Shown in pieces: positions 1-64,000 of a stretch of 64,000 nt of DNA. A program made the translations under genes and the position numbers. Origin of the DNA: Synechococcus sp. PROS-7-1 (GTDB lineage Bacteria; Cyanobacteriota; Cyanobacteriia; PCC-6307; Cyanobiaceae); NCBI RefSeq assembly GCF_014279795.1, contig NZ_CP047945.1:764572-828571 (forward strand). Reading direction: 5' to 3'. Below the pieces are notes generated by a model. It had not been told where the DNA came from. It searched no databases and saw nothing but the letters and a program-made list of their open reading frames with translations. Numbering within the stretch: position 1 is the first letter of the stretch; each line of letters starts with the position of its first letter.

Positions 1-360
1 ATGAATCTTCCTCTTGCCCAGCGTCGAGCTCTCGGCTGTTCCGTGGTCTCCTTTTGTCTCACCCTTGGTGCGACGGCGGTTTTGCTTCTCCCCCAGTGGA
101 GGCAACAGCGGCCAGCCACTGAGGGCGTGATCGTGATCCACCTCGCTGCCGATGGTGGTCTGCGTCTATGGAACCAGCCGATTGAGCGATCGATGATCCC
201 GGCTCTGCTCGCTCGCCTGAATCGTCTTGATCCGGACACGCGTCTCCGCCTCTCCCTGGCTCCTCAGGTTTCCTGGGGAGTGGTGCAGGACCTGATTCCG
301 TTCTTCGACTCCAGCTCTCTCGATGTGGATCTTCAACTCCCTGCGGCGACACGCTCCTGA
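1..360 (+). CDS. ExbD/TolR-like biopolymer transport protein
   Basis: 119 residues with one N-terminal membrane segment (about 13-31) followed by a small periplasmic domain that has the ExbD/TolR layout: a beta strand, a 'DGGLRLWNQPI' turn, a helix with spaced leucines, and a closing strand. In the family this protein works with ExbB and TonB to couple the proton gradient to outer-membrane transport. The window begins exactly at this ATG, so an earlier start and an upstream exbB cannot be excluded. It overlaps the next gene by 38 bases, which suggests translational coupling. The family call rests on pattern recognition and context. Confidence 0.6.
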   Translation: MNLPLAQRRALGCSVVSFCLTLGATAVLLLPQWRQQRPATEGVIVIHLAADGGLRLWNQPIERSMIPALLARLNRLDPDTRLRLSLAPQVSWGVVQDLIPFFDSSSLDVDLQLPAATRS

Positions 361-967
361 GAGGCTCGCCGTCGTTGCCCTGCCAGTGGCAATCGCGATC
401 GCCGGTCATGCTGCCGTGATTGGAACCAGCACGGTGCTGGCAACGCGGACGACGGAGGAACCCAAGCCTCCAAAGGTTGTCGACAATTCCCGAGAACTTG
501 TGCGTTTGAGTCGGCGCGTGGCACAGAGCCGCTCTGTGGCCGCGGTTGGCCTGAACCTAAGCAATACCCTGCCACCGCCTCCCGCTCCGGATCTTCTGGA
601 TGACCTGTCCGAGGGGAAGAAGGATCCAGAGTGCCAACCAGGAAAGAAAGCCGATCAGGGTGATGGAGCGAATCGCCCCGATGGGCAACGTGGGGCGGCA
701 CGCCAAAACACGGTGGCGGTGTTAGCACCTCTGGATGTTGAGCAGGTCAGTTCCTTATGGGAGACCGGTGATCCTGTGAACAGCTGGCCTGATGGGTTGG
801 GTGCATTTCCTGATGACTCTGAGGTGCGAGAGGTGCCGCTCGAGGCCTTCAGCCCACGAACCACGTTGCAGTTGAACGCGCTTGTGATCACATCGGCAGA
901 CACGCAGTTCCTGCTTCGCGCCAGTGATCAGGCGGTGTGGATCGTCCGTCGATCCTTAATTGAGTAG
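323..967 (+). CDS. TonB-like inner-membrane protein (tentative)
   Basis: 214 residues. One N-terminal membrane helix (about 15-40) carries a single histidine at 29, as TonB anchors do. It is followed by a charged, proline-rich stretch (about 78-125) and a C-terminal domain of about 60 residues that I cannot match to the usual TonB fold. It starts inside the ExbD-like gene, which is the expected partner, so a role as energy transducer is inferred mainly from context and layout. A start further downstream is possible because the 38-base overlap is long. Confidence 0.45.
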   Translation: MWIFNSLRRHAPERLAVVALPVAIAIAGHAAVIGTSTVLATRTTEEPKPPKVVDNSRELVRLSRRVAQSRSVAAVGLNLSNTLPPPPAPDLLDDLSEGKKDPECQPGKKADQGDGANRPDGQRGAARQNTVAVLAPLDVEQVSSLWETGDPVNSWPDGLGAFPDDSEVREVPLEAFSPRTTLQLNALVITSADTQFLLRASDQAVWIVRRSLIE

Positions 968-1032
968 CAATTCCTACTTGAGAACAGGGTTAAGACCCGT
1001 AAGAATGGCGGTTAAGAGATTGTTAATGATGG

Positions 1033-1503
1033 ATGCCGTTATTTGTGCTCGTGCTTCTCGCGTCGTTTGCAGGTGTCACCACAGTGCATGGGGGGGAAGG
1101 TTGTGAGGCCACAGCGCATTACCTAGGGAGCTTCGATCCGGATCGTCAGCAAGTGAGCCTCTGCCCTGATGTTGCGATGCAAGGGAAGCGGTCCCTAGGC
1201 GAAGTGGCCCGCCATGAGTTTTTTCATGCCATTCAGCACCGCTTCGGTTACGGGGGACAGGGATTTCTTCCTGATGCTTTGCTAACGCCACTGGTGCGCT
1301 ACGGCATGGATGATCGGGAAGTGATGACCGTGCTCAGCTTGTATTCGGAAGAGGAAGTGAATGGAGAGTTGGAAGCGCGCTTGGCATCAAGGATCATTCC
1401 CAATGCACTCATCGCAGGCGGCTTAATTACTGGTGCGGTGATCCATGACGACAATGCGAGCGGACCAATCGGCAAGATTCGGGCATTCTTGCTGCCCCGT
1501 TAG
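1033..1503 (+). CDS. Secreted HExxH-motif protein (zincin-like), function unknown
   Basis: 156 residues. A hydrophobic signal peptide (about 1-19) is followed by a Cys pair (24 and 44) and a clear H61-E62-F-F-H65 motif inside a helix, the zinc-binding signature of metallopeptidases. A second hydrophobic stretch lies near 126-136. No third zinc ligand is obvious to me. It is convergent with the GMC gene and their ends overlap by 4 bases (1500-1503). Peptidase activity is inferred from the motif only. Confidence 0.6.
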   Translation: MPLFVLVLLASFAGVTTVHGGEGCEATAHYLGSFDPDRQQVSLCPDVAMQGKRSLGEVARHEFFHAIQHRFGYGGQGFLPDALLTPLVRYGMDDREVMTVLSLYSEEEVNGELEARLASRIIPNALIAGGLITGAVIHDDNASGPIGKIRAFLLPR

Positions 1504-3020
1504 CCATCGAAGCGTTGCTTGAGGGCTGCAGCCATGCGTAGTGCTAAGGCGATGGTGGTGAGTCCAGGGCCGACGCTTGGGCAGCTCGGAAACACGCTGG
1601 AATCAGCGATGTAGAGGTTGTCGAGCTCGTGGCAACGGCCATCGCCATCGACCACCGATGCAGCGGGATCTTCGCCCATGCGGCATGTACCGCAGGCGTA
1701 GCCCACCACGCTCAGTGGCGCTTCACCGCGGGGGTGTGTTGGAGCTTTGGTCACCACCTGGGTGATGGGATCGGATTCGACGGCCGTCAAGGTGTCAATC
1801 CATCGATAGACAAGGCGATCGTGGGCTTCGCGATTGTTATGCAAGTAATTAATGCGGATCTGATCATTGTTCAACCACACTTTGTTGTGGGGGTCGGGAA
1901 GCACTTCCGTCATGGCCCACCAGGCCACGGAACGGGATGCCAGGCGCTCCAAGCCGAAATCAGGGATCAATTTGCTCACAAGAGAGAGCACCGGTGGTGA
2001 TTCGGCAAACAGCGCATCCTGCAAAACACCCCCGGCAGCTTGGATGTGACCAAGGGGGAAGCTCACATTCTTATCCCCCCAGTAGTAGTCATTCACGCCC
2101 AGTGATCGCGCATAGCGACCGTTGTTCGGTTCAGCTGCCAGCTGGAGAATCGAGGTGAGCTGAAGATTCATCAGATTGCGGCCCACCTGATCAGACCCGT
2201 TGTTGAGGCCTCGGGGGTGCTTTTCACTGCTGGAGCGCAGCAAGATCGCAGGCGTATTGATCGCTCCAGCCGCAAGCACAACTACATCCGCTGAGAACAA
2301 CCAGCTTTCACCGGCGACATCGGCTTCCACCGCTTTCACCTCGCGACCACTTGGATTCACGTGGAGTCGCATCACCCGGGCCATTGACCGCACCTCCAGC
2401 TTCTCGGGATCGGCGTTGTCCAGTCCGTACAGCTGGGAGTCCCCGCTGGGGTCTTCTTGGCTGCTCGACCAGCTCAAGGGCAGGTCATAGGGCTGACAAC
2501 CTTGACGCTTGAGACCTTCCCGCAGGGGCTCAAGAAAGGGCATCAACGGTTTTGGTGCATGGCCGAAGTCACCGCTGCGAGCAGGCTCCGTGGGGTCCAC
2601 GCCCGATTGTCCATGCACTTGATACAGACTTTCGGCCTGGTCGTAATAGGGGGCCAGGTGTTGGTAACTGAAGGGCCAGCGCGGCGAAATGCCGTCCTGA
2701 AGAGGGAGATCGTCGAAGTCCTTCTCGCGCATGCGCTCGAGAACGGCTCCCCAGATCTTGGTGTTACCCCCTAAGGCGTAGGTAGTTTGTGGGGCGATTG
2801 GGTCGCCGTCCGGTCCGAACCAACGTTCGTTGCGTGGGTGGTAACGGTCTTTGCGAAAGAGATCAACATCGGCCACGTTCTGATCACTCAGGGCCATGGC
2901 TTCCCCGCGTTCAAGCAGGAGCACACGTCGTCCTTGTCGGCTCAGAGCTCCAGCCAGGGTTCCGCCCCCGGCGCCGCTGCCGATGACGATGATGTCGTAG
3001 TGGCGATCGTCGATGATCAT
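1500..3020 (-). CDS. GMC-family FAD flavoprotein with altered active site
   Basis: 506 residues. The Rossmann FAD motif GSGAGGG lies near the N-terminus, and the C-terminal GMC domain has the GTCRMG and NLYIADSSVFP signatures. Family members oxidise alcohols or sugars and pass electrons to oxygen or quinones. Oddities: the His that normally precedes GxGTC is Tyr441, and the partner Asn/His is Gly484, so both residues of the usual catalytic pair are missing. The four-Cys region present in the homologue at 16008-17567 is also absent. It is the last gene of the oxidase operon, 39 bases after ctaE. The substrate is unknown, and a structural or non-classical redox role is possible. Confidence 0.85.
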   Translation of the reverse strand: MIIDDRHYDIIVIGSGAGGGTLAGALSRQGRRVLLLERGEAMALSDQNVADVDLFRKDRYHPRNERWFGPDGDPIAPQTTYALGGNTKIWGAVLERMREKDFDDLPLQDGISPRWPFSYQHLAPYYDQAESLYQVHGQSGVDPTEPARSGDFGHAPKPLMPFLEPLREGLKRQGCQPYDLPLSWSSSQEDPSGDSQLYGLDNADPEKLEVRSMARVMRLHVNPSGREVKAVEADVAGESWLFSADVVVLAAGAINTPAILLRSSSEKHPRGLNNGSDQVGRNLMNLQLTSILQLAAEPNNGRYARSLGVNDYYWGDKNVSFPLGHIQAAGGVLQDALFAESPPVLSLVSKLIPDFGLERLASRSVAWWAMTEVLPDPHNKVWLNNDQIRINYLHNNREAHDRLVYRWIDTLTAVESDPITQVVTKAPTHPRGEAPLSVVGYACGTCRMGEDPAASVVDGDGRCHELDNLYIADSSVFPSCPSVGPGLTTIALALRMAAALKQRFDG

Positions 3021-3059
3021 GGCGGAAGTGTCGTGTTGAAACCGGTTGATGCAGCGAAA

Positions 3060-3665
3060 TCAGTTTGTGCGCTGCCACACGTAAATCAGCACAAAAAGGA
3101 TGATCCAGATGACATCCACAAAGTGCCAGAACAGGCTCACAGCAGTGACGCCCATGTCTCCTTTTTCGTAGTTTCCCGGGCGGAAGGAGTGAAACAGCAT
3201 CAACCCCATCAGACCAATGCCAGTAATCACATGCAACCCATGGAATCCAGTTAGGAGGTAAAAAGTTCCTCCGAATACACCGCTGCCAAGTCCGAATTCC
3301 AGGCTTGACCATTCAACGTATTGTCCATAAACAAAATAAGCGCCCATCAGCATCGTGATGAACCACACGATTCGGAAGCCCCACAAGTTGCCTTTGTGGA
3401 GGTAGCGCTCGGCAAAGTAGGCCACAAAGCTCGAGCTCACCAGCACAATTGTGTTGATGAGCGGCATCCTCACTTCCAGGCCCTCTACGCCTGGAGGAAG
3501 CCATTCAGGGGACGTAATTTTAAACAGCGTAAATCCTGCAAAAAATGCCAGAAAGATGATGCTTTCGGAGCAGAGGAAAATGATAAACCCCGTAAGGTTG
3601 TGGCCGGAATGCTTGATGTGACCCGGCGTGTGATTGAGTTGTTGGGATGAATCCAAGCTGGTCAT
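3060..3665 (-). CDS. ctaE: Heme-copper oxidase subunit III
   Basis: 201 residues with five predicted membrane helices, the short form usual in cyanobacteria. The C-terminal signature WHFVDVIWI and the GFHGLHV segment are typical of subunit III. It supports the integrity of the proton-pumping oxidase. The gene lies 3 bases after ctaD and 39 bases before the GMC gene, on one transcript by spacing. Because subunit II lacks CuA, this is best called the third subunit of an ARTO-like terminal oxidase. Confidence 0.95.
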   Translation of the reverse strand: MTSLDSSQQLNHTPGHIKHSGHNLTGFIIFLCSESIIFLAFFAGFTLFKITSPEWLPPGVEGLEVRMPLINTIVLVSSSFVAYFAERYLHKGNLWGFRIVWFITMLMGAYFVYGQYVEWSSLEFGLGSGVFGGTFYLLTGFHGLHVITGIGLMGLMLFHSFRPGNYEKGDMGVTAVSLFWHFVDVIWIILFVLIYVWQRTN

Positions 3666-3668
3666 GAG

Positions 3669-5357
3669 TCAGGCCTCCTGGGCGCGTCGGATGTAAAACT
3701 CCTCGTCGGCCACAAAGGGCTCATGCAGCCCGTAGCCATAGGGGTTGTTGAGAACGGTTGGAACATCGTCCTCAAAGTTCTCTGCCGGAGGTGGTGACGG
3801 CAGAAGCCATTCCAAGCCGATGGCTCCCCATGGATTTGGGGGCGCTTTAGGACCTCGTGCCCAGGAGCTCACCATGTTCAGAATGAAGGGAATCGAGGCA
3901 ACTCCCAGAAGGAAGGCGCCGATGCTGGCGAGTACATTCCAAATGGCGAATTCAGGGTCGTAGGACGCGACCCGTCTGGGCATGCCGAGCAAGCCCGCCC
4001 AGTGGAGCGGCAACCAGTTGAGAGTGCATCCAATAAAGGTGAGGGCAAAGTGAACCTTTCCCAGACCTTCGTAATACATGTGACCAGTAAATTTCGGGAA
4101 CCAGTGATATACGGCGGCGAACACGCCTAAAACAATGGCGTTGAAGATCACATAGTGGAAGTGTGCTACCACAAAGTAAGTGTTCCCCACGTGGATATCG
4201 ATGGGTATGGTTCCAAGCATCACGCCAGTGATGCCAGCGAAAATAAAATTCAGCAGTCCGCCCAGGCAGAAGAGCATGGGAGTGGTCAGACGAAGCTTTC
4301 CTCCCCAAAGCGTGGCCACCCATGCAAAGACCTTCACCCCGGTAGGGACTGCGATGGTCATGGTGGTGAACATGAAGAGGACGCGCATCCAGTTCGGGGT
4401 ACCGGTATAGAACATGTGGTGAACCCACACGATCAGTGACAGAAACACGATTCCAAATGAGGCCAAAGCCACAAACTTGTAGCCAAACAGCGGTTTGCGC
4501 GCGTAGCAGGTGAAGACTTCAGAGAAGATGCCGAATACAGGCAGCACCATCACATACACCGCGGGGTGTGAATAGAACCAGAAGAAGTGCTGGTAAAGAA
4601 CAGGATCTCCGCCGCCTTCGGGACGGAAAAAGCTTGTTCCAAAACTCAGATCAAACAGCAACATGATGGCGCCGCCAGTAAGCGCTGGAAGACCGATCAG
4701 CTGAATCGTCTGGGCTCCCCATGCTGTCCAGCAATACAGAGGCATTTTGAAGAAGCCCATGCCTGGGGCACGCATCCTGATGATTGTGGTGACGAAATTG
4801 ATCGCTCCAAAGATGGATGACACACCAGAGAGGGCTACTGCAAGCAACCAGAGTTGTTCCCCATTCACGAAGTTGTTGAGAGGATTCTGGATGCTGATCG
4901 GTGGGTAGGACCACCAGCCAGCCTGAGCCGGTCCACCGGGGATGAAGAAGCTTCCCATCAGGAGCAAAGCGAACACTGGCACAAGCCAGAACGCTGCAGC
5001 ATTGAGCCGAGGAAAGGCCATGTCGGGAGCACCGATCATCGTGGGAATCAACAGATTGTTGAGACCATTCAGAACCGGGAAAAGAAAGAGGAACAGCATC
5101 ACTGTTCCGTGCATTGTGTAGAGACCGTTGTAGACGGTGGGGTCGACCAGATCAGCTGGTGGAGTGATCAGTTCACCCCGCATCACCATCGCCAGGAGCC
5201 CGCCAACAAGCAGGAAAAGCAACGAGGTGGCGATGTACTGAATGCCAATCACCTTGGCATCGGTGTTGAAGCTGAAAAAGCGCTTCCAGTTGTCTGGGGC
5301 ACCGGGCACGGGGTGTGGCGCCTTGAGGATGCGTGGATCGAAATTGGTGGATGTCAT
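3669..5357 (-). CDS. ctaD: Heme-copper oxidase subunit I, A2-type motif
   Basis: 562 residues with the 12-helix subunit I pattern. Visible ligands: low-spin heme His83 (in MHGTV), CuB His264 with Tyr268 for the His-Tyr crosslink, CuB His313-His314, and high- and low-spin heme His399 and His401 in VAHFHYV. The helix VI motif is YSHPAVY (262-268). The classical XGHPEV glutamate is therefore absent and replaced by the Tyr-Ser pair of A2-type oxidases. The protein reduces oxygen to water and pumps protons. It is preceded by ctaC with a 5-base gap. Confidence 0.96.
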   Translation of the reverse strand: MTSTNFDPRILKAPHPVPGAPDNWKRFFSFNTDAKVIGIQYIATSLLFLLVGGLLAMVMRGELITPPADLVDPTVYNGLYTMHGTVMLFLFLFPVLNGLNNLLIPTMIGAPDMAFPRLNAAAFWLVPVFALLLMGSFFIPGGPAQAGWWSYPPISIQNPLNNFVNGEQLWLLAVALSGVSSIFGAINFVTTIIRMRAPGMGFFKMPLYCWTAWGAQTIQLIGLPALTGGAIMLLFDLSFGTSFFRPEGGGDPVLYQHFFWFYSHPAVYVMVLPVFGIFSEVFTCYARKPLFGYKFVALASFGIVFLSLIVWVHHMFYTGTPNWMRVLFMFTTMTIAVPTGVKVFAWVATLWGGKLRLTTPMLFCLGGLLNFIFAGITGVMLGTIPIDIHVGNTYFVVAHFHYVIFNAIVLGVFAAVYHWFPKFTGHMYYEGLGKVHFALTFIGCTLNWLPLHWAGLLGMPRRVASYDPEFAIWNVLASIGAFLLGVASIPFILNMVSSWARGPKAPPNPWGAIGLEWLLPSPPPAENFEDDVPTVLNNPYGYGLHEPFVADEEFYIRRAQEA

Positions 5358-5362
5358 GAATC

Positions 5363-6298
5363 TCAGGCGTCGTGGGGGATCGAGGCGTCACCGGGGTCAT
5401 TCACCATCGGTGGTGGTGCCGGAGGGACGGTCGCCCATCCTTTATTCCCGTTGGCCAGTCGCTTGGCGTAGAGCTCATTGCCAGGGCTCAGGCCAGGTTG
5501 CAATGGCTGTTTCGCTGTTGCTGCCAGCCATTGGTTGTAGGAGTCTTCCGACTCAACAATCACGTCCGTTTGATTCTGGGAAAAGTAAGTACCACTGAAC
5601 ATGGCGTCCCTGAGCCGAAATCGCCCCTGCTTTGTGGGTGTGAGGCTGTAGGAAATCACACTGCCTGGAATGATGTCTTGCTTCAGTCGAAAGGCCGGAA
5701 CGTAAAAGCTGTGATTCACATCTTCGCTGATCAATCGGAAATTAACGCGTTGATCAACGGGCAGGTGAAGCTCGGAACTTCTTGTTCCATCGGGGTAGAC
5801 AAATTCCCAGCTCCATTGGCGTGAAATCACGTCGATCGGCCCAACTGTTGCTCGTGGATCCACTTCGGCAACGGCAATGGGGTCACTGCCGATGGCGTAC
5901 TTGTGCTTAGGGCCAAGTGCATCGAGCTTGTCATTCACCTGCATGGAATAGATCGCAATCGCGAAGACGATCACGGTGGGAATGATCGTCCAGGTGATTT
6001 CGAGTCGGTTGTTGCCTTCAATCGGTTCGCCGTAACTCTCGTCGTACTTGGCTGCCCGATTGAATAGAAGCGTCCAGGCGATCACAGCGGTGAGGCCGAA
6101 CCAAAGAAAGGAGCCAATGGCCGTTTCCAGGGCAAAGAGGTCATCCACATAAGGCGCGGCACTGGAGGCCTGGGGTGGGAACCAGCTGTAGGACCACTGG
6201 GCCATCTGGGCTGCAAGAGCCGTGTTGAGGGCAACCCCAATGGAAATGATCACGATGGCCTTGATGTTTGGCCCTTTCCGATCCGTCGATGTGGTCAT
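5363..6298 (-). CDS. ctaC: Oxidase subunit II without CuA site (ARTO-like)
   Basis: 311 residues with N-terminal membrane helices (about 12-31, 60-80 and 102-120) and a C-terminal cupredoxin domain. The first CuA His is kept (H196 in NHSFYVPAFRLKQD). In the loop where aa3-type enzymes carry CxExC...H..M, the aligned residues are D231, M233, S235, F239 and N242, so five of six CuA ligand positions are lost. Cyanobacterial ARTO enzymes share this loss and are considered quinol oxidases. The start ATG overlaps the stop of the upstream DUF2231 gene by 4 bases. Confidence 0.93.
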   Translation of the reverse strand: MTTSTDRKGPNIKAIVIISIGVALNTALAAQMAQWSYSWFPPQASSAAPYVDDLFALETAIGSFLWFGLTAVIAWTLLFNRAAKYDESYGEPIEGNNRLEITWTIIPTVIVFAIAIYSMQVNDKLDALGPKHKYAIGSDPIAVAEVDPRATVGPIDVISRQWSWEFVYPDGTRSSELHLPVDQRVNFRLISEDVNHSFYVPAFRLKQDIIPGSVISYSLTPTKQGRFRLRDAMFSGTYFSQNQTDVIVESEDSYNQWLAATAKQPLQPGLSPGNELYAKRLANGNKGWATVPPAPPPMVNDPGDASIPHDA

Positions 6299-6930
6299 GG
6301 GAGCACCTCCTTGAGATCAGCGCCTGCGGCAAGCAATTGGTCCGCTGTGATGTGCACGCCAAATTCGCTTGCGAGCCATGCACCGAGGCTTCCGTGCACA
6401 CCCATCACAACCAGGATGAAAGCTCCGCTTGCCAGATAGAGCCAGGTCACCTGACGGCCGAGATCTTTTCTCCACACGAAGCGCTGGTAACCACGCCAGA
6501 CCGTCATGGCCACGATGATCAAGAGCAGAGCGACTCCGCCAATGGCATGCCAGAGCATGGTGTCGATGGCGTTCTGGCCAATCACACTGCGGATTCCGGG
6601 CAGTGGAACCGCCAGGAGCATTTCGTAGAAGCCTGCGGCCACCGTGAAAAAGGTGATCACACTGCAAGCCAATACGTTGTACCAGCCCACATCATGGAAT
6701 CCCGTGCGGGTGACGGGCAGGGCCAGAAAGCGGAAGATCCTTTTTTCGAGGGGATAGAAAGCACCTGCGAAATCAAAGGCGATGCCAATGGCAAACAACC
6801 CAATCGTGAAGTGCACAAGATTGGGGTGAATGGGAATGGCGTAAGGAAGATCGTTCGCTCCGAGTTGGTCAACGATGTCGTTGATCGGTGAGGGGATGGC
6901 AATCAACGATTGGATGGTGGCGATGCTCAT
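6295..6930 (-). CDS. DUF2231 membrane protein, oxidase-operon member 2
   Basis: 211 residues from the ATG at 6930, which overlaps the stop of the previous gene (ATGA) and is preferred over an upstream in-frame extension. There are four or five membrane helices with conserved-looking histidines: IHPNLVHF, a later WHAIGG, and VHGSLG near the C-terminus. The IHPxxVHF motif is shared with the neighbour gene. DUF2231 has no assigned function that I know. The paired histidines at helix ends would suit heme b or quinone binding, which is inference. Position just before ctaC suggests a role in electron delivery or assembly of the oxidase. Confidence 0.8.
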   Translation of the reverse strand: MSIATIQSLIAIPSPINDIVDQLGANDLPYAIPIHPNLVHFTIGLFAIGIAFDFAGAFYPLEKRIFRFLALPVTRTGFHDVGWYNVLACSVITFFTVAAGFYEMLLAVPLPGIRSVIGQNAIDTMLWHAIGGVALLLIIVAMTVWRGYQRFVWRKDLGRQVTWLYLASGAFILVVMGVHGSLGAWLASEFGVHITADQLLAAGADLKEVLP

Positions 6931-7433
6931 GAAACGGCTCCGCTGCGAATCGCTTCCACCACGGGCACGGTGTGAAGCCCGTAGACCCAAACGAGCTTGT
7001 CGCCTAGATACACCTGGCAGAACACCAGCGTGGCCAGCACGCCATCAATGACGAGGAATCCCGAGGGCAGTGCTGTTGGGTCTTTCTGTCTCACCACATA
7101 GCGCCATCCTGTGAGCAGCCCAAGGACGCCCGCCAGCGACCAGCCGATGGTGCTGTGGTAATTGAGAATGTCTCTGGAGGCCCCGTAAGGCATCGCCAGG
7201 CCGGCTTCAATTTGGCCGAAAATGATGGCTACAAAAATGGCCACGGTGGCCACCACAAGGTTCCAGAAACTCACCTCGAAGAGGTTTCGGCGACGTGTCA
7301 CGACACCCAAAACGTCGAACACGACAGTGATCAACGCCATCGCGATCACGAAGTGAACAACGATTGGGTGGATGACATCCAGCCAGGGAAGATTTTTATC
7401 GTTGAGAGATGGGAGCAACTCGAGCATCGGCAA
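6927..7433 (-). CDS. DUF2231 membrane protein, first gene of oxidase operon
   Basis: 168 residues with four predicted membrane helices. It shares the IHPIVVHF motif with its downstream neighbour, plus NYHSTIG and YGLH, so the two genes look like an old duplication. As the first gene of the leftward DUF2231-DUF2231-ctaC-ctaD-ctaE-GMC unit it should follow the promoter in 7434-7541. Function unknown. Redox-cofactor or quinone handling is inferred from histidine placement and context. Confidence 0.8.
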   Translation of the reverse strand: MPMLELLPSLNDKNLPWLDVIHPIVVHFVIAMALITVVFDVLGVVTRRRNLFEVSFWNLVVATVAIFVAIIFGQIEAGLAMPYGASRDILNYHSTIGWSLAGVLGLLTGWRYVVRQKDPTALPSGFLVIDGVLATLVFCQVYLGDKLVWVYGLHTVPVVEAIRSGAVS

Positions 7434-7450
7434 GCGGAGCGACGCTCTTT

Positions 7451-7484
7451 AAGGATGGACAGCATTTCGACAGCAGTCATCCTT
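7451..7484. promoter_or_regulatory. Inverted repeat upstream of the oxidase operon
   Basis: AAGGATG and its complement CATCCTT are separated by 20 bases and lie 18-51 bases upstream of the first DUF2231 ATG (7433). This could be an operator or a leader hairpin. Seven-base arms can occur by chance, so support is weak. Confidence 0.25.
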
Positions 7485-7541
7485 TCGTGAACGAATGCAC
7501 CGATCGGTGTGGGGATGCCGACGCAACCGTTGTGTTGCCGA

Positions 7542-8660
7542 TTACCTCGAAGGCAAATCGCGTTGTTTTTGATTGCGTTTGAGCTGTCGCCAATACAACC
7601 CAGCTTGAACGCTGATCACGACAATGACGGCAGGCAGGACCAGGCAGAGCATCACAATTCGGAATTCGTCCTGCCAGGTGGGCAAGGTGCGTGGGAGCAC
7701 TTGGTCGACCACATAGAAGACGTACAGCGCCACCAGAATCCCCCCTTCCAGACGGGTGATCCGACCTCGGGTCCAGAAAATCGGAAGGCAGGCCAGGGCG
7801 GCCAACACCATCACCGGCAGATCCCGCTGAATCAACAGTGGGCTCACCTGCAGCCCGGTTCCACCGGCGGCAGCCACGGCACTGGCTCCCAGCACCAGCA
7901 GCTGATTGAGCAGATTGCTTCCCACCACATTGCCGATCGCCAGATCTGTTCTTCCCTTTACGGCTGCGACCAGTGAGGTGATGAGCTCGGGCATGGAGGT
8001 GCCTGCCGACACGATGGTCAGCCCGATTACGGCCTGACTCACTCCCAAAAAGGTGGCCGCCGCACTGGCTCCATGCACCAGAACGCGTGATCCAACGCCA
8101 AGGAGGATGATCCCGATCAGCAGCAGCCCCAGGGCACGGGCGACACCCCGTTTGCCCTGATCCGGATTCACTTCGGGTTCGGCTTCACCCACACCTTCGG
8201 GTTCTTCCCGTGCCGTGCGGATTTCCCAGACCGAATTAATCACTAACGCTAGAAGCAGCGCAAGCCCCGCCTGCCAGGTCACTCGTCCTGCCGAGGCCAT
8301 TCCCCAAACGGCAGCCGAGACGGCAATCAGGAGGGGGACATCCCTTCGCACAAGTCGGCTCTCTACCCGAAGGGGCATCACCAAGGCACTACTGCCCAGC
8401 ACCACCATCACATTGAAAATGTTGCTTCCCACAACGTTGCTCACGGCAAGGGCATCAAATCCCTGTGTCACCGAGCTCAAGCTCACGAACAATTCCGGAG
8501 CACTGGTGCCCAATGACACGACCGTGAGTCCAATCACCAGCTGGGGAATGCCGAAGATCAGCGACAGGGTCACCGCACCCTGCACAAAGAACTCACCACC
8601 GCCGAACAGCAGGGCGATTCCGATCAGAACTTCCAGAAATGCTGACAGAAACGGAGGCAT
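7542..8660 (-). CDS. CaCA-family calcium (or Na+/K+) : cation antiporter
   Basis: 372 residues and about ten membrane helices in two homologous halves separated by an acidic cytoplasmic loop (about 150-175). The alpha-1 repeat (about 50-82) has GTSAPELFVSL and GSNIFN. The alpha-2 repeat (about 219-250) has GTSMPELITSL and GSNLLN. These Glu-bearing repeats bind the transported ions. The family (YrbG/CaxA-like) exchanges Ca2+ for Na+ or H+; the ion is not settled by sequence. It is divergent from bicA, a Na+-dependent transporter, so a shared link to sodium is possible. Confidence 0.9.
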   Translation of the reverse strand: MPPFLSAFLEVLIGIALLFGGGEFFVQGAVTLSLIFGIPQLVIGLTVVSLGTSAPELFVSLSSVTQGFDALAVSNVVGSNIFNVMVVLGSSALVMPLRVESRLVRRDVPLLIAVSAAVWGMASAGRVTWQAGLALLLALVINSVWEIRTAREEPEGVGEAEPEVNPDQGKRGVARALGLLLIGIILLGVGSRVLVHGASAAATFLGVSQAVIGLTIVSAGTSMPELITSLVAAVKGRTDLAIGNVVGSNLLNQLLVLGASAVAAAGGTGLQVSPLLIQRDLPVMVLAALACLPIFWTRGRITRLEGGILVALYVFYVVDQVLPRTLPTWQDEFRIVMLCLVLPAVIVVISVQAGLYWRQLKRNQKQRDLPSR

Positions 8661-8765
8661 CGCTATTTGAGGCCAGACCTCATTGTGCGCTTTCGACCAT
8701 CAGCCCCTACAGGTCCGATTCTCTTTGCCGGACTTAGCATTCCGCCACGATTGGCCTGCAACGTC

Positions 8766-10430
8766 GTGTTTCTGAATCACATCAGCACCCGCAACATCCT
8801 TGGGGACGTCTTCGGAGGACTGACAGCTGCTGTGGTGGCTCTGCCCATGGCACTGGCCTTCGGAGTGGCCTCCGGGGCGGGCGCTGCTGCTGGTTTATGG
8901 GGTGCCGTGATCATCGGCTTGATGGCTTCCCTGTTCGGGGGGACACCCACGCTCATCTCCGAGCCCACTGGTCCGATGACGGTGGTGTTCACCGCGGTGA
9001 TCCTGAGCTTCACGAGCCAGATTCCTGATCGGGGCACCGCTCTGGCGATGGCCTTCACCGTGGTGGTGCTGGCGGGTGTGTTCCAGATCCTGTTCGGATT
9101 CTTCCGACTCGGGCGATACATCACGATGATGCCCTACACGGTGATTTCCGGGTTCATGTCCGGAATCGGCGTGATCCTGGTGATTCTTCAGCTCGCGCCT
9201 TTCCTTGGACAGAACAGTCCGAGTGGGGGAGTGATCGGAACACTGAGCAGTCTTCCGGAGCTCGCGGCAGGGATTCAGCCGCTTGAGCTCGGCCTTGCCG
9301 TGATCACACTGCTGATCCTCTGGTTCACACCTGAACAGCTGAAGCGATACTGCCCTCCCCAGCTGTTGGCACTGGTGATCGGAACAGTGCTGTCCTTAAC
9401 GTTGTTCGGCGATGTGGAGTTCCGTCGAATCGGTGCGTTCACCGCTGAGTTCCCCTCCTTTCAAGTCCCGACGTTCTCCACCGATCAGATCCGCTTGATG
9501 GTGGTGAATGGTGCGGTTCTGGGCATGCTCGGCTGTATCGATGCGCTGCTCACATCGGTTGTGGCTGACAGCCTCACCCGCACAGAGCACGATTCCAATA
9601 AAGAACTGATCGGCCAAGGGCTTGGCAATGTGATGTCTGGGCTGTTCGGTGGCCTCCCGGGCGCTGGCGCAACGATGGGGACCGTTGTGAATATCCAGGC
9701 TGGTGGACGATCTGCCCTTTCGGGCATCGTTCGTTCCTTGATCCTGATGCTGGTGATCCTGCTTGCGGCCCCATTGGCCTCTCGCATCCCCTTGGCCGTG
9801 CTTGCGGGTATCGCCCTCAAGGTCGGTTTCGACATCATCGACTGGAGCTTTCTCAAGCGGGCGCATCATCTCTCGATCAAGGCCGCCTGCATCACGTATG
9901 GCGTGATCGCTCTCACTGTGTTGGTTGATTTGATCTGGGCGGTGTTCATTGGGGTTTTCGTGGCGAATGTGCTCACGATTGAGCGGATGACTGCGCTTCA
10001 GGCCAAAGGGGTGAAGACCATCACCACGACCGACGATGACGTTGAACTGCCAGAGCAGGAGCAGGCTTTGCTCGATCAGGCCTCAGGGCGTCTATTGCTC
10101 TTCCAGCTCACCGGCCCGATGATTTTTGGTGTCGCCAAGACCATCAGTCGTGAACACAACGCCATCGAAGACTGCGACGCTGTGCTGTTTGACCTGAGCG
10201 AAGTCTCCCACCTGGGTGTGACGGCATCGTTGGCGTTGGAGAATGCCATCAAGGAAGCCGTGGAAGTTGGCCGTTCTGTCTACCTTGTCGTGCTTGCTGG
10301 ATCAGCCACACGCACCCGTCTCGAAAAGCTCAAGCTTCTTGAACTTCTTCCCGATCACCATGTGAGCGAGAATCGCGAAGAGATTCTCCGCCGAGCAGTC
10401 GGCGAGCTTCCCGTTCTTCAGGAGGTCTGA
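8766..10430 (+). CDS. bicA: SulP-family bicarbonate transporter BicA
   Basis: 554 residues from the GTG at 8766. The N-terminal region 'GDVFGGLTAAVVALPMALAFG' type segment and the GGTPTLISEPTGPMT segment match BicA and SulP transporters. A C-terminal cytoplasmic STAS domain spans about the last 120 residues. BicA is a low-affinity, high-flux Na+-dependent HCO3- importer of the plasma membrane that feeds the CO2-concentrating mechanism. The start follows BicA homologues, which begin shortly before the RNILGDVFGG segment. A TTG at 8667 would add 33 residues and cannot be excluded. pyrC follows after 3 bases. Confidence 0.9.
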   Translation: MFLNHISTRNILGDVFGGLTAAVVALPMALAFGVASGAGAAAGLWGAVIIGLMASLFGGTPTLISEPTGPMTVVFTAVILSFTSQIPDRGTALAMAFTVVVLAGVFQILFGFFRLGRYITMMPYTVISGFMSGIGVILVILQLAPFLGQNSPSGGVIGTLSSLPELAAGIQPLELGLAVITLLILWFTPEQLKRYCPPQLLALVIGTVLSLTLFGDVEFRRIGAFTAEFPSFQVPTFSTDQIRLMVVNGAVLGMLGCIDALLTSVVADSLTRTEHDSNKELIGQGLGNVMSGLFGGLPGAGATMGTVVNIQAGGRSALSGIVRSLILMLVILLAAPLASRIPLAVLAGIALKVGFDIIDWSFLKRAHHLSIKAACITYGVIALTVLVDLIWAVFIGVFVANVLTIERMTALQAKGVKTITTTDDDVELPEQEQALLDQASGRLLLFQLTGPMIFGVAKTISREHNAIEDCDAVLFDLSEVSHLGVTASLALENAIKEAVEVGRSVYLVVLAGSATRTRLEKLKLLELLPDHHVSENREEILRRAVGELPVLQEV

Positions 10431-10433
10431 CCA

Positions 10434-11549
10434 TTGCAGGACAGTCCCAGCCGGCTGGTGCTTCGGCGCCCCGACGACTGGCATGTGCACCTGCGCGATG
10501 GAGCCATGCTCAGAGCCGTCGCTCCTGCGACAGCCAGGGTGTTTGCGAGGGCGATTGTGATGCCCAACCTGAAACCACCAGTGACCACGGTGGATCAGGC
10601 GCGCGCATACCGACAGAGAATTTTGGAGGCAGTCCCAGCGGATACGCGATTTGAGCCGCTGATGACGGCCTATCTCACCGATCACATTGATCCATCTGAG
10701 CTTGAGCGTGGATTCACGGAAGGCGTGTTCACGGCAGCCAAGCTCTACCCAGCCAATGCCACCACCAATTCAGCCGCTGGCGTGAGCGATCTCTCCAGGA
10801 TCAGCAAGGTGCTGGAGCGGATGGAGGCTATCGACATGCCTCTTCTCATCCATGGAGAGGTCACGGATGCTGATGTGGATGTGTTTGATCGGGAAGCTGC
10901 ATTCATCGAATCCCACCTGATCCCCCTTCGCCAGCGTTATCCGGCCCTGCGCATCGTGCTGGAACACATCACCACGGAGCAGGCTGTCGATTTCATTCGT
11001 ACTGCAAGCTTGGCCGGTGATTCGCGCCTGGCAGCCACCATCACGCCGCATCATCTGCATCTCAATCGCAACGCGATGTTCATGGGTGGTTTGCGCAGCG
11101 ACTTCTATTGCCTTCCGGTTGTGAAGAGGGAATGCCATCGACGCGCCTTGGTGAAGGCGGCCACCAGTGGCCTGTCCTGTTTCTTTCTCGGAACCGATTC
11201 AGCACCCCATCCTCGTTCAGGCAAGGAATCGGCCTGTGGGTGTGCCGGCATCTTCAATGCGGTGCATGCTCTCGAAAGTTATGCCGCCGTGTTCGAGCAG
11301 GAGGGGGCTCTTGAGCATCTCCAGGGGTTTGCCAGTGAGCATGGGCCCCGTTTCTACGGCCTTCCCCTGAATGACGAATCCCTCACACTTGTGAAACGGA
11401 AACAGAAGGTTCCCAATCACCTTGCATCGGAGCCAGCGAACCAGTTCGCAGAGTCGGGGCTCGAAGCCGGTGAATGGCCCGTGCTGTTCCATGCAGGTGA
11501 AACGTTGAATTGGTCGGTGCATGTGGATGGGCAAGCGGAGACGAACTGA
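10434..11549 (+). CDS. pyrC: Dihydroorotase (class II, E. coli type)
   Basis: 371 residues. It converts carbamoyl-aspartate to dihydroorotate in pyrimidine synthesis. Visible features: zinc-binding HVH (17, 19), the carboxylated-lysine segment [13 protein letters not shown], the HGEVT and EHITT histidine motifs, and catalytic Asp in GTDSAPH. The start is TTG at 10434, supported by a strong AGGAGGT ribosome site at 10420-10426 inside the end of bicA. The 3-base spacing implies co-transcription with bicA. Confidence 0.95.
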
Positions 11550-11580
11550 ATAGGGTTCGTGGAGGCGAACATCTCATTCC

Positions 11581-12042
11581 ATGGGCGATCCCCAAATCCA
11601 GACTCCCGCTGCAGAACAGTATTGGCATCTGTGGACGGACGCCGAGGGCATGAGTCGTCATCAGCTCTGCACGATCAGTGAGTTCAAGCTCGGCCGCCTC
11701 GGGCCGCGAAACTCACCGCAGTTCTCCCGCGATCTGATCAAGGACGGTAATGCATTCGTGACGTATCTGCCCGTGGGTTGGACAGCCGATTGGCATGAAA
11801 ACCCTGAGCCCAAATGGATCTACATCTTGCGCGGAGCTTGGGCTGTTACGAGCATGGATGGTCAGCGGGTTGTCATGAAAGCTGGTGAATACTCCTATGG
11901 GGGAGATCAGGGCTGCGTGATGACATCCGATGGTCGTTTCGGCCATCTGTCCGAACAGGTTGGCGATGAACCGTGCGTGCAGCTGGTGATCCAGCGCAAT
12001 GACAATGCCTGGCGCAATCTTCCCCCAGGTTCATTCAGCTGA
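11581..12042 (+). CDS. Cupin-fold protein of unknown substrate
   Basis: 153 residues. The centre (about 55-115) has the two cupin-like motifs in the form GWTADWHENPEPKWIYILRG and GEYSYGGDQG, typical of small single-domain cupins that act as isomerases, dioxygenases or sugar binders. It starts 31 bases after pyrC and is followed after 17 bases by an SMP-30 lactonase gene, so it may belong to a sugar-acid gene set. No specific function can be assigned. Confidence 0.75.
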   Translation: MGDPQIQTPAAEQYWHLWTDAEGMSRHQLCTISEFKLGRLGPRNSPQFSRDLIKDGNAFVTYLPVGWTADWHENPEPKWIYILRGAWAVTSMDGQRVVMKAGEYSYGGDQGCVMTSDGRFGHLSEQVGDEPCVQLVIQRNDNAWRNLPPGSFS

Positions 12043-12059
12043 AACAAGCGATCGCAGCG

Positions 12060-13007
12060 ATGAACATTTACCGAAGCGATTTCGTTGAAACAAGGCTTGA
12101 GGCGCTGGATCCTCGATTCAGTTCTCTGGTCTTGTTCAATGCCCAGTTGGAACGTCTGTTTGATGGTTGCCGATGGCTTGAAGGTCCTGTGTGGCTTGGT
12201 GATCAGCAGCGCCTTTTGGTTTCCGATATCCCCAACGACCGAATTCTTGCTTGGGATGAGGTGCATGGATTGAGCGTGTTCCGCCACAGTGCAGGATTCC
12301 CGAATGGTCAGACGCGGGATCGTCAAGGACGTTTGCTGACATGCAGCCACCGCGATCGTGCCGTGTTGCGAACCGAGCACAACGGCAAAGTGACGTCGTT
12401 GGTGGACTCCCATCAGGGAAAGTCTCTCAATACACCCAATGATGTGGTGGTGAAACGGGACGGCACCATCTGGTTTAGTGATCCGGTGTATGGGCTTGTC
12501 AATGATTACGAGGGCGGTCGGCGGTCTTCGTTGCAAGCTCCTGTGGTTTACCGCTTTGACCCAGCGGATGGCTCATTGCAAGCCATGACCACCCCAGATG
12601 AAGTGTCTGGTCCGAATGGTCTGGCCTTTTCGCCGGATGAGTCCCTGTTGTACGTCGTCGATACCGGAGCCCCGGACGATCCCGTTGCCGATCGACTGAT
12701 TCACGTGTTTGATGTTGTTGAGGGTGGCCGGCAACTCGAAGGACGACGGGATTTCCACCGGGTGAATAACGGCAATGCCGATGGCATTCGTGTGGATGAG
12801 GTCGGCAATGTCTGGAGCAGCGCAGGCAATGGTGTGCACTGCATCGCTCCCGACGGAACTCTGCTGGGGCGCATTGCCACGCCGCGCCTCGTCAGCAATC
12901 TCTGTTTTGGCGGTGTTCATGGCAACCGACTGTTTCTGTGCAGTTGGGACACCGTGTATTCCATCCACGTCAACACCAGGGGCCTTCAGCACCCAGCCCT
13001 GCCCTGA
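12060..13007 (+). CDS. SMP-30/gluconolactonase family protein
   Basis: 315 residues forming the six-bladed propeller typical of SMP-30, gluconolactonase and luciferin-regenerating proteins. Likely metal ligands are present: Glu in WLEGPVW, Asn in NTPNDVV, Asn in SGPNGLAF and Asp in NADGIRVDE. Relatives hydrolyse sugar lactones such as gluconolactone. Sugar-oxidising enzymes (SDR and GMC) are encoded nearby, so a lactone-opening step after sugar oxidation is a reasonable inference. Confidence 0.88.
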   Translation: MNIYRSDFVETRLEALDPRFSSLVLFNAQLERLFDGCRWLEGPVWLGDQQRLLVSDIPNDRILAWDEVHGLSVFRHSAGFPNGQTRDRQGRLLTCSHRDRAVLRTEHNGKVTSLVDSHQGKSLNTPNDVVVKRDGTIWFSDPVYGLVNDYEGGRRSSLQAPVVYRFDPADGSLQAMTTPDEVSGPNGLAFSPDESLLYVVDTGAPDDPVADRLIHVFDVVEGGRQLEGRRDFHRVNNGNADGIRVDEVGNVWSSAGNGVHCIAPDGTLLGRIATPRLVSNLCFGGVHGNRLFLCSWDTVYSIHVNTRGLQHPALP

Positions 13008-13024
13008 CCCATTTCTGAACTCCA

Positions 13025-13285
13025 ATGACCAGTAATCCTCAACTTGAAGCGTTTCTCAGCAAGGTGAAAGGTGATTCCGACCTGCTGAAACAGTTCCACT
13101 CCGCCGCATGCCTTAATGACATCGCTGCCATGGGGGCTGGGATGGGCTTTCAATTCACAGGCGTCGACATTCTTTTGCATCAGGCCTCAGCCACGCTGAA
13201 GCTCTCTGCGGATGCCTTAGAGGCCCTGGCTGCAGGTGTGGAATTGGAAGGGCATCTCTGGAAGATGGCCATTCAGTGGACCTGA
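13025..13285 (+). CDS. Nif11-like protein
   Basis: 86 residues with the Nif11 pattern: an N-terminal amphipathic helix with FLSKVKGDSDLLKQF, an AxxxGF-type turn (MGAGMGFQF) and a following helix. The end LSADALEALAAG resembles the cleavage region of Nif11-type leader peptides. The remaining 14 or so residues contain no Cys, Ser or other obvious core, so it is not a lanthipeptide precursor by sequence. It sits between the SMP-30 and HbpS genes on the same strand. Confidence 0.85.
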   Translation: MTSNPQLEAFLSKVKGDSDLLKQFHSAACLNDIAAMGAGMGFQFTGVDILLHQASATLKLSADALEALAAGVELEGHLWKMAIQWT

Positions 13286-13289
13286 ATCC

Positions 13290-13730
13290 ATGCAGATGAT
13301 TCCTTGCCTGGACCTCGCTGATGCCGAGGCGATTGTCTCCTCCGCGCTCCAGGCGGCTGAACGCTCTGCGTCGCAGGTGTCGATTGCAGTGGTGGATGGG
13401 GCTGGACTGCTGATCCGTTTCAGTCGGATCGATGGCGCATCAGCGGCAAGCGTTGAAGCGGCCACAGCCAAAGCGCGGACGGCCGCTTTGACAGGAAACG
13501 ACAGCGCCGCTGCCGAGCAGGCCATCGCATCCGGGCGTCTGGCCTTGCTCTCGCTGCAGGGGGTTCTCCACCAGCCTTGCGCTCTGATGGCTGGTGGTCT
13601 TGTGCTGCGCTCCCAGGGAGTTGTGGTGGGGGCGATCGGCGTGTCTGGGATGACTCCTGATCAGGACACTGCGATCGCCCGAGCTGGCGCCGACTGTTTT
13701 GAGCTCAGAGCCCAGGGCTGCTCATCATGA
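13290..13730 (+). CDS. HbpS/GlcG (DUF336) family heme-binding-like protein
   Basis: About 146 residues from the ATG at 13290, chosen because it begins 5 bases after the Nif11 stop and fits the family N-terminus. The body matches GlcG/HbpS: SIAVVDGAGLLIRFSRIDGA, followed by ATAKARTAA and a closing GAIGVSG segment. Members bind heme or cobalamin or accompany glycolate and dehydrogenase systems. Its 3' end overlaps the convergent SDR gene by 26 bases (13705-13730). Confidence 0.85.
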   Translation: MQMIPCLDLADAEAIVSSALQAAERSASQVSIAVVDGAGLLIRFSRIDGASAASVEAATAKARTAALTGNDSAAAEQAIASGRLALLSLQGVLHQPCALMAGGLVLRSQGVVVGAIGVSGMTPDQDTAIARAGADCFELRAQGCSS

Positions 13731-14505
13731 TGCCGCCGTCAGCAAACACGCTGGTAGCGGTCATGTAGCTGGCTCCATTGCTGGCGAGAAATGCCACCAC
13801 GGAGGCGATTTCTTCGGGCTGAGCCATGCGCCCCATGGGGATCGCTGCATTGAGCTTGGCCAAAAGCTCAGGATTGTTGATCGTGGAGTCGTTGATTGGC
13901 GTCGCCACGGCTCCGGGACCCACATTCACAATCGAGACTCCTTTGCTAGCCAGTTCCACACCGGCGGTGCGGGTGAGCATGCGCACACCGCCCTTGGCCA
14001 CGCAGTAGGGCGTGTTGTCCGGCATCGGCCAGTCTTCATGAACCGATGAGATGTTGATGATCCTGCCGCCGCTGCCTTGAGCGATCATCTGTTTGGCTGC
14101 GAACTGCGTGGCGAAGAACACGCCACGGAGATTCACATTCATCACTTTGTCGTAGTCCTCGGGAGTGGTGTTGAGGATCGAGGTACGGGTTTCGATTCCT
14201 GCGTTGTTCACCATGACGTCGACCTTTCCGAACGTCTTCACTGCAGTGTCAATCAGCCGTTGAAGATCATCCAGCTTGGCCACGTCGGCCTGAACACCAA
14301 TGGCTTGGCCGCCCAGTTCGCCGATTTCTTCGATCAGCTCTTCGGTGCGTTCGGGATGGGAGCGGTAATCGATCACCACTTTCGCGCCCAGGCCGCCAAC
14401 CGCTTCAACGATCGACTTGCCGATTCCGGAATTGCCGCCGGTGACAATGATCACTTTGTCGCGAAGACAAAGTGATGTCATGGCCTTGGGGACCTGGTTG
14501 GTCAT
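13705..14505 (-). CDS. SDR oxidoreductase, glucose 1-dehydrogenase-like
   Basis: 266 residues of the classical short-chain dehydrogenase fold. The cofactor motif TGGNSGIGKS lies near 22-31, NNAGIE follows strand 4, and the catalytic Ser with YCVAK forms the active site. The closing DGGIMM resembles glucose 1-dehydrogenases and 3-oxoacyl reductases. An internal Met at residue 9 is an alternative start. Substrate undetermined. Sugar oxidation is suggested by overall similarity and by neighbours (SMP-30 lactonase, GMC enzyme). Confidence 0.9.
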   Translation of the reverse strand: MTNQVPKAMTSLCLRDKVIIVTGGNSGIGKSIVEAVGGLGAKVVIDYRSHPERTEELIEEIGELGGQAIGVQADVAKLDDLQRLIDTAVKTFGKVDVMVNNAGIETRTSILNTTPEDYDKVMNVNLRGVFFATQFAAKQMIAQGSGGRIINISSVHEDWPMPDNTPYCVAKGGVRMLTRTAGVELASKGVSIVNVGPGAVATPINDSTINNPELLAKLNAAIPMGRMAQPEEIASVVAFLASNGASYMTATSVFADGGIMMSSPGL

Positions 14506-14614
14506 GGGAATTGGTGAAAGACTCTCATTGGATAGCCGGTTTTTGTCGGGCTTGCTGTGTTGTGTTGCGTCCTCCAGAACGCGCTAAGACGCCTTTAAAG
14601 CGTTTTGTCTGGCC

Positions 14615-15454
14615 ATGACTGACTCCCTTCGACCCTCGCCCGCGGTGGAGGGAGTGGCGTTCTCTCTGCCAGAACCGCATGCTCTTGATCCACTGTTCAG
14701 CGCCCTCGGCGTCACTGCCCACGGCAGCACGATGCTCGATGGCGCAGCGCTCCGGCGTCGTTTCGGCCTCAATGAAGGACGAGCGACAGTGCATCACCAT
14801 CGCCTCGGCTCGGAACGTCTTGACACCATCACGTTTGAGGACTGTCCTCCCGCAACGTCTTTACAACCGGGCCCTGCCAACACCTTGTGGTTTCAGCACG
14901 TGGCGATCGTGGTGAGTGACATGAACCGTGCGGCTGCCTGTTTGATGCCGATGGTGACACCCATTTCCGATTCCCCCCAGTGGCTCCCCAACGGAGTAGC
15001 GGCATGGAAGTTCAGGAACGCGGCCGGCCATGCCATGGAACTGCTGTGGTTTCCCTCCGAACTGGGCCACCCCCGTTGGCATCAGTCCAATCCTCCGCTC
15101 TTTCAAGGGCTTGATCACACAGCGATCGCCATCAGTGACAGCGACCGCAGCCTTGCTTTCTACGGCTGTGATCTCAGGCTCCAGTTGCGTTACGCCACGC
15201 TCAATCAGGGGCTTGAACAGGAGCGCTTGGATGGCCTGAAAGATGCTCGGGTTGCGATTCACGGCGTGAGTGGCTCCAGTCCCTGTGGGGTGGAGTTCCT
15301 TCGTTATCTGCACCCGGCCCCTTGCGAACCAACAGCAGCGTCTCTGCAGCCTCAGGATGCGTTGTACGCGCAAATCCTTGTGCGCGATCCGGATGCTGGG
15401 CACGGCCGATTGCTGAGTGATCCTGATGGGCATCGACTCTGGATCGAGTCTTAA
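14615..15454 (+). CDS. VOC-superfamily (glyoxalase/dioxygenase-like) protein
   Basis: 279 residues with two VOC-type modules: one around 90-165 beginning FQHVAIVVSDMNRAA, and one around 168-279 beginning LDHTAIAISDSDRSLAFY and ending DPDGHRLWIES. Superfamily members bind a metal and act as glyoxalases, isomerases or ring-cleaving dioxygenases. The first 85 residues are less typical. It is divergent from the SDR gene. A specific substrate cannot be inferred. Confidence 0.8.
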   Translation: MTDSLRPSPAVEGVAFSLPEPHALDPLFSALGVTAHGSTMLDGAALRRRFGLNEGRATVHHHRLGSERLDTITFEDCPPATSLQPGPANTLWFQHVAIVVSDMNRAAACLMPMVTPISDSPQWLPNGVAAWKFRNAAGHAMELLWFPSELGHPRWHQSNPPLFQGLDHTAIAISDSDRSLAFYGCDLRLQLRYATLNQGLEQERLDGLKDARVAIHGVSGSSPCGVEFLRYLHPAPCEPTAASLQPQDALYAQILVRDPDAGHGRLLSDPDGHRLWIES

Positions 15455-15515
15455 GACAATCCTTAACGTTCAGGTTGGGCTTGCTTTCTAGCGTTCGGTA
15501 AATGCGTCCTGTTCG

Positions 15516-16007
15516 TTGGATCTCATCTCCCTGATTCTCCCCGCTGCGCCGACCGGGCCCGCTGCAGGAGGCTTGCTTTTGCTGCGTGTGTTCACGGGAC
15601 TGGTGTTCATTCGCCACGGGTGGCCGAAGTTAAGCAATCTCAGCACCTGGGCTGCAGCGATGAACACTCCGGCTTGGCTCTGTTTCCTCTCGGCTTTTTC
15701 AATGTGGGCCGGAGGGATTGCTCTGATCTTCGGAGTTCTCACACCTCTTGCTGCATTGGCGATCGCTGTTTCGATGCTTTACGCCGTTGTGTTGGAGATC
15801 AAGAATGGATTTCCCTTTATTGCCCCAGATCCCTTTCAGATTCCGGAAGGTGATTATGTGGGACCCATGGGTGTGGGCGACCCTCCGAGTTGGGAAAAAG
15901 CAGCCATGTACGTGGTGATGTGTGGTGTGCTGATCACTGCTGGAGGAGGTCCTTTCAGCCTGGACCTGGCTTTCGTTGCACCGAAAGTTCAGTCCTGGCT
16001 GGGCTGA
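15516..16007 (+). CDS. DoxX-family membrane protein
   Basis: 163 residues from a TTG start, with four membrane helices. The DoxX signature is present: LLLRVFTGLVFIRHGWPKL, then WAGGIALIFGVLTPLAAL. Relatives include the quinol-oxidising subunit of thiosulfate:quinone oxidoreductase and many DoxX-like proteins of unknown role. It is convergent with the second GMC gene with no intervening bases. The function may be redox-related but is not shown by sequence. Confidence 0.85.
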   Translation: MDLISLILPAAPTGPAAGGLLLLRVFTGLVFIRHGWPKLSNLSTWAAAMNTPAWLCFLSAFSMWAGGIALIFGVLTPLAALAIAVSMLYAVVLEIKNGFPFIAPDPFQIPEGDYVGPMGVGDPPSWEKAAMYVVMCGVLITAGGGPFSLDLAFVAPKVQSWLG

Positions 16008-17567
16008 TCAGCCCAACCGCTCCTTGAGGTGATCGGCGACGCGGATCGCATTAGCAATCGCGGTGAGTGAAGGATTCACTGCCGAACTGCTGGGAAAGAA
16101 GCTTGTATCCACCACATAAAGATTGTCCACATCATGGGTGCGGCAGTTGAGGTCTAGTACCGATGTGGCGGGATCGGTGCCGAAGCGGCAGGTCCCCATC
16201 TGGTGACCGACAGCTGCAATATCCATGGAGGAGGCGAAGTACACCTGACGCTCAGCCAGGTGATTTTGCAGATAAAGCTTGTCGAGAAGGCCTTCCAGTC
16301 TGTTTATCAGCTCCTGGGATGCCCGGTCGTTGGTCATGGTGTAGCTCAGCTTGATCTGGCCGTTGGCATTCACGGTGACCCGGTTGTCGGGGCGTGGCAG
16401 GTCTTCGGTTTGCAACCAGAAATCAAGCGAATGCTCAGCGATGCGATCCATGCTCCAGGTGGGAGCGAGAGCCGTTAAACGAGGCTTGTAGCCCTTGATC
16501 ATGGCTCCGTTCGTCTTGCCGGTCATCTGCACATTGCCCATCGGGTAATCGAAGGCGTTGTCGCCGAAATACCAGTCGTTCACTGCGACGGTCTTCTGGA
16601 AGATTGTTGTGTTTGGCTCATGGGCAAGGGCCACCACGGCCTTGCAGTTGTGGAACATGTAATTCCTTCCCACCTGATCGGAGCTGTTCGCCAGTCCCTT
16701 GGGATGGGCATCATTGGCCGACATCAGCAACAGTCGGGCAGAGTTCGCTGCCCCAGCTGAAATCACCACAATGTCTCCCCGGAAGCGGCGCTCTTCACCA
16801 CGGTGATTCACAACGACTTCGGTGATCTCACGACCGCTGGCGTCAGTCTTGAGCTTGCAGACTTCCGCTTCGGTCAGCATAAAAACGTTGTCGTGATCCA
16901 GGGCTGGACGTACACCCATCACCTCGGCATCGCCTTTGGCGTGCACGAGACAGGGGAAACCGTCGCAGCGATTGCAGCGCACACAGGCGCTGAAGGCTGG
17001 ATCCAGCTCATTCATGGCCACGCCGGTTGGTGCATGGAACGGATGAAGACCGGCGGAGCGCAGATCAGTCACCAGTTTCTGCATCCGAGGTTCGTGGCTG
17101 ATCGGTGCGTAGGGGTAAGGCGATGACGCCGGTGGCTCGGTGGGGTCCTCTCCTCGTTCGCCATGCACGTGATACCACTCTTCGGCTTTGCGGTAGTAAG
17201 GCTCGAAGACGTCGTATTTGAGGGGCCACTCCGGTGACTCGCCGTCGACGTGAATCACCGATTCAAAATCCCTTTCCCGAAGGCGGAAGTGGGCTGCTCC
17301 ATACATCTTTGAAGCACCACCGACGAAGTAATGACTTCCGGGTTGAAATTCCTTTCCGTTCTTGTCGAGCCAGGGATCGGTTGAGACGTAGCGATCCTTC
17401 TGAAAGACTTCCACTGGGTCCCAGTTCTGAGGTTCTCGCGGCAGCCAGCCACCTCGCTCCAGGATCAGAATCGAATGCCCTGAATCGGCCAGGGCCCGTG
17501 CCAGAGAACCGCCGCCTGCACCGCTGCCGATGATCACCACATTGAAGTGATCGCCTTTGGGCTCCAT
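16008..17567 (-). CDS. GMC oxidoreductase with four-Cys cluster motif
   Basis: 519 residues from the ATG at 17567, which places the FAD motif GSGAGGG at the same distance as in the 1500-3020 homologue. Upstream in-frame starts at 17606 and 17615 are possible. Unlike that homologue it keeps the GMC catalytic pair, His455 in GHQMGTC and Asn498 in AVNPSL. It also has C195-x2-C198-x2-C201-x4-C206, which could hold an iron-sulfur cluster. Likely reaction: FAD-dependent oxidation of a sugar or alcohol. It forms a convergent pair with a DoxX gene, a possible quinone-linked partner. Confidence 0.88.
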   Translation of the reverse strand: MEPKGDHFNVVIIGSGAGGGSLARALADSGHSILILERGGWLPREPQNWDPVEVFQKDRYVSTDPWLDKNGKEFQPGSHYFVGGASKMYGAAHFRLRERDFESVIHVDGESPEWPLKYDVFEPYYRKAEEWYHVHGERGEDPTEPPASSPYPYAPISHEPRMQKLVTDLRSAGLHPFHAPTGVAMNELDPAFSACVRCNRCDGFPCLVHAKGDAEVMGVRPALDHDNVFMLTEAEVCKLKTDASGREITEVVVNHRGEERRFRGDIVVISAGAANSARLLLMSANDAHPKGLANSSDQVGRNYMFHNCKAVVALAHEPNTTIFQKTVAVNDWYFGDNAFDYPMGNVQMTGKTNGAMIKGYKPRLTALAPTWSMDRIAEHSLDFWLQTEDLPRPDNRVTVNANGQIKLSYTMTNDRASQELINRLEGLLDKLYLQNHLAERQVYFASSMDIAAVGHQMGTCRFGTDPATSVLDLNCRTHDVDNLYVVDTSFFPSSSAVNPSLTAIANAIRVADHLKERLG

Positions 17568-17623
17568 CGGCGTCTGACGCTGCGCGGAGCAGGTAGCAAA
17601 GTCCATCAGTGGCACTTAAAGCA

Positions 17624-17640
17624 CTACCTAAACGGTAGGT
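17624..17640. promoter_or_regulatory. Inverted repeat upstream of second GMC gene
   Basis: The sequence ACTACCTAAACGGTAGGTA (17623-17641) holds two nested inverted repeats, CTACC/GGTAG and ACCTA/TAGGT, 57-73 bases upstream of the preferred GMC start. The size and AT/GC layout resemble operators of TetR-family repressors. No regulator gene is adjacent. Confidence 0.35.
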
Positions 17641-17694
17641 AAGGCTTTCGGTGACGTCAGGAGATGCGTGTTGAGCCGAACCGACTGGAGGGGG

Positions 17695-20391
17695 TTAAGG
17701 CTGCCAACGATTCAACTGCGTGATCATTTTGGCAACAATGGCGCTCCACCCTGTCTGATGACTGGCTCCGACGCCCGCGCCGCTGCAGCCATGAAAATAT
17801 TCATTGAATAGGAAGAGATCACGCCACAGAGGGTCCTGCTGAAACTGTTCAACGGGACCATTGAAGGCCCGTCGTCCGTCGGCGTCGCGGCGGAAGATGC
17901 CGATCAGTCGTTGTTCTAACTCCAGAGAAATCTGCCAGAGATTTAATTCCCGGCCGGACCCTGTCGGGAATTCCATTTTGAAATCGTCGCCAAAGAAATG
18001 ACCGAATTTCTGGAGCGCTTCGATCAGAAGGTAGTTGATCGGCATCCAGATGGGGCCACGCCAGTTGGAGTTGCCTCCGAACATGGCGACAGGGCTGTCT
18101 GCTGGGCTGTAGCTGATCGTGGCGTAGTCGTCTCCCTGCTGGTAGGAGTAAGGATTTTTGTCGTAGATCTTCGAGAGGCTGCGAATGCCGTAAGGAGACA
18201 GGAACTCCTGCTCATCGAACACTCTGGTGAGAATCCGACGCAAGCGATCGGGAGGCACGATCGAAAACAAAACCCGGTCCCGGTGCCATGTGCCGAGGTG
18301 CGTGATCGCATCAAAGGGGACCCCGCGCTCTTTCCCCAGTTCATTGAGGTAGCTGCGAACATCCAGGGCTGGAATTGAATCCACTGTCTGGGCATCAAAG
18401 GTGGCGATGGCTAGCAGTGGAATCAGCCCGCTCAGAGAGCGGGTGCGCAGGTAATCGGAGCTCCCGTCCGGCCGTTTCAGCACGTCGTAATAAAAACCAT
18501 CCGCTTCATCCCAATTCACGAATCCACGCCCTGAGGGACTGTTCAGGGCATAGGTCAGCCGACTGAAGTCGCTGACAAAGCGCTCGCATAAGCCTTTGTA
18601 TTCCTCGCGATCACTCGCAAGCAGAACGCAGGCCTCCAGCATGTTGAGACTGAGCATTCCCATCCAGGCTGTGCCATCGGATTGCTCGATCCGACTGCCG
18701 TCTCTCAGGGGGTAGCGGCGATCGAAGATGGCGATGTTGTCGAGTCCGAGGAAGCCGCCTTCGAACAGGCTGTCGCCGTTGCGATCCGTGCGGTTGGCCC
18801 ACCAGCCGTATTCGAGCAGAAGTTCCCGCAGGCTGGCGCGAAGGAAGGGATAGTCCTTTTGCCCATGGCTGCGCTGGGAGATCTGGAAAATGCGCAGGCT
18901 GGCCCAGGCTCCGATCGGTGGATTGGCATCGGACAAGGCCCATTCATAGGCGGGTGATTGCCCGTTGTTGGCTGTCAGGCTCGCCTGTCGCAGCATGCGG
19001 GCCTGACGTTTCGCTTCACCGGGGTCGAGTTCTGCAAAAGCTACGGCGTGAACCATCAGATCCCACTGGCAGAAATAGGGATATTCCCAGCAGTCGGGCA
19101 TCGAAATGATGTTGCGTGCACGCAGGGTCTTCCAGTAGGCGTTCTCTGTGTGCCAACGCTGCTCAGGAGGACGCGGAGCATTGCTGTCGCCGCGCAACCA
19201 TCGGGCGACATACCAGTTGTAAAACTTGCGACACCAGAACAGTCCGGCTGCGGCCGCGGCGTGGATCGCCCGATCTTCCGTACCAAGGCCGGGTGCCACC
19301 CACTGCAAGTGATCCTCCCAGTCCTGTCGGCGCTGGCGAATGACGGCGTCCACTTGACTGGACTCCATCGGGTCTGGAGCCTTCGCTCCGTGATGGTCAT
19401 GCCGGCAGAGGCGCAGATTCACCTGCCAGACCTCGCCTGGTTCGAGACGGCGTTGGAGATGAAGCGCCGCTTTGCTTCCCTCGCCGCTTGGGTTCACTGC
19501 GTCTGTTTGTGCTTCGATCAGATATCGGTGAAAAGCATCCTTCACATAAGGCTGGTGAAGCGGTTGGTTGTAGAGGCGCTCGGTGTTGGTTTCATTCTCC
19601 GTGAACAGCCAGTTGCCCTGCTCGCTGCAGCTGAGGTTGTAAGACGCCAACCCTTTCAATGCATCACTCACTACGGCATCGCCTGCAACACGAAGTCGTG
19701 GCCGCGCACTGTCTTCATCACCCCAGTCCCAGGTGTTGCGGAACCAGAGACTGGGAAGCAGATGAAGATCCGCGGCTTCTGATCCCTGGTTGGTCACCGT
19801 GAGGCGGATCAGCAGATCCTCCGGAGAGACCTTCGCGTATTCGACTTCCAGATCGAAGAAGCGGTTTTCAGAGAAAATTCCGGTGTCGACCAACTCGAAT
19901 TCAGGCTCATCCCGGCTGCGGCGTCGGTTCTCATCCCGCAGCCGTTCGTAGGGAAAGCGTTCCTGCGGATAGCGGTACAGGGCCTTGGCGTAGCTGCAGG
20001 TCGGTGTGCCCGCCTGGTGGTACATCGTGTCTTTGAGGTCTTCCCCGTGATTGCCTTCAGGGTTGCCCAGACCGAACAAGCGTTCCTTGAGCACAGGATC
20101 TTTCCCGTTCCAAAGCACGGGAGCGAAGCAAAGCAGACCGTTTTCATCGCTCAGTCCGAGAAGTCCATCTTCACCCCAGCGATAAGTTCGTAAGTGGCTG
20201 TGATCGAAGGGAAAAGAGTTCCAGGCATTGCCATCGTCCGAATAATCCTCACGGACCGTTCCCCACTGGCGGTCGCTGAGATAGGTCCCCCAGAGGTCCC
20301 ATGGCTTCAGTCCCGCATCCCTTTCCCGGGATCGAACCAACTCCATCGGCTCTTCGCCCAATTGAGCGGTAGAGATTGGGGACGTAGTCAT
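17695..20391 (-). CDS. GH63-like glucosidase, (alpha/alpha)6 barrel
   Basis: 898 residues from the ATG at 20391; an upstream frame would run through the tRNA gene and is rejected. An N-terminal beta-rich region is followed by a C-terminal (alpha/alpha)6 barrel. Candidate catalytic residues are Asp in QWDLMVHAVAFAELDPGEA (general acid) and the acidic residue near NWRGPIWMPINYLLIEAL. Family members cleave alpha-glucosidic bonds in oligosaccharides or in glucosylglycerate/mannosylglycerate. Marine Synechococcus make glucosyl solutes, so an intracellular glucoside substrate is plausible; no signal peptide is visible. Confidence 0.85.
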   Translation of the reverse strand: MTTSPISTAQLGEEPMELVRSRERDAGLKPWDLWGTYLSDRQWGTVREDYSDDGNAWNSFPFDHSHLRTYRWGEDGLLGLSDENGLLCFAPVLWNGKDPVLKERLFGLGNPEGNHGEDLKDTMYHQAGTPTCSYAKALYRYPQERFPYERLRDENRRRSRDEPEFELVDTGIFSENRFFDLEVEYAKVSPEDLLIRLTVTNQGSEAADLHLLPSLWFRNTWDWGDEDSARPRLRVAGDAVVSDALKGLASYNLSCSEQGNWLFTENETNTERLYNQPLHQPYVKDAFHRYLIEAQTDAVNPSGEGSKAALHLQRRLEPGEVWQVNLRLCRHDHHGAKAPDPMESSQVDAVIRQRRQDWEDHLQWVAPGLGTEDRAIHAAAAAGLFWCRKFYNWYVARWLRGDSNAPRPPEQRWHTENAYWKTLRARNIISMPDCWEYPYFCQWDLMVHAVAFAELDPGEAKRQARMLRQASLTANNGQSPAYEWALSDANPPIGAWASLRIFQISQRSHGQKDYPFLRASLRELLLEYGWWANRTDRNGDSLFEGGFLGLDNIAIFDRRYPLRDGSRIEQSDGTAWMGMLSLNMLEACVLLASDREEYKGLCERFVSDFSRLTYALNSPSGRGFVNWDEADGFYYDVLKRPDGSSDYLRTRSLSGLIPLLAIATFDAQTVDSIPALDVRSYLNELGKERGVPFDAITHLGTWHRDRVLFSIVPPDRLRRILTRVFDEQEFLSPYGIRSLSKIYDKNPYSYQQGDDYATISYSPADSPVAMFGGNSNWRGPIWMPINYLLIEALQKFGHFFGDDFKMEFPTGSGRELNLWQISLELEQRLIGIFRRDADGRRAFNGPVEQFQQDPLWRDLFLFNEYFHGCSGAGVGASHQTGWSAIVAKMITQLNRWQP

Positions 20392-20475
20392 GCGCCGATC
20401 TGATTCCTTGCCCCAGAACGTAGAGAGGGATTCACAGACTGCCCATAGAAGGGTCCGCTCAACAGGAAGGTCGGA

Positions 20476-20561
20476 TGGGGGCGGGGGGACTTGAACCCCC
20501 ACAAGCTTTTCAGCTCAAACGATTTTAAGTCGCGTGCGTCTACCGATTCCGCCACGCCCCC
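20476..20561 (-). tRNA. trnL-UAA: tRNA-Leu (anticodon UAA)
   Basis: 86 bases. The acceptor stem GGGGGCG pairs with CGCCCCC (20477-20483), the discriminator is A at 20476, the T arm has loop TTCAAGT between GGGGG and CCCCC, and a long variable arm marks a class II tRNA. The anticodon loop CTTAAAA gives UAA. CCA is not encoded. There is no intron, unlike the tRNA-Leu(UAA) genes of many other cyanobacteria. Confidence 0.96.
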
Positions 20562-20618
20562 GGAAACCCACTGGTTCCGATGCGGCATCCTAGATTCTCC
20601 TGTGGACGGGAATCATCA

Positions 20619-20870
20619 GTGACGATTGAGACGCTTCTGAATGCTTTTCCCCAGGAGACTCTCCTGGTGATCGGTGCCTACGGCGCCCTCGGAGCGGCTT
20701 ATCTCGTGGTCATCCCGCTCTTTCTTTATTTCTGGATGAACCGTCGCTGGACGGTGATGGGGAAGCTGGAGCGACTGGGAATCTATGGACTGGTCTTTCT
20801 TTTCTTCCCAGGGTTGATCCTCTTTGCACCCTTCCTCAATCTGCGACTCAGCGGCCAAGGAGACGTTTGA
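20619..20870 (+). CDS. ndhL: NAD(P)H-quinone oxidoreductase subunit L
   Basis: 83 residues from the GTG at 20619, chosen to match the usual family length. Two membrane helices flank the conserved [21 protein letters not shown] segment, and the C-terminus is [10 protein letters not shown]. NdhL is a cyanobacterial and chloroplast-specific subunit of thylakoid NDH-1, needed for respiratory and cyclic electron flow and CO2 uptake. The downstream DUF3007 gene starts one base after its stop. Confidence 0.95.
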
Positions 20871-20871
20871 T

Positions 20872-21228
20872 TTGACGCGAGCAGGAGTTTTGTCGCTAGG
20901 AGCCGCCCTGCTAGTGGCCGGGGCCCTGGGATATGCGGCTTTTCAAGCACTGGGTCTGGAGGGATTTTCAGCTGGTATCGCTGCAGAAGCTCTGTTGGTG
21001 CTTGTGGTGGTTGTGTGGACAAGCAGTTATCTCTTTCGGGTCATCACCGGTCGAATGACCTACATGCAACAAAGGCGCAATTACAGAGCTGAGTACGACG
21101 CTCTTACGGATCAGCAGTTGCAGGCGCGTTTCGATGCCATGACTCCTGAAGAGCAAGCGGCATTATTGGCCTCAGTCTCTGGTGAGAAGCCTGAGGAATC
21201 CCAGGACAAGGTTTCTTCCGACTCGTAG
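20872..21228 (+). CDS. DUF3007 membrane protein
   Basis: 118 residues from the TTG at 20872, supported by an AAGGAG site at 20857-20862. Two membrane helices (about 5-25 and 30-50) precede the conserved [17 protein letters not shown] segment and an acidic, glutamine-rich tail. DUF3007 proteins occur in cyanobacteria and plants next to ndhL, as here, which suggests a function linked to thylakoid membranes or NDH-1. No biochemical role is known to me. Confidence 0.88.
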
Positions 21229-21259
21229 GCTCGCTGCCATCACATTGTCTGACTCTGCG

Positions 21260-22063
21260 ATGCAGCCCTCGTCAAGAATCGCTGAGGTCTTCGCCCAGAC
21301 CGCTCGTGAGCAGCGTCTCGCACTGATGCCTTTCATCGTGGCTGGAGATCCGAATCTCGAAAGTACGGCCGAAATTCTTCTCAGCCTTCAATCCAATGGT
21401 GCTGATGTGGTGGAACTGGGCATTCCTTACAGCGATCCACTGGCGGATGGTCCGGTGATTCAATCTGCCGCTTATCGGGCGCTGGCTCAGAACACCACGC
21501 CATCCAACGTTCTGACCATGCTGCATGGTTTGCGCGATCGTTTGACGATGCCAGTCGTGCTGTTCACCTACAGCAATCCACTGCTGAACCGTGGTGCGGA
21601 ACAATTCTTCGCTGAAGCGGCAGCTGCTGGAGTCGCAGGACTGGTCGTGCCCGATCTTCCCTTGGAAGAAGCTGAACGTTTGTCTCCGCTGGCTGCTCAG
21701 CAAGGCCTTGATCTGGTTCTGCTTGTGGCGCCCACCACTCCAGAAGAGCGTCGGCGCAGGATCGCGACATCCAGCCGCGGATTCACGTATCTCGTCAGCG
21801 TTACAGGAGTGACGGGTGAACGTGCATCTCTTCAAGATCGTGTGGCAGAGCTGGTGCTTTCGTTAAAGGGATTGGAGGCTGGACCTGTTGCGGTTGGGTT
21901 TGGAATCTCAGGGGCTGATCAGGTCCGTCAGGTCCGTGAGTGGGGGGCTGATGGCGCCATTATTGGCAGTGCCTTAGTCAAAAGAATCGCCGCTGCACAA
22001 CCGGGTTGCGCAGCGGCGGAAGCAGGTGAATTTTGCCGGGAACTTCGAGAGGCTGCCGGCTGA
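21260..22063 (+). CDS. trpA: Tryptophan synthase alpha subunit
   Basis: 267 residues from the ATG at 21260, the start that fits the family (an earlier ATG at 21182 lies inside the previous gene). It cleaves indole-3-glycerol phosphate to indole. Visible signatures are [10 protein letters not shown], the catalytic Glu in [16 protein letters not shown], and Asp in [11 protein letters not shown], with the phosphate-binding GFGIS near the end. It is not next to trpB, as is common in cyanobacteria. It converges on cyAbrB with 3 bases between the stops. Confidence 0.96.
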
Positions 22064-22066
22064 TGA

Positions 22067-22438
22067 TCACTCTTCGTCTTCGTCTGTGCCGCCGACGGGG
22101 ACGAGACGAATCTGCTTGCGGCCAAGCTTGATTTCGAACTCATCACCAGGCTTGAGATCGAGCATGGCTGTGTAGGCCTTACCGATCAACAGATTGCCGT
22201 TGCCTTGAACGGTGGCGACGTAGGAAAGCTTGCGACCGCCTTTGCCGATTCCGGCAACGCCAGTAGCACCGAGATTCACTCCCTTGGCTTCGAGTAGTGC
22301 TTCGTAGAAGGCGGTGAAGTTGAGGCGCTCCCCACCATCCTTCTTGTTGGACACATAACCGCAGGCACGGACGAGATCAGACTTGCTGACATCACCCAGC
22401 TCCTTCACTTTGTTCAGCAGGTCAGCACCTGTAAGCAT
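22067..22438 (-). CDS. cyAbrB-type transcriptional regulator
   Basis: 123 residues from the ATG at 22438. The N-terminal half has the cyanobacterial AbrB extension, and the C-terminal half has the swapped-hairpin AbrB DNA-binding domain (GNLLIGKAYTAMLDLKPGDEFEIKLGRKQIRL) followed by an acidic tail. cyAbrB proteins regulate carbon and nitrogen genes globally in cyanobacteria. Marine Synechococcus usually carry more than one paralogue and this sequence alone does not say which this is. Confidence 0.92.
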   Translation of the reverse strand: MLTGADLLNKVKELGDVSKSDLVRACGYVSNKKDGGERLNFTAFYEALLEAKGVNLGATGVAGIGKGGRKLSYVATVQGNGNLLIGKAYTAMLDLKPGDEFEIKLGRKQIRLVPVGGTDEDEE

Positions 22439-22532
22439 GGTCGTTAAAAACATCTACTCACTGAACATAGCGCTTGATGTGCAGCATGTGCCATCCTTTG
22501 CCTCGGTTTTGTACCAACTGGACAAGCAACCT

Positions 22533-22802
22533 ATGGCTCGATTCGTTCTCTGGGGTCTGTACTGCGAAGATGCTCTTCAGAAAAGAGTGCCTTTTCGGGA
22601 TGAGCATCTTGCTCGACTGCAAAGTCTCAAGGACGACGGCACCTTGATCACTCTGGGCCCTACTGAGGGCAGCACTCATGTGTTTGGAGTGTTCGAAATG
22701 GAGAGTGAATCCGCGGTTCGCGCGCTGCTAGAAGCAGATGTCTATTGGCGCGAGGGTATCTGGACGCGTCTGGATGTTTATCCCTGGGTCCAAGCGTTCT
22801 GA
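22533..22802 (+). CDS. YciI-like protein
   Basis: 89 residues from the ATG at 22533. It fits the ferredoxin-like YciI family: MARFVLWGLYCEDALQKR, the conserved HLARLQSLKDDG segment and a final strand with VYWREGIWTRLDVYPW. Members act as small hydrolase- or dehalogenase-like enzymes or have unknown roles. Its 3' end overlaps the convergent cytochrome gene by 25 bases. Confidence 0.85.
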   Translation: MARFVLWGLYCEDALQKRVPFRDEHLARLQSLKDDGTLITLGPTEGSTHVFGVFEMESESAVRALLEADVYWREGIWTRLDVYPWVQAF

Positions 22803-23110
22803 GCTTGAAGCCAGACCCATTCGCCAACAACGTGTTCGTTTCCCTCGCCGAGGGCGTCGCCATAACCACTCATTTGGCCGATTCCCTCTCTGGCGATCGC
22901 TGCAATCGCTTCTGGATTGTCCAGGCCTCGTTTTGATAGATCCTTCAATTTCAATGAACGACCGCGGCGAATGATGTTCCCGCCGTTGGGGTGACATCCG
23001 GCGCAGTGGAGGTCAAACAGCTGGGCGCCATCTGTGGATAGGGCGCTGCCCCTCTGTGCTGGCAAAGCAAGAGCAATCAATAACCCAGCGACAATCAACA
23101 GTGCTCGCAT
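22778..23110 (-). CDS. Soluble c-type cytochrome, c6-like
   Basis: 110 residues with a signal peptide (about 1-23) and the heme-binding motif CAGCH followed by PNGGN, as in cytochrome c6. The likely axial Met lies in IGQMSGYG, where true c6 has AMPAF, so it is a paralogue of the c6B/c6C type rather than petJ (which is at 33058-33420). It should act in the thylakoid lumen. The role of such low-potential c6 relatives is unsettled. Confidence 0.88.
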   Translation of the reverse strand: MRALLIVAGLLIALALPAQRGSALSTDGAQLFDLHCAGCHPNGGNIIRRGRSLKLKDLSKRGLDNPEAIAAIAREGIGQMSGYGDALGEGNEHVVGEWVWLQAQNAWTQG

Positions 23111-23133
23111 CGCCGAAAATCCCTTGAGGGTTC

Positions 23134-23379
23134 TCAGTCTGCCTTTGAGGCCGTGTCATTCATCTGATGGGAGCGCTGATAGCGGAGCACAAGATCCTCA
23201 GGGGAGCGATAGCTCTGAGGCAGTGACCGATGCAGGCGTTGGAGATAGTCCCAGCAGATGGTGCGCTGAATGGCCGTCATGGATCGCCCTTCAGAGACAA
23301 GCCGACGCAAGGCTTGGCAATAGCTTGAAAATCCTGCTTCCAGATCACCGATCGTGAGCGTGCGACTTGAGGCGGTCAT
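23134..23379 (-). CDS. Small conserved cyanobacterial protein (DUF3136-like)
   Basis: 81 residues, helical and soluble, with the segments TIGDLEAGFSSYCQALRRL and TICWDYLQRLHRSLPQSYRSP. These look like a small cyanobacteria-specific family I associate with DUF3136. No cofactor motif is seen. It lies 23 bases upstream of the c6-like cytochrome on the same strand and may be co-transcribed with it. Confidence 0.75.
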   Translation of the reverse strand: MTASSRTLTIGDLEAGFSSYCQALRRLVSEGRSMTAIQRTICWDYLQRLHRSLPQSYRSPEDLVLRYQRSHQMNDTASKAD

Positions 23380-23464
23380 GACCGGATCTGTCAGGTTCCC
23401 CTGACTTTCGTGGTGTCCCCCTCTTTTCGTCTGTTGCCAGGATCACGAGATTGCTTCGGATGTC

Positions 23465-24031
23465 ATGGCAGAAGAGGATCTGCAGCGTTTTCTGCAGAAG
23501 GTCGAGGCGCTGAATGCCCTCGTTGAGCTCCTCGAGAACGATCCTGCTTCTCGGAGACAGTTCGCTGCCTGCTCGGATCACAACGCAGTTGTGGCTTTGG
23601 CTTCAGCCTGGGGATTCGAGATTGGACGCCGTTGGGGAGAGGCCTCCTTGGCTCCTCAAGCTCCGTCGATGGAGACGACCAACCTTTTGGCGGATGCGGG
23701 TTGTCTTCCGGGCAAGGAACAGGAGACTGTTCTTTGCTCTGGACCGGATTGGAGGCTGGTAAGAATCCAGTCCAATGCCGCAAGCACTCCCTCAGGCTCC
23801 TGGTACGAGCAGAAAGAGCATGAATGGTTGACCTTGCTGAAGGGGAGCGCCCTTCTCAGACTGGCGGATCCTGATCAGCTCATCGATCTCAGTGTGGGAG
23901 ATCAGCTCTTGCTTCCGGCCGGTCGTCGTCATCGGGTGGAAAGGACTGATCCCCATCCAGGTACGACCTGGTTGGCTCTGTATTGGGCTGATGGCCCCGG
24001 GCTGATCCCCACGGCTGCATCGACCGTTTAA
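23465..24031 (+). CDS. Nif11 domain fused to a cupin domain
   Basis: 188 residues. Residues 1-60 carry a Nif11-like domain (LQRFLQKVEAL, LLENDPASRRQF, ALASAWGFEIG). Residues about 95-180 form a cupin with EHEWLTLLKGSALL and GDQLLLPAGRRHRVERT. The first cupin motif has EHE instead of HxH, so metal binding may be altered. The combination suggests Nif11 as an interaction module rather than a peptide leader. The 3' end overlaps the convergent PsiE-like gene by 143 bases. Confidence 0.8.
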   Translation: MAEEDLQRFLQKVEALNALVELLENDPASRRQFAACSDHNAVVALASAWGFEIGRRWGEASLAPQAPSMETTNLLADAGCLPGKEQETVLCSGPDWRLVRIQSNAASTPSGSWYEQKEHEWLTLLKGSALLRLADPDQLIDLSVGDQLLLPAGRRHRVERTDPHPGTTWLALYWADGPGLIPTAASTV

Positions 24032-24449
24032 CCAGCCAATAAGCGCCGGCCAAGGCGATGGATGAGATCCCAAGGCCGATCAGAAGCTGAGGTTTGTTCT
24101 CAGATCCGGCAGGCAGAACGATCACTTTGCGGGCCACGGCGGTTAAGGCTGTGACGAGAACCAGTTCGATTTGAACAACGTGGCGCCTCAAATAACTGGT
24201 GATGTTCTGAAGCACTTCCAAGGCGATCAGAACAGTCAGGAGATCTCCAAGTACTCGGATCAGTCCGTCCCCGATCCAGTACGCATCCTGGTCGGTGGTG
24301 ATCAGGGCCAGCGTGACTTTGACCGTGAGTTGAACGAGCGCTGCAACGATGACCACCGCGGTGATCACGGTGAGAAGAATGGCGACTTGTTTCTCGCCTT
24401 GATCAACCCACTGAAGGAAGCTTCGACGTTGGCGACGGAACTCGGGCAT
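23889..24449 (-). CDS. PsiE-like membrane protein
   Basis: 186 residues from the ATG at 24449, 5 bases after the previous stop. Four membrane helices span about 20-150, with the conserved LIRVLGDLLTVLIALEVLQNITSYLRRH segment of the phosphate-starvation-inducible E family. The hydrophilic, Asp-rich C-terminal tail (about the last 45 residues) is encoded in DNA that also encodes the end of the cupin gene on the other strand. Function unknown. Confidence 0.82.
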   Translation of the reverse strand: MPEFRRQRRSFLQWVDQGEKQVAILLTVITAVVIVAALVQLTVKVTLALITTDQDAYWIGDGLIRVLGDLLTVLIALEVLQNITSYLRRHVVQIELVLVTALTAVARKVIVLPAGSENKPQLLIGLGISSIALAGAYWLVKRSMQPWGSARGHQPNTEPTRSYLDGDQSFPPDDDDRPEARADLPH

Positions 24450-24454
24450 GCGCT

Positions 24455-24709
24455 TCAGTTGCTGCTGAAAGGGTTGTAGTAGGGCTTCGCGGGGGTGTCT
24501 CCGGGCGGGTTGTCGATCTTGGTGTTGCAAGTAATCGAGCCGTCTGCGTTTTCAAGGCAGTCGGTCGGTACAACTGTGCTCTGTGGACCTGTGCGGCTGT
24601 TTGGGCCGAGAAGCCAAACCTCTGATTGGGCCAGGACGGCCTGGGGAAGGGTGGCGGCAAGGGCCGTCATCAAACTGATGCCGGCAAGCTGTTGGGGCAG
24701 GGAGGGCAT
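24455..24709 (-). CDS. Small secreted protein, function unknown
   Basis: 84 residues with a signal peptide cleaved after about residue 27 (AVLA-Q). The mature part has two Cys (in TDCLENADGSITCNTK) that could form one disulfide, and a proline-rich end. Five bases separate it from the PsiE-like gene on the same strand, so they probably form an operon. I do not recognise a family. Confidence 0.7.
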   Translation of the reverse strand: MPSLPQQLAGISLMTALAATLPQAVLAQSEVWLLGPNSRTGPQSTVVPTDCLENADGSITCNTKIDNPPGDTPAKPYYNPFSSN

Positions 24710-24750
24710 CGTCCTCAGCGCATGTCACTCCACTTTGCCCGGGATTTCCA

Positions 24751-25095
24751 TTAGCTGGCGCGGTCATCACGGATTTCCTGCAGGAGTAGGTCGAGTTGCC
24801 CGAATGGATCGGCAGAGTCACTGGTTGTGTTCGCAGCCTCGCCGAAGGGGCCCGAAGACTCTCCATCCGCCCACTCGGCTTCAATGGCGCAAAGGCGGGC
24901 CGCAAGTCTGGGCATGCCACCAAGGCTGTAATCCCGTTGAAGAATCTCAAGAAGGGCGGGCATGCGTGTGGATGAGGCCCGGAGGCTGCGCCGCAGGTCG
25001 GCTTGCGTTCGCCCTTGGTTCTTGAGCCAGTCCTTGAGCAGTGCTCCGAGGTCGTCCTCCAGCTCTTGAGACCAGGGGGTCATGGATTTGATCAT
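24751..25095 (-). CDS. Conserved hypothetical soluble protein
   Basis: 114 residues from the ATG at 25095, which overlaps the stop of the upstream DUF1232 gene as ATGA; an ATG at 25083 is an alternative. The N-terminal half (WLKNQGRTQADLRRSLRASSTRMPALLEIL) looks like a helix-turn-helix of the kind found in small DNA-binding proteins. The C-terminal half is acidic and helical. Regulatory function is only a guess. Confidence 0.65.
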   Translation of the reverse strand: MIKSMTPWSQELEDDLGALLKDWLKNQGRTQADLRRSLRASSTRMPALLEILQRDYSLGGMPRLAARLCAIEAEWADGESSGPFGEAANTTSDSADPFGQLDLLLQEIRDDRAS

Positions 25096-25448
25096 GGAAA
25101 CCACCGCTCCAGTCTGCGCTGAGCCCTCTGTCTGATTTCGGGAGTGATGTGATTCCTGCACAGTCCAAGCAAGGCGGTGAGTGCCACCAGATCGTCGCTG
25201 AAACCAGCCACCGGCAGAAGATCAGGGATCAGATCAATCGGAACGAGCAAATAGGTGAGCGCCGCAAGAACGGTGACTCTGGCCTGATGGGGAGTGCTCG
25301 GCTCGAGCACCATCTCCATTGCTTCCAGTGCTGGGCGGGCGAGAAGTCGGCCGCTCCGCTTGAGCAGGTTGTGCAGCAATCCTGCGTCCACCGTGACGTC
25401 ATCAGTCTTTGAATCGGCGCGTGAGGAAGCGGATGCCAACGGGGTCAT
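25092..25448 (-). CDS. DUF1232 (YkvA-like) membrane protein
   Basis: 118 residues. The conserved LLVPIDLIPDLLPVAGFSDDLVAL segment is diagnostic of DUF1232, small membrane-associated proteins of unknown role. A 24-base perfect palindrome (25442-25465) covers the start codon, so either expression is controlled there or translation starts further downstream, for example at a GTG near DVTVDAG. It is followed by the hypothetical gene with a 4-base overlap. Confidence 0.85.
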   Translation of the reverse strand: MTPLASASSRADSKTDDVTVDAGLLHNLLKRSGRLLARPALEAMEMVLEPSTPHQARVTVLAALTYLLVPIDLIPDLLPVAGFSDDLVALTALLGLCRNHITPEIRQRAQRRLERWFP

Positions 25449-25465
25449 TCTCCTGAGAATGACCC
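25442..25465. promoter_or_regulatory. Perfect 24-base palindrome at DUF1232 start
   Basis: Arms GGGTCATTCTC (25442-25452) and GAGAATGACCC (25455-25465) are exact reverse complements around a 2-base centre. The start codon of the DUF1232 gene (25446-25448) lies inside one arm. It is suited to binding a dimeric regulator. As RNA, the 2-base loop would be strained. Confidence 0.5.
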
Positions 25466-25533
25466 TTAGTTTCAGTGATCTCGGCGTGCGCGAGCAGGAG
25501 AGGGATCCGGCGGGTTGATGGTCGGGTTTCCGC

Positions 25534-26460
25534 TCAAACGCTCATTTCGACTAGTCCGTGCTGAATTCCAGTCTTGCGGAGCTTGCGCAGTGCGCGCTGC
25601 ACCACCTGACGGCAGTATTCGCGGCTGCAGTTCATCTGACGCGCCACCTCGGCCAATGTTCGCCATTCATTGCTTCCGTCAAGGCCGAAGCGCAGCATCA
25701 CAACGGTGCGTTCCTTGGGCGTGAGGTTGGATTTATCGAGCAGTTTCCAGGCTGATGCCGTGCGCTCGGCAATCTCAGCTCTTTCCATGGGCGGAACTTC
25801 CTCGCTGGGAAGCACGTCCACTAGCTCCGATGGATCGGATTTTGACTTCACCACGCCCTGAAGGCTCACGGTGACGCTACGCAATTCGCAACCAAGAAGA
25901 TCTTCGACTTCGCTGATTGGAAGCTTCATGTCGTCAGCCAGCTGTTCTGTGCTCGGTGACAAGCCATTGCGTTGCATTAAACGGGCTTTGGAAGCACGAA
26001 GTTTTGTAAGTTTTTCATTCACATTGACGGGGATGCGAATAGTTCGGCTCTGGGTTGAAAGAGCACGATTGAGTCCCTGCCGAATCCACCAATACGCATA
26101 GGTGGAAAAACGATGACCTCGGGTTGGATCGTACTTTTCAACGGCTCGGGTCAGTCCGAGGGTCCCCTCCTGGATCAGGTCAAGTAGGTCAAGGCCTTTG
26201 CCCTGGTAGCGCTTGGCGAGATTCACAACCAGCCTCAGGTTGGCTGTGATCATCTGATTCTTGGCCTTTTCACCGCGTTTGATCGTGCGCTTCTCGTCAT
26301 CGCTGAACTCGCAGGCTGGGCCACTGCCCCCGGCGAGCTGACAACGCTCGGTCAGGGTCACCATGGCCTGCACCTTTCGGCCCATGGTTAATTCCTGTTC
26401 AGGCGTCAGTAATTGGTGTCTGCCGATTTCGCCCAGAAAAGCACTCAGGGAGCTCACCAT
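25534..26460 (-). CDS. Group-2 RNA polymerase sigma factor (sigma-70 family)
   Basis: 308 residues. Region 1.2 begins at the N-terminus. Regions 2.1-2.4 run from NLRLVVNLAKRYQGKGLDLLDLIQEG to YAYWWIRQGLNRALSTQSRTIR, region 3 follows, and region 4.2 (RTLAEVARQMNCSREYCRQVVQRALRKLRK) ends the protein. It lacks the long region 1.1 of the primary sigma, so it is a non-essential group-2 factor of the kind used in cyanobacterial stress, light or circadian responses. The upstream 249-base AT-rich region should hold its promoter. Confidence 0.95.
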   Translation of the reverse strand: MVSSLSAFLGEIGRHQLLTPEQELTMGRKVQAMVTLTERCQLAGGSGPACEFSDDEKRTIKRGEKAKNQMITANLRLVVNLAKRYQGKGLDLLDLIQEGTLGLTRAVEKYDPTRGHRFSTYAYWWIRQGLNRALSTQSRTIRIPVNVNEKLTKLRASKARLMQRNGLSPSTEQLADDMKLPISEVEDLLGCELRSVTVSLQGVVKSKSDPSELVDVLPSEEVPPMERAEIAERTASAWKLLDKSNLTPKERTVVMLRFGLDGSNEWRTLAEVARQMNCSREYCRQVVQRALRKLRKTGIQHGLVEMSV

Positions 26461-26709
26461 TTTGTTGGCTCTGTTTCTTTGAACCTAGGGCGAATGTCTT
26501 TTTCTCTGGCCCGTGTAATAAAGAGTGCGGAATTCATTATTTGGACACAATTTTGAATTTGTTCTGATTCCCTTTTTTATTCGTTTTTTTAATCGTTTTT
26601 CTTCGCTTTTCGTCTGCCTGAGTATTTCTACGTAAGACAAGCTTTCTGCGTAACAGCAGCTTGTGGAGTTCTGCCGCTACCCTCGCTTGCGCCGACCTAT
26701 GTCGAATCC
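26461..26709. promoter_or_regulatory. AT-rich divergent intergenic region
   Basis: This is the longest gene-free stretch of the window. It separates the sigma-factor gene from the DUF2214 gene. It holds a T-rich tract with repeated TCGTTTTT-like units (about 26580-26612) and an inverted repeat ACAAGCT (26637-26643) / AGCTTGT (26658-26664). It probably carries both promoters. I cannot place -10 or -35 elements reliably and see no convincing small RNA. Confidence 0.45.
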
Positions 26710-27201
26710 ATGCCTTTGGCCACCGTGCTCACCCCCGAGATCGCCAAGAGTGCGGGAGTGGCCTACATCCACTACGTGAGCTTCATGTTCTGCTTTGCGG
26801 CGCTGGTTGTGGAGCGCAGGCTGCTGCGTCCAGATCCTGATCGGCGTGCAGCAACGGCGATGGTGATCACCGACATCATTTATGGCATTGCGGCTCTGGC
26901 GCTCTTGGTGAGCGGCATCTTCCGAGTTCTGTATTACGGCCAGGGAAGCGAGTTCTACACCCAGAACCCACTCTTCTGGTGGAAGGTCGGTCTCTACTTG
27001 AGTGTGGGGGGTCTCTCCCTTTATCCAACGATCACTTACATCCTCTGGGCGATCCCCTTGCGCAAGGGTGAGCTCCCCAAGGTGAGTGAGGCACTTGCCA
27101 CCCGCCTGGGATGGATCATCAACGTGGAGTTGGTGGGCTTTTCGCTCGTTCCTCTGCTCGCCACGCTGATGGCCCGAGGCGTCGGGCTGCCCAGTGTGTG
27201 A
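26710..27201 (+). CDS. DUF2214 membrane protein
   Basis: 163 residues with four membrane helices. The family pattern is visible in IHYVSFMFCFAALVVERRLL, the LVSGIFRVLYYGQG segment and NPLFWWKVGLY. The helix-1 His and buried charged residues recall heme-binding four-helix membrane proteins, but no function is established that I know. The metalloprotease-like gene follows after 12 bases. Confidence 0.85.
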   Translation: MPLATVLTPEIAKSAGVAYIHYVSFMFCFAALVVERRLLRPDPDRRAATAMVITDIIYGIAALALLVSGIFRVLYYGQGSEFYTQNPLFWWKVGLYLSVGGLSLYPTITYILWAIPLRKGELPKVSEALATRLGWIINVELVGFSLVPLLATLMARGVGLPSV

Positions 27202-27213
27202 CCCACGCGATTC

Positions 27214-27870
27214 ATGAACCTTGACCCGTGCCCTCCGGCTCAGGCGGAGCGTGTTCTGGAAGGGGAGTCGCTTCGGGCAGGCGCTGCTGTTGCAGCCCCG
27301 GGATACGGCAACAAGTTGGCCCGATCTGACTACGGCGCCCCCTCCTTGCCGCAATGGTGTGTTTGGGTTCAACCCGCTGATGGAATGGAGGCGGATCGCT
27401 GGGAGCGACGTTGGCTTCAAGGCGTGAATGCAGCGCTGGACAGCTGGGCCAAGTTCCTTCCTGTTGTTCGCGTTGAGGATCCGCGACGCGCCCATGTGCG
27501 CGTTGAGCGGCGGCGTCCCCCGCTGCGTCAGCTGGCTGGGGGATGGCGCGCCAGCAATGGACGCAGTTTGTTGCAGGTGCTGGAGGTGAAACGTGCAGAT
27601 CGCGCGCTGCTCGAGCCCCGGGTCACCGTGCTGGTGTCGCCGGAGCTGCGTGCATCGTCTCTGAGGGCGACGGCGTTGCATGAGCTTGGGCATGCGTTCG
27701 GGCTCTGGGGCCATAGCGATAATCCCGCGGATGCCATGGCACCTGTGCAGGGGGCATCCCCGGTGCTTGAGCCATCTGCGGATGATCGCCTCACGTTGGA
27801 GTGGATCCGTCGCCAGCCGACAGGTTTTGGGCGGCCGTTGCCGCCCCGGCCTCAGGCTGATGACGCGTAG
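27214..27870 (+). CDS. Matrixin-like zinc metalloprotease
   Basis: 218 residues. The extended zinc motif HELGHAFGLWGHS (H156, E157, H160, H167) matches HExxHxxGxxH of metzincins, and M175 in DAMAP gives the Met-turn, together typical of matrixin (M10) domains. There is no clear signal peptide from this start, so either the protein is cytoplasmic or the true start differs. The Arg-rich middle (about 84-105) is unusual. It probably cleaves proteins; the substrate is unknown. Confidence 0.8.
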   Translation: MNLDPCPPAQAERVLEGESLRAGAAVAAPGYGNKLARSDYGAPSLPQWCVWVQPADGMEADRWERRWLQGVNAALDSWAKFLPVVRVEDPRRAHVRVERRRPPLRQLAGGWRASNGRSLLQVLEVKRADRALLEPRVTVLVSPELRASSLRATALHELGHAFGLWGHSDNPADAMAPVQGASPVLEPSADDRLTLEWIRRQPTGFGRPLPPRPQADDA

Positions 27871-28000
27871 AAGTTGCTGTTTCGTAACACATCTGAAACG
27901 GAATCGTGTCGCCTGGGCGGGGAGTGGCGGCTGCATTGCTGGGATGTCATCAGGCTCTAAACCCGGCAAGCTGCTGAACGAGACTCCTTCCTCTTTGGCT

Positions 28001-28678
28001 ATGACGCGGAGATGGCACACCGGACAGTTGATGGGATTGCCCGCCCTTGCTGCTCTGGCGGTCGCTGCGGTGGGGTGCAGTCCCTCGGATCAGGCTGTTG
28101 ATCAATCCGCTGGCGCGTCAGAAACCATCCTCATTCAGCTGGATGGCGACGATCCATCGGCCAGTCGGGGGGAGCTACGGCGCGGCAGAACGCCCCTGCA
28201 GTTCAAGGTTGGCTATGGCCGCAACGGCATTGCCTGCCAAGGAACACGTTTCGAGGAGGGCTGGACTCCCCTAGGCACCTTCCGTGTGAATGCTGTGCTC
28301 AGCGCAGATCGCTTTGCGATGGATTCCTCCCTGGTGGAGGCCTCCGGAAAAAGTGAGGCCTATCTGCGCGACAACCTTTTCCGCAACATGAGCGCGATTG
28401 ACTTCAAAGGGGATGGTGAAACTGCGGAGTACGGCATCGGGTACATCAGCCTGACGCCGGTTCCCCCGACGCCCCAACCGTTCCGCTTCAACACCTACGA
28501 CGGTCAATTCCGCTGGTACAGCTTTGCCATTCACGGCACCAATGACCCCAGTCGGGTCGGTCAGTCGGTGACTGGAGGGTGCATCAATGTTGGACAAGAG
28601 GCGATGGCCGATCTGCTCAAGACCGTTCAGCTCGGTGATGAGGTCGTGATCACCTCCGAGAGCCCCTGCGTGTCTTAA
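28001..28678 (+). CDS. L,D-transpeptidase (YkuD) lipoprotein
   Basis: 225 residues from the ATG at 28001, chosen because it places a lipoprotein signal with C26 (AAVGC) at the N-terminus; an upstream ATG at 27944 is possible. The catalytic motif is HGTNDPSR...SVTGGCIN, matching the YkuD pattern H-x(14-17)-[ST]-x-G-C-x-N with Cys as nucleophile. Such enzymes make 3-3 crosslinks in peptidoglycan or attach proteins to it, acting in the periplasm. It is convergent with hisIE (4-base overlap of the stops). Confidence 0.88.
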
Positions 28679-29355
28679 GCCGATTCCTGGTGCCGCCTTG
28701 GTGCGCCTCGTCGGGCCGCAAGAACTTCTTGCACTTGGCGCCAGCTGACACCGTGATGGGCCAGCGCCACTTGGAGATGGAAGAGGATGTCTGCCGCTTC
28801 ACCGGCAATCTCCTCGGGGTTGCCGTCTTTGCAGGCCATCACGAATTCGGCGCTTTCCTCGCCGATCTTCTTGAGGATGCGATTGTCACCGCCGCTGAGC
28901 AGTTTGTTGGTGTAGCTGCCTTCCTCCGGGTGTTCGCGGCGGTCTTCGATCACGCGCATCAGTTCCGTGCAGGCATCCGCCGGTGGTGGCGGGGCCTGAG
29001 CTCCCCCTTCACTGCGCTGATCCCCGTCTTCAAAGAAACAACTGCGTGCACCGGTGTGGCAGGCCACGTCGCCGCGCTGCTCGATGCTGAGCAGGATTAC
29101 GTCGGCATCGCAGTCGTAGCGGATGTTGCGCACTGTCTGGGTGTGTCCACTGGTGGCTCCCTTGTGCCAGAGCTCCTGGCGGGAGCGGCTCCAGTAGTGG
29201 GCTTCGCCGCTGCTGAGGGTGAGCTCCAGCGAGCTGCGATTCATCCAGGCCACCATCAGCACGGCACCATCCAGCCAGTCCTGCGCAATCGCGGGGATCA
29301 GTCCCGCTTCGTTGAAGCGGAGCTGATCGAGGAACGCAGGGGTGAGGGGCTGCAT
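28675..29355 (-). CDS. hisIE: Bifunctional phosphoribosyl-AMP cyclohydrolase / phosphoribosyl-ATP pyrophosphatase
   Basis: 226 residues. The HisI domain (1 to about 115) has the metal-binding [10 protein letters not shown] and HTGARSCFF segments. The HisE domain (about 130-215) has the EExxE-type helix [17 protein letters not shown] and [11 protein letters not shown]. Together they perform steps two and three of histidine synthesis. The gene stands alone here, as histidine genes do in cyanobacteria, and is divergent from the QueD-like gene. Confidence 0.96.
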
Positions 29356-29423
29356 CGGTGGGAGTGGGGTCCAGATGTAGACAGGAGGAATCCTCCCGCA
29401 GCGCCGTTCCGTTCGTCTGCCCG

Positions 29424-29924
29424 ATGCCCCTGCCCCCCGCTGGTTACACCTGCAGCAAGCAGTTCGACGGTTACCCCTGCTGTCATCGCCAATGGCGTCA
29501 TCCGGGACATTGCCGGTTCGTGCATGGCTACAGCCGCAGTTTTACGGTTTGGTTTGCTGCGACGGCTTTGGACGCCTGTGGCTTTGTGGTGGATTTCTCA
29601 AGCCTCAGACCCCTGGAGGCCCAGCTGCGTGAGCAGTTTGATCACACCTTTCTGGTGAATGACGATGATCCCCTGCTGGCGCAATGGCGAGATCTGCATG
29701 CGCAGGGGGCCCTTGATCTGCGCGTGATGGAGAACGTGGGAATGGAAGCCTCAGCAAGGTTGGTGTGGACCTGGGCTAACGCACTCCTGAAGGAGCGTGA
29801 TCAAGGCCGCAGCTGCTGCTGGCGTGTGGAGGCCCGGGAAAACCGGGCCAATGGAGCCTGCTACGAGGCCCTGCCGGAGTGGTTCAACGCAGAGCCAGCT
29901 GTTGCTGGTTCTCGTGGCCTGTGA
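29424..29924 (+). CDS. 6-pyruvoyl-tetrahydropterin synthase / QueD-family protein
   Basis: 166 residues from the ATG at 29424. Alignment by eye with QueD: Zn ligand His21 (CCH), catalytic Cys30, Zn ligand His34, catalytic His in FDHTFLVND, and a late Glu. The third zinc ligand, normally the second His of HGH, is Tyr36 (HGY). The enzyme may therefore bind zinc differently, perhaps using His26 or His29 of the extra HPGHC segment. Roles could be in queuosine or pterin synthesis. Its end overlaps clpB by 41 bases. Confidence 0.8.
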
Positions 29925-32499
29925 CGGGTTCGACATCCACATGGACGGTGTCACCGTCGCCATACCTGCCGGAGAGGATGGCTTTGGCAATCGGCGTTTC
30001 TAGTTCCCTCTGAACGGCGCGCTTGAGTGGACGGGCGCCATAGACAGGGTCGTAGCCGGCATTGGCCAGCCAGTCCGTGGCTGCTTCGCTGAGATTGAGG
30101 CCCAGTTTGCGCTCATCCAAGCGGGCGCGCAGGCGCTCCACCTGCAGGGTCACGATCTGGCGCAACTCATCCCGCCTGAGGCTGTGGAAGATGATCTGAT
30201 CGTCGAGCCTGTTGAGAAATTCGGGCCTGAAGTGAGCGCGCAGCGCCTCGTTCACCCGCCGCTCCATTTCGCCATGCTGACCGTCATCGCCGCCGAGGTC
30301 GAGGATCGACTGGCTGCCGATGTTGCTGGTAAGGATCAGAACAGAGTTGGTGAAATCCACCGTTCGCCCCTGACCATCGGTGACGCGGCCGTCATCCAGG
30401 ATCTGCAGCATCACGTTGAACACATCGGGGTGGGCCTTCTCCACCTCGTCGAACAGGATCACGGCGTAGGGCCGGCGTCGCACAGCCTCCGTGAGCTGCC
30501 CCCCGGCCTCGTACCCCACATACCCAGGAGGTGCCCCGATCAGCCGGCTCACCGTGTGCTTCTCCATGTACTCCGACATGTCGATGCGCACCATGGCGTC
30601 TTCGCTGTCGAAGAGCTGAGCGGCCAGGGCCTTGGACAGCTCGGTCTTGCCCACCCCGGTCGGACCCAGGAACAGGAAACTGGCGATCGGTCGGTTGGGG
30701 TCGCTGAGTCCAGCACGGGAGCGCTGGATCGCATCGGCAACTGCGGTGACCGCCTGCTGCTGGCCCACGACCCGTTCGTGTAGCTCAGTTTCCAGGTTCA
30801 GAAGCTTGGCCATCTCCGACTGGACCAGCTTCGCCACGGGAATGCCTGTCCACTTCGCGATCACCTCAGCGATGTCGTCTTCGGTGACCTCTTCGCGAAG
30901 CAAGGACTTGTCCTGTCCTCCGTCGTCTGCTGCCGCGAGGGCTGCCTCCTTGTCTGCCAGCTGTTTTTGCAGGGTGGCCAAAGTGCCGTATTCGAGTTCG
31001 GCCGCTTTGTTCAGGTCGTAGCTGCGCTTGGCTTGCTCCACCTGCAGCTGCACGCGCTCGATCTCTTCTTTCAGATTTGAGAGGTCGTCGATTGCGCCTT
31101 TTTCCTGCTGCCACTGGGCATTGAGGGTGCTCTGCTGTTCGGAGAGTTCCGCTAGCTCCCGCTCAAGACGTTCCAACCGTTCCTGGCTGGCGGCGTCAGA
31201 CTCGCGGCCGAGAGACAGCTTCTCCATCTCCAGCTGCAGAATCTTGCGATCGATCTCGTCGATCTCCTCTGGTTTGGAGGTGATCTCCATCTTCAGGCGT
31301 GCAGCGGACTCATCCACCAGATCGATCGCCTTGTCCGGAAGGAAGCGATCGGCGATGTAGCGGCTGCTCAGAACGGCCGCGGCCACCAGGGCGCTGTCGG
31401 CGATGCGCACGCCATGGTGCACTTCGTATCGCTCCTTCAGGCCACGCAGGATCGAGACCGTGTCTTCGACGGTGGGCTGATCCACCAGCACTTGCTGGAA
31501 GCGACGCTCGAGGGCCGGATCCTTTTCGATGTGCTGCCGGTGTTCATCCAGGGTGGTGGCACCGATGCAACGCAGTTCGCCCCGGGCGAGCATTGGTTTC
31601 AGAAGATTGCTGGCATCCATGGCCCCACCGGTGGCGCCGGCACCAACCACGGTGTGGATCTCGTCGATGAACAGCACGATCCCGCCGTCGGAGGCGGTCA
31701 CCTCCTTGAGCACGGCCTTGAGCCGTTCCTCGAACTCTCCTCTGTATTTGGCGCCTGCGATCAGGGCGCCCATGTCGAGGGCGATGAGCTGTCGGTTCTG
31801 AAGGGCCTGGGGAACGTCACCGTTGACGATGCGTTGTGCCAAGCCTTCCACGATCGCCGTTTTGCCGACCCCCGGCTCACCGATCAGCACCGGGTTGTTC
31901 TTCGTGCGGCGGCTCAGGATCTGAATCGTGCGGCGGATTTCTTCATCACGACCGATCACCGGGTCGAGCTTGCCGTCCCTGGCTGCGGCTGTGAGATCCC
32001 GTCCGTATTTTTCCAGGGACTCGTAGGAGCCCTCCGGGTTCTGATCGGTCACGGTCTGACTGCCCCGCACGGCATTGATGGCATTTTTGAGTGAGTCGGG
32101 ATCGGCGCCGGCCTGCGTGAGCAGACGGCGTCCACAGCGACTGTCATCGGCAAGGGCCAGCAGGAGGTGCTCAACGGAGATATAGCTGTCGCCATAGTTT
32201 TGTTTGAGACTGTCGGCACGATCGAGCAGGTCGCTCAGGCCCTTGCCCAGATACACAGATTCAGGCGGGGACTGCAGAGCAGGCTGCTGACCGAGGTGAC
32301 TCTCCACGCTGCTCTGCAGGGCGGCAGGCGTGACTCCAGCTTTTTCGAGAATGCGGCTGGCCAGGCCATCCTGTTCCAGGAGGGCTTGGAGCAGGTGTTC
32401 CGTCTCCAGCTGCTGATGCCGGCGTTTCTGGGCCAGCTGCTGAGCCGAAAGGATGGCGGCCCAGGCTTTCTCAGTGAATTGTTCGGCCGTGGGTTGCAT
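29884..32499 (-). CDS. clpB: ATP-dependent disaggregase ClpB
   Basis: 871 residues. Order: N-terminal Clp repeat domain (1 to about 145), AAA+ module 1 with Walker A GEPGVGKT, the long coiled-coil middle domain (about 405-525) that marks ClpB, and AAA+ module 2 with Walker A GPTGVGKT and the usual C-terminal domain. It resolves protein aggregates with DnaK after heat and other stress. Upstream, a 15-base-pair imperfect hairpin (32556-32596) may affect expression. No CIRCE element is visible. Confidence 0.97.
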
Positions 32500-32555
32500 G
32501 GTTCTTGTCGTTCTCCACCAAACGTATGGGTGATCTTCGGATCAGAGTCCTGGAG

Positions 32556-32596
32556 AACCGTTCTCTGTCGTTCGGTCTCCACGACAGAGAGCGGTT
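32556..32596. promoter_or_regulatory. Long inverted repeat in clpB upstream region
   Basis: Arm 32556-32570 (AACCGTTCTCTGTCG) and arm 32582-32596 (CGACAGAGAGCGGTT) pair over 15 positions with one G-T wobble around an 11-base loop. It lies 57-97 bases upstream of the clpB ATG and 45-85 bases before the rightward gene at 32641. No T-run follows, so it is not a classical terminator. An operator or 5'-leader structure is more likely. Confidence 0.5.
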
Positions 32597-32640
32597 AACC
32601 GATGGGAATCGGTAGGGTCCACCGAACTGTTTCACTCACG

Positions 32641-32856
32641 ATGCAGCAGCCCAAGGCTGTCGACCCAACGCTTGTGATGCGCCTTGTGGCGAGGGTGCAG
32701 GAGGTTTACGGTCCAACCCTCACGGATCCTGAGCGGATGTGCTGGACCGTTGTTCATGAACATCATCACGAGGCGATGCCAACGGAGTACGACATCCGGG
32801 AGGTCGACGAAGACTTGTATCTGGCGGTTCTTGAGGCTTGTCGCCAGGGGGCCTGA
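32641..32856 (+). CDS. Small conserved hypothetical protein
   Basis: 71 residues from the ATG at 32641, soluble and acidic, with a histidine run in WTVVHEHHHEAMPTEYDIREV. The N-terminal helix LVMRLVARVQEVYG and the closing helix LYLAVLEACRQG suggest a compact helical protein. The HEHHHE segment could bind a metal. No family recognised. Divergent from clpB. Confidence 0.6.
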   Translation: MQQPKAVDPTLVMRLVARVQEVYGPTLTDPERMCWTVVHEHHHEAMPTEYDIREVDEDLYLAVLEACRQGA

Positions 32857-32860
32857 ACGC

Positions 32861-33061
32861 TCAGATCCTGCTGTCTTTAAACCAGCTTGCGATCCTGGAG
32901 CAATGCGCATCGGCCTTGAAATCGTCGGCCGAAACGGGAAAGCCCGTTTGTCTTGCTAGTTCGATGACCGCATCAAGCGTGCCAAGGTTTTGAAGCTCTC
33001 GTCTCAACCCAGGGCTGCGCTCAAGCGCTCTGACGAAATCACTGAATCCTTCCCGGCTCAT
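32861..33061 (-). CDS. Nif11-like protein
   Basis: 66 residues with the complete Nif11 pattern: FSDFVRALERSPGLRREL, AVIELARQTGFPVSADDF, and the end IASWFKDSRI. There is no leader cleavage site and no core peptide. It follows petJ directly (4-base overlap at 33058-33061) on the same strand, so the two may be co-expressed. Function unknown. Confidence 0.85.
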   Translation of the reverse strand: MSREGFSDFVRALERSPGLRRELQNLGTLDAVIELARQTGFPVSADDFKADAHCSRIASWFKDSRI

Positions 33062-33420
33062 CGGGACCAGCCCTGTTCCGCCTGGCTCTCCACGTAAGCC
33101 GCGACATCTGCGATGTCTTGGTCACTGAGCTTGCCTTCGTAGGCAGGCATGGCGTTCTTGCCGTTCTCGATCTGATGTTCGATCGCCTCCAGCGGGTCCA
33201 TGCCGTAGGACTCCAGATGGGCTTGGAGGTCAGTCTGGCTCAGGGTGCGGCTTGCGCTGATCACATTGCCACCACCCATATGGCATGCCGCGCAGTTGGC
33301 GGAAAAGAGCTGGGCGCCATGCTCGGGATCTGGATTGCTCAGTGCACTGGCAGGGAATGCGCCCATCAGGCTCAAGCCAATGCTGAGAAGCAAGGCCAGC
33401 AAGGACTTGGGGTTCAGCAT
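33058..33420 (-). CDS. petJ: Cytochrome c6
   Basis: 120 residues from the ATG at 33420 (an in-frame start at 33444 would add 8 residues). A signal peptide for lumen export ends at SALS. The heme motif CAACH with MGGGN follows, then the axial Met in NAMPAYEGKLSDQDI and the C-terminal helix VAAYVESQAEQGW. It carries electrons from cytochrome b6f to photosystem I or a terminal oxidase, alternating with plastocyanin encoded just upstream at 33554-33913. Confidence 0.96.
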   Translation of the reverse strand: MLNPKSLLALLLSIGLSLMGAFPASALSNPDPEHGAQLFSANCAACHMGGGNVISASRTLSQTDLQAHLESYGMDPLEAIEHQIENGKNAMPAYEGKLSDQDIADVAAYVESQAEQGWSR

Positions 33421-33464
33421 CAAGCGCTGAGGATCTCTGCTCAAACCCTATCCAGACCTCGAAA

Positions 33465-33507
33465 TAAAAAAAGCCCCCGAAAGAAAGGTGTCATTCTCCG
33501 GGGGCTT
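33465..33507 (-). terminator. Rho-independent terminator of petE
   Basis: AAGCCCCCG (33471-33479) and CGGGGGCTT (33499-33507) form a GC-rich stem around a 19-base loop. On the minus strand the stem is followed by a run of T (complement of 33465-33472). It lies 47 bases after the petE stop. Confidence 0.85.
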
Positions 33508-33553
33508 GTTGTGTTGCTTTCAAAAGATCGTCAACCGATCCAGGGGACTTGGA

Positions 33554-33913
33554 TCACTCAACGATCACTTTGCCGACCATGCCAGCACCACGATGGGGCT
33601 CGCAGTAATAGTCGTAGGTGCCGGCCTCGGAGAAGGTTTCCTCCCAGGATTCACCAGGGGCGAAGGCGAGGTCACTGTGGCTGAGTTCGTCATGACCGTC
33701 GAACACAGCGTTGTGAGGAGCCAGCTTGTTGTTCACGAACTTGACGGTGTCGCCAGCTTTGATGGTGACGGTGCTGGGCTCGAAAGCAAGCATTCCGGCA
33801 TCAGTGCCGAGCTTCACTTCAACAGTGGCAGCATTGGCGGATGCGACGCCGATGGAGCAGACCACGAGAAATGCGATGGCTGCTGAAACGATGGACTTCA
33901 GGCTCTTAAGCAT
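33554..33913 (-). CDS. petE: Plastocyanin
   Basis: 119 residues with a signal peptide ending near ANA-A. The type-1 copper ligands are visible: His in [10 protein letters not shown], then Cys, His and Met in [11 protein letters not shown]. It is a lumenal electron carrier between cytochrome b6f and photosystem I. It has its own terminator downstream, so petJ further left is probably transcribed separately, and the two carriers could be regulated inversely by copper as in other cyanobacteria. Confidence 0.97.
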
Positions 33914-33947
33914 GATGTCAAAAACACTTTGAGGATCTTAGGCGTTT

Positions 33948-34940
33948 TTAGACTCCACCTCGATGGGGAAGGCCGGAGTCTTGAAGCACAGCTTCAAGAT
34001 CTGAAGCATGGCTGGTACCGCCGAAACGCTCGGGTTGGGTCACCGGGTTGTGGATGAAGTGGCGCTGTTTGATCGAGAACCGGTCCCAGGCGTTCACCTC
34101 GATGGGGAGGATTTTGATCAGGGTTTCAATCAACCAGGGCCAAAGCGGCACCCCAGGTGTACGGGCCACTCCACGCCAACGGCAAAGGGTGGCGACAGCT
34201 TCATTCACGCTGATCACCGGCTGTCCCATCACGATCCGGCGAACGGCTCCCTGCCCCGGTTCCGAATTGCGCGCATGAGGAGTCGTTGCCAAGTGGCCGC
34301 AGATGGCGGCAATGTCCGCTGCATGGATGAAATGGAAACTGGCGTCGGCCCGTAGAAAACGCGCGAGCCAGAGCCACTTGCTGGCTTCCGCCAAGCCTTC
34401 CGTGAGATAGCTGGTGGGAAAGGGGCTGGTGCCGTCGACGCGTCCGCCGAACACCAGGGTCGGAAACACCGCCACGATCTTCTCGGCGAGTGGATGTTGC
34501 TCCAGCTCTCTCAAGCACTGGGCTTTGGTTTGGATGTATTCCGTGCCGTAAGCCAGGGCTTCGGGGAGCGGCTGCAAGTGGCGATCAAGAATGCTCGCCG
34601 TGGAGAAATAGGTGATCTGCTCGACCAGATTTGGGTTGAGCAGCGCCAGTAACCGTTTCACAGCCACCACGTTCACTTGCTGCGCTCTCTCGGGGTCTCC
34701 CCAGGCCGTTGCGGTATGAATCACCCGGGTGACTGTGGCCAGATCGCTGGCGAAGCGGTCGGTTTCACGCAGATCTCCAACCAGCAGCCTCACCCTTGGG
34801 TTGTTGGCTTGGATCGCGGTGAGTTTGGAAGGGTCACGCAACCAAAGGAGAAGATCCGCATCGCTGTTCTGCAGCAGCCAGGCGGCGGTGTACTGACCGA
34901 CGCAGCCGCTGGCGCCGGTGATCAGGATGCGAGCAGGCAT
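33948..34940 (-). CDS. NAD(P)-dependent epimerase/dehydratase-like protein
   Basis: 330 residues of the extended SDR type: ITGASGCVGQYTAAWLL at the N-terminus binds the nucleotide, TATAWGD and YFSTASILD mark later strands, and Y...K (YGTEYIQTK) gives the catalytic pair. Substrate unknown. It follows hemE on the same strand after 10 bases, an order I associate with marine picocyanobacteria; a pigment- or sterol-like reductase role has no direct support. Confidence 0.88.
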   Translation of the reverse strand: MPARILITGASGCVGQYTAAWLLQNSDADLLLWLRDPSKLTAIQANNPRVRLLVGDLRETDRFASDLATVTRVIHTATAWGDPERAQQVNVVAVKRLLALLNPNLVEQITYFSTASILDRHLQPLPEALAYGTEYIQTKAQCLRELEQHPLAEKIVAVFPTLVFGGRVDGTSPFPTSYLTEGLAEASKWLWLARFLRADASFHFIHAADIAAICGHLATTPHARNSEPGQGAVRRIVMGQPVISVNEAVATLCRWRGVARTPGVPLWPWLIETLIKILPIEVNAWDRFSIKQRHFIHNPVTQPERFGGTSHASDLEAVLQDSGLPHRGGV

Positions 34941-34950
34941 TCGATTGTGC

Positions 34951-36012
34951 TCAGGCGAGGGCGCCGATGCGGTCCATCACGCTCTTGCCGGAGCGAAAGA
35001 AGGATGCGCCATTTTCCTCAGGGGTTCCGGGAAGGATTCCGTGCCCGAGATTGAGAATATGTTTGCGGCCTCTCGCTTTGCGCACGCAGTCGTCGATCCT
35101 GGCTTCGATCGCTTCAGGCGTCCCAAAAAGCAGGCCGGGATCCACATTGCCTTGCACACCGATGTGCTCGGGAAGCCGAGCCAAGGCTTCAGCCATATCC
35201 ACGGTCCAATCCAAGGAGATGATGTCTACCCCGGTGGTGGCCATGCGCTCGAGCACCCCTGCACTGCCAGAGATGTAGAGGATGAAGGGTGTGTCGGGAT
35301 GGGTCTGCTTGACCAGATCCACCACCTTCTTCTGATAAGGAGCTGCGAAGGTGTCGTAATCCGCGGGGCTGAGCTGGCCGGCCCAGGAATCGAACATCTG
35401 CACCACCTGGGCGCCGGAGTCGATTTGATAGCGCAGGTATTGGGCAATCGATTCGGCGAAGTGATCGAGCAGCCTGTGCAGGAGGGCTGGCTCCTGAAAG
35501 GCCATGGCCTTAATCACGGCGTAGTTCTTACTGCTCTTGCCCTCCACCACGTAGGCGGCCAGGGTCCAGGGAGCGCCGACGAAGCCCAGCACAGCCGCCT
35601 GGTTGCCCACGCTTTCCCGCAAGCGTTTGAGAACCTCACCCACAAAGGGCATCGATTCGCTGGGATTGAGGGGGCGGAGAGCTTCCACCTGCTGCAGGGT
35701 GCGGATCGGGTCACCGATCTGAGGCCCTTTGCTTTCGATGATGTCGAAGTCAATCCCCATGCCCGGCAGGGGCGTGAGGATGTCGGAGAACAGGATCACG
35801 CCGTCGGGCTTGAAGGCGTTGAAAGGCTGCATGGAGATCTCGTAGGAGAGATCAGGGTTCTCCGACCGTTCTCGGAAGCTCGGGTACTTGTCGCGAAGAT
35901 CTCGGTAGATCTTCATGTAGCGGCCGGCCTGACGCATCATCCACACCGGAGGACGCTCCACCGCCTCACCGCGGGCTGCGCGCAGTAACAAGGGCAGGGA
36001 GTCGCTCATCAA
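34951..36012 (-). CDS. hemE: Uroporphyrinogen decarboxylase
   Basis: 353 residues, normal length. The N-terminal signature [12 protein letters not shown] carries the substrate-binding arginines, [15 protein letters not shown] follows, the catalytic Asp is in FDIIESKGP or the nearby ILFSDIL strand, and [14 protein letters not shown] closes the barrel. It decarboxylates uroporphyrinogen III to coproporphyrinogen III in heme and chlorophyll synthesis. The glgB terminator lies between this gene and glgB. Confidence 0.97.
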
Positions 36013-36054
36013 ACTCTTTCGACGTAGCCGGAAACTTACCTGAGTGATGCGTGC

Positions 36055-36084
36055 AAAAAGCCCCGGGATGCTTCCATCCCGGGG
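36055..36084 (-). terminator. Rho-independent terminator of glgB
   Basis: Perfect 10-base stem (CCCCGGGATG 36061-36070 with CATCCCGGGG 36075-36084) and a 4-base loop, followed on the minus strand by TTTTT (complement of 36055-36059). It lies 43 bases beyond the glgB stop. Confidence 0.88.
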
Positions 36085-36127
36085 CCTTCGTCATATGCAG
36101 AGAACATTCGTCAGCCGAGAGGCTCGG

Positions 36128-38413
36128 TCAATCTTGAACCGGATTCAAGCTCCTTTTGGGATCGTGTTTGAACACCATCAGGCTCAAGGGAGGCAGGCAA
36201 AGGTCGAGAGAGTTCTCGTAGCCGTGGATCCCCCACTCTTCAGTGGGCTTTCCGCCCATGTTGCCCAGGTTGCTGCCACCGTATTTGCTGGCATCGGTGT
36301 TGAAGATCTCTTCGTAGAACCCAGCCAGGGGAACACCGACTCGGTAATGAGAATGACTTTGTGGCGTGAAGTTGGCCACAACGACGAGCCAGGTGCCGCT
36401 TGTGCTTTCCCGGCGCATGAAGCTGATCACTGAGTGGCGGTTGTCGTTGCAGTCAATCCACTGGAACCCAAACTGATCAAAGTCATCACGCCAGAGGGCA
36501 GGTTCGGCTTTGTAGAGCGTATTGAGGTCATCGACCATGCGCTGAACACCGAGATGCGGCTCGTAATTGAGGAGATCCCATTGCAGATCTCCCCAGACGT
36601 TCCATTCAGCCCTTTGGCCGAACTCCATCCCCATGAAGATGGTTTTTTTGCCTGGGTGCGTCCACATGTAGGCCAGTAATGCTCTGGTGTTGGCGTATTT
36701 CTGCCAGTCATCCCCTGGCATTTTGTGCAACAGATTGCTCTTGCCGTGCACCACTTCGTCGTGGCTGAGAGCAAGCATGAAATTTTCCGTGTAGGTGTAC
36801 CAAATGGAAAATGTGATGTTGTTCTGGTGGAACTGACGGAACCAGGGATCAAGCTCGAAATAGTCGAGCATGTCGTGCATCCAGCCCATGTTCCACTTCA
36901 GGTTGAAGCCAAGGCCGCCAATGTCCGTGGGCTGGGTCACCATTGGCCATGTGGTGGATTCTTCCGCGATTGAGAGGGCACCCGGGAAGTGCTGGAAGAG
37001 CACGTGATTGGCCTGTTGGAGGAATTGCACAGCCTCCGTGTTTTCCCTGCCGCCGTGTTCGTTGGGAAGCCATTCGCCATCAGGGCGCAAATAGTCGCGG
37101 TAGAGCATCGATGCAACAGCGTCTACCCGGATTCCATCGATGTGGAACTGGTCAAACCAGAACACCAGGTTGGCAACGAGGAAATTGCGAACCTCATTGC
37201 GGCTGTAGTTGAAGATCAGCGTTCCCCATTCCTTGTGTTCGCCAATTCTTGGGTCGGCGTGCTCATAGAGATGGCATCCATCGAAGAAGGCGAGGCCGTG
37301 GCTGTCACGCGGGAAGTGTCCAGGGACCCAATCGATGATCACGCCAATGCCTTCGGCGTGGCAGCGATCCACGAATGCACGGAATTCATCGGGAGTGCCG
37401 TAGCGGCTCGTGGGCGCATACCAGCCGGTGACCTGGTATCCCCATGAGCCATCGAAGGGATGCTCGGTGATCGGCATCAGTTCGATGTGGGTGAAGCCCC
37501 GCTCCTTCACGTAGGGGATCAAGCGGTCGGCCAGCTCTGGATAGGTGAGCAGCCTGGCTCCAGGCTTGAGGTCAGCCGCTGGAACCGGAGCACGGGGCGT
37601 GCCGTCAGCTTCGATAAATGGCTCATCGGCGGCAGCGTGGATCCAACTGCCAAGGTGCATCTCATACACCGCGATCGGTTGGTCGAGGGGGTTGCTGCTG
37701 TCGCGCTTCTGGATCCATGCACTGTCGGTCCAGTGGAAGCCATCCAGGTGGTTCACCACAGAGCTGGTGTCCGGACGCACCTCATGCTGGAATCCATAGG
37801 GATCGGCCTTCTGATAACAGTGGCCGTCCTGGGTGCGGATTTCGTATTTGTATAAGTTGCCTTCACTGAGTTCGGGGATGAACAGTTCCCAAATTCCCCC
37901 CAGACGCTGCTGCATGGGGTGATGGCGGCCATCCCAGGAGTTCAGGTCGCCGATCACACTCACACTGCGTGCATGCGGTGCCCACAGGCAGAACATCACG
38001 CCCTGGATCCCTTCCCGCTCACAGTGATGGGCGCCCATGCGACGCCAGATGTGGTGATGGTTGCCTTCGGCGAAGAGATGGCGATCCATCTCCCCCATCC
38101 ATTCCTGTCGGAACGCCCAGGGGTCGTGCTGCTCGTGGGTGATCCCTCCGCGGTGCACGCGTAATCGATATGAGCAACCTGGGTCATGGGCGACGGAGGC
38201 TTCGAAGATCCAGGGATGGTGAGGGGTCGACATCCCCATCTCCTGGTCCCCCAGGAGCAAGGTGACACTTTCTGCCTCAGGCATCCAGACACGGAGAACC
38301 CAGGTCCCATCGTCTTGAGGCTGAGGTCCAAGGACTGCAAAGGGATGGTCGTGACGGCACTCCGCCAGCCGCTGAGCGTCTTCAACCATCCACTCAAGAA
38401 CAGTGTTGGTCAT
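36128..38413 (-). CDS. glgB: 1,4-alpha-glucan branching enzyme
   Basis: 761 residues. An N-terminal carbohydrate-binding region, a CBM48 domain (about 120-225) and a GH13 barrel are followed by the all-beta C-domain. Catalytic elements: DWVPGHF (region I), [11 protein letters not shown] with the nucleophile Asp, [10 protein letters not shown] with the acid Glu, and [10 protein letters not shown]. It makes alpha-1,6 branches in glycogen, the night-time carbon store. It has its own terminator. Confidence 0.97.
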
Positions 38414-38491
38414 GCCTTCGGACGCCGCGTTGGCCGGGAGCTTAAGCCGAAATTTCCAACATGCGGCGCACCGAGCTGACGGAGCTGCTGA

Positions 38492-39238
38492 TCAGACCAG
38501 ATCCGCAGAGAAATCCACGTTGATGATCCGCCCCTGCCGGTTGAAAATCACGAACAGGTTGTCGGTGACCTTGCCGAATTCGATGGTGACCAGAACGAGC
38601 TGCTGCTCACCACCCTGGCTGGCCACCAGTGCGCTCTTGATGCGCTTCACACCGCCAAGAATTCCTTCAAGTTTGGTCCATTTGCGTTGCAGATCGGCCG
38701 GCGAAATCTCCTTCTGAAAATTGAGATCGAGGTAGTAGCGGGCAGCCACCCAACGACCTGCATCCAGATCTTTCACAAAATTGAGTGCCGTCTGCTCGAT
38801 CGGACGCATCGTGCCGACCCATTTCCAGGCAAGCAGCTTGCCGTCGTCGTCGAGCACCAGCATCAAGGGAACCTCCCGTGTTCCACCGTTGGTGATCGCA
38901 ACCGTATCCACCGTGGTGTCGTCCATGCCGGGATTGACGGCCACCACGCGAAATGTTTCGATCCCAGGGGCAGATTCCAGACGCTTGGCCACAGCCTCAA
39001 CAGTCGTTGCGGCTTGAAGCGGAGAGGACAGCAGGGAATAAATCCCGGCGGCGTTCTTGGTTTTGATGGCCTGAAGAAGGGCCGTGGTGGCTTCGGTGGC
39101 TTTGCGGGGGCTGAGTCCTGTGCGGGGGGCCTCGGTGGCCTGGCTGAGGAGCGTCTCAGCGCGAACGGAGGATGCAGGGATCAGCTCAACCATGCTGGTG
39201 GCCAGGGCTGCAGCCAGAAGACAGGAGGTGAGCTTCAC
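38492..39238 (-). CDS. Exported conserved cyanobacterial protein, unknown function
   Basis: 248 residues from the GTG at 39238, which starts the protein with a proper signal peptide (KLTSCLLAAALATSM... ending near VRA-E). The mature part has a helical stretch (about 40-80) followed by an NTF2-like alpha+beta region with ALNFVKDLDAGRWVAARYYLD and closes FVIFNRQGRIINVDF, reminiscent of DUF3887-type domains. Role unknown. It follows the S15 hydrolase gene after 23 bases. Confidence 0.75.
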   Translation of the reverse strand: MKLTSCLLAAALATSMVELIPASSVRAETLLSQATEAPRTGLSPRKATEATTALLQAIKTKNAAGIYSLLSSPLQAATTVEAVAKRLESAPGIETFRVVAVNPGMDDTTVDTVAITNGGTREVPLMLVLDDDGKLLAWKWVGTMRPIEQTALNFVKDLDAGRWVAARYYLDLNFQKEISPADLQRKWTKLEGILGGVKRIKSALVASQGGEQQLVLVTIEFGKVTDNLFVIFNRQGRIINVDFSADLV

Positions 39239-39261
39239 GACAATCGTCCGAACAATCGCGG

Positions 39262-40884
39262 TCAGTCTGCCGGAGTTCCACCGTTGTGGAGCATCAGAAA
39301 AGACTCCATCTGCAACCGAGCTGTCTCCAAATGCAACGCGATGCTGATCACCCGGCACCCAGGGTGAGGCGCTGCGCAGGGATAATCCGGCGAGCCAGGA
39401 TTAACGCCAACCGCTGGCCACGCTGCACCTGCAATGGACAGCCGCAGTCGGTCGCCTGCTTGAAAGCTGGCGAGCATCGGTTGCAGTTCAACGCAGCGTT
39501 CCTCGCTCTGGCGTGTACGGTCTCCAAGAACTCTCAGAAGACCCGTCGAAAGTTGCTGGGTGGTTGTCGACCCCGCGGGGAGTCTGGAGAGGGTCACGCT
39601 GAGGTCGAATCCGGGTTGGTCCGCCGAGGCCTGACACTGCAGAACCGGTCGGCCGTTGAGCACCAGTGAGTTCTGTAATGGAGCACTGGTGAAGAGGGCA
39701 ACATCACTGCGCTGATCGATGGAGCTGCGATCGCAAGGCCCGGCTGAAGGACTCAGGTGACCTCCAACGGCTGGGACTGGACGCCAAGGGTCATGCACAA
39801 CCGTGACCGTTCCACCGGCGCCTTCCGGTGACTTGAGAAGACGGCCGTCGTTGGGGTCCAGGCAGGCCAGGCCATCACTGGCGAGGTGCCAGCCAACAGT
39901 GTCTGCTGTGGGGGGAGTCGCCAGCGTCCAGGGCAGGTCAACCCAGCGATCACTTCCCTGGTCCCAGAGCTTCAGGACCTCAGGACCCTCTGCCGCAGCG
40001 CTCTCCTGCAGATGGCGCCGAAAGAAGTTGAGCAGCAGCGCACTGCTTTGAGGCCACCATTGCAGGTGGGTGGCGGGACCGATGTGCAGTTCGGGACTTC
40101 CGCCGGCGGCCCGGGACCTCTCGGCCAGATCAAGGACGCCGCGGAGGTGGGGATCCCACCAGCCTCCCAGCAGCAGGAGCGGACGGCGCAACCAGGATCG
40201 TGGGCTGTGGTGTTGTGTCCAGCCATCGGTTTGGTCTGCAGGCAGCGTCAACCAGCGCAGAGCCATGCCATCGGGATCATGGCGTTCGAGCAGATCAAGG
40301 CCATCGCGCAGATAACGACCGTTCTCGAGGCTTTCACGGATCTCCACCCAGGCGCTCTGGTCTCCCCGTCTCCTGGCCTGTAGTGCCGCCAACTGCAGGC
40401 CCCAGCCCAGGCCGAGATGCCACCAGTGAGCGCCTCCCTCGCAGCTCCAATGGGTCCGCTCATCGAGCCCGCACATCGCCGGTGCCATGCAATCGGGAGG
40501 CGGGCAGTCCTCAGGGGCCAGAAGTTGGGTTAGGCCCTGATACGAAAAGCCGTAGAGACCGATCCGACCATTGCAGTCGGGGTGGTTCCGAATCCATTCC
40601 AGGGTTGTGGCCGTATCGCGCGCTTCCTGGCTGAATCCTTCAAACACCCCACCGGAGTCTCCCTGCCCGCGCACGTCTTGCACCAGCACCATGAAGCCAT
40701 GGCGGCACCACCACTGAGGGTGAGGCAGGGTGACGGTTGAGGCGATGGCCCGTCCATAGGGTTGACGCATCAACAGGCATGGCCATGGGCCGGTGCCATC
40801 GGGGCACCAGACCCTGGATGCAAGCCCAACGCCGTCCTCGGCGATCAGGGTGTGATCAGCGAACATCCGGGCAGTGGAGGCCAA
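39262..40884 (-). CDS. CocE/NonD-type (S15) serine hydrolase
   Basis: 540 residues. The alpha/beta hydrolase core has LVQDVRGQGDSGGVF, the nucleophile elbow GFSYQG and a late His in GPATHLQWW. A C-terminal jelly-roll (about 330-530) with the SLTIAG-like ending is typical of cocaine esterase, glutaryl-7-ACA acylase and X-Pro dipeptidyl-peptidases. It hydrolyses an ester or amide; the substrate is unknown. It is probably cytoplasmic, as no signal peptide is seen. Confidence 0.88.
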   Translation of the reverse strand: MASTARMFADHTLIAEDGVGLASRVWCPDGTGPWPCLLMRQPYGRAIASTVTLPHPQWWCRHGFMVLVQDVRGQGDSGGVFEGFSQEARDTATTLEWIRNHPDCNGRIGLYGFSYQGLTQLLAPEDCPPPDCMAPAMCGLDERTHWSCEGGAHWWHLGLGWGLQLAALQARRRGDQSAWVEIRESLENGRYLRDGLDLLERHDPDGMALRWLTLPADQTDGWTQHHSPRSWLRRPLLLLGGWWDPHLRGVLDLAERSRAAGGSPELHIGPATHLQWWPQSSALLLNFFRRHLQESAAAEGPEVLKLWDQGSDRWVDLPWTLATPPTADTVGWHLASDGLACLDPNDGRLLKSPEGAGGTVTVVHDPWRPVPAVGGHLSPSAGPCDRSSIDQRSDVALFTSAPLQNSLVLNGRPVLQCQASADQPGFDLSVTLSRLPAGSTTTQQLSTGLLRVLGDRTRQSEERCVELQPMLASFQAGDRLRLSIAGAAWPAVGVNPGSPDYPCAAPHPGCRVISIALHLETARLQMESFLMLHNGGTPAD

Positions 40885-41143
40885 TCACATACGTCGCCAG
40901 GATCTCAGCATCGGTGGTGCTGAGGTTGCGCTGTCTGGCCAGCTGACCGATGGCTTGCCCAGACAGAGCCGACTCACCCTTGGCGTTCAGAGCTTTGAAT
41001 TGCCGGCACAGGGCCTTGGCTTCATCCGGATTGCGTTTGACGCTGTCCAGCAGGGTGGATTGCGCCGAGCTTGGCGAGGCCACAAAGAGAGCAGCAGCCA
41101 TGGAGGCAGCGCTCAGTCGAGTCAGTGTTTGGAGGGAGTGCAC
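40856..41143 (-). CDS. Small exported protein, unknown function
   Basis: 95 residues with a signal peptide ending SSAQ and a helical mature part that has two Cys (CRQFKALNAKG and GLHCPDVR). It overlaps the start of the S15 hydrolase gene by 29 bases on the same strand, suggesting coupling. Not a known family to me. Confidence 0.7.
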   Translation of the reverse strand: MHSLQTLTRLSAASMAAALFVASPSSAQSTLLDSVKRNPDEAKALCRQFKALNAKGESALSGQAIGQLARQRNLSTTDAEILATYVIGLHCPDVR

Positions 41144-41209
41144 AGGACCTCCGTCCTTGTTCGACCCTCATTTGAAACGGGTGAGACCACCTGTTGCTCG
41201 CCGGAGCGG

Positions 41210-41614
41210 TCAGTTCGTGTTTTGCCTCTCCTGGGCTCTCAGGATCCAGGTTCTCGCCAGAGCCAGGTCAACCACCGGTGGGCGTCCGCTGCGCAGTTGC
41301 CGCTCCAAACGCCCAGTACGGGTCACCAGCTCAGGGGGGGATGAACCCGCTACGGCTGCAACTGTGGCAAGGCCCGCATGCATCAGAAGGGCCGCATCGG
41401 CTGGGGCTAGGTCGAGGCAGCACCCCAGATCGGCCATGCCTTTGAGGCGGCGGAGGTTTCGGGCCGAGGCCCTGCCCGAGGCTGCCAGGCGACTGATCTG
41501 GTGGTCGGTGAGGTTTTGCACGTCCCCCCAGGTGTTCAGTCCTGACGCCAAGAGCTGAGCTTGTTCATCACGGAGTCCCTGAGGGAGCTCCCTGAGTGGA
41601 TCGGTGGCGTTCAT
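41210..41614 (-). CDS. DUF4332-like helix-hairpin-helix protein
   Basis: 134 residues made of repeated helix-hairpin-helix-like units: GLNTWGDVQNLTDHQISRLA, KGMADLGCCLDLAPADAALLMHAGLATVAAVAG. This is the pattern of DUF4332. Such folds bind nucleic acids or proteins. The start overlaps the stop of the Ycf51 gene by 4 bases, so the two are co-transcribed. Confidence 0.78.
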   Translation of the reverse strand: MNATDPLRELPQGLRDEQAQLLASGLNTWGDVQNLTDHQISRLAASGRASARNLRRLKGMADLGCCLDLAPADAALLMHAGLATVAAVAGSSPPELVTRTGRLERQLRSGRPPVVDLALARTWILRAQERQNTN

Positions 41615-42054
41615 CCGGGCTCGAAGCTCCGCTCGAGTTCCCCGAGAATGATGGGCCTTGAGGCTCCATCGCCAGCCGGTTGCAACTGACGCAGCCGTAC
41701 CGACACCACTGCGCTGCTGCGCCCTCCCGGCCGCACATTGATGGCGAGTTGTTCGAGCGTGGGTGCCACCGCCTCAGGGGGGAAATCAACGCTTGCCTGT
41801 GCCACCACGAGATCGTCCCCGTTGTCGAAAACAACCGGGACGCGAAGGGCGCCATCCACCTTCACCGTGGGGGTGTAGCTCAAAGAAAAGGCCCAGCAGC
41901 TCGCCGATAGCAGCAGGGTGAAACTACTGACCCCTACCAGACGGAACCGCACCCCCCAGCCGGCGATAAAGGCCACGATCGTGAGTGCCGACAGCGCTGC
42001 TCCGCCCCAGGCCAGCCAGCCGCTCGAGTTTTCAAGCAACTCCGGTAAGGACAT
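41611..42054 (-). CDS. Ycf51 / DUF2518 membrane protein
   Basis: 147 residues from the ATG at 42054; upstream frame extension would run into the divergent TamB-like gene. Two N-terminal membrane helices precede FSLSYTPTVKVDGALRVPVVFDNGDDLVVAQ, characteristic of Ycf51, which is conserved in cyanobacteria and some red-algal plastids. Function unknown. Confidence 0.88.
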   Translation of the reverse strand: MSLPELLENSSGWLAWGGAALSALTIVAFIAGWGVRFRLVGVSSFTLLLSASCWAFSLSYTPTVKVDGALRVPVVFDNGDDLVVAQASVDFPPEAVAPTLEQLAINVRPGGRSSAVVSVRLRQLQPAGDGASRPIILGELERSFEPG

Positions 42055-42117
42055 GGGCTGGTGTCTCAACGATGTGCTCCTTATATTGCGTCGGCTTCCA
42101 GCCATTGACGGAGATTG

Positions 42118-45100
42118 ATGCTCGGAAGCGGTCCCCGGGGACGAACTAACAAGGTGATCGTCAAGGGGCTCGGCGTGGCTCTGATCGGCGGTGTCGTTGT
42201 TTGGATTGCTGCGGATCGCATCGTCTCGGCTGTGTTCGATCGACTGCGCCCTGGCCTCGAAGAGCAGGTGGGCAAGCCCCTGGGACACCCTGTGAGTCTT
42301 GGCAATTACCAGGGGTTGAGCCTGCGAGGGATCACAGTCGGCCCCATCAAGGTGCAGCGTGGTCGCCGTGATCAGTCCACTGCATCAGTGCAGAAGCTGA
42401 CGATCGGGTTGAACCCTCTGGCCAGCTTGCAGCGGCTTCGGCCGGTGGTGACTGTGGGCGTCAAGGGCGCTCAGCTCGACCTGCGCCGCAATCCTCAAGG
42501 GGCGTACTGGGTCCTTGGTCCCCAGCCCAAGGGAGGCAAGCCGCCTCGCCTGGATCTGGATGTCCGGCTGACGGATTCGGCGCGGCTGCGAATCGCACCG
42601 GCTGGATTAGCGCTCCGTGCAGCAGGCAGAACATCGGTTCGCCTCGATGAGAATCGAGCTGACGTATCCCTGCAGGTGGCACTGCCGGATCGTGGCCGGA
42701 TCACCCTCCAGGGCCGGGGCCGTTGGGTTCGACCGGAACTGCAGCTGAGCACTCGTCTGGAGCGGATCCGTCTGGAGCGCTATCAGGGGCTTTTGCCAGC
42801 CAAGCTCCCCGTGCAATTGCGGGGACAGCTGGGCGGAGATCTGCGTCTCGGCTGGAGGCAGGGACAGGCGAATTGCAGCGGGGGGGTTTCCCTGGTTGGC
42901 GTTGAGGTGACTGGTGAACCTCTGGATCAAACCCTGCGTTCGAAGCAACTGAAGATCAGCTGCCGTGGCAACGTTCTGGCGATTCCCACCAGTGCATGGG
43001 CGTATGGGAACTATCGCGCCGATCTTGGCGGTCAGGTGCGACTGAATCGCGCCTTCGATCTTCGCGGTGGCCTTCGGGAGCTCGGGCAGGACAGGGCCGT
43101 TGCCTTCCGTTTGCGCGGCGATTGGTATCGGCCGACATTTCAACTCAAGGGGCGCTGGGCTCTGCCCGAAACGGTGGCTCTGGATGGGCCTCTGCAGTTG
43201 GCTGTTCAGCTAGGAGCTGATTGGCGTAACCGCAAGGCCTGGACGGCCCAGCTCGATCGTCTCGATCTGCAAGCGCCGGGTGTGGCGGTGCAGGCGCGGG
43301 GGATGCTTCACCCTCAGCTTGATGTGACCAGCCAACAGCTCAGTCTCGCGGGCCCGGCCTGGAAGAGACTGCCACTGGTGCCAGAGTTTCTGGGGGCGAA
43401 GGCGCCTCTCCAGGGGCTGTTGAAGCTGCGAGGAGAGACAGCAAAACCCGTCATCAGTCTCGACCTCGCTCAGGCCAGCAACCCTCTCCTGGAAGCCTGG
43501 TCGCTGAAGGCCGGCTGGAGCAGCGAAACGGGTCTTCTGCGGCTCGAGAACTTCCGCAGTCCTGACCTTCAAGCGCAGGCCCGCCTTCCGCTCGCACTTG
43601 GCGCGAAGGGCCTGAAGATCGGCGATCTGCAGGCTGATCTGAGGTTGGATCGCTACCCGCTGAAGCGCATCGGTCCGCTGCTTGGCACCCCAATGGACGG
43701 ATCGATTAGCGCATCCGGTCGGGTGCGTGGTCCGCTTCAGGCGCTTCGACCCGATCTCAACATCGCTGTGAACGAACCCCGTGCTGGAGCGATTCGCCTG
43801 GTTGAAAACTGGAATGGACGCTTCGCGGGGCTGGCCGGAGGGGGTGGTGTTCTGACCATGGCGTCCGTTGGCGCGGTGGTGCAGGGGAACCTTGAAGCCA
43901 GGCTTGGTGCGAATTGGCTGCCGAGTCGGGTGCTCCTGACCCGGCGTGGCGGGCGCATGGAGATGACCGGAACACCAGCGGCCTACCGCTGGATGGCTCA
44001 GGGACTCGCGATCGATGGAGTGGAGCTGGCCTTGCCTCCGAAGCAGCGCTGGGAGGGCCTCTACGGGCGGCTGAGTGGAGAGGGGACACTGGGACTGCAG
44101 CCATTGGCGATGGAGGCTGATCTGAGCCTCAGCCGGCCAGGGCTGATGGGTCTCCAACTGCGTCAGATCCTGCTGAGCGGTCGCTACAAGGACCGTCGCT
44201 ATTCCTTGACCGGTGAGTTCCTTCCACCGGATACGGGACAGATCACGCTCGATGCCACCGGTCGAGTGACCGGTGGCTTGGATGCCCATGTGGAAGCACG
44301 AGGACTCAGTGCCCGCTGGTTGACCAACAGTGCGCTCAGCCTGCCTCAGCTCAACGAAGATCTGCCGGCCTCCATGGGGACAGCCACGGATCTGGGCACT
44401 TTGTTGGTGAACACCTTTGGGGGAACGCTTGACGGTCAGCTCCAGGCCCTTCGCGATGCAAGGGAGGCTCTTCTGAACGCGACCAAAACAAGCCGTGATC
44501 GCGATCCCCTTCATCTCAAGGATCTGAGAGGGCAGGTGGATGCGGTGATCGATGTGAAAGGCCCCGGGCTGAGTCGCCTCGACCTTGATCTCAAGGCCAG
44601 GGGCCATCTCTGGATCGAAGGACAGGACCAGGACTACGCCCTTCAGGTCAAACCTTTCATCGCCCGAATCGAAGGCCCGATCCAGGGCGGGGAAGGGAGT
44701 TTCTCCCTGGAACATCTCCCTTTCAGCCTGCTCGCCCTCGTGGCTCCCGTCCCGCCAGCGCTTCAAGGCGCTGTTGGGCTCACGGGCCGCTACAAGCTGG
44801 GTGGTGCATCGCCCGAGCTCAGCACCGATCTCACGCTGGAGGATGCGCGGGTTGGTGACAAGCCAATCGCTCTGGAGCGCGGGCAGGTGCTTCTGCAAAA
44901 CGGTGGGGTCTCGCTTGATCTGGCGCTCAAAGCGGAGCAGGCGGCCGAGCCTGTCACTGTCACGGGCCGCATTCCGCTGGGCCCTGATCAACCTCTCGAT
45001 GTGAGGGTGGTCAGCCTGGGTGACGGACTGCATTTTTTGACCGGTTTCACCGGGGGACTGGTGTCTTGGACCAAGGGAGATGCCGATCTGCGGCTCCTGC

Positions 45101-46548
45101 TCAGCGGATCGTTGTCGGCCCCTGAAGCCAATGGCTATGTGGTGCTGAAAAATGCCTCATTCAAGGCTCAGGACCAAGCGCTGTCCCAGGTCAACGGCTC
45201 AGTTGTGTTCGATTTTGACCGGCTGGAGGTTCAGTCTCTGACTGGACGCGTCGGATCAAGCGGTCAGCTCAAAGGCAGTGGCTCCCTGGCTCTGCTCCGC
45301 CCTGCCCCTGAGGCCAAGCCGCTGCGACTGCAGTTGGAGAAGGCCCGGATCAAACTGCCGATTGCGGACGTGCAGGTTGGTGCCGATCTCACGATCACCG
45401 GTGCCCTGGTGAAGCCTGATGTTGGCGGCAGTCTGGAGGTCAGCGAAGGCGCGATCCGGCCAACGCGCTCGATGTTGGTGCGCCCCAAGAGCAGGGCGGA
45501 CTCCAGCTTGCTGCCCAAGACGCCGGACAAAGTCGGAGATGCACAGATTGTGTCTGCGGATGCCTTGCTCGAGCAGAAATGGAATTTCGAGGAACCGCTG
45601 GTCTTGCTGGGGCCAAACATCGAGGCCAACAGCAGCCGTTCGCTGAAGGCCTCACTGCCGAACCTTCCCTTTCTCGGCTTCAACGACCTGCGACTCAGGC
45701 TGGGTCCCAAACTCAAAGTTGAGGTGCAGCCGCTCGCGAACTTCACCACGGCGGGGCTGCTGACCCTGAATGGTGCCCTGGACCCAAGCCTGCAGCTTCG
45801 CGGCGTGGTGCAGCTGCTCACCGGACGCGTGTCGATGTTCACGACGACGTTCAACCTCGATCGTCGCGCTCCCAATGTGGCGGTGTTTACCCCTTCCCTT
45901 GGTCTGATTCCTTACGTGGATGTGGCCATGACCAGCAGGGTTTCCGACAGCGTGAACCTGGGGACTGGGAGCAATGCAGTCTCCAGCTCCGTGTTTGACA
46001 CCAATGGCCTCGGGACTCTCGGCGGTGGTGGCCAGTTGCGTCTGATCAAGGTGATGCTCACTGCCGCTGGGCCGGCTGACCGTTTGGCTGATGCCATCAA
46101 GTTGCGTAGTTCTCCGCCGCTGCCCCAGGCGGAGTTGCTTGGTCTGATCGGCGGCAACTCCCTGGCCGGCCTTTCCGGCGCCGGCGCCGGCGCGGCTCTG
46201 GCGGCAGTTCTCGGCCAGTCCCTGCTCTCCCCAGTGCTCGGCACCTTGACGGATGCCTTCAATCAAAGGCTGCAGTTCGCCCTCTATCCCACGTATGTGA
46301 CACCCACTGTGCAGAGCAATCAGGAACGCACCTCCGGACAAGTTCCTCCCCAGCTCGCTTTGGTCACTGACGTGGGTGTGGCGCTGACTGATCGCTTCGA
46401 TTTCTCTGTTTTGGCGGCTCCTAACCGAAACGACATTCCCAGCCAGGGCACGTTGACTTACCAGATCAACTCCAGAACGAGCGTGTCCGCCTCCGTGGAC
46501 ACCCAGGGCACATGGCAGTCTCAACTTCAGGTCTTTTTGCGCTTCTGA
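42118..46548 (+). CDS. TamB-like (DUF490) lipid/protein translocation protein
   Basis: 1476 residues from the ATG at 42118. An N-terminal membrane anchor (about 15-35) is followed by more than a thousand residues of beta-rich AsmA/TamB-type repeats, and the C-terminal DUF490 domain carries FTTAGLLTLNGALDPSLQLRG, the TGRVSMFTTTFNLD segment and a final FLRF. In cyanobacteria and chloroplasts (Tic236) such proteins bridge inner and outer membranes and help outer-membrane protein insertion or lipid transfer. GGGQLRLIKV and Gly/Ala-rich stretches near residues 1340-1380 are typical. Confidence 0.93.
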   Translation: MLGSGPRGRTNKVIVKGLGVALIGGVVVWIAADRIVSAVFDRLRPGLEEQVGKPLGHPVSLGNYQGLSLRGITVGPIKVQRGRRDQSTASVQKLTIGLNPLASLQRLRPVVTVGVKGAQLDLRRNPQGAYWVLGPQPKGGKPPRLDLDVRLTDSARLRIAPAGLALRAAGRTSVRLDENRADVSLQVALPDRGRITLQGRGRWVRPELQLSTRLERIRLERYQGLLPAKLPVQLRGQLGGDLRLGWRQGQANCSGGVSLVGVEVTGEPLDQTLRSKQLKISCRGNVLAIPTSAWAYGNYRADLGGQVRLNRAFDLRGGLRELGQDRAVAFRLRGDWYRPTFQLKGRWALPETVALDGPLQLAVQLGADWRNRKAWTAQLDRLDLQAPGVAVQARGMLHPQLDVTSQQLSLAGPAWKRLPLVPEFLGAKAPLQGLLKLRGETAKPVISLDLAQASNPLLEAWSLKAGWSSETGLLRLENFRSPDLQAQARLPLALGAKGLKIGDLQADLRLDRYPLKRIGPLLGTPMDGSISASGRVRGPLQALRPDLNIAVNEPRAGAIRLVENWNGRFAGLAGGGGVLTMASVGAVVQGNLEARLGANWLPSRVLLTRRGGRMEMTGTPAAYRWMAQGLAIDGVELALPPKQRWEGLYGRLSGEGTLGLQPLAMEADLSLSRPGLMGLQLRQILLSGRYKDRRYSLTGEFLPPDTGQITLDATGRVTGGLDAHVEARGLSARWLTNSALSLPQLNEDLPASMGTATDLGTLLVNTFGGTLDGQLQALRDAREALLNATKTSRDRDPLHLKDLRGQVDAVIDVKGPGLSRLDLDLKARGHLWIEGQDQDYALQVKPFIARIEGPIQGGEGSFSLEHLPFSLLALVAPVPPALQGAVGLTGRYKLGGASPELSTDLTLEDARVGDKPIALERGQVLLQNGGVSLDLALKAEQAAEPVTVTGRIPLGPDQPLDVRVVSLGDGLHFLTGFTGGLVSWTKGDADLRLLLSGSLSAPEANGYVVLKNASFKAQDQALSQVNGSVVFDFDRLEVQSLTGRVGSSGQLKGSGSLALLRPAPEAKPLRLQLEKARIKLPIADVQVGADLTITGALVKPDVGGSLEVSEGAIRPTRSMLVRPKSRADSSLLPKTPDKVGDAQIVSADALLEQKWNFEEPLVLLGPNIEANSSRSLKASLPNLPFLGFNDLRLRLGPKLKVEVQPLANFTTAGLLTLNGALDPSLQLRGVVQLLTGRVSMFTTTFNLDRRAPNVAVFTPSLGLIPYVDVAMTSRVSDSVNLGTGSNAVSSSVFDTNGLGTLGGGGQLRLIKVMLTAAGPADRLADAIKLRSSPPLPQAELLGLIGGNSLAGLSGAGAGAALAAVLGQSLLSPVLGTLTDAFNQRLQFALYPTYVTPTVQSNQERTSGQVPPQLALVTDVGVALTDRFDFSVLAAPNRNDIPSQGTLTYQINSRTSVSASVDTQGTWQSQLQVFLRF

Positions 46549-46551
46549 TTC

Positions 46552-47442
46552 ATGGCTGAGCCCTGTGTTCTGGGGGTTGATATCGGCGGAACTGCCCTCA
46601 AGCTCGGCCTGTTCAGCGCAGATGGCGCCTTGTTGGCTGATCTCCAGCGACCCACGCCTCAACCGGCAACGCCGGGATCCGTGTGCATGGAGCTTGTGGA
46701 GGCGATCGATACTCTCGATCCCGAAAGGAAGGCTGAACTGGTGGGGATTGGGCTTCCTGGACCGATGGATGCAGCGGCTCGGGTGGCGCGGGTGTGCATC
46801 AATCTGCCCGGGTGGGAGGAGGTCCCCCTGGCCGGATGGCTGGAGCCACGCCTCAAGCGCAAGGTCACCCTGGCCAACGATGGCAACTGCGCCCTCGTGG
46901 GAGAAGCCTGGAAGGGGGCTGCTCGGGGGTTCCAGGATGTGGTGCTCCTCACCCTGGGCACGGGCGTGGGCGGTGGGGTGATGCTCGGAGGTGCTCTGTT
47001 CACTGGCCACAACGGCGCCGCTGCAGAGCCAGGTCTCATCACCCTCGACCCAGAAGGCCCTAACTGCAACAGCGGCAATCAGGGATCGCTCGAACAATTT
47101 GCGAGCATCAGCGGCCTGGCGCGTCTCAGCGCTGAGGATCCCGCCGTTCTCGCTGAAGCTGCTTCTTGCGGTGATGCCGAGGCTCTAGCGATCTGGCGTG
47201 AATACGGCCGCTTGCTAGGGATTGGGATCACCTCCTTGGTGTACGTGTTCACACCACAACTTGTCTTGGTGGGTGGAGGGCTGGCCGGAGCCAGTGCCCA
47301 TTTCCTTCCAGCCGTTCGCCAAGAGGTCGCTCAGCGGGTGCAGGCCGTTTCACGGGAAGGACTTTGCATCGAAGCCTGTGCCCTGGGAAATGGAGCCGGT
47401 CGTCTTGGCGCAGCCCGGCTCGCTTTGCAGCGCTTGAGCTGA
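46552..47442 (+). CDS. ROK-family sugar kinase / glucokinase-like
   Basis: 296 residues. ATP-binding DIGGTALKLGLF at the N-terminus, catalytic Asp in TLANDGNCA, and GTGVGGGVMLGG are ROK signatures. The family zinc motif CxCGxxGCxE is degenerate here (CNSGNQGSLEQ): only the first Cys remains, so structural zinc is probably missing. It starts 3 bases after the TamB stop. It probably phosphorylates glucose or a related sugar. A second, unrelated glucokinase is encoded at 58431-59507. Confidence 0.9.
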   Translation: MAEPCVLGVDIGGTALKLGLFSADGALLADLQRPTPQPATPGSVCMELVEAIDTLDPERKAELVGIGLPGPMDAAARVARVCINLPGWEEVPLAGWLEPRLKRKVTLANDGNCALVGEAWKGAARGFQDVVLLTLGTGVGGGVMLGGALFTGHNGAAAEPGLITLDPEGPNCNSGNQGSLEQFASISGLARLSAEDPAVLAEAASCGDAEALAIWREYGRLLGIGITSLVYVFTPQLVLVGGGLAGASAHFLPAVRQEVAQRVQAVSREGLCIEACALGNGAGRLGAARLALQRLS

Positions 47443-47487
47443 ACGTCGAGACGGATTGACTTCCCCAGACCCTCGGCATTGATGATG

Positions 47488-47512
47488 GCCTGAGTGAGAG
47501 TCGCCCTCAGGC
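47488..47512 (+). promoter_or_regulatory. Hairpin directly before the proA start
   Basis: GCCTGAG (47488-47494) and CTCAGGC (47506-47512) form a 7-base stem with an 11-base loop that ends at the base before the proA ATG (47513). It would cover the ribosome-binding region in the mRNA. No regulator or metabolite motif recognised. Confidence 0.3.
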
Positions 47513-48820
47513 ATGAACGAAGTCCCAGTGCCCTCCCCTGAGCTGCTGCAACGGGCTGGCGCCGTGCGTCGGGCTGCGGTGGACCTGGGGATGGCTGACG
47601 ATGGTCAACGAATTCAGGCTCTGAAGGCCATGGCTGAGGCCCTGGCTGATCGCTCTGATGCCATCGTGGCAGCCAATCGTGAAGATCTGGAGCGCTCTGC
47701 CGCCGAGGGGCTGGCGTCCGCCTTGATGGCCAGGCTGAAGCTCGACGCTGCCAAGCTTGAGGGGGCGATCGATGGCATCCGCAAGGTGGCCAGCCTCAGG
47801 GACCCCCTCGGCCGGCGTGACCTTCACCGTGAACTGGATCAAGGCCTTGCGCTGGAGAGGGTTTCAGTACCTCTTGGGGTGCTTGGTGTGATCTTCGAGG
47901 CGCGTCCTGACGCCGTGATTCAGATCGCCTCCTTGGCCATTCGCTCAGGGAACGGTGCCCTGCTCAAAGGGGGCAGTGAAGCCCGATGTACGAATGAAGC
48001 GGTGATGGAGGCCCTCAAGGCTGGGCTGGCTTCCAGTGCTGTCTCCCCCGATGCGCTCGCTCTGCTGACCACTCGTCAGGACAGCCTGGCCCTGTTGAGG
48101 CTGGATGGTCTGGTTGATCTGATCATTCCCCGTGGGAGCAACGAACTTGTTCGTTTCATTCAGGACAACACCCGGATTCCCGTGCTGGGTCACGCCGATG
48201 GAATCTGTCATCTGTATGTGGACGCGGCGGCGGATGTGCAGAAAGCCGTTCGGGTGGCGCTGGACAGCAAAACCCAGTACCCGGCCGCATGCAATGCCAT
48301 CGAGACCCTGCTGGTGCATCGCTCTGTGGCCGCTGCGTTTCTTGCCGCTGCCATTCCTGTTTTCAGCGAGGCGGGGGTGGAGCTGCGCGGTGACGCCGCC
48401 AGCGTCGCGCTGGGGGTGTCTGAATCAGCGACTGATGATGACTGGCGAACCGAATATCTCGATCTGATCCTGGCGGTGAAGGTGGTGGAGGATCTGCCTG
48501 AAGCCGTTGAGCACATTCGTCGTTTTGGTTCCCGTCACACCGAATGCATCGTCACGGAGGACGGCATTGCCGCTGACCGCTTCCTGAGCTCCATCGACAG
48601 CGCAGGGGTTTACCACAATTGCTCCACCCGTTTTGCTGATGGTTTCCGCTACGGGTTCGGCGCTGAGGTTGGCATCAGCACCCAGACGCTCCCGCCCAGG
48701 GGCCCCGTTGGCCTGGAGGGTCTGGTGACGTATCGCTACCGATTGCGTGGTGATGGCCATCTCGCCGCGGACTACGCCTCAGGCACCAGCAGCTTCACGC
48801 ACAAGGATCTGCCGTTGTGA
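47513..48820 (+). CDS. proA: Gamma-glutamyl phosphate reductase
   Basis: 435 residues. Aldehyde-dehydrogenase fold. Visible are [29 protein letters not shown], the [19 protein letters not shown] segment, the catalytic Cys in [15 protein letters not shown], and the VSTQT-like [12 protein letters not shown] near the C-terminus. It reduces gamma-glutamyl phosphate to glutamate semialdehyde in proline synthesis. folB follows with stop and start overlapping. Confidence 0.97.
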
Positions 48821-49209
48821 TGTCGGCTTCGATTCCTCTCCATTCACTGGACGTGATTCGCGTGGATGATCTGCGCCTCTGGGCCCATGTGGGAGTGCTG
48901 GAGCATGAGCGCAGGGATGGGCAATGGTTCCGTCTGGATCTTGCTTTGTATTTGGATCTCTCCGGTGCTGCGGCGTCGGATGCGCTCGAGGCCACAGCTG
49001 ACTACAGCCTGGCTGTGACCGCACTTCAGGAGCTTGCCGCTGAGATTCGTTGCGAGACGATCGAACACTTCAGCGAACGGGTCTTCGAGGTTTTGGAGAG
49101 CCTTTATGGAACCCTTCCGATGCATCTGCGTCTCTGCAAATGTTCTCCGCCCATCGCTGGATTCACCGGTACGGTGAGCATTGAACGCTGGCGAAACCGG
49201 CCGTCCTGA
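48820..49209 (+). CDS. folB: Dihydroneopterin aldolase
   Basis: About 129 residues; the ATG at 48820 shares one base with the proA stop (TGATG). The tunnelling-fold pattern is clear: IRVDDLRLWAHVGVLEHERRDGQWFRLDL, the DYS motif (TADYSLAVTAL) and the catalytic stretch ETIEHFSERVFEVL. It splits dihydroneopterin in folate synthesis. The lipase gene begins 1 base after its stop. Confidence 0.93.
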   Translation: MSASIPLHSLDVIRVDDLRLWAHVGVLEHERRDGQWFRLDLALYLDLSGAAASDALEATADYSLAVTALQELAAEIRCETIEHFSERVFEVLESLYGTLPMHLRLCKCSPPIAGFTGTVSIERWRNRPS

Positions 49210-49210
49210 C

Positions 49211-49831
49211 ATGACCTCTTCGGTCAACGCGCCGTCATCTGCGCGGCGTCCGCTCATTCTTGTTCATGGGCTCTGGGATTCGCCCCGTCTTTTTAATCGT
49301 TTGGTTCGCCGCCTGGATGGCTACCAGTGGCCTGTGCTGGTGCCTCACCTTCCCCATCGATTGGGTGCTGTTCCACTTTTAACCCTTGCCGAACAGCTGG
49401 ACGATCACATCCGCCAACGCTGGGGAGATCACGCTGCCGTGGATCTACTGGGTTTTTCCATGGGGGGCATCATCGGTCGGGTCTGGCTGCAGCAGTTGGA
49501 TGGAGCCCGGAGAACCCATCGCTTCATCAGCGTGGGCAGCCCACAGCAAGGCACACTCACGGCGCAGTGGATTCCTCGCTGGTTGTTTGCTGGACTGGCC
49601 GATATGAAACGCGGCAGTGCTCTGTTGCGTTCCCTGAATGCCGATCCCTCGCCACTGCGTGACGTCGACTGTGTGAGTTATTTCTGCCGCTGGGATCTGA
49701 TGGTGGTGCCCGGATGGCAAGCCCATCTACCCCTCGGAACGGTGCGGAGCATTCCAGTGCTGACCCATCAGCAGCTCATTGCCCATCCCCGTTCGTTGGA
49801 TGTTCTTTTGCAGACTCTTCTGCGTGACTAA
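49211..49831 (+). CDS. Alpha/beta hydrolase, lipase-like
   Basis: 206 residues from the ATG at 49211. Oxyanion segment LILVHGLWDSPRLF, nucleophile elbow GFSMGG, and late His in the LTHQQLIAH segment form a plausible catalytic apparatus. It resembles small bacterial triacylglycerol lipase/esterase proteins without a lid. Substrate unknown. Same strand as proA-folB with tight spacing, so it is likely the last gene of that unit. Confidence 0.87.
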   Translation: MTSSVNAPSSARRPLILVHGLWDSPRLFNRLVRRLDGYQWPVLVPHLPHRLGAVPLLTLAEQLDDHIRQRWGDHAAVDLLGFSMGGIIGRVWLQQLDGARRTHRFISVGSPQQGTLTAQWIPRWLFAGLADMKRGSALLRSLNADPSPLRDVDCVSYFCRWDLMVVPGWQAHLPLGTVRSIPVLTHQQLIAHPRSLDVLLQTLLRD

Positions 49832-49900
49832 AAGTCTGCGGACTGATGACACTTTCTGCGAGCGAGGTCACACTTGGGTGTCGTCGACTGTTCGCTGCGC

Positions 49901-50596
49901 ATGTGTTTTTCGGCATCGGCAAGTTTTACCGCCTCAGCTGTGCTCATTCCCTTGGGGCTGTATGCCAATCATCTGGCTTCTCGTCATGAGCGGCCGGATT
50001 ACAAGCCTTTGGCGCTGGTTCCTTTCTTTTTCGGTGTGCAACAGCTGGTGGAAGGTTTGGAATGGACAGCGATTGACCGCGGGAATCTTGAACCACTGGG
50101 AACACTCGCTGGGCTGGGATTCCTCTTTTTTGCTTATTGCTTTTGGATGATCTGGATTCCATGGAGCGCCTGGTCGATCAGTCGTTCAACGGATTCCATC
50201 GGATTGCAAAGGCGGTTGAAATGGGTTGCGATCGTGTCCACAATTCTTGGTATCGCATTCTATCTGCCGGTTCTCTTTAATCCCCCGGCTCTTCAGCCCG
50301 CTGTTGAAAGTAATGGACGACTCCTTTATGACGTCTCCAATCTGCACAGCATTCTTCATAACTTCATCAATACCGAGCCGGTGGGTGAGTTGATGTATTG
50401 GGGATTCATTGTTTTGCCATTGATTGCTCTGAGTGATAAAGCAGTCAAGCTGTTTGGTGTGTTGATCTTCGTGTCGATCGTGCTCACTTGGCTTACTTAC
50501 AGCGCGACGTTCAATTCTGTTTGGTGCTTCTATTGCGCTGTGTTGTCGATCATGGTGATCTGGATCGTCAACCGCCCCCAGTTGCGTAGGGCTTGA
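49901..50596 (+). CDS. DUF6629 polytopic membrane protein
   Basis: 231 residues from the ATG at 49901, because the family begins MCFSASASF directly at the N-terminus. About seven membrane helices. PFFFGVQQLVEGLEW and the C-terminal SVWCFYCAVLSI are conserved-looking segments. The function is unknown to me. The invariant-looking N-terminal Cys and acidic/aromatic helix residues resemble transporter or membrane-enzyme features but prove nothing. Confidence 0.8.
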   Translation: MCFSASASFTASAVLIPLGLYANHLASRHERPDYKPLALVPFFFGVQQLVEGLEWTAIDRGNLEPLGTLAGLGFLFFAYCFWMIWIPWSAWSISRSTDSIGLQRRLKWVAIVSTILGIAFYLPVLFNPPALQPAVESNGRLLYDVSNLHSILHNFINTEPVGELMYWGFIVLPLIALSDKAVKLFGVLIFVSIVLTWLTYSATFNSVWCFYCAVLSIMVIWIVNRPQLRRA

Positions 50597-50603
50597 GCGC
50601 CCC

Positions 50604-51152
50604 ATGGTTGACCAATTGATCACATCACTGGAATCCATGGGTCAGTTGTTGCTGGCCATGGATACCGGTGTTGGCCTTCTCATCGGCGTGGGAATCTCCA
50701 TGTCGGCTTCCCATGGCTTCGCCTTGCTGGCGAACAGGCTCACTCCTCCTCAGATTCTGTTGCACATGGTTGTCGACGCGCTTGTTCTCAGTCTGGCGTT
50801 TCTGCTCTGCATCCTTTGCCACAGCGTGATGTTGATGGTGTTCGAAGGGATTCCCTTGCAACCCATTACCTTCGCCAATCGGATGGGCGCTGCACTGTGG
50901 CCCGGGTTGCTGTACGTGCTGGTCGCAGCCCCTTACGTCAGTGACGTGATCGCGATTGCTCTGCTGGCCTGGATTCACCTCAACGTGCTGGTGCTGCTTC
51001 AGGCTGTGTATGGCATTTCCTTTCAGGCAGGACTGCTCGTGGCATTGCCTGGTTATGTCGTGGCTCTCCTGCTAGTGGGTCTGCTGTTCGCGCAACGCTG
51101 GCGCAGGAGTTACGACACCTTGGCTCGTGAAGTGGCGGCTCTGTTGCGCTGA
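50604..51152 (+). CDS. Polytopic membrane protein (Yip1-like)
   Basis: 182 residues with five or six predicted helices and short loops, similar in layout to Yip1-domain proteins. The start lies 7 bases after the DUF6629 stop and its stop shares one base with the next ATG (TGATGG), so it is translationally coupled to the anchored hydrolase. No catalytic motif. Confidence 0.7.
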   Translation: MVDQLITSLESMGQLLLAMDTGVGLLIGVGISMSASHGFALLANRLTPPQILLHMVVDALVLSLAFLLCILCHSVMLMVFEGIPLQPITFANRMGAALWPGLLYVLVAAPYVSDVIAIALLAWIHLNVLVLLQAVYGISFQAGLLVALPGYVVALLLVGLLFAQRWRRSYDTLAREVAALLR

Positions 51153-52246
51153 TGGCAGTGTCGTCCGCGCCGATCCAACATCAACGCAATCGGCTGCGTT
51201 TCGCGCGCCGGTGCTTCATCGCCGTTCTGGTGAGTGTGGTCTTGCTCGGCCTGCTTGGGCTTACGGCCGTGCGTCGCGATGCCGCGGATCTTCTGCAGCC
51301 TGAATCTCTGCTGGAGCTTCTGATCTGGTCTGGCTTTGTGCTGGTGGTCGTGATCGCTCTCGTGGGGGTGTATTCCGTGATGGCGGACTTCGTGTTCTGG
51401 GAGGGTTGGATGCGTGGCCTCCCAGATCCGTCCTGCCTCTTTACAAGAGAGATCAGCCAAGCCTCGATCCATCGTCATTACCTCGTGTATCTCGATGGCA
51501 TTCATCAGAGTGAGGAATGCCATCCGCCCAAGGTGACGGAGTTTCTGGAGTGTCTCGAGGAAGCGATTGCTGAAGACACGCTGCTGGTGAAGGGCATTGA
51601 GGCTTACACGATCACCAACGTTGGCTTGCGCTCCACCACGTTTGCAGGATGGTTCTGGCAGCGCCTTTTTTCCCTTCAGGAGCATCACCCCAATGGGTTA
51701 GTGCGCTTGATCTGTGCGTTCTCTGTACAGGCCAATAACGTGATCAAGGTTGGAATTTCATCGGATCGTCGCTATGGGCCGGTGATGAATTATGAGCTGG
51801 CACTCAAGATCGCCCGGCGTCTCGGATTGATGGGATTCCATCCCAGTCATGCGGCCCGGGTTGTGCTGGTGGGTTATAGCGGTGGCGGTGAGATGGCCAT
51901 TGGTACAGCAGAGATCCTGCAGCAGCTGTGTCGCGTTCCTGTCCAGGTGATCACGGTGTGCGGGGTGTTCAGCGGTAATGGATCTTTGGATGCCATTGAG
52001 GATGTGGCGATGGTGGTGGGAAGCCGGGATCCAGTTGCGGCTTTAGGACGCATTGCCTACCCGGGGCGCCTTCCGTTTCTGTTTCTGTCCAACTGGAATC
52101 GATGGCAGCGGCTTCATCCGCTTCATCGCTATCCGATTGAGGGGATGAGCCATAACGGCTCCACTGGGCCATTTTCGGTGGCTTTCCGCGGCGCAGTGGT
52201 CAATGCGATTTGCCGTGAACTGGAACGCTTCTCGCTCAAGGCTTAG
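51152..52246 (+). CDS. Membrane-anchored serine hydrolase-like protein
   Basis: 364 residues. Two N-terminal membrane helices (about 20-42 and 55-80) anchor an alpha/beta hydrolase-type domain that begins YLVYLDGIHQ, has the nucleophile elbow GYSGGG (serine in G-x-S-x-G) near 248 and a candidate catalytic His in EGMSHNGST near 332. Lipase or esterase activity at a membrane is inferred. It is the third gene of a coupled membrane trio and converges on the next gene with an 11-base overlap. Confidence 0.75.
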   Translation: MAVSSAPIQHQRNRLRFARRCFIAVLVSVVLLGLLGLTAVRRDAADLLQPESLLELLIWSGFVLVVVIALVGVYSVMADFVFWEGWMRGLPDPSCLFTREISQASIHRHYLVYLDGIHQSEECHPPKVTEFLECLEEAIAEDTLLVKGIEAYTITNVGLRSTTFAGWFWQRLFSLQEHHPNGLVRLICAFSVQANNVIKVGISSDRRYGPVMNYELALKIARRLGLMGFHPSHAARVVLVGYSGGGEMAIGTAEILQQLCRVPVQVITVCGVFSGNGSLDAIEDVAMVVGSRDPVAALGRIAYPGRLPFLFLSNWNRWQRLHPLHRYPIEGMSHNGSTGPFSVAFRGAVVNAICRELERFSLKA

Positions 52247-53696
52247 CGGTGCATTCCCCATTCAGGGATCTCACCAGGGTGAAAGGACTATGGGGCGGCT
52301 GGCTGGCGCGTAGGCGCCGGTTCGCCTCGTCGTTGGCGCTGCGGTTCACGAACAGATCCTGAGGTGTGGTCTCCAGGCTCCGCCTGTATCGCTCCACCGT
52401 TTCCGCATCGGCCTCTAGTCCGCTGTCCAGAAGCTGATTCAGCTGATCATCCAGGAGTTGGCGCCATAGACCACCAAGGGTCAGAGGGAATAAGTGGGTT
52501 GTTTGGCGCAAGGCCACTTCCAGCATGGCCGTTGAATCGATGCAGAAGCCAAGCGCTCCGTAGCCTCCGAGAGTCAGGCGGTTGCGCATGGCTGCACTGT
52601 TGTGGACAGCACCCATCAGGTCGCAGAGATCCAGGGCTGTGGTCAGTGTCTCGCCGGTGAGGCCTGACCCGAGATAGGCCACGGTGCCATTGCTGCGGTC
52701 GTTCTGCCATGGGCGATGCAGATCATTGAGAGCTGCCCAGCCGTTCAACCCTTCTGTTCCCTGGTAATACTGCAGCAGGAATGGTTCCCCAAGGTCAGGT
52801 TTCAGCTCCATCTCCAGGGAACAGTGGGGCAGGAGTGCTCGGCGTTCCTCTCCCCCAGAATCGCGAAGACCTGTGCGGTACGGCACGGCCAGGGGAATCT
52901 GTGCCCATCGATCACCGTCGCGGGTGCAGGCTCCAAGGCCGAAGCTGGCAATACTGGCTCGGAAGTGTGCTCTGCACTGCCACCCCCGCGCAATCAGGTG
53001 GGTGATCAACGCGGCACTGCGATCGAAGCTTTCAAAGCGGAATGGCTCCGAGGCGCACGGCGATGGCGGCAAGCGGTTACTTCCCAGCACATTGAGCACC
53101 TGGGCCAGCACACGGTTTCTCAAGCGGGCATTCTGCGATTGCTGAAACGGCAGGCCTTGGTTGCTCCACTGCAGCTCTGCACTGAAGCCCTTCACCGCGC
53201 GGGCGAGTGCTCCGGAAGACGGGGATGGGCTGTCCGGGGAGGAGAAGGTTTGCAGGCCGAGCAGGTCGGTGGGCAACAACCGCGTGCTCCCATCGTCAAG
53301 ATCGATGGATCGCTGGCACCAGCGATCCATGGCATTGATCGAGGTCGCGCCCTTCTCGCTCTCACTGGTGATCAGATGCTGGAGATCATCGGCGAGTGCT
53401 GCTAGAAGCAGTGGACTCACCAATCCATGCTCCAGCAAACTCCCCAGGTTGCGCAGGGATCGCGGCAGGGACGCCGGTTGAAGTCGCCAGCGTCTGGGCA
53501 GCATGAAGAGCAGGGGGATGAGCCGCTGGTGATTCAGCTGGGTCAGGGTTGACTTGAGAAACTCGTCCCGGCTGATATTTCGGCGCAGGCTGCTTGATTC
53601 CAGTGCCTGCTCGAATGAGATCAAAGGAGCGATGTCCCAGGCATCTCCCTTGGCTTGCCCCCAGCTGTCACTGAGATTCAGAAGGTCATCGGCCAT
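52236..53696 (-). CDS. Conserved cyanobacterial protein of unknown function
   Basis: 486 residues, soluble, no signal peptide, no recognised domain. The most conserved-looking part is in the C-terminal half: YLGSGLTGETLTTALDLCDLMGAVHNSAAMRNRLTLGGYGALG, a Gly-rich helical section. It lies 20 bases after prlC (leftward) and may be co-transcribed with it. I cannot suggest a function. Confidence 0.7.
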   Translation of the reverse strand: MADDLLNLSDSWGQAKGDAWDIAPLISFEQALESSSLRRNISRDEFLKSTLTQLNHQRLIPLLFMLPRRWRLQPASLPRSLRNLGSLLEHGLVSPLLLAALADDLQHLITSESEKGATSINAMDRWCQRSIDLDDGSTRLLPTDLLGLQTFSSPDSPSPSSGALARAVKGFSAELQWSNQGLPFQQSQNARLRNRVLAQVLNVLGSNRLPPSPCASEPFRFESFDRSAALITHLIARGWQCRAHFRASIASFGLGACTRDGDRWAQIPLAVPYRTGLRDSGGEERRALLPHCSLEMELKPDLGEPFLLQYYQGTEGLNGWAALNDLHRPWQNDRSNGTVAYLGSGLTGETLTTALDLCDLMGAVHNSAAMRNRLTLGGYGALGFCIDSTAMLEVALRQTTHLFPLTLGGLWRQLLDDQLNQLLDSGLEADAETVERYRRSLETTPQDLFVNRSANDEANRRLRASQPPHSPFTLVRSLNGECTAKP

Positions 53697-53716
53697 GACT
53701 CAGTGGCCCTATTGGC

Positions 53717-55834
53717 TCAGCCTGTCGATGCTGCAAGACCCGAATGGCGAATGAGCGCTGCACTGCTGGCATCCCGACCTCGGAACTTCCGGTAGATCTC
53801 TGCTGGACGGAGACTCCCTCCCAGGCTGAGAATCGTGTTTCGGAAGCGCTCGCCCGTTGCTGCCACAGCATCATCCTGCTCCAGACCGACCTCTTCAAAC
53901 GCAGAGAAGGCGTCAGCACTGAGAACTTCTGCCCACTTGTAGGAGTAATAGCCCGCTGCGTAACCCCCGGCAAAAATATGACCGAAGGCGCAGAGGAAGC
54001 GGTCTGTTTCGATCGGCGGCAACACTGTCGTCGTCTCGGCGATACGGCGACGGAAGGCATCCGGGCTCAGTCCGAGCTCTGGGGACCATTGGCTGTGCAG
54101 CCGTAGATCGGTGAGTGCGAAGTGGATCTGGCGAAGCGTGCCACTGCCCTGCATAAAGGTACGGCTGCTACAGAGCTTGATGTAATCCGCTTCGGGCAAC
54201 GGTTCACCTGTTGTCCAGTGCCTGGCCATGCCCATCAGAGTCTTCCGGTCGAAACACCAGTTCTCCATGAACTGACTGGGAAGTTCCACGGCATCCCACT
54301 CCACATTGTTGATGCCAGCGGCTTGGGGGTGCTCGACTGTTGTGAGCATGTGCTGCAAGCCATGCCCGAATTCGTGGAAGAGAGTCTCCACCTCCTCGAA
54401 GCTCATGAGGCTGGGGGTCTCCCCAGAGGGAGGGGTCTGATTGCAGATCAGGTAGGCCACCGGCAGGGTTAAGTCTCCGCTGGGGTGCCGTCTGCGGTTG
54501 AGGCACTCATCCATCCAGGCCCCGCCTCGCTTGCTCGCCGGCCGGCTGAAGGGATCCAGGTAAAACTGAGCCAGGGCCTCTCCACTGCGGTCCAGGACGC
54601 GGAAGAACCGCACGTCCTCATGCCAGATGGGCGCGTCTCCATCGGCCGCTTCAATGCGGATCGCAAACAGGCGTTCACAGAGGTTGAAGAGGCCATCGAG
54701 AACCTGGGGCAGGGGAAACCACGGCCTCAAGGCTTCCTGATCGAGATCGAAGCGATCCCTTCGCAGTTGCTCCGCCCAATAGCTCACATCCCATGCAGCG
54801 AGAGCTTCCTTGGCACCGCGGCTCGCAGCGAGTTGGTTCAGTTCCTTCAGCTCCTGTTCAGCGACAGGTATGGCCGCAACCCTGAGTTCTTCAAGAAGGG
54901 TTTCCACTGCATCCACCCCATCGGCCATCTTGGAGGCCAGGCTGAGCTCAGCCCAGTTGCTGTAGCCCAATCGCTGAGCCTGCTCCTGGCGTAACGCAAG
55001 GATTTCTTCGATGAGCGGGCCATTATCGAGCTCGCCCTGGCTCGCTCGGCTCACGTAGGCCTTGTACACCGTTTCGCGAAGATCGCGGTTTTCGGCATGG
55101 GTGAGGATCGGCACGTAGCTGGGCATGTCCAGTCCCAGGCGCCAAGGCCCTCCCGCTGCGGTGGGCTCGCCGCCGGAGGTGGCGCGCTCACCCGCCGTGG
55201 CAGCAGCAGCGGCCAGATTGTCCAAGACGCGTTCGGGAACTCCCCGCAGTTGATCCCGGTCGTGCACAACGAGGCTCCATTGCTGGGTGGCGTCGAGAAC
55301 GTGATTGCTGAAGCTGGTGGATAGGGCTGCCAGACGCTCGCTGGTGCGATTAAAGGCCTGCTGTTTGTCTCCTTTCAGGCCAACACCGCGATGCTGCATT
55401 GAGAGCAGTTCGGTTTCGAGAATGCGGACTTGGGTGGGGTCGAGTGTGTTGTTCTTTTGCTCCAGCAAGGAGCGAAGGGCCTGGTGAAGGACACCGCTCT
55501 GTCCGACCCTGTTGCTGAAACGCACCACCTCAGGTTGTTGACGAGCGTGGGCTTCACGCAACTCCGGCGTGTTGCGAACGGCTGTGAGGTGCGTGACCAC
55601 GCCCCAGCTCCAGCGCAATCGTTCCCCCAGAGCATGGAATGGAGGCATGAGCTCGTCCCAGGACAGGGGTGCGCTGTCTGGTGCGGAGAGGCGATCGCGA
55701 AGCTGGTCCTCCAGTGCGGTGAACCTTTCACTGAGATCAGCCAGAAGGGCCGGGATCTGTTGATCCACCTGCTCGGCATCGATGGCGTCAAATCGAGGGA
55801 GTCCCTCGCAACGCAGCAGTTCCGATGGGGACAT
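53717..55834 (-). CDS. prlC: Oligopeptidase A-like M3 metallopeptidase
   Basis: 705 residues, all-helical thimet-type fold. The zinc site is HEFGHGLQHM with the following acidic helix (NNVEWDAVELPSQFMENW) that gives the third ligand Glu. YNYKW-like YYSYKWAEVLSADAF near the C-terminus lines the substrate cleft. It degrades peptides of about 8-20 residues, including cleaved signal peptides, in the cytoplasm. Six bases separate it from ndhD. Confidence 0.95.
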   Translation of the reverse strand: MSPSELLRCEGLPRFDAIDAEQVDQQIPALLADLSERFTALEDQLRDRLSAPDSAPLSWDELMPPFHALGERLRWSWGVVTHLTAVRNTPELREAHARQQPEVVRFSNRVGQSGVLHQALRSLLEQKNNTLDPTQVRILETELLSMQHRGVGLKGDKQQAFNRTSERLAALSTSFSNHVLDATQQWSLVVHDRDQLRGVPERVLDNLAAAAATAGERATSGGEPTAAGGPWRLGLDMPSYVPILTHAENRDLRETVYKAYVSRASQGELDNGPLIEEILALRQEQAQRLGYSNWAELSLASKMADGVDAVETLLEELRVAAIPVAEQELKELNQLAASRGAKEALAAWDVSYWAEQLRRDRFDLDQEALRPWFPLPQVLDGLFNLCERLFAIRIEAADGDAPIWHEDVRFFRVLDRSGEALAQFYLDPFSRPASKRGGAWMDECLNRRRHPSGDLTLPVAYLICNQTPPSGETPSLMSFEEVETLFHEFGHGLQHMLTTVEHPQAAGINNVEWDAVELPSQFMENWCFDRKTLMGMARHWTTGEPLPEADYIKLCSSRTFMQGSGTLRQIHFALTDLRLHSQWSPELGLSPDAFRRRIAETTTVLPPIETDRFLCAFGHIFAGGYAAGYYSYKWAEVLSADAFSAFEEVGLEQDDAVAATGERFRNTILSLGGSLRPAEIYRKFRGRDASSAALIRHSGLAASTG

Positions 55835-55840
55835 GGATGA

Positions 55841-57412
55841 TCAGCCGGTGGGGAGGAGGGCGCGCATGGCCACGACGGTGTGTTTGGCCAGATCCACTGC
55901 CAGCGCATCGGTGGAGGCTTCATAGAGATCCATGGCGATCCGGGGCCAGATACCAATCACAAGCGTGGGGACCAGCAGGGTGAGACCAATCACCAGCTCG
56001 CGAGGACGCATGTCTTCGACAAAAGCGAGGGCGGGAATCCGCGGACCGAAGAACACCCGACGGCACATCGACAGGAGGTAGATCGGAGTGAGAACCAGGC
56101 CGATGGCTGCGAGCACGATGGTGGTGACCCTGAACAGCGTGGTGAAACTCTCCTGGCTGGTGATGCCGAGGAACACGGTGATTTCACTGATGAATCCACT
56201 CATGCCGGGCAATGCGAGCGATGCCAGGGAGCTGGCCAGGAAGAAGGCGAACGTAATCGGCAGCACCTTGGCAAGTCCGCCCATGTTCGGGATGGACAGG
56301 GTTTTGGTGCGCTCGTAAAAGCACCCGGTCACGAAGAACATGGCCGCGGCAATCAGGCCATGACTGATCATCTGCAGCATGGCTCCACTGATGCTGAGGG
56401 CATCGACGGCACCGATGCCCAGCAGCACAAATCCCATGTGACTGACCGAGCTGCAGGCGATTCTGCGCTTCACGTTGTCTTGCGCGAAGGCATTGAGTGC
56501 GCCATACACGATGTTGACGATGCCCAGAATGATCAGGGCCGGTGCCATGACAAGGTGGGCATCCGGAAGCATCTGAACGTTGAACCTGAGCAGGGCGTAG
56601 CCGCCCATTTTGAGAAGCACGCCTGCCAACAACATGGAGACTGGCGCATTCGCTTCCCCGTGGGCATCTGGAAGCCAGGTATGAAGAGGGAACATCGGCA
56701 GTTTCACGCCAAAGCCCACAAGGAAGCCGAGGTAACAAAGCAGGCCGAAGCTTCCTCCCGGTGAGCGTTGGGCGAGCTCATTGAGATTGAGGGTGAAGCT
56801 GTCGCCTGAGAGGGCCAGTGCGAGCCCGCTGATCAGGATCAGCAGCGACGCAAGCGCGGTGTAAAGGATGAATTTGGTCGCGGCGTATTGACGGTTCTGA
56901 CCACCCCAGATGGCAATCAAGAGATAAACGGGAACCAGTTCAAGCTCCCAGGCAAGGAAGAACAGCAGGAAATCCTGGGACAGGAACACGAGGCCCTGGG
57001 CCGAGGCCTGGACCAAAAGCAGGCCGAAATAAAGCCTTGATTTATGGGTGACATTCCAGCTCGCTGCAACCGAAAGCAGGGTGACCAGACCACTGAGAAC
57101 AACGACGGGTGCTGAGAGACCATCGGCGCCGAGGGACCATTCCAGGCCGATGGCTGGAAGCCAGCTGACCCTTTCCACAAGTTGGAGCTCGCTGCTGAGC
57201 GGATCAAAGTGCCGGCTGAACACAGCCAGCATGAGCACGAGATCAACCAGTAGTACGCCGATGGCCACATTGCGTGGCACCGGAGAAGGGGACTGGTCAT
57301 CGCCCGGCAAAAGGGGCATGACCAATGCCGCCGCCGCAGGCAGCAACACGATCAAGGAAAGCCAGGGGAAGCCCGCTTGGGACGCAGCCGTCAAAGGCAG
57401 ATTGGCGTCCAT
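55841..57412 (-). CDS. ndhD: NAD(P)H-quinone oxidoreductase subunit 4
   Basis: 523 residues from the ATG at 57412 (a GTG at 57421 is possible). About 14 membrane helices. The proton-channel segment [20 protein letters not shown] with the key Glu and the [23 protein letters not shown] loop are signatures of NdhD. It is one of the antiporter-like subunits of NDH-1 in thylakoids. Cyanobacteria have several ndhD copies; the separate location from ndhF suggests a respiratory-type (NdhD1/D2) copy, but this is inference. Confidence 0.95.
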
Positions 57413-57468
57413 GGCGTCCACAACATTGAGATTGAACTTATCAGTTCCAGGGGTGGTGTTGAGTACAA

Positions 57469-58416
57469 CTACCCAGCATCGCGAGGCTGCCAGTGGCTTC
57501 CGGTTGTCTGCAAGCTCAGTAGGGGTGCTCGACTGGCAACACCCACCGACTCCCAGGCCCTCACCATGGCCTGGCTGATGCCGGGGCCTTTGTCTTCCGT
57601 GCACAGCGCCAGGATGCTGGGCCCTGCCCCACTGATGGCGCAGCCCCAGGCTCCCGCCTCGAGAGCGGCCTGGCGAACCTCCTGTCCGCCCTTGATCAAG
57701 CGCCACCGGTAAGGCTCATGCAGCCGATCATGCATGCCATCGGCAATCAGATCGCCGTTGCCCGTGCGCAGGCCCTGCAGGAGCAGGGTGAGCGCACCAA
57801 GATTGACCACCGCATCGCCCACGGGAACAGTTTTCGGCATGGCTCGCCGGGCTTCACTGGTGCTCAAGCGGATGGCAGGAATCGCCACGACGGCTTTCAC
57901 GCTGTGCATCCATTCGCAACGCACCACACGCCATCGCTGTGATGCCGCCTTGGCTGTCATGCACAAGCCCCCGAGCAGGGATGGCACCACATTGTCGGGA
58001 TGCCCCTCGATGTCGATGGCCAGTTCCAGCAGTTTTTCTTTGCTGAGGGGTTCCCCGACTAAGGCATTGGCGCCCACCAGACCGGCAACGATGGCTGTGG
58101 CACTACTCCCGAGGCCACGGGCCGGTGGAACCGCTAGACGCACCCTGGCTTCAAGAGCCACAGGCTCCTCTCCAGCTGCTTTCCAGACGCGCTGGGCGGC
58201 GCGATACACCAGGTTTTCAGCTCCGCCGCGGAGATGGGAACCCTCTTGCCCTTCGATGATCAATTCGAAGCGTTCGCCATCTCCCTCGATGCGCCGCATG
58301 GTGAAGCGGTTGTTCAGATCCAGGGCTGCACCGAGACAGTCGAAGCCTGGTCCGATGTTGGCTGTGGTGGCTGGAACATCCACCACAACGGTCTGGCCTA
58401 TGCGCGGCTGCGCCAT
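57469..58416 (-). CDS. thrB: Homoserine kinase
   Basis: 315 residues. GHMP-kinase family: N-terminal [23 protein letters not shown], the phosphate loop [21 protein letters not shown] and the C-terminal [17 protein letters not shown]. It phosphorylates homoserine in threonine synthesis. It lies 14 bases after glk on the same strand, and ndhD begins 57 bases further left. Confidence 0.97.
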
Positions 58417-58430
58417 CGCTGATGCTCTGC

Positions 58431-59507
58431 TCAGGCCAGTGTCCCACCCGGCTCAGCCAGATCGCGAGCCCTGCAGGCCGCACTGAATAATCCGGCCTCC
58501 GGATCGGTGACGGCCCGGATGGTGAGGCTCTCGATCAAGGGCCTGAAGCGTCCTTTGCTGCGAAGAGGCTCCAGAAACTGCGAGGAGCGCAGGCCGTCGA
58601 TGACCTTTTCCGCAGTACCACCGCCGATCCAGAGTCCACCGACGCAGAGCTCCTGAAGAGCCAGATCTCCCGCGGCGGACCCATAGGCTCCGAGCCAAAG
58701 CGTCATCGCGGCCTGCGCCAAGGGATCACCTGACGCCGCTTCCCGACTGGTGTGGGCCGGCAAGTCTTCATGCTCAGGGTGCTCTGCCGGCAGTGTTTTC
58801 CAGGCTTTCGCCTTGCCTTGCAAGGGGTGATCGGTTTGATCCTGTGCGGAGAGCAGCCAGCACATCACATGCCCAAGCCCCGTGCCGCTGACAACGCGTT
58901 CGATCGACAGTCGATCGAGATCAAGAGCGCTGCGCATCCACTGGGCCAGGTGCCATTCATCCTCCGTGCGCGGGGCGAATTCCCGGTGACCTCCCTCACT
59001 GGGCAAGGCCAACCAACCCTTGGCCGCTGGAAGGCCGCGGGCCATTCCCAGGCCCGTGCCTGCGCCAAGAATGGCCACGGCTCCGCCGTCTTGTCCGGCA
59101 GGTGCCGGAGTGTCTCGGCCGCTTCCGGTCTGCAGCACCACCTGTTGTGACGCATTGAAGTGGGGCAGGCCATGGATGAGCACAGCAAAGTCGTTGACCA
59201 GCTCAAGGCGCTGCAGTCCTGTGGCTTTGCTGAGAGAGGCTTCACTCATGCTCCAGGGCAGATTCGTGAGCTTCGCTGTGCCGTTCTGAACTGGTCCTGC
59301 CACGGCGATGCAGCTGGTTTCAGGTTTGGAGAGACCTGGAGGCAGGGTCTTGAGAAAATCGCCCAGCATCGATTCGAGGTCGCTCCACTCAGCCGACGCA
59401 TAGCGGTGAGAAAACTCTTTGTTCAGCCCCTGATCGGTTTCGCTGTAGAGGGCCAGCAGGGTCTTGGTGCCTCCGAGATCTCCGGCCAAAAATGTTTTGG
59501 CTGCCAT
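58431..59507 (-). CDS. glk: Glucokinase (Glk family)
   Basis: 358 residues from the ATG at 59507. ATP-binding LAGDLGGTKTLLALY opens the protein. VNDFAVLIHGLPHF holds the catalytic Asp region, and GAGTGLGMARGLPAAKGWLALPSEGGH plus RVVSGTGLGH are typical of Glk (COG0837). It provides glucose 6-phosphate from internal glucose, for instance released by the GH63 enzyme or from glycogen. It is in a leftward group with thrB. Confidence 0.93.
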   Translation of the reverse strand: MAAKTFLAGDLGGTKTLLALYSETDQGLNKEFSHRYASAEWSDLESMLGDFLKTLPPGLSKPETSCIAVAGPVQNGTAKLTNLPWSMSEASLSKATGLQRLELVNDFAVLIHGLPHFNASQQVVLQTGSGRDTPAPAGQDGGAVAILGAGTGLGMARGLPAAKGWLALPSEGGHREFAPRTEDEWHLAQWMRSALDLDRLSIERVVSGTGLGHVMCWLLSAQDQTDHPLQGKAKAWKTLPAEHPEHEDLPAHTSREAASGDPLAQAAMTLWLGAYGSAAGDLALQELCVGGLWIGGGTAEKVIDGLRSSQFLEPLRSKGRFRPLIESLTIRAVTDPEAGLFSAACRARDLAEPGGTLA

Positions 59508-59596
59508 GGATTCGGGTCTGGGATCGATCCCAAGAGTGGAGATGGTGCTGTCAAACGGCAAGCAATCTGGACGACATCCTCATGGGATTGCGGTCG

Positions 59597-60016
59597 TCAG
59601 TGCTGTGCGTCTGCGCCAGCTTCATGGAAGAAAGTCAGCGGAAGCGGCCCCCAGGTGGTGCTGGGCTGGCTCTCGTCATCACCGTGTCCAGTGATCAGGA
59701 TTCCTTCTCCCAAGCCGTGCTCGATGCGGATGCGGATGGATCCACCGTTCTGGTTGGCCTTGAGGAACACAGGACCTTGCTCCTCGGTGCCGGTCACCAC
59801 CGTCATGGGCTCCCAAGTCTGACTGCGTTCCAGCGCCCGCAGGGCCGCAAGGGCTTGTGTGGCCGAGGGGGCCATGACGCCAACGGTGAACCAATTGGCG
59901 CTGGCCATGGCCTCAGATAGCTCTGCTCGCAGGCGTTGGGCGGCCTCCGTGCTGAGCTCCGGAGCCCCGCGCAGACGGGCCAGATCGCCGAGGGAGGTGA
60001 TTGGAGACTGCGTCAT
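59597..60016 (-). CDS. DUF1824 protein
   Basis: 139 residues, soluble alpha/beta. LSEAMASANWFTVGVMAPSATQALAALRALE and a Gly-rich VFLKANQNGGSIRIRIEHGLGEGILITGH segment fit DUF1824, a cyanobacterial family of unknown function. The start overlaps the stop of thrS by 4 bases, so it is co-translated with thrS. Confidence 0.85.
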   Translation of the reverse strand: MTQSPITSLGDLARLRGAPELSTEAAQRLRAELSEAMASANWFTVGVMAPSATQALAALRALERSQTWEPMTVVTGTEEQGPVFLKANQNGGSIRIRIEHGLGEGILITGHGDDESQPSTTWGPLPLTFFHEAGADAQH

Positions 60017-61848
60017 CCGTTCAGCTCCAGTCCTGCGGCACGTTGGGTGTTGGCGCTCTGAGCGGCTCGGAGCAGATCGGCTACAGCCACCACCCCGAGA
60101 TCGCCATCCCTGCGGCTGCGCAAACTCACAGCGTTTTGCTCGGCTTCCTTGGCACCGATCACGGCCAGAACGGGGATTTTCATTTGTTCTCCAGTGCGGA
60201 TCAACTTGCCGAGACGGTCGCCGCTGCGATCGATCGTGGCTCGCACCCCCGCCTGGGTGAGCTGGTCGAGGAGGCTTCCGGCGTAGGGCTGCACCTCATC
60301 GGTGACCGGCAGCAGCCGCACCTGCTCGGGTGCAAGCCAGAAGGGATAGTCGCCCGCGTAGTTCTCGGTCATGATCCCGAAGAATCGTTCCAGCGAGCCA
60401 AAGATCGCCCGGTGGATCATGATCGGGCGCTGCTTGCTGCCGTCGGCAGCAATGTAATCAAGCTTGAACCGCTCCGGCAGGTTGAAATCGAGCTGGATGG
60501 TGGAGCACTGCCACATCCGGCCGATGGCATCTTCGATCTTGAGATCGATCTTGGGGCCGTAGAAGGCACCGCCGCCTTCATCGACCTTGTAGGCCCAGCC
60601 TTTGCGTTCCAGCGCTTCGATCAGGCCTTTGGTGGCCAGATCCCAGACGGCGTCATCACCGATCGATTTCTCCGGGCGTGTGGAGAGGTTGATTTCGTAG
60701 GTGTTGAAGTCGAATGTGGAGAGGATGCGCTCGGTGAGATCGAGGATTTTCAGGATTTCATCGCTGATCTGCTCAGGAAGGCAGAACACGTGGGCGTCGT
60801 CCTGGGTGAAGCCGCGGACGCGCATCAGGCCGTGCATCACACCCGGCCGCTCGTAGCGATACACGGTTCCCAGTTCGGCCCAGCGGATCGGCAGTTCCCT
60901 GTAGCTGCGCAATTTGTTGGCGAAGGTGAGCACATGGAACGGGCAGTTCATTGGCTTGAGCTGGTACTCCCGTTCGTCCACCTGCATCGGGCCGAACATG
61001 CTTTCGGCGTAGAAGTCGAGGTGACCAGAGGTTTTCCAGAGGCTGATGTCGGCCACGTGGGGCGTGTAAAGCAACTCGTAGCCGCCCTCGAAGTGGGCCT
61101 GGCGCCAAAAGTCCTCGATTAGCAGACGCATGCGGGCGCCGCGGGGGTGCCAGAACACCAGCCCGGCGCCGGCTTCGTCTTCGATTGAAAACAGGTCGAG
61201 GTCTTTGCCGATGCGGCGATGGTCACGGCGCAGGGCTTCTTCCTTGCGGCGCTTGTGCTCGGTCAGCTGTTCCGGGGTCTCCCAGGCGGTGCCGTAGATC
61301 CGCTGCAACTGGGCTTTGGTTTCATCGCCACGCCAGTAAGCCCCTGCCACGCTCTCCAGCTCAAAAGCCTTGGCGTTGAGCTGGCCGGTGTGTTCCACAT
61401 GGGGCCCGGCGCAGAGATCCCACCATTCATTCCCCAAGGTGTAAAGGGTGATCGGCTCCTGCAGGCCCTCGAGGATTTCGAGTTTGTAGGGCTCGTTCTG
61501 GCTTCTGATTTTGGCCTCGGCGTCGGCTCGGCTCACCTCGACGCGCTCGAGAGGGAGCTTCTTGTTGATGATCTTGATCATCCCCTTTTTGATCGCCTTC
61601 AAATCGGCCTCGGTAAAGGGATCCGGATTGTCGAAGTCGTAATAAAAGCCGGATTCCGTCCAGGGGCCAATGGTCACACGGGCCTGTGGAAAAAGCTGTT
61701 GCACTGCCATGGCCATCACGTGGCTCATGGAGTGGCGAATCTTGAGCAGCTGCTCGTTCTCGCTGGTTTTGGGCAGCACCACTGGGCTGGGGGAGGCTGA
61801 GGTCGTTGCTGCCGCGCTGCTCACCGTCTGATAGTCGTGATTCGCCAT
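60013..61848 (-). CDS. thrS: Threonyl-tRNA synthetase without TGS domain
   Basis: 611 residues from the ATG at 61848. The protein begins almost directly with the editing domain (IRHSMSHVMAMAVQQLFP, HxxxH; DLCAGPHVEHTG with Cys and His) and lacks the N-terminal TGS domain of E. coli ThrRS. The class II core has motif 2 with PIRWAELGTVYRYE, QLKPMNCPFH as zinc-Cys segment, and motif 3 IHRAIFGSLERFF. The anticodon-binding domain ends the protein. Editing residues appear intact. Confidence 0.97.
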   Translation of the reverse strand: MANHDYQTVSSAAATTSASPSPVVLPKTSENEQLLKIRHSMSHVMAMAVQQLFPQARVTIGPWTESGFYYDFDNPDPFTEADLKAIKKGMIKIINKKLPLERVEVSRADAEAKIRSQNEPYKLEILEGLQEPITLYTLGNEWWDLCAGPHVEHTGQLNAKAFELESVAGAYWRGDETKAQLQRIYGTAWETPEQLTEHKRRKEEALRRDHRRIGKDLDLFSIEDEAGAGLVFWHPRGARMRLLIEDFWRQAHFEGGYELLYTPHVADISLWKTSGHLDFYAESMFGPMQVDEREYQLKPMNCPFHVLTFANKLRSYRELPIRWAELGTVYRYERPGVMHGLMRVRGFTQDDAHVFCLPEQISDEILKILDLTERILSTFDFNTYEINLSTRPEKSIGDDAVWDLATKGLIEALERKGWAYKVDEGGGAFYGPKIDLKIEDAIGRMWQCSTIQLDFNLPERFKLDYIAADGSKQRPIMIHRAIFGSLERFFGIMTENYAGDYPFWLAPEQVRLLPVTDEVQPYAGSLLDQLTQAGVRATIDRSGDRLGKLIRTGEQMKIPVLAVIGAKEAEQNAVSLRSRRDGDLGVVAVADLLRAAQSANTQRAAGLELNG

Positions 61849-61876
61849 CCTATGGGGATGCTGCCTGAAACCTTTG

Positions 61877-62194
61877 ATGAAGCCGGATCGGGATCCTGAG
61901 GCCGATGCTCTGCTGGAGTCCCTGCTGGATTCACTGCTGAAGGATTTCAATCATTGGTTCCGTCGGGGAGAAGAGTTGCTGCAGGTCTGCCCAGACGTTG
62001 TGATGGATGGGGCTGACCGTGAGGCCATGGCGGCACGGCTGAATGAAGGCCTTCGTGCCATCGAGGCAACACGAGCACTCGTCAATGCCAGTCCGGAGGC
62101 AATGGCCGTGTCGATGGAGGCCATGGCACCGTGGCACCAGCTGGTGATGGAAGTCTGGGCTCTGGCGGCTCAGGTGACCAGGGCGTCGCGATGA
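61877..62194 (+). CDS. DUF2605 protein
   Basis: 105 residues from the ATG at 61877 (a TTG at 61874 precedes it). All-helical, acidic, with the family segment LLESLLDSLLKDFNHWFRRGEELL. Cyanobacteria-specific and of unknown function. Divergent from thrS and overlapping the DUF2752 gene by 4 bases. Confidence 0.82.
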   Translation: MKPDRDPEADALLESLLDSLLKDFNHWFRRGEELLQVCPDVVMDGADREAMAARLNEGLRAIEATRALVNASPEAMAVSMEAMAPWHQLVMEVWALAAQVTRASR

Positions 62195-62586
62195 GGAGCA
62201 CTTCAGGCCATCGACGCAGCGGTTGGATCAGTCTGGGTGTGCTGGCTGCTCTCGTTCTGCGCGCTCGAGGCGTGCCCTTGCTGCTGCCAGGGTGCCCGCT
62301 GCGAACGCTCACAGGAATCCCTTGTCCCACCTGCTTTTTGACCCGTTCTGCTCTGGCGACGCTGCACGGTGATCTCGGAGAAGCTCTGGAGCTTCATCTC
62401 TTCGGTCCGCCCCTGGTGTTAGGCCTGGGTTGGGTCGGATGGCGGCAGGGCGTCCTGGGTAGGGATTGGCCAAAACCGCAGAGCTCTGGCTGGCTCGTGC
62501 TCCTGGCTCTTGGGGCAGCACTCGGTTTGTACTGGGCCCTGCGTCTGACGCTCTGGTTCGTTCTGGATGTCTCCCTGCCGGCTTAA
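62191..62586 (+). CDS. DUF2752 membrane protein
   Basis: 131 residues from the ATG at 62191 (ATGA overlap with the previous stop). Two or three membrane helices. The family signature is GCPLRTLTGIPCPTCFLTRSALATLHGD with three Cys, reminiscent of a metal or thiol site. Function unknown. Confidence 0.88.
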   Translation: MRSTSGHRRSGWISLGVLAALVLRARGVPLLLPGCPLRTLTGIPCPTCFLTRSALATLHGDLGEALELHLFGPPLVLGLGWVGWRQGVLGRDWPKPQSSGWLVLLALGAALGLYWALRLTLWFVLDVSLPA

Positions 62587-62592
62587 TCGGCG

Positions 62593-63312
62593 TCAGGTGC
62601 CTTGGCGCAACTTGAGCAGGTTGCTTTCGTAAAACGCCAGGAGTTCGGCGTGGGTCTTCACGGGTTGTCCGTAGGCACTGCGCCCGGCATGGGTGGGAAA
62701 GGAGGCCCACTCCGGCGCCAGCCGGTTCATGGCGGCCCGGGTCAGGCCATTGCGGTCAACCTCTTGAAGGGCGCCGCGTTTTTTCACCAGGTGCAAAGCC
62801 GCCTGGTCCTGATGCTTGGGAGCGAAGCTGGGAAGCTTGAGGCTGCGGGCCGTTTCCTGCCAGGTGCTGGGCAGAAACTGGTAGGCGCCAGCAGCTGCAC
62901 TGGTGTAGCGCTTCACGACGACGCGTTCGGGGTGACGGGACAGGTCTTGGAAAAGCCCGCCGCCGTAGAGGGTGCGGTAGCCAAGATCTCGGCCGTCCTT
63001 CCAGGTCCCTTCGGCGTACCGGATGGTGTTGAGCAGGGCCCGGCGTTCGGGCGTGATTGTGTACGGAGTTGCCTGGAGATCGTTGCCGCGATTGCCCTGT
63101 GCATCACCACGAAGAGCTTCGGCCACGGTCTGGGCCTGATCCACTCGCTTCTCTGAGCGTTCAGCCTGAATGCTTGTCCCCAACGTCATCATCAGACCCA
63201 CGCTGAGGGCTCCAAGGCCAAGAAACTTGGCTCCGGGGAACTTGGGAGAGCGGATCAGCGAGGCGGTTCGACGAAGCAAGTGGGCAACACTCCAAACGAT
63301 TCGAAGCGCCAC
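62593..63312 (-). CDS. Lambda-R-type (GH104) muramidase, membrane-anchored
   Basis: About 239 residues from the GTG at 63312; earlier in-frame starts reach 63354. A hydrophobic N-terminal segment (near FLGLGALSVGLMMTLGTSIQA) acts as signal or anchor. The C-terminal domain matches the lambda endolysin family: NTIRYAEGTW, the YRTLYGGGLF segment, RYTSAAAGAYQFLPSTWQ and PKHQDQAALHLV, with catalytic Glu in AEGT. It cleaves peptidoglycan as a lytic transglycosylase. No other phage genes are near, so it is a host cell-wall enzyme. Confidence 0.85.
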   Translation of the reverse strand: MALRIVWSVAHLLRRTASLIRSPKFPGAKFLGLGALSVGLMMTLGTSIQAERSEKRVDQAQTVAEALRGDAQGNRGNDLQATPYTITPERRALLNTIRYAEGTWKDGRDLGYRTLYGGGLFQDLSRHPERVVVKRYTSAAAGAYQFLPSTWQETARSLKLPSFAPKHQDQAALHLVKKRGALQEVDRNGLTRAAMNRLAPEWASFPTHAGRSAYGQPVKTHAELLAFYESNLLKLRQGT

Positions 63313-63531
63313 CCTCGTCAATGGGCAGGGGGGCTGACGAGGGGGCCAGCCCACCTCTTGACGCTGTGATCGGTGTATGCCTAGGCAGAAAGACTCAGCC
63401 TGGAATTGATTCGAGACCCATGAGACCCCCTCTCCTCACTGGTCAGCCCCCGTTCAGCGAGGTCCGTCCCCCTCAAGGGCTCTCAGGAAGCTTTAATCAT
63501 TAGGGAAACTTTTTAATTCCTCTGCCAGTGA

Positions 63532-64000
63532 TTAGCTGCGCGTGAGAAAGCCCAGGGCTTTGCGAACCCTTTGCACGCTGGCATCCGCAACGGCACCGGC
63601 TCGCTCTTGGCCGGTTTCCAAAACCGCGAGGAGCTGACCTCGGTCCTCCATCAGCGCGTGATATCGCTTCTGGATTGGCTCGAGGGCCGCCACGGTGGCC
63701 TCTGCAAGAAGGGGTTTGAATTGCCCCCACCCCATCTCAGCGCACTCCGCGGCTGCTGCCTCACGCCCTTTGCCGCTCAAAAGCGCATAGAGCCCGAGGA
63801 GATTGTCTGTCTCCGGCCGTTCAGGGTTGCCGAACTCGAGGCCCCGTTCCGGATCAGTCTTGGCCCGTTTGACCTTTTTGGTGATCAGTTCCGGAGGGTC
63901 GAGCAAGGTGATGCGGCTTCCCTCGTTTGGGTCGCTCTTGCTCATCTTGTTGCGACCGTCGGTGAGGCTCATCACCCGAGCACCATCCTTGAGGATGAGC
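63532..64000 (-). CDS. trpS: Tryptophanyl-tRNA synthetase, C-terminal part (cut by window edge)
   Basis: The frame stays open to base 64000. About the last 156 codons are visible. The KMSKS loop is clear (GRNKMSKSDPNEG), preceded by ARVMSLTD and followed by the helical anticodon-binding region with DPERGLEFGNPERPETDNLLGLYALLSG. It charges tRNA-Trp. The N-terminal HIGH half lies outside the window. Confidence 0.95.
   Translation of the reverse strand, partial: LILKDGARVMSLTDGRNKMSKSDPNEGSRITLLDPPELITKKVKRAKTDPERGLEFGNPERPETDNLLGLYALLSGKGREAAAAECAEMGWGQFKPLLAEATVAALEPIQKRYHALMEDRGQLLAVLETGQERAGAVADASVQRVRKALGFLTRS

Follow-up and report, generated by a model that had tools for sequence, protein, structure and literature searches.

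The ARTO Operon and Its Sixth Gene

Within the window, by which is meant the whole 64,000-nucleotide stretch of Synechococcus sp. PROS-7-1 DNA analysed here, six genes follow one another on one strand in the order DUF2231b, DUF2231a, ctaC, ctaD, ctaE and A, and each gene either overlaps the next or stands 3 to 39 bp from it. In that order they are:

6927..7433, minus strand: DUF2231b, membrane protein, first gene of the operon, four invariant His (Pfam DUF2231; four-helix model)
6295..6990, minus strand: DUF2231a, membrane protein, second gene of the operon, invariant His (Pfam DUF2231)
5363..6298, minus strand: ctaC, ARTO subunit II, without CuA ligands (motif inspection)
3669..5357, minus strand: ctaD, ARTO subunit I (Pfam COX1, 505 bits)
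3060..3665, minus strand: ctaE, ARTO subunit III, 39 bp before A (Pfam COX3; spacing)
1500..3020, minus strand: A, a GMC-fold FAD protein of 506 amino acids that lacks both the catalytic His/Asn pair and the cysteine loop for Fe-S (Pfam, AlphaFold2, Foldseek)

The oxidase upstream of A is classed as ARTO type, a CuA-less haem-copper oxidase, because its ctaC lacks the CuA ligands. The CuA motif is present in 0 of 77 ctaC open reading frames from the first set of sampled loci, while the other ctaC of this genome carries it as CAELCGPYH. Subunit II of the Anabaena ARTO/Qox operon is likewise without CuA, and the Anabaena order alr2729-alr2730-coxB3A3C3 (PMC6616624) matches DUF2231b-DUF2231a-ctaC-ctaD-ctaE over five genes if alr2729 and alr2730, to judge by their position, are the DUF2231 pair. 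Oxidases of this group have been reviewed as three-subunit enzymes for which it is unclear whether more subunits exist (PMC6616624). The subunit make-up and the role of ARTO are thus unsettled, and A is a concrete candidate for a missing subunit. A promoter scan of 1200-7700 gave no sigma-70-like site and was uninformative.

That A is part of an oxidase operon, as an earlier note on this DNA had it, holds well beyond this strain. In every sampled family and phylum locus where both genes were seen, A lies behind ctaE on the same strand (76/76), with a spacing above 300 bp in six cases and of 2.7 kb at the most; the genes that consistently accompany A are ctaCDE and the two DUF2231 genes. Among the cyanobacteria with this arrangement are Synechococcus, Cyanobium, many others and one with a streamlined genome of 1.7 Mb. 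Within the family, ARTO ctaC and A occur in exactly the same 25 sampled genomes, and both are missing from at least 33 more; the streamlined genome is one of the 25, and its many congeners have neither gene. ARTO operons that lack A do exist, in the sampled Nostocales and a few others, and A is therefore not a universal requirement of ARTO. Conversely, no ARTO genes lie within 6 kb of the gene for an A-type protein of Richelia (L201:6001-7491), which has His441/Ser484 and no cysteine loop.

A second ARTO group (L131, L133, L134, L135 and L157) has no GMC gene in the operon. These same loci carry a GMC gene of the His/Asn, Fe-S type and a gluconolactonase-like gene within a few kb.

Identity and Fold of Protein A

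The reading frame of A is closed, from ATG to stop. Both GMC (glucose-methanol-choline) Pfam domains score above their curated cut-offs, GMC_oxred_C with 71.1 bits (cut-off 24.6) and GMC_oxred_N with 33.0 bits (cut-off 23), and the two marks of the superfamily, the GxGxxG motif and the three-dimensional fold, are both present. The AlphaFold2 model is confident (pLDDT 91.6, pTM 0.93), and the protein is predicted to fold as the catalytic subunits of fructose and glucose dehydrogenases do. The best PDB matches of the model in Foldseek are 9jqa and 8jej, the large subunit of the Gluconobacter japonicus fructose dehydrogenase (FDH), which like A is a respiration-linked, FAD-binding GMC fold (TM 0.81 over the whole chain). 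By sequence, the best PDB match (6.4e-25) is the alpha subunit of the Burkholderia cepacia FAD-dependent glucose dehydrogenase (BcGDH; PDB 6A2U, 8GRJ), with a TM score of 0.78-0.79. FDH is one of the complexes that combine an Fe-S cysteine region with a small hitchhiker subunit and a multihaem cytochrome c subunit, and no such subunits are encoded in the operon of A. Probably A is peripheral and sits on the cytoplasmic face, since neither an export signal nor a membrane span was seen in it (19-residue hydropathy maximum 1.66).

A respiratory GMC flavoprotein of another kind is MftG, the mycofactocin dehydrogenase, which is coupled to the respiratory chain (PMC11778925) and keeps its active-site His. 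Assignment of A to this family was rejected, as its score of 80.4 bits falls far short of the NCBIfam cut-off for TIGR03970, which is 387.

Loss of the Catalytic Pair

The sites of interest within A, and the paralogue B that served for comparison, are:

2964..2981, minus strand: GxGxxG of the FAD-binding Rossmann fold, residues 14-19 (alignment)
2439..2465, minus strand: residues 186-194, the site where relatives hold the Fe-S cysteine loop, absent in A (alignment)
1698..1700, minus strand: Tyr441, codon TAC, at the catalytic His position (alignment)
1683..1694, minus strand: CxxC, Cys443-Gly-Thr-Cys446 (complete in 89/102 A orthologues)
1569..1571, minus strand: Gly484, codon GGC, at the catalytic Asn position (alignment)
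16008..17615, minus strand: B, a paralogous GMC dehydrogenase at a separate locus, with His471/Asn514 and four cysteines (alignment)

Canonical GMC enzymes hold a catalytic His/Asn or His/His pair; A has Tyr441/Gly484. Tyr441 occupies the site of the catalytic His in HxxGTC, and alignment with B pairs Tyr441 with His471 and Gly484 with Asn514. The 43 residues from 441 to 484 equal the spacing of His476 and Asn519 in BcGDH (PMC6719666), the pair that stands where A has Tyr and Gly. The earlier note had stated that both catalytic residues of A are replaced and that its homologue in the window retains His and Asn, and both statements are confirmed.

Orthologues were drawn from about 120 family genomes, 386 phylum genomes and a named species collection, and the combined set holds 102 A orthologues from many cyanobacterial families; 113 close relatives outside the A clade, from cyanobacteria and many other phyla, served as the comparison set. 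Position 441 in the orthologues is Tyr in 39, Asn in 21, His in 13, Phe in 9, Gly in 6, Ser in 5, Leu in 5 and Val in 2, so that His is lost in 89/102 and retained alone in 13/102. Position 484 is Gly in 63, Ser in 33, Pro in 3 and Thr in 2, and Asn in 0/102. Every one of the 113 relatives has the His, and 110 the full pair; of the other three, two are distant HS proteins and one is a truncated entry. The contrast between the two sets exceeds what chance would give. Many of the A orthologues are closely related, and these residue counts are not counts of independent events; an 80-row tree places at least 11 changes at position 441 and five at position 484. Later-added rows were assigned to A partly by their absence of Asn484 and of the cysteine loop, and the first 75 rows, assigned by best BLAST match alone, have the same residue pattern.

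With 11 changes on the tree and eight residues, position 441 behaves like a site freed from constraint and not like a new catalytic position. It is the absence of the pair that is conserved, and not any specific identity of its replacements. A new conserved Tyr/Gly couple was accordingly rejected, as 441 varies freely among orthologues. The case by which the earlier note would have been overturned, namely ctaE-adjacent orthologues with both His and Asn that would indicate decay in one strain only, was sought among the 102 and did not turn up (0/102). Such decay, or an alignment or sequencing artefact, has nothing in its favour and is refuted by the shared losses and intact frames of 102 orthologues and by a dN/dS of 0.04-0.14; its probability is practically nil.

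Another alternative is an enzyme whose flavin chemistry has been altered, acting for example through a Cys443-Cys446 dithiol/disulfide or, like fatty acid photodecarboxylase with its GMC fold, without a base. In its favour, the FAD site is retained, the CxxC is complete in 89/102 A proteins against 40/113 relatives, and many residues are invariant and specific to A, among them E340, W367, E398, H400 and R402. Set against this, 441 drifts through its eight residues with no new invariant catalytic group, and the CxxC is broken in 13/102 and already present in His/Asn relatives, which makes it a weak candidate for an essential new redox centre. Different chemistry, one of three roles offered in the earlier note, is therefore possible but improbable.

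Loss of the Fe-S Cysteine Loop

A second loss accompanies that of the pair. In BcGDH a 3Fe-4S cluster, bound by a cysteine-rich loop (Cys212/218/222) at 12-13 A from the flavin, relays electrons to the cytochrome subunit (PMC6719666). This loop, by which enzymes of the FDH/BcGDH type are recognised, is missing from A: the four-cysteine motif occurs in 0/76 A orthologues, while at least three cysteines stand at the loop in 109/113 relatives. Paralogue B retains the corresponding loop (Cys211, 214, 217, 222) and by homology would carry an Fe-S cluster on it. The FAD of BcGDH is probably linked to His105 (PMC6719666), a position that aligns with Ile in A. Cyanobacterial GMC proteins of the B type have both the His/Asn pair and the cysteine loop, unlike A, and their genes are usually accompanied by those for a glycoside hydrolase, an SDR and a lactonase, while A lies directly behind ctaE.

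It is very improbable, in light of both losses, that A still works as a canonical alcohol or sugar dehydrogenase, with some other residue standing in for the pair and an electron exit that needs no Fe-S. The fold is the same and a subset keeps His with Ser484, but Asn is gone from all orthologues and His from most, the loop is lost, and no constant substitute stands at 441.

Probable Order of the Losses

Five ARTO-linked proteins (L202, L203, L206, L207 and L209) retain the four cysteines and have Ser484 with His or Asn441. In a GMC tree built with the trait columns left out, all ARTO-linked GMC proteins form one clade (100/99) with these five Asn-less, Fe-S-retaining intermediates at its base, and the cysteine-less A proteins form a nested clade (100/100). 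A itself nests inside the B-like cyanobacterial GMC proteins, its nearest relatives by tree. The topology, with a root and direction of change that are inferred, points to a probable single recruitment to ARTO followed by loss of Asn, of the Fe-S loop and of His in turn. A tree of ctaD places the operons with A or an intermediate and the GMC-less Nostocales operons in one clade (96), in which the Nostocales nest beside the intermediates; this is consistent with a later loss of the GMC gene from the Nostocales operons.

The FAD Site and the Role of A

The cofactor site did not follow the same course. G14, G16, G19, G39, G84, G85, D473 and T488 are invariant wherever aligned among the A orthologues and E37 is nearly so, which upholds the earlier description of the FAD motif as intact and suggests that A is occupied by FAD. 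Close pairs give dN/dS values of 0.04-0.14, a range like that of ctaC, ctaD and ctaE in the same operons, as expected of a gene under strong purifying selection. The A series is a clean natural example of an enzyme from which the catalytic pair and next the predicted Fe-S relay disappeared, with the cofactor site kept under strong selection.

The reading favoured here, to which we give an even chance, is that ARTO has in A an accessory subunit which binds FAD but is not catalytic, with a part in assembly, stability or sensing. A sugar or alcohol dehydrogenase of the fructose/glucose-dehydrogenase type, with FAD and an Fe-S cluster, would have been recruited into the ARTO operon and then disarmed stepwise, of its Asn, its cysteine loop and its His. 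What remained would be an FAD-binding scaffold on the cytoplasmic face that aids the assembly, stability or regulation of ARTO, and its flavin might sense the redox state of the quinone pool rather than oxidise a substrate. The sequences themselves show the losses and their likely order, the retained FAD site, the purifying selection and the operon linkage. We infer the physical contact with ARTO, the location and the assembly or regulatory role, and the link to ARTO comes from gene linkage and co-occurrence; the operons without A and the Richelia protein without nearby ARTO genes speak against it. So does the perfectly kept FAD site, usually a sign of redox use, as a pure scaffold could drift.

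That same invariant site is the first argument for a redox-active A, an electron-entry subunit whose FAD would pass electrons from a reductant or a protein to plastoquinone, the DUF2231 proteins or ARTO, with no need of His/Asn or Fe-S. Among 78 aligned sequences, invariant histidines occur at H55, H60, H148, H199 and H213 of DUF2231a and at H22, H27, H93 and H154 of DUF2231b, and suggest haem or quinone sites; they lie in predicted membrane helices as those of a b-type cytochrome might, and a route from flavin to b-haem is conceivable. Nothing on these histidines was found in the open-access papers searched, and a Foldseek search with DUF2231b found no significant match, so that kinship to a solved cytochrome is unsupported and electron entry is the weaker for it. 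In the five intermediates the Fe-S loop outlived Asn, and early ARTO-linked forms would therefore have had a relay without canonical substrate chemistry. Loss of ARTO lowers ferric reduction in Synechocystis (PMC7676907, PMC10119275), and a GMC protein does feed respiration in the case of MftG (PMC11778925), although MftG still has its His. The electron exit of the nearest solved relatives, the 3Fe-4S cluster, is gone from A, and a Pfam search revealed neither an NAD(P)H domain nor a motif for any other new cofactor. Electron entry comes second among the readings, possible but on balance doubtful, and the earlier suggestion of an electron carrier is weakened by the loss of the loop, while an assembly factor or accessory subunit, also among the roles offered there, fits best; as a whole, that interpretation is partly supported.

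Published work connects ARTO with the reduction of ferric iron and with low-iron Prochlorococcus populations (PMC10119275, PMC7676907). A bolder and rather unlikely extension would make ARTO a larger complex, in which two His-rich DUF2231 membrane proteins join a disarmed GMC protein that serves as FAD electron-entry or redox-sensing module, possibly tied to ferric iron reduction. A flavoprotein partner of ARTO has probably been overlooked, one that has lost the usual means of oxidising alcohols. No paper linking ARTO to a GMC protein was found in the open-access literature searched; we call A a GMC fold that, from its sequence, lacks GMC catalysis and is attached to a known oxidase.

Paralogue B and Its Neighbourhood

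Paralogue B adjoins an MGH1/GH63-like glycoside hydrolase gene (window 16008-20502, minus strand). In roughly half of the family loci that have A, the two are immediate neighbours of A and ARTO; they lie about 11 kb away in the window, where the interval between the ARTO operon and B (11581-15454) encodes cupin, SMP-30/gluconolactonase-like, SDR and VOC-like proteins; together with B and the glycoside hydrolase these look like a sugar-oxidation module. B as an obligate partner of A was rejected, as in several genera and in the small genome G399 A occurs but B, sought at E 1e-30, does not. GMC genes of the B type also occur on viral contigs: no A-type protein was found among the viral GMC proteins classified, only B-like His/Asn relatives, and three viral contigs (L261, L262 and L263; 117-159 kb) carry B-like His/Asn genes complete with the cysteine loop.
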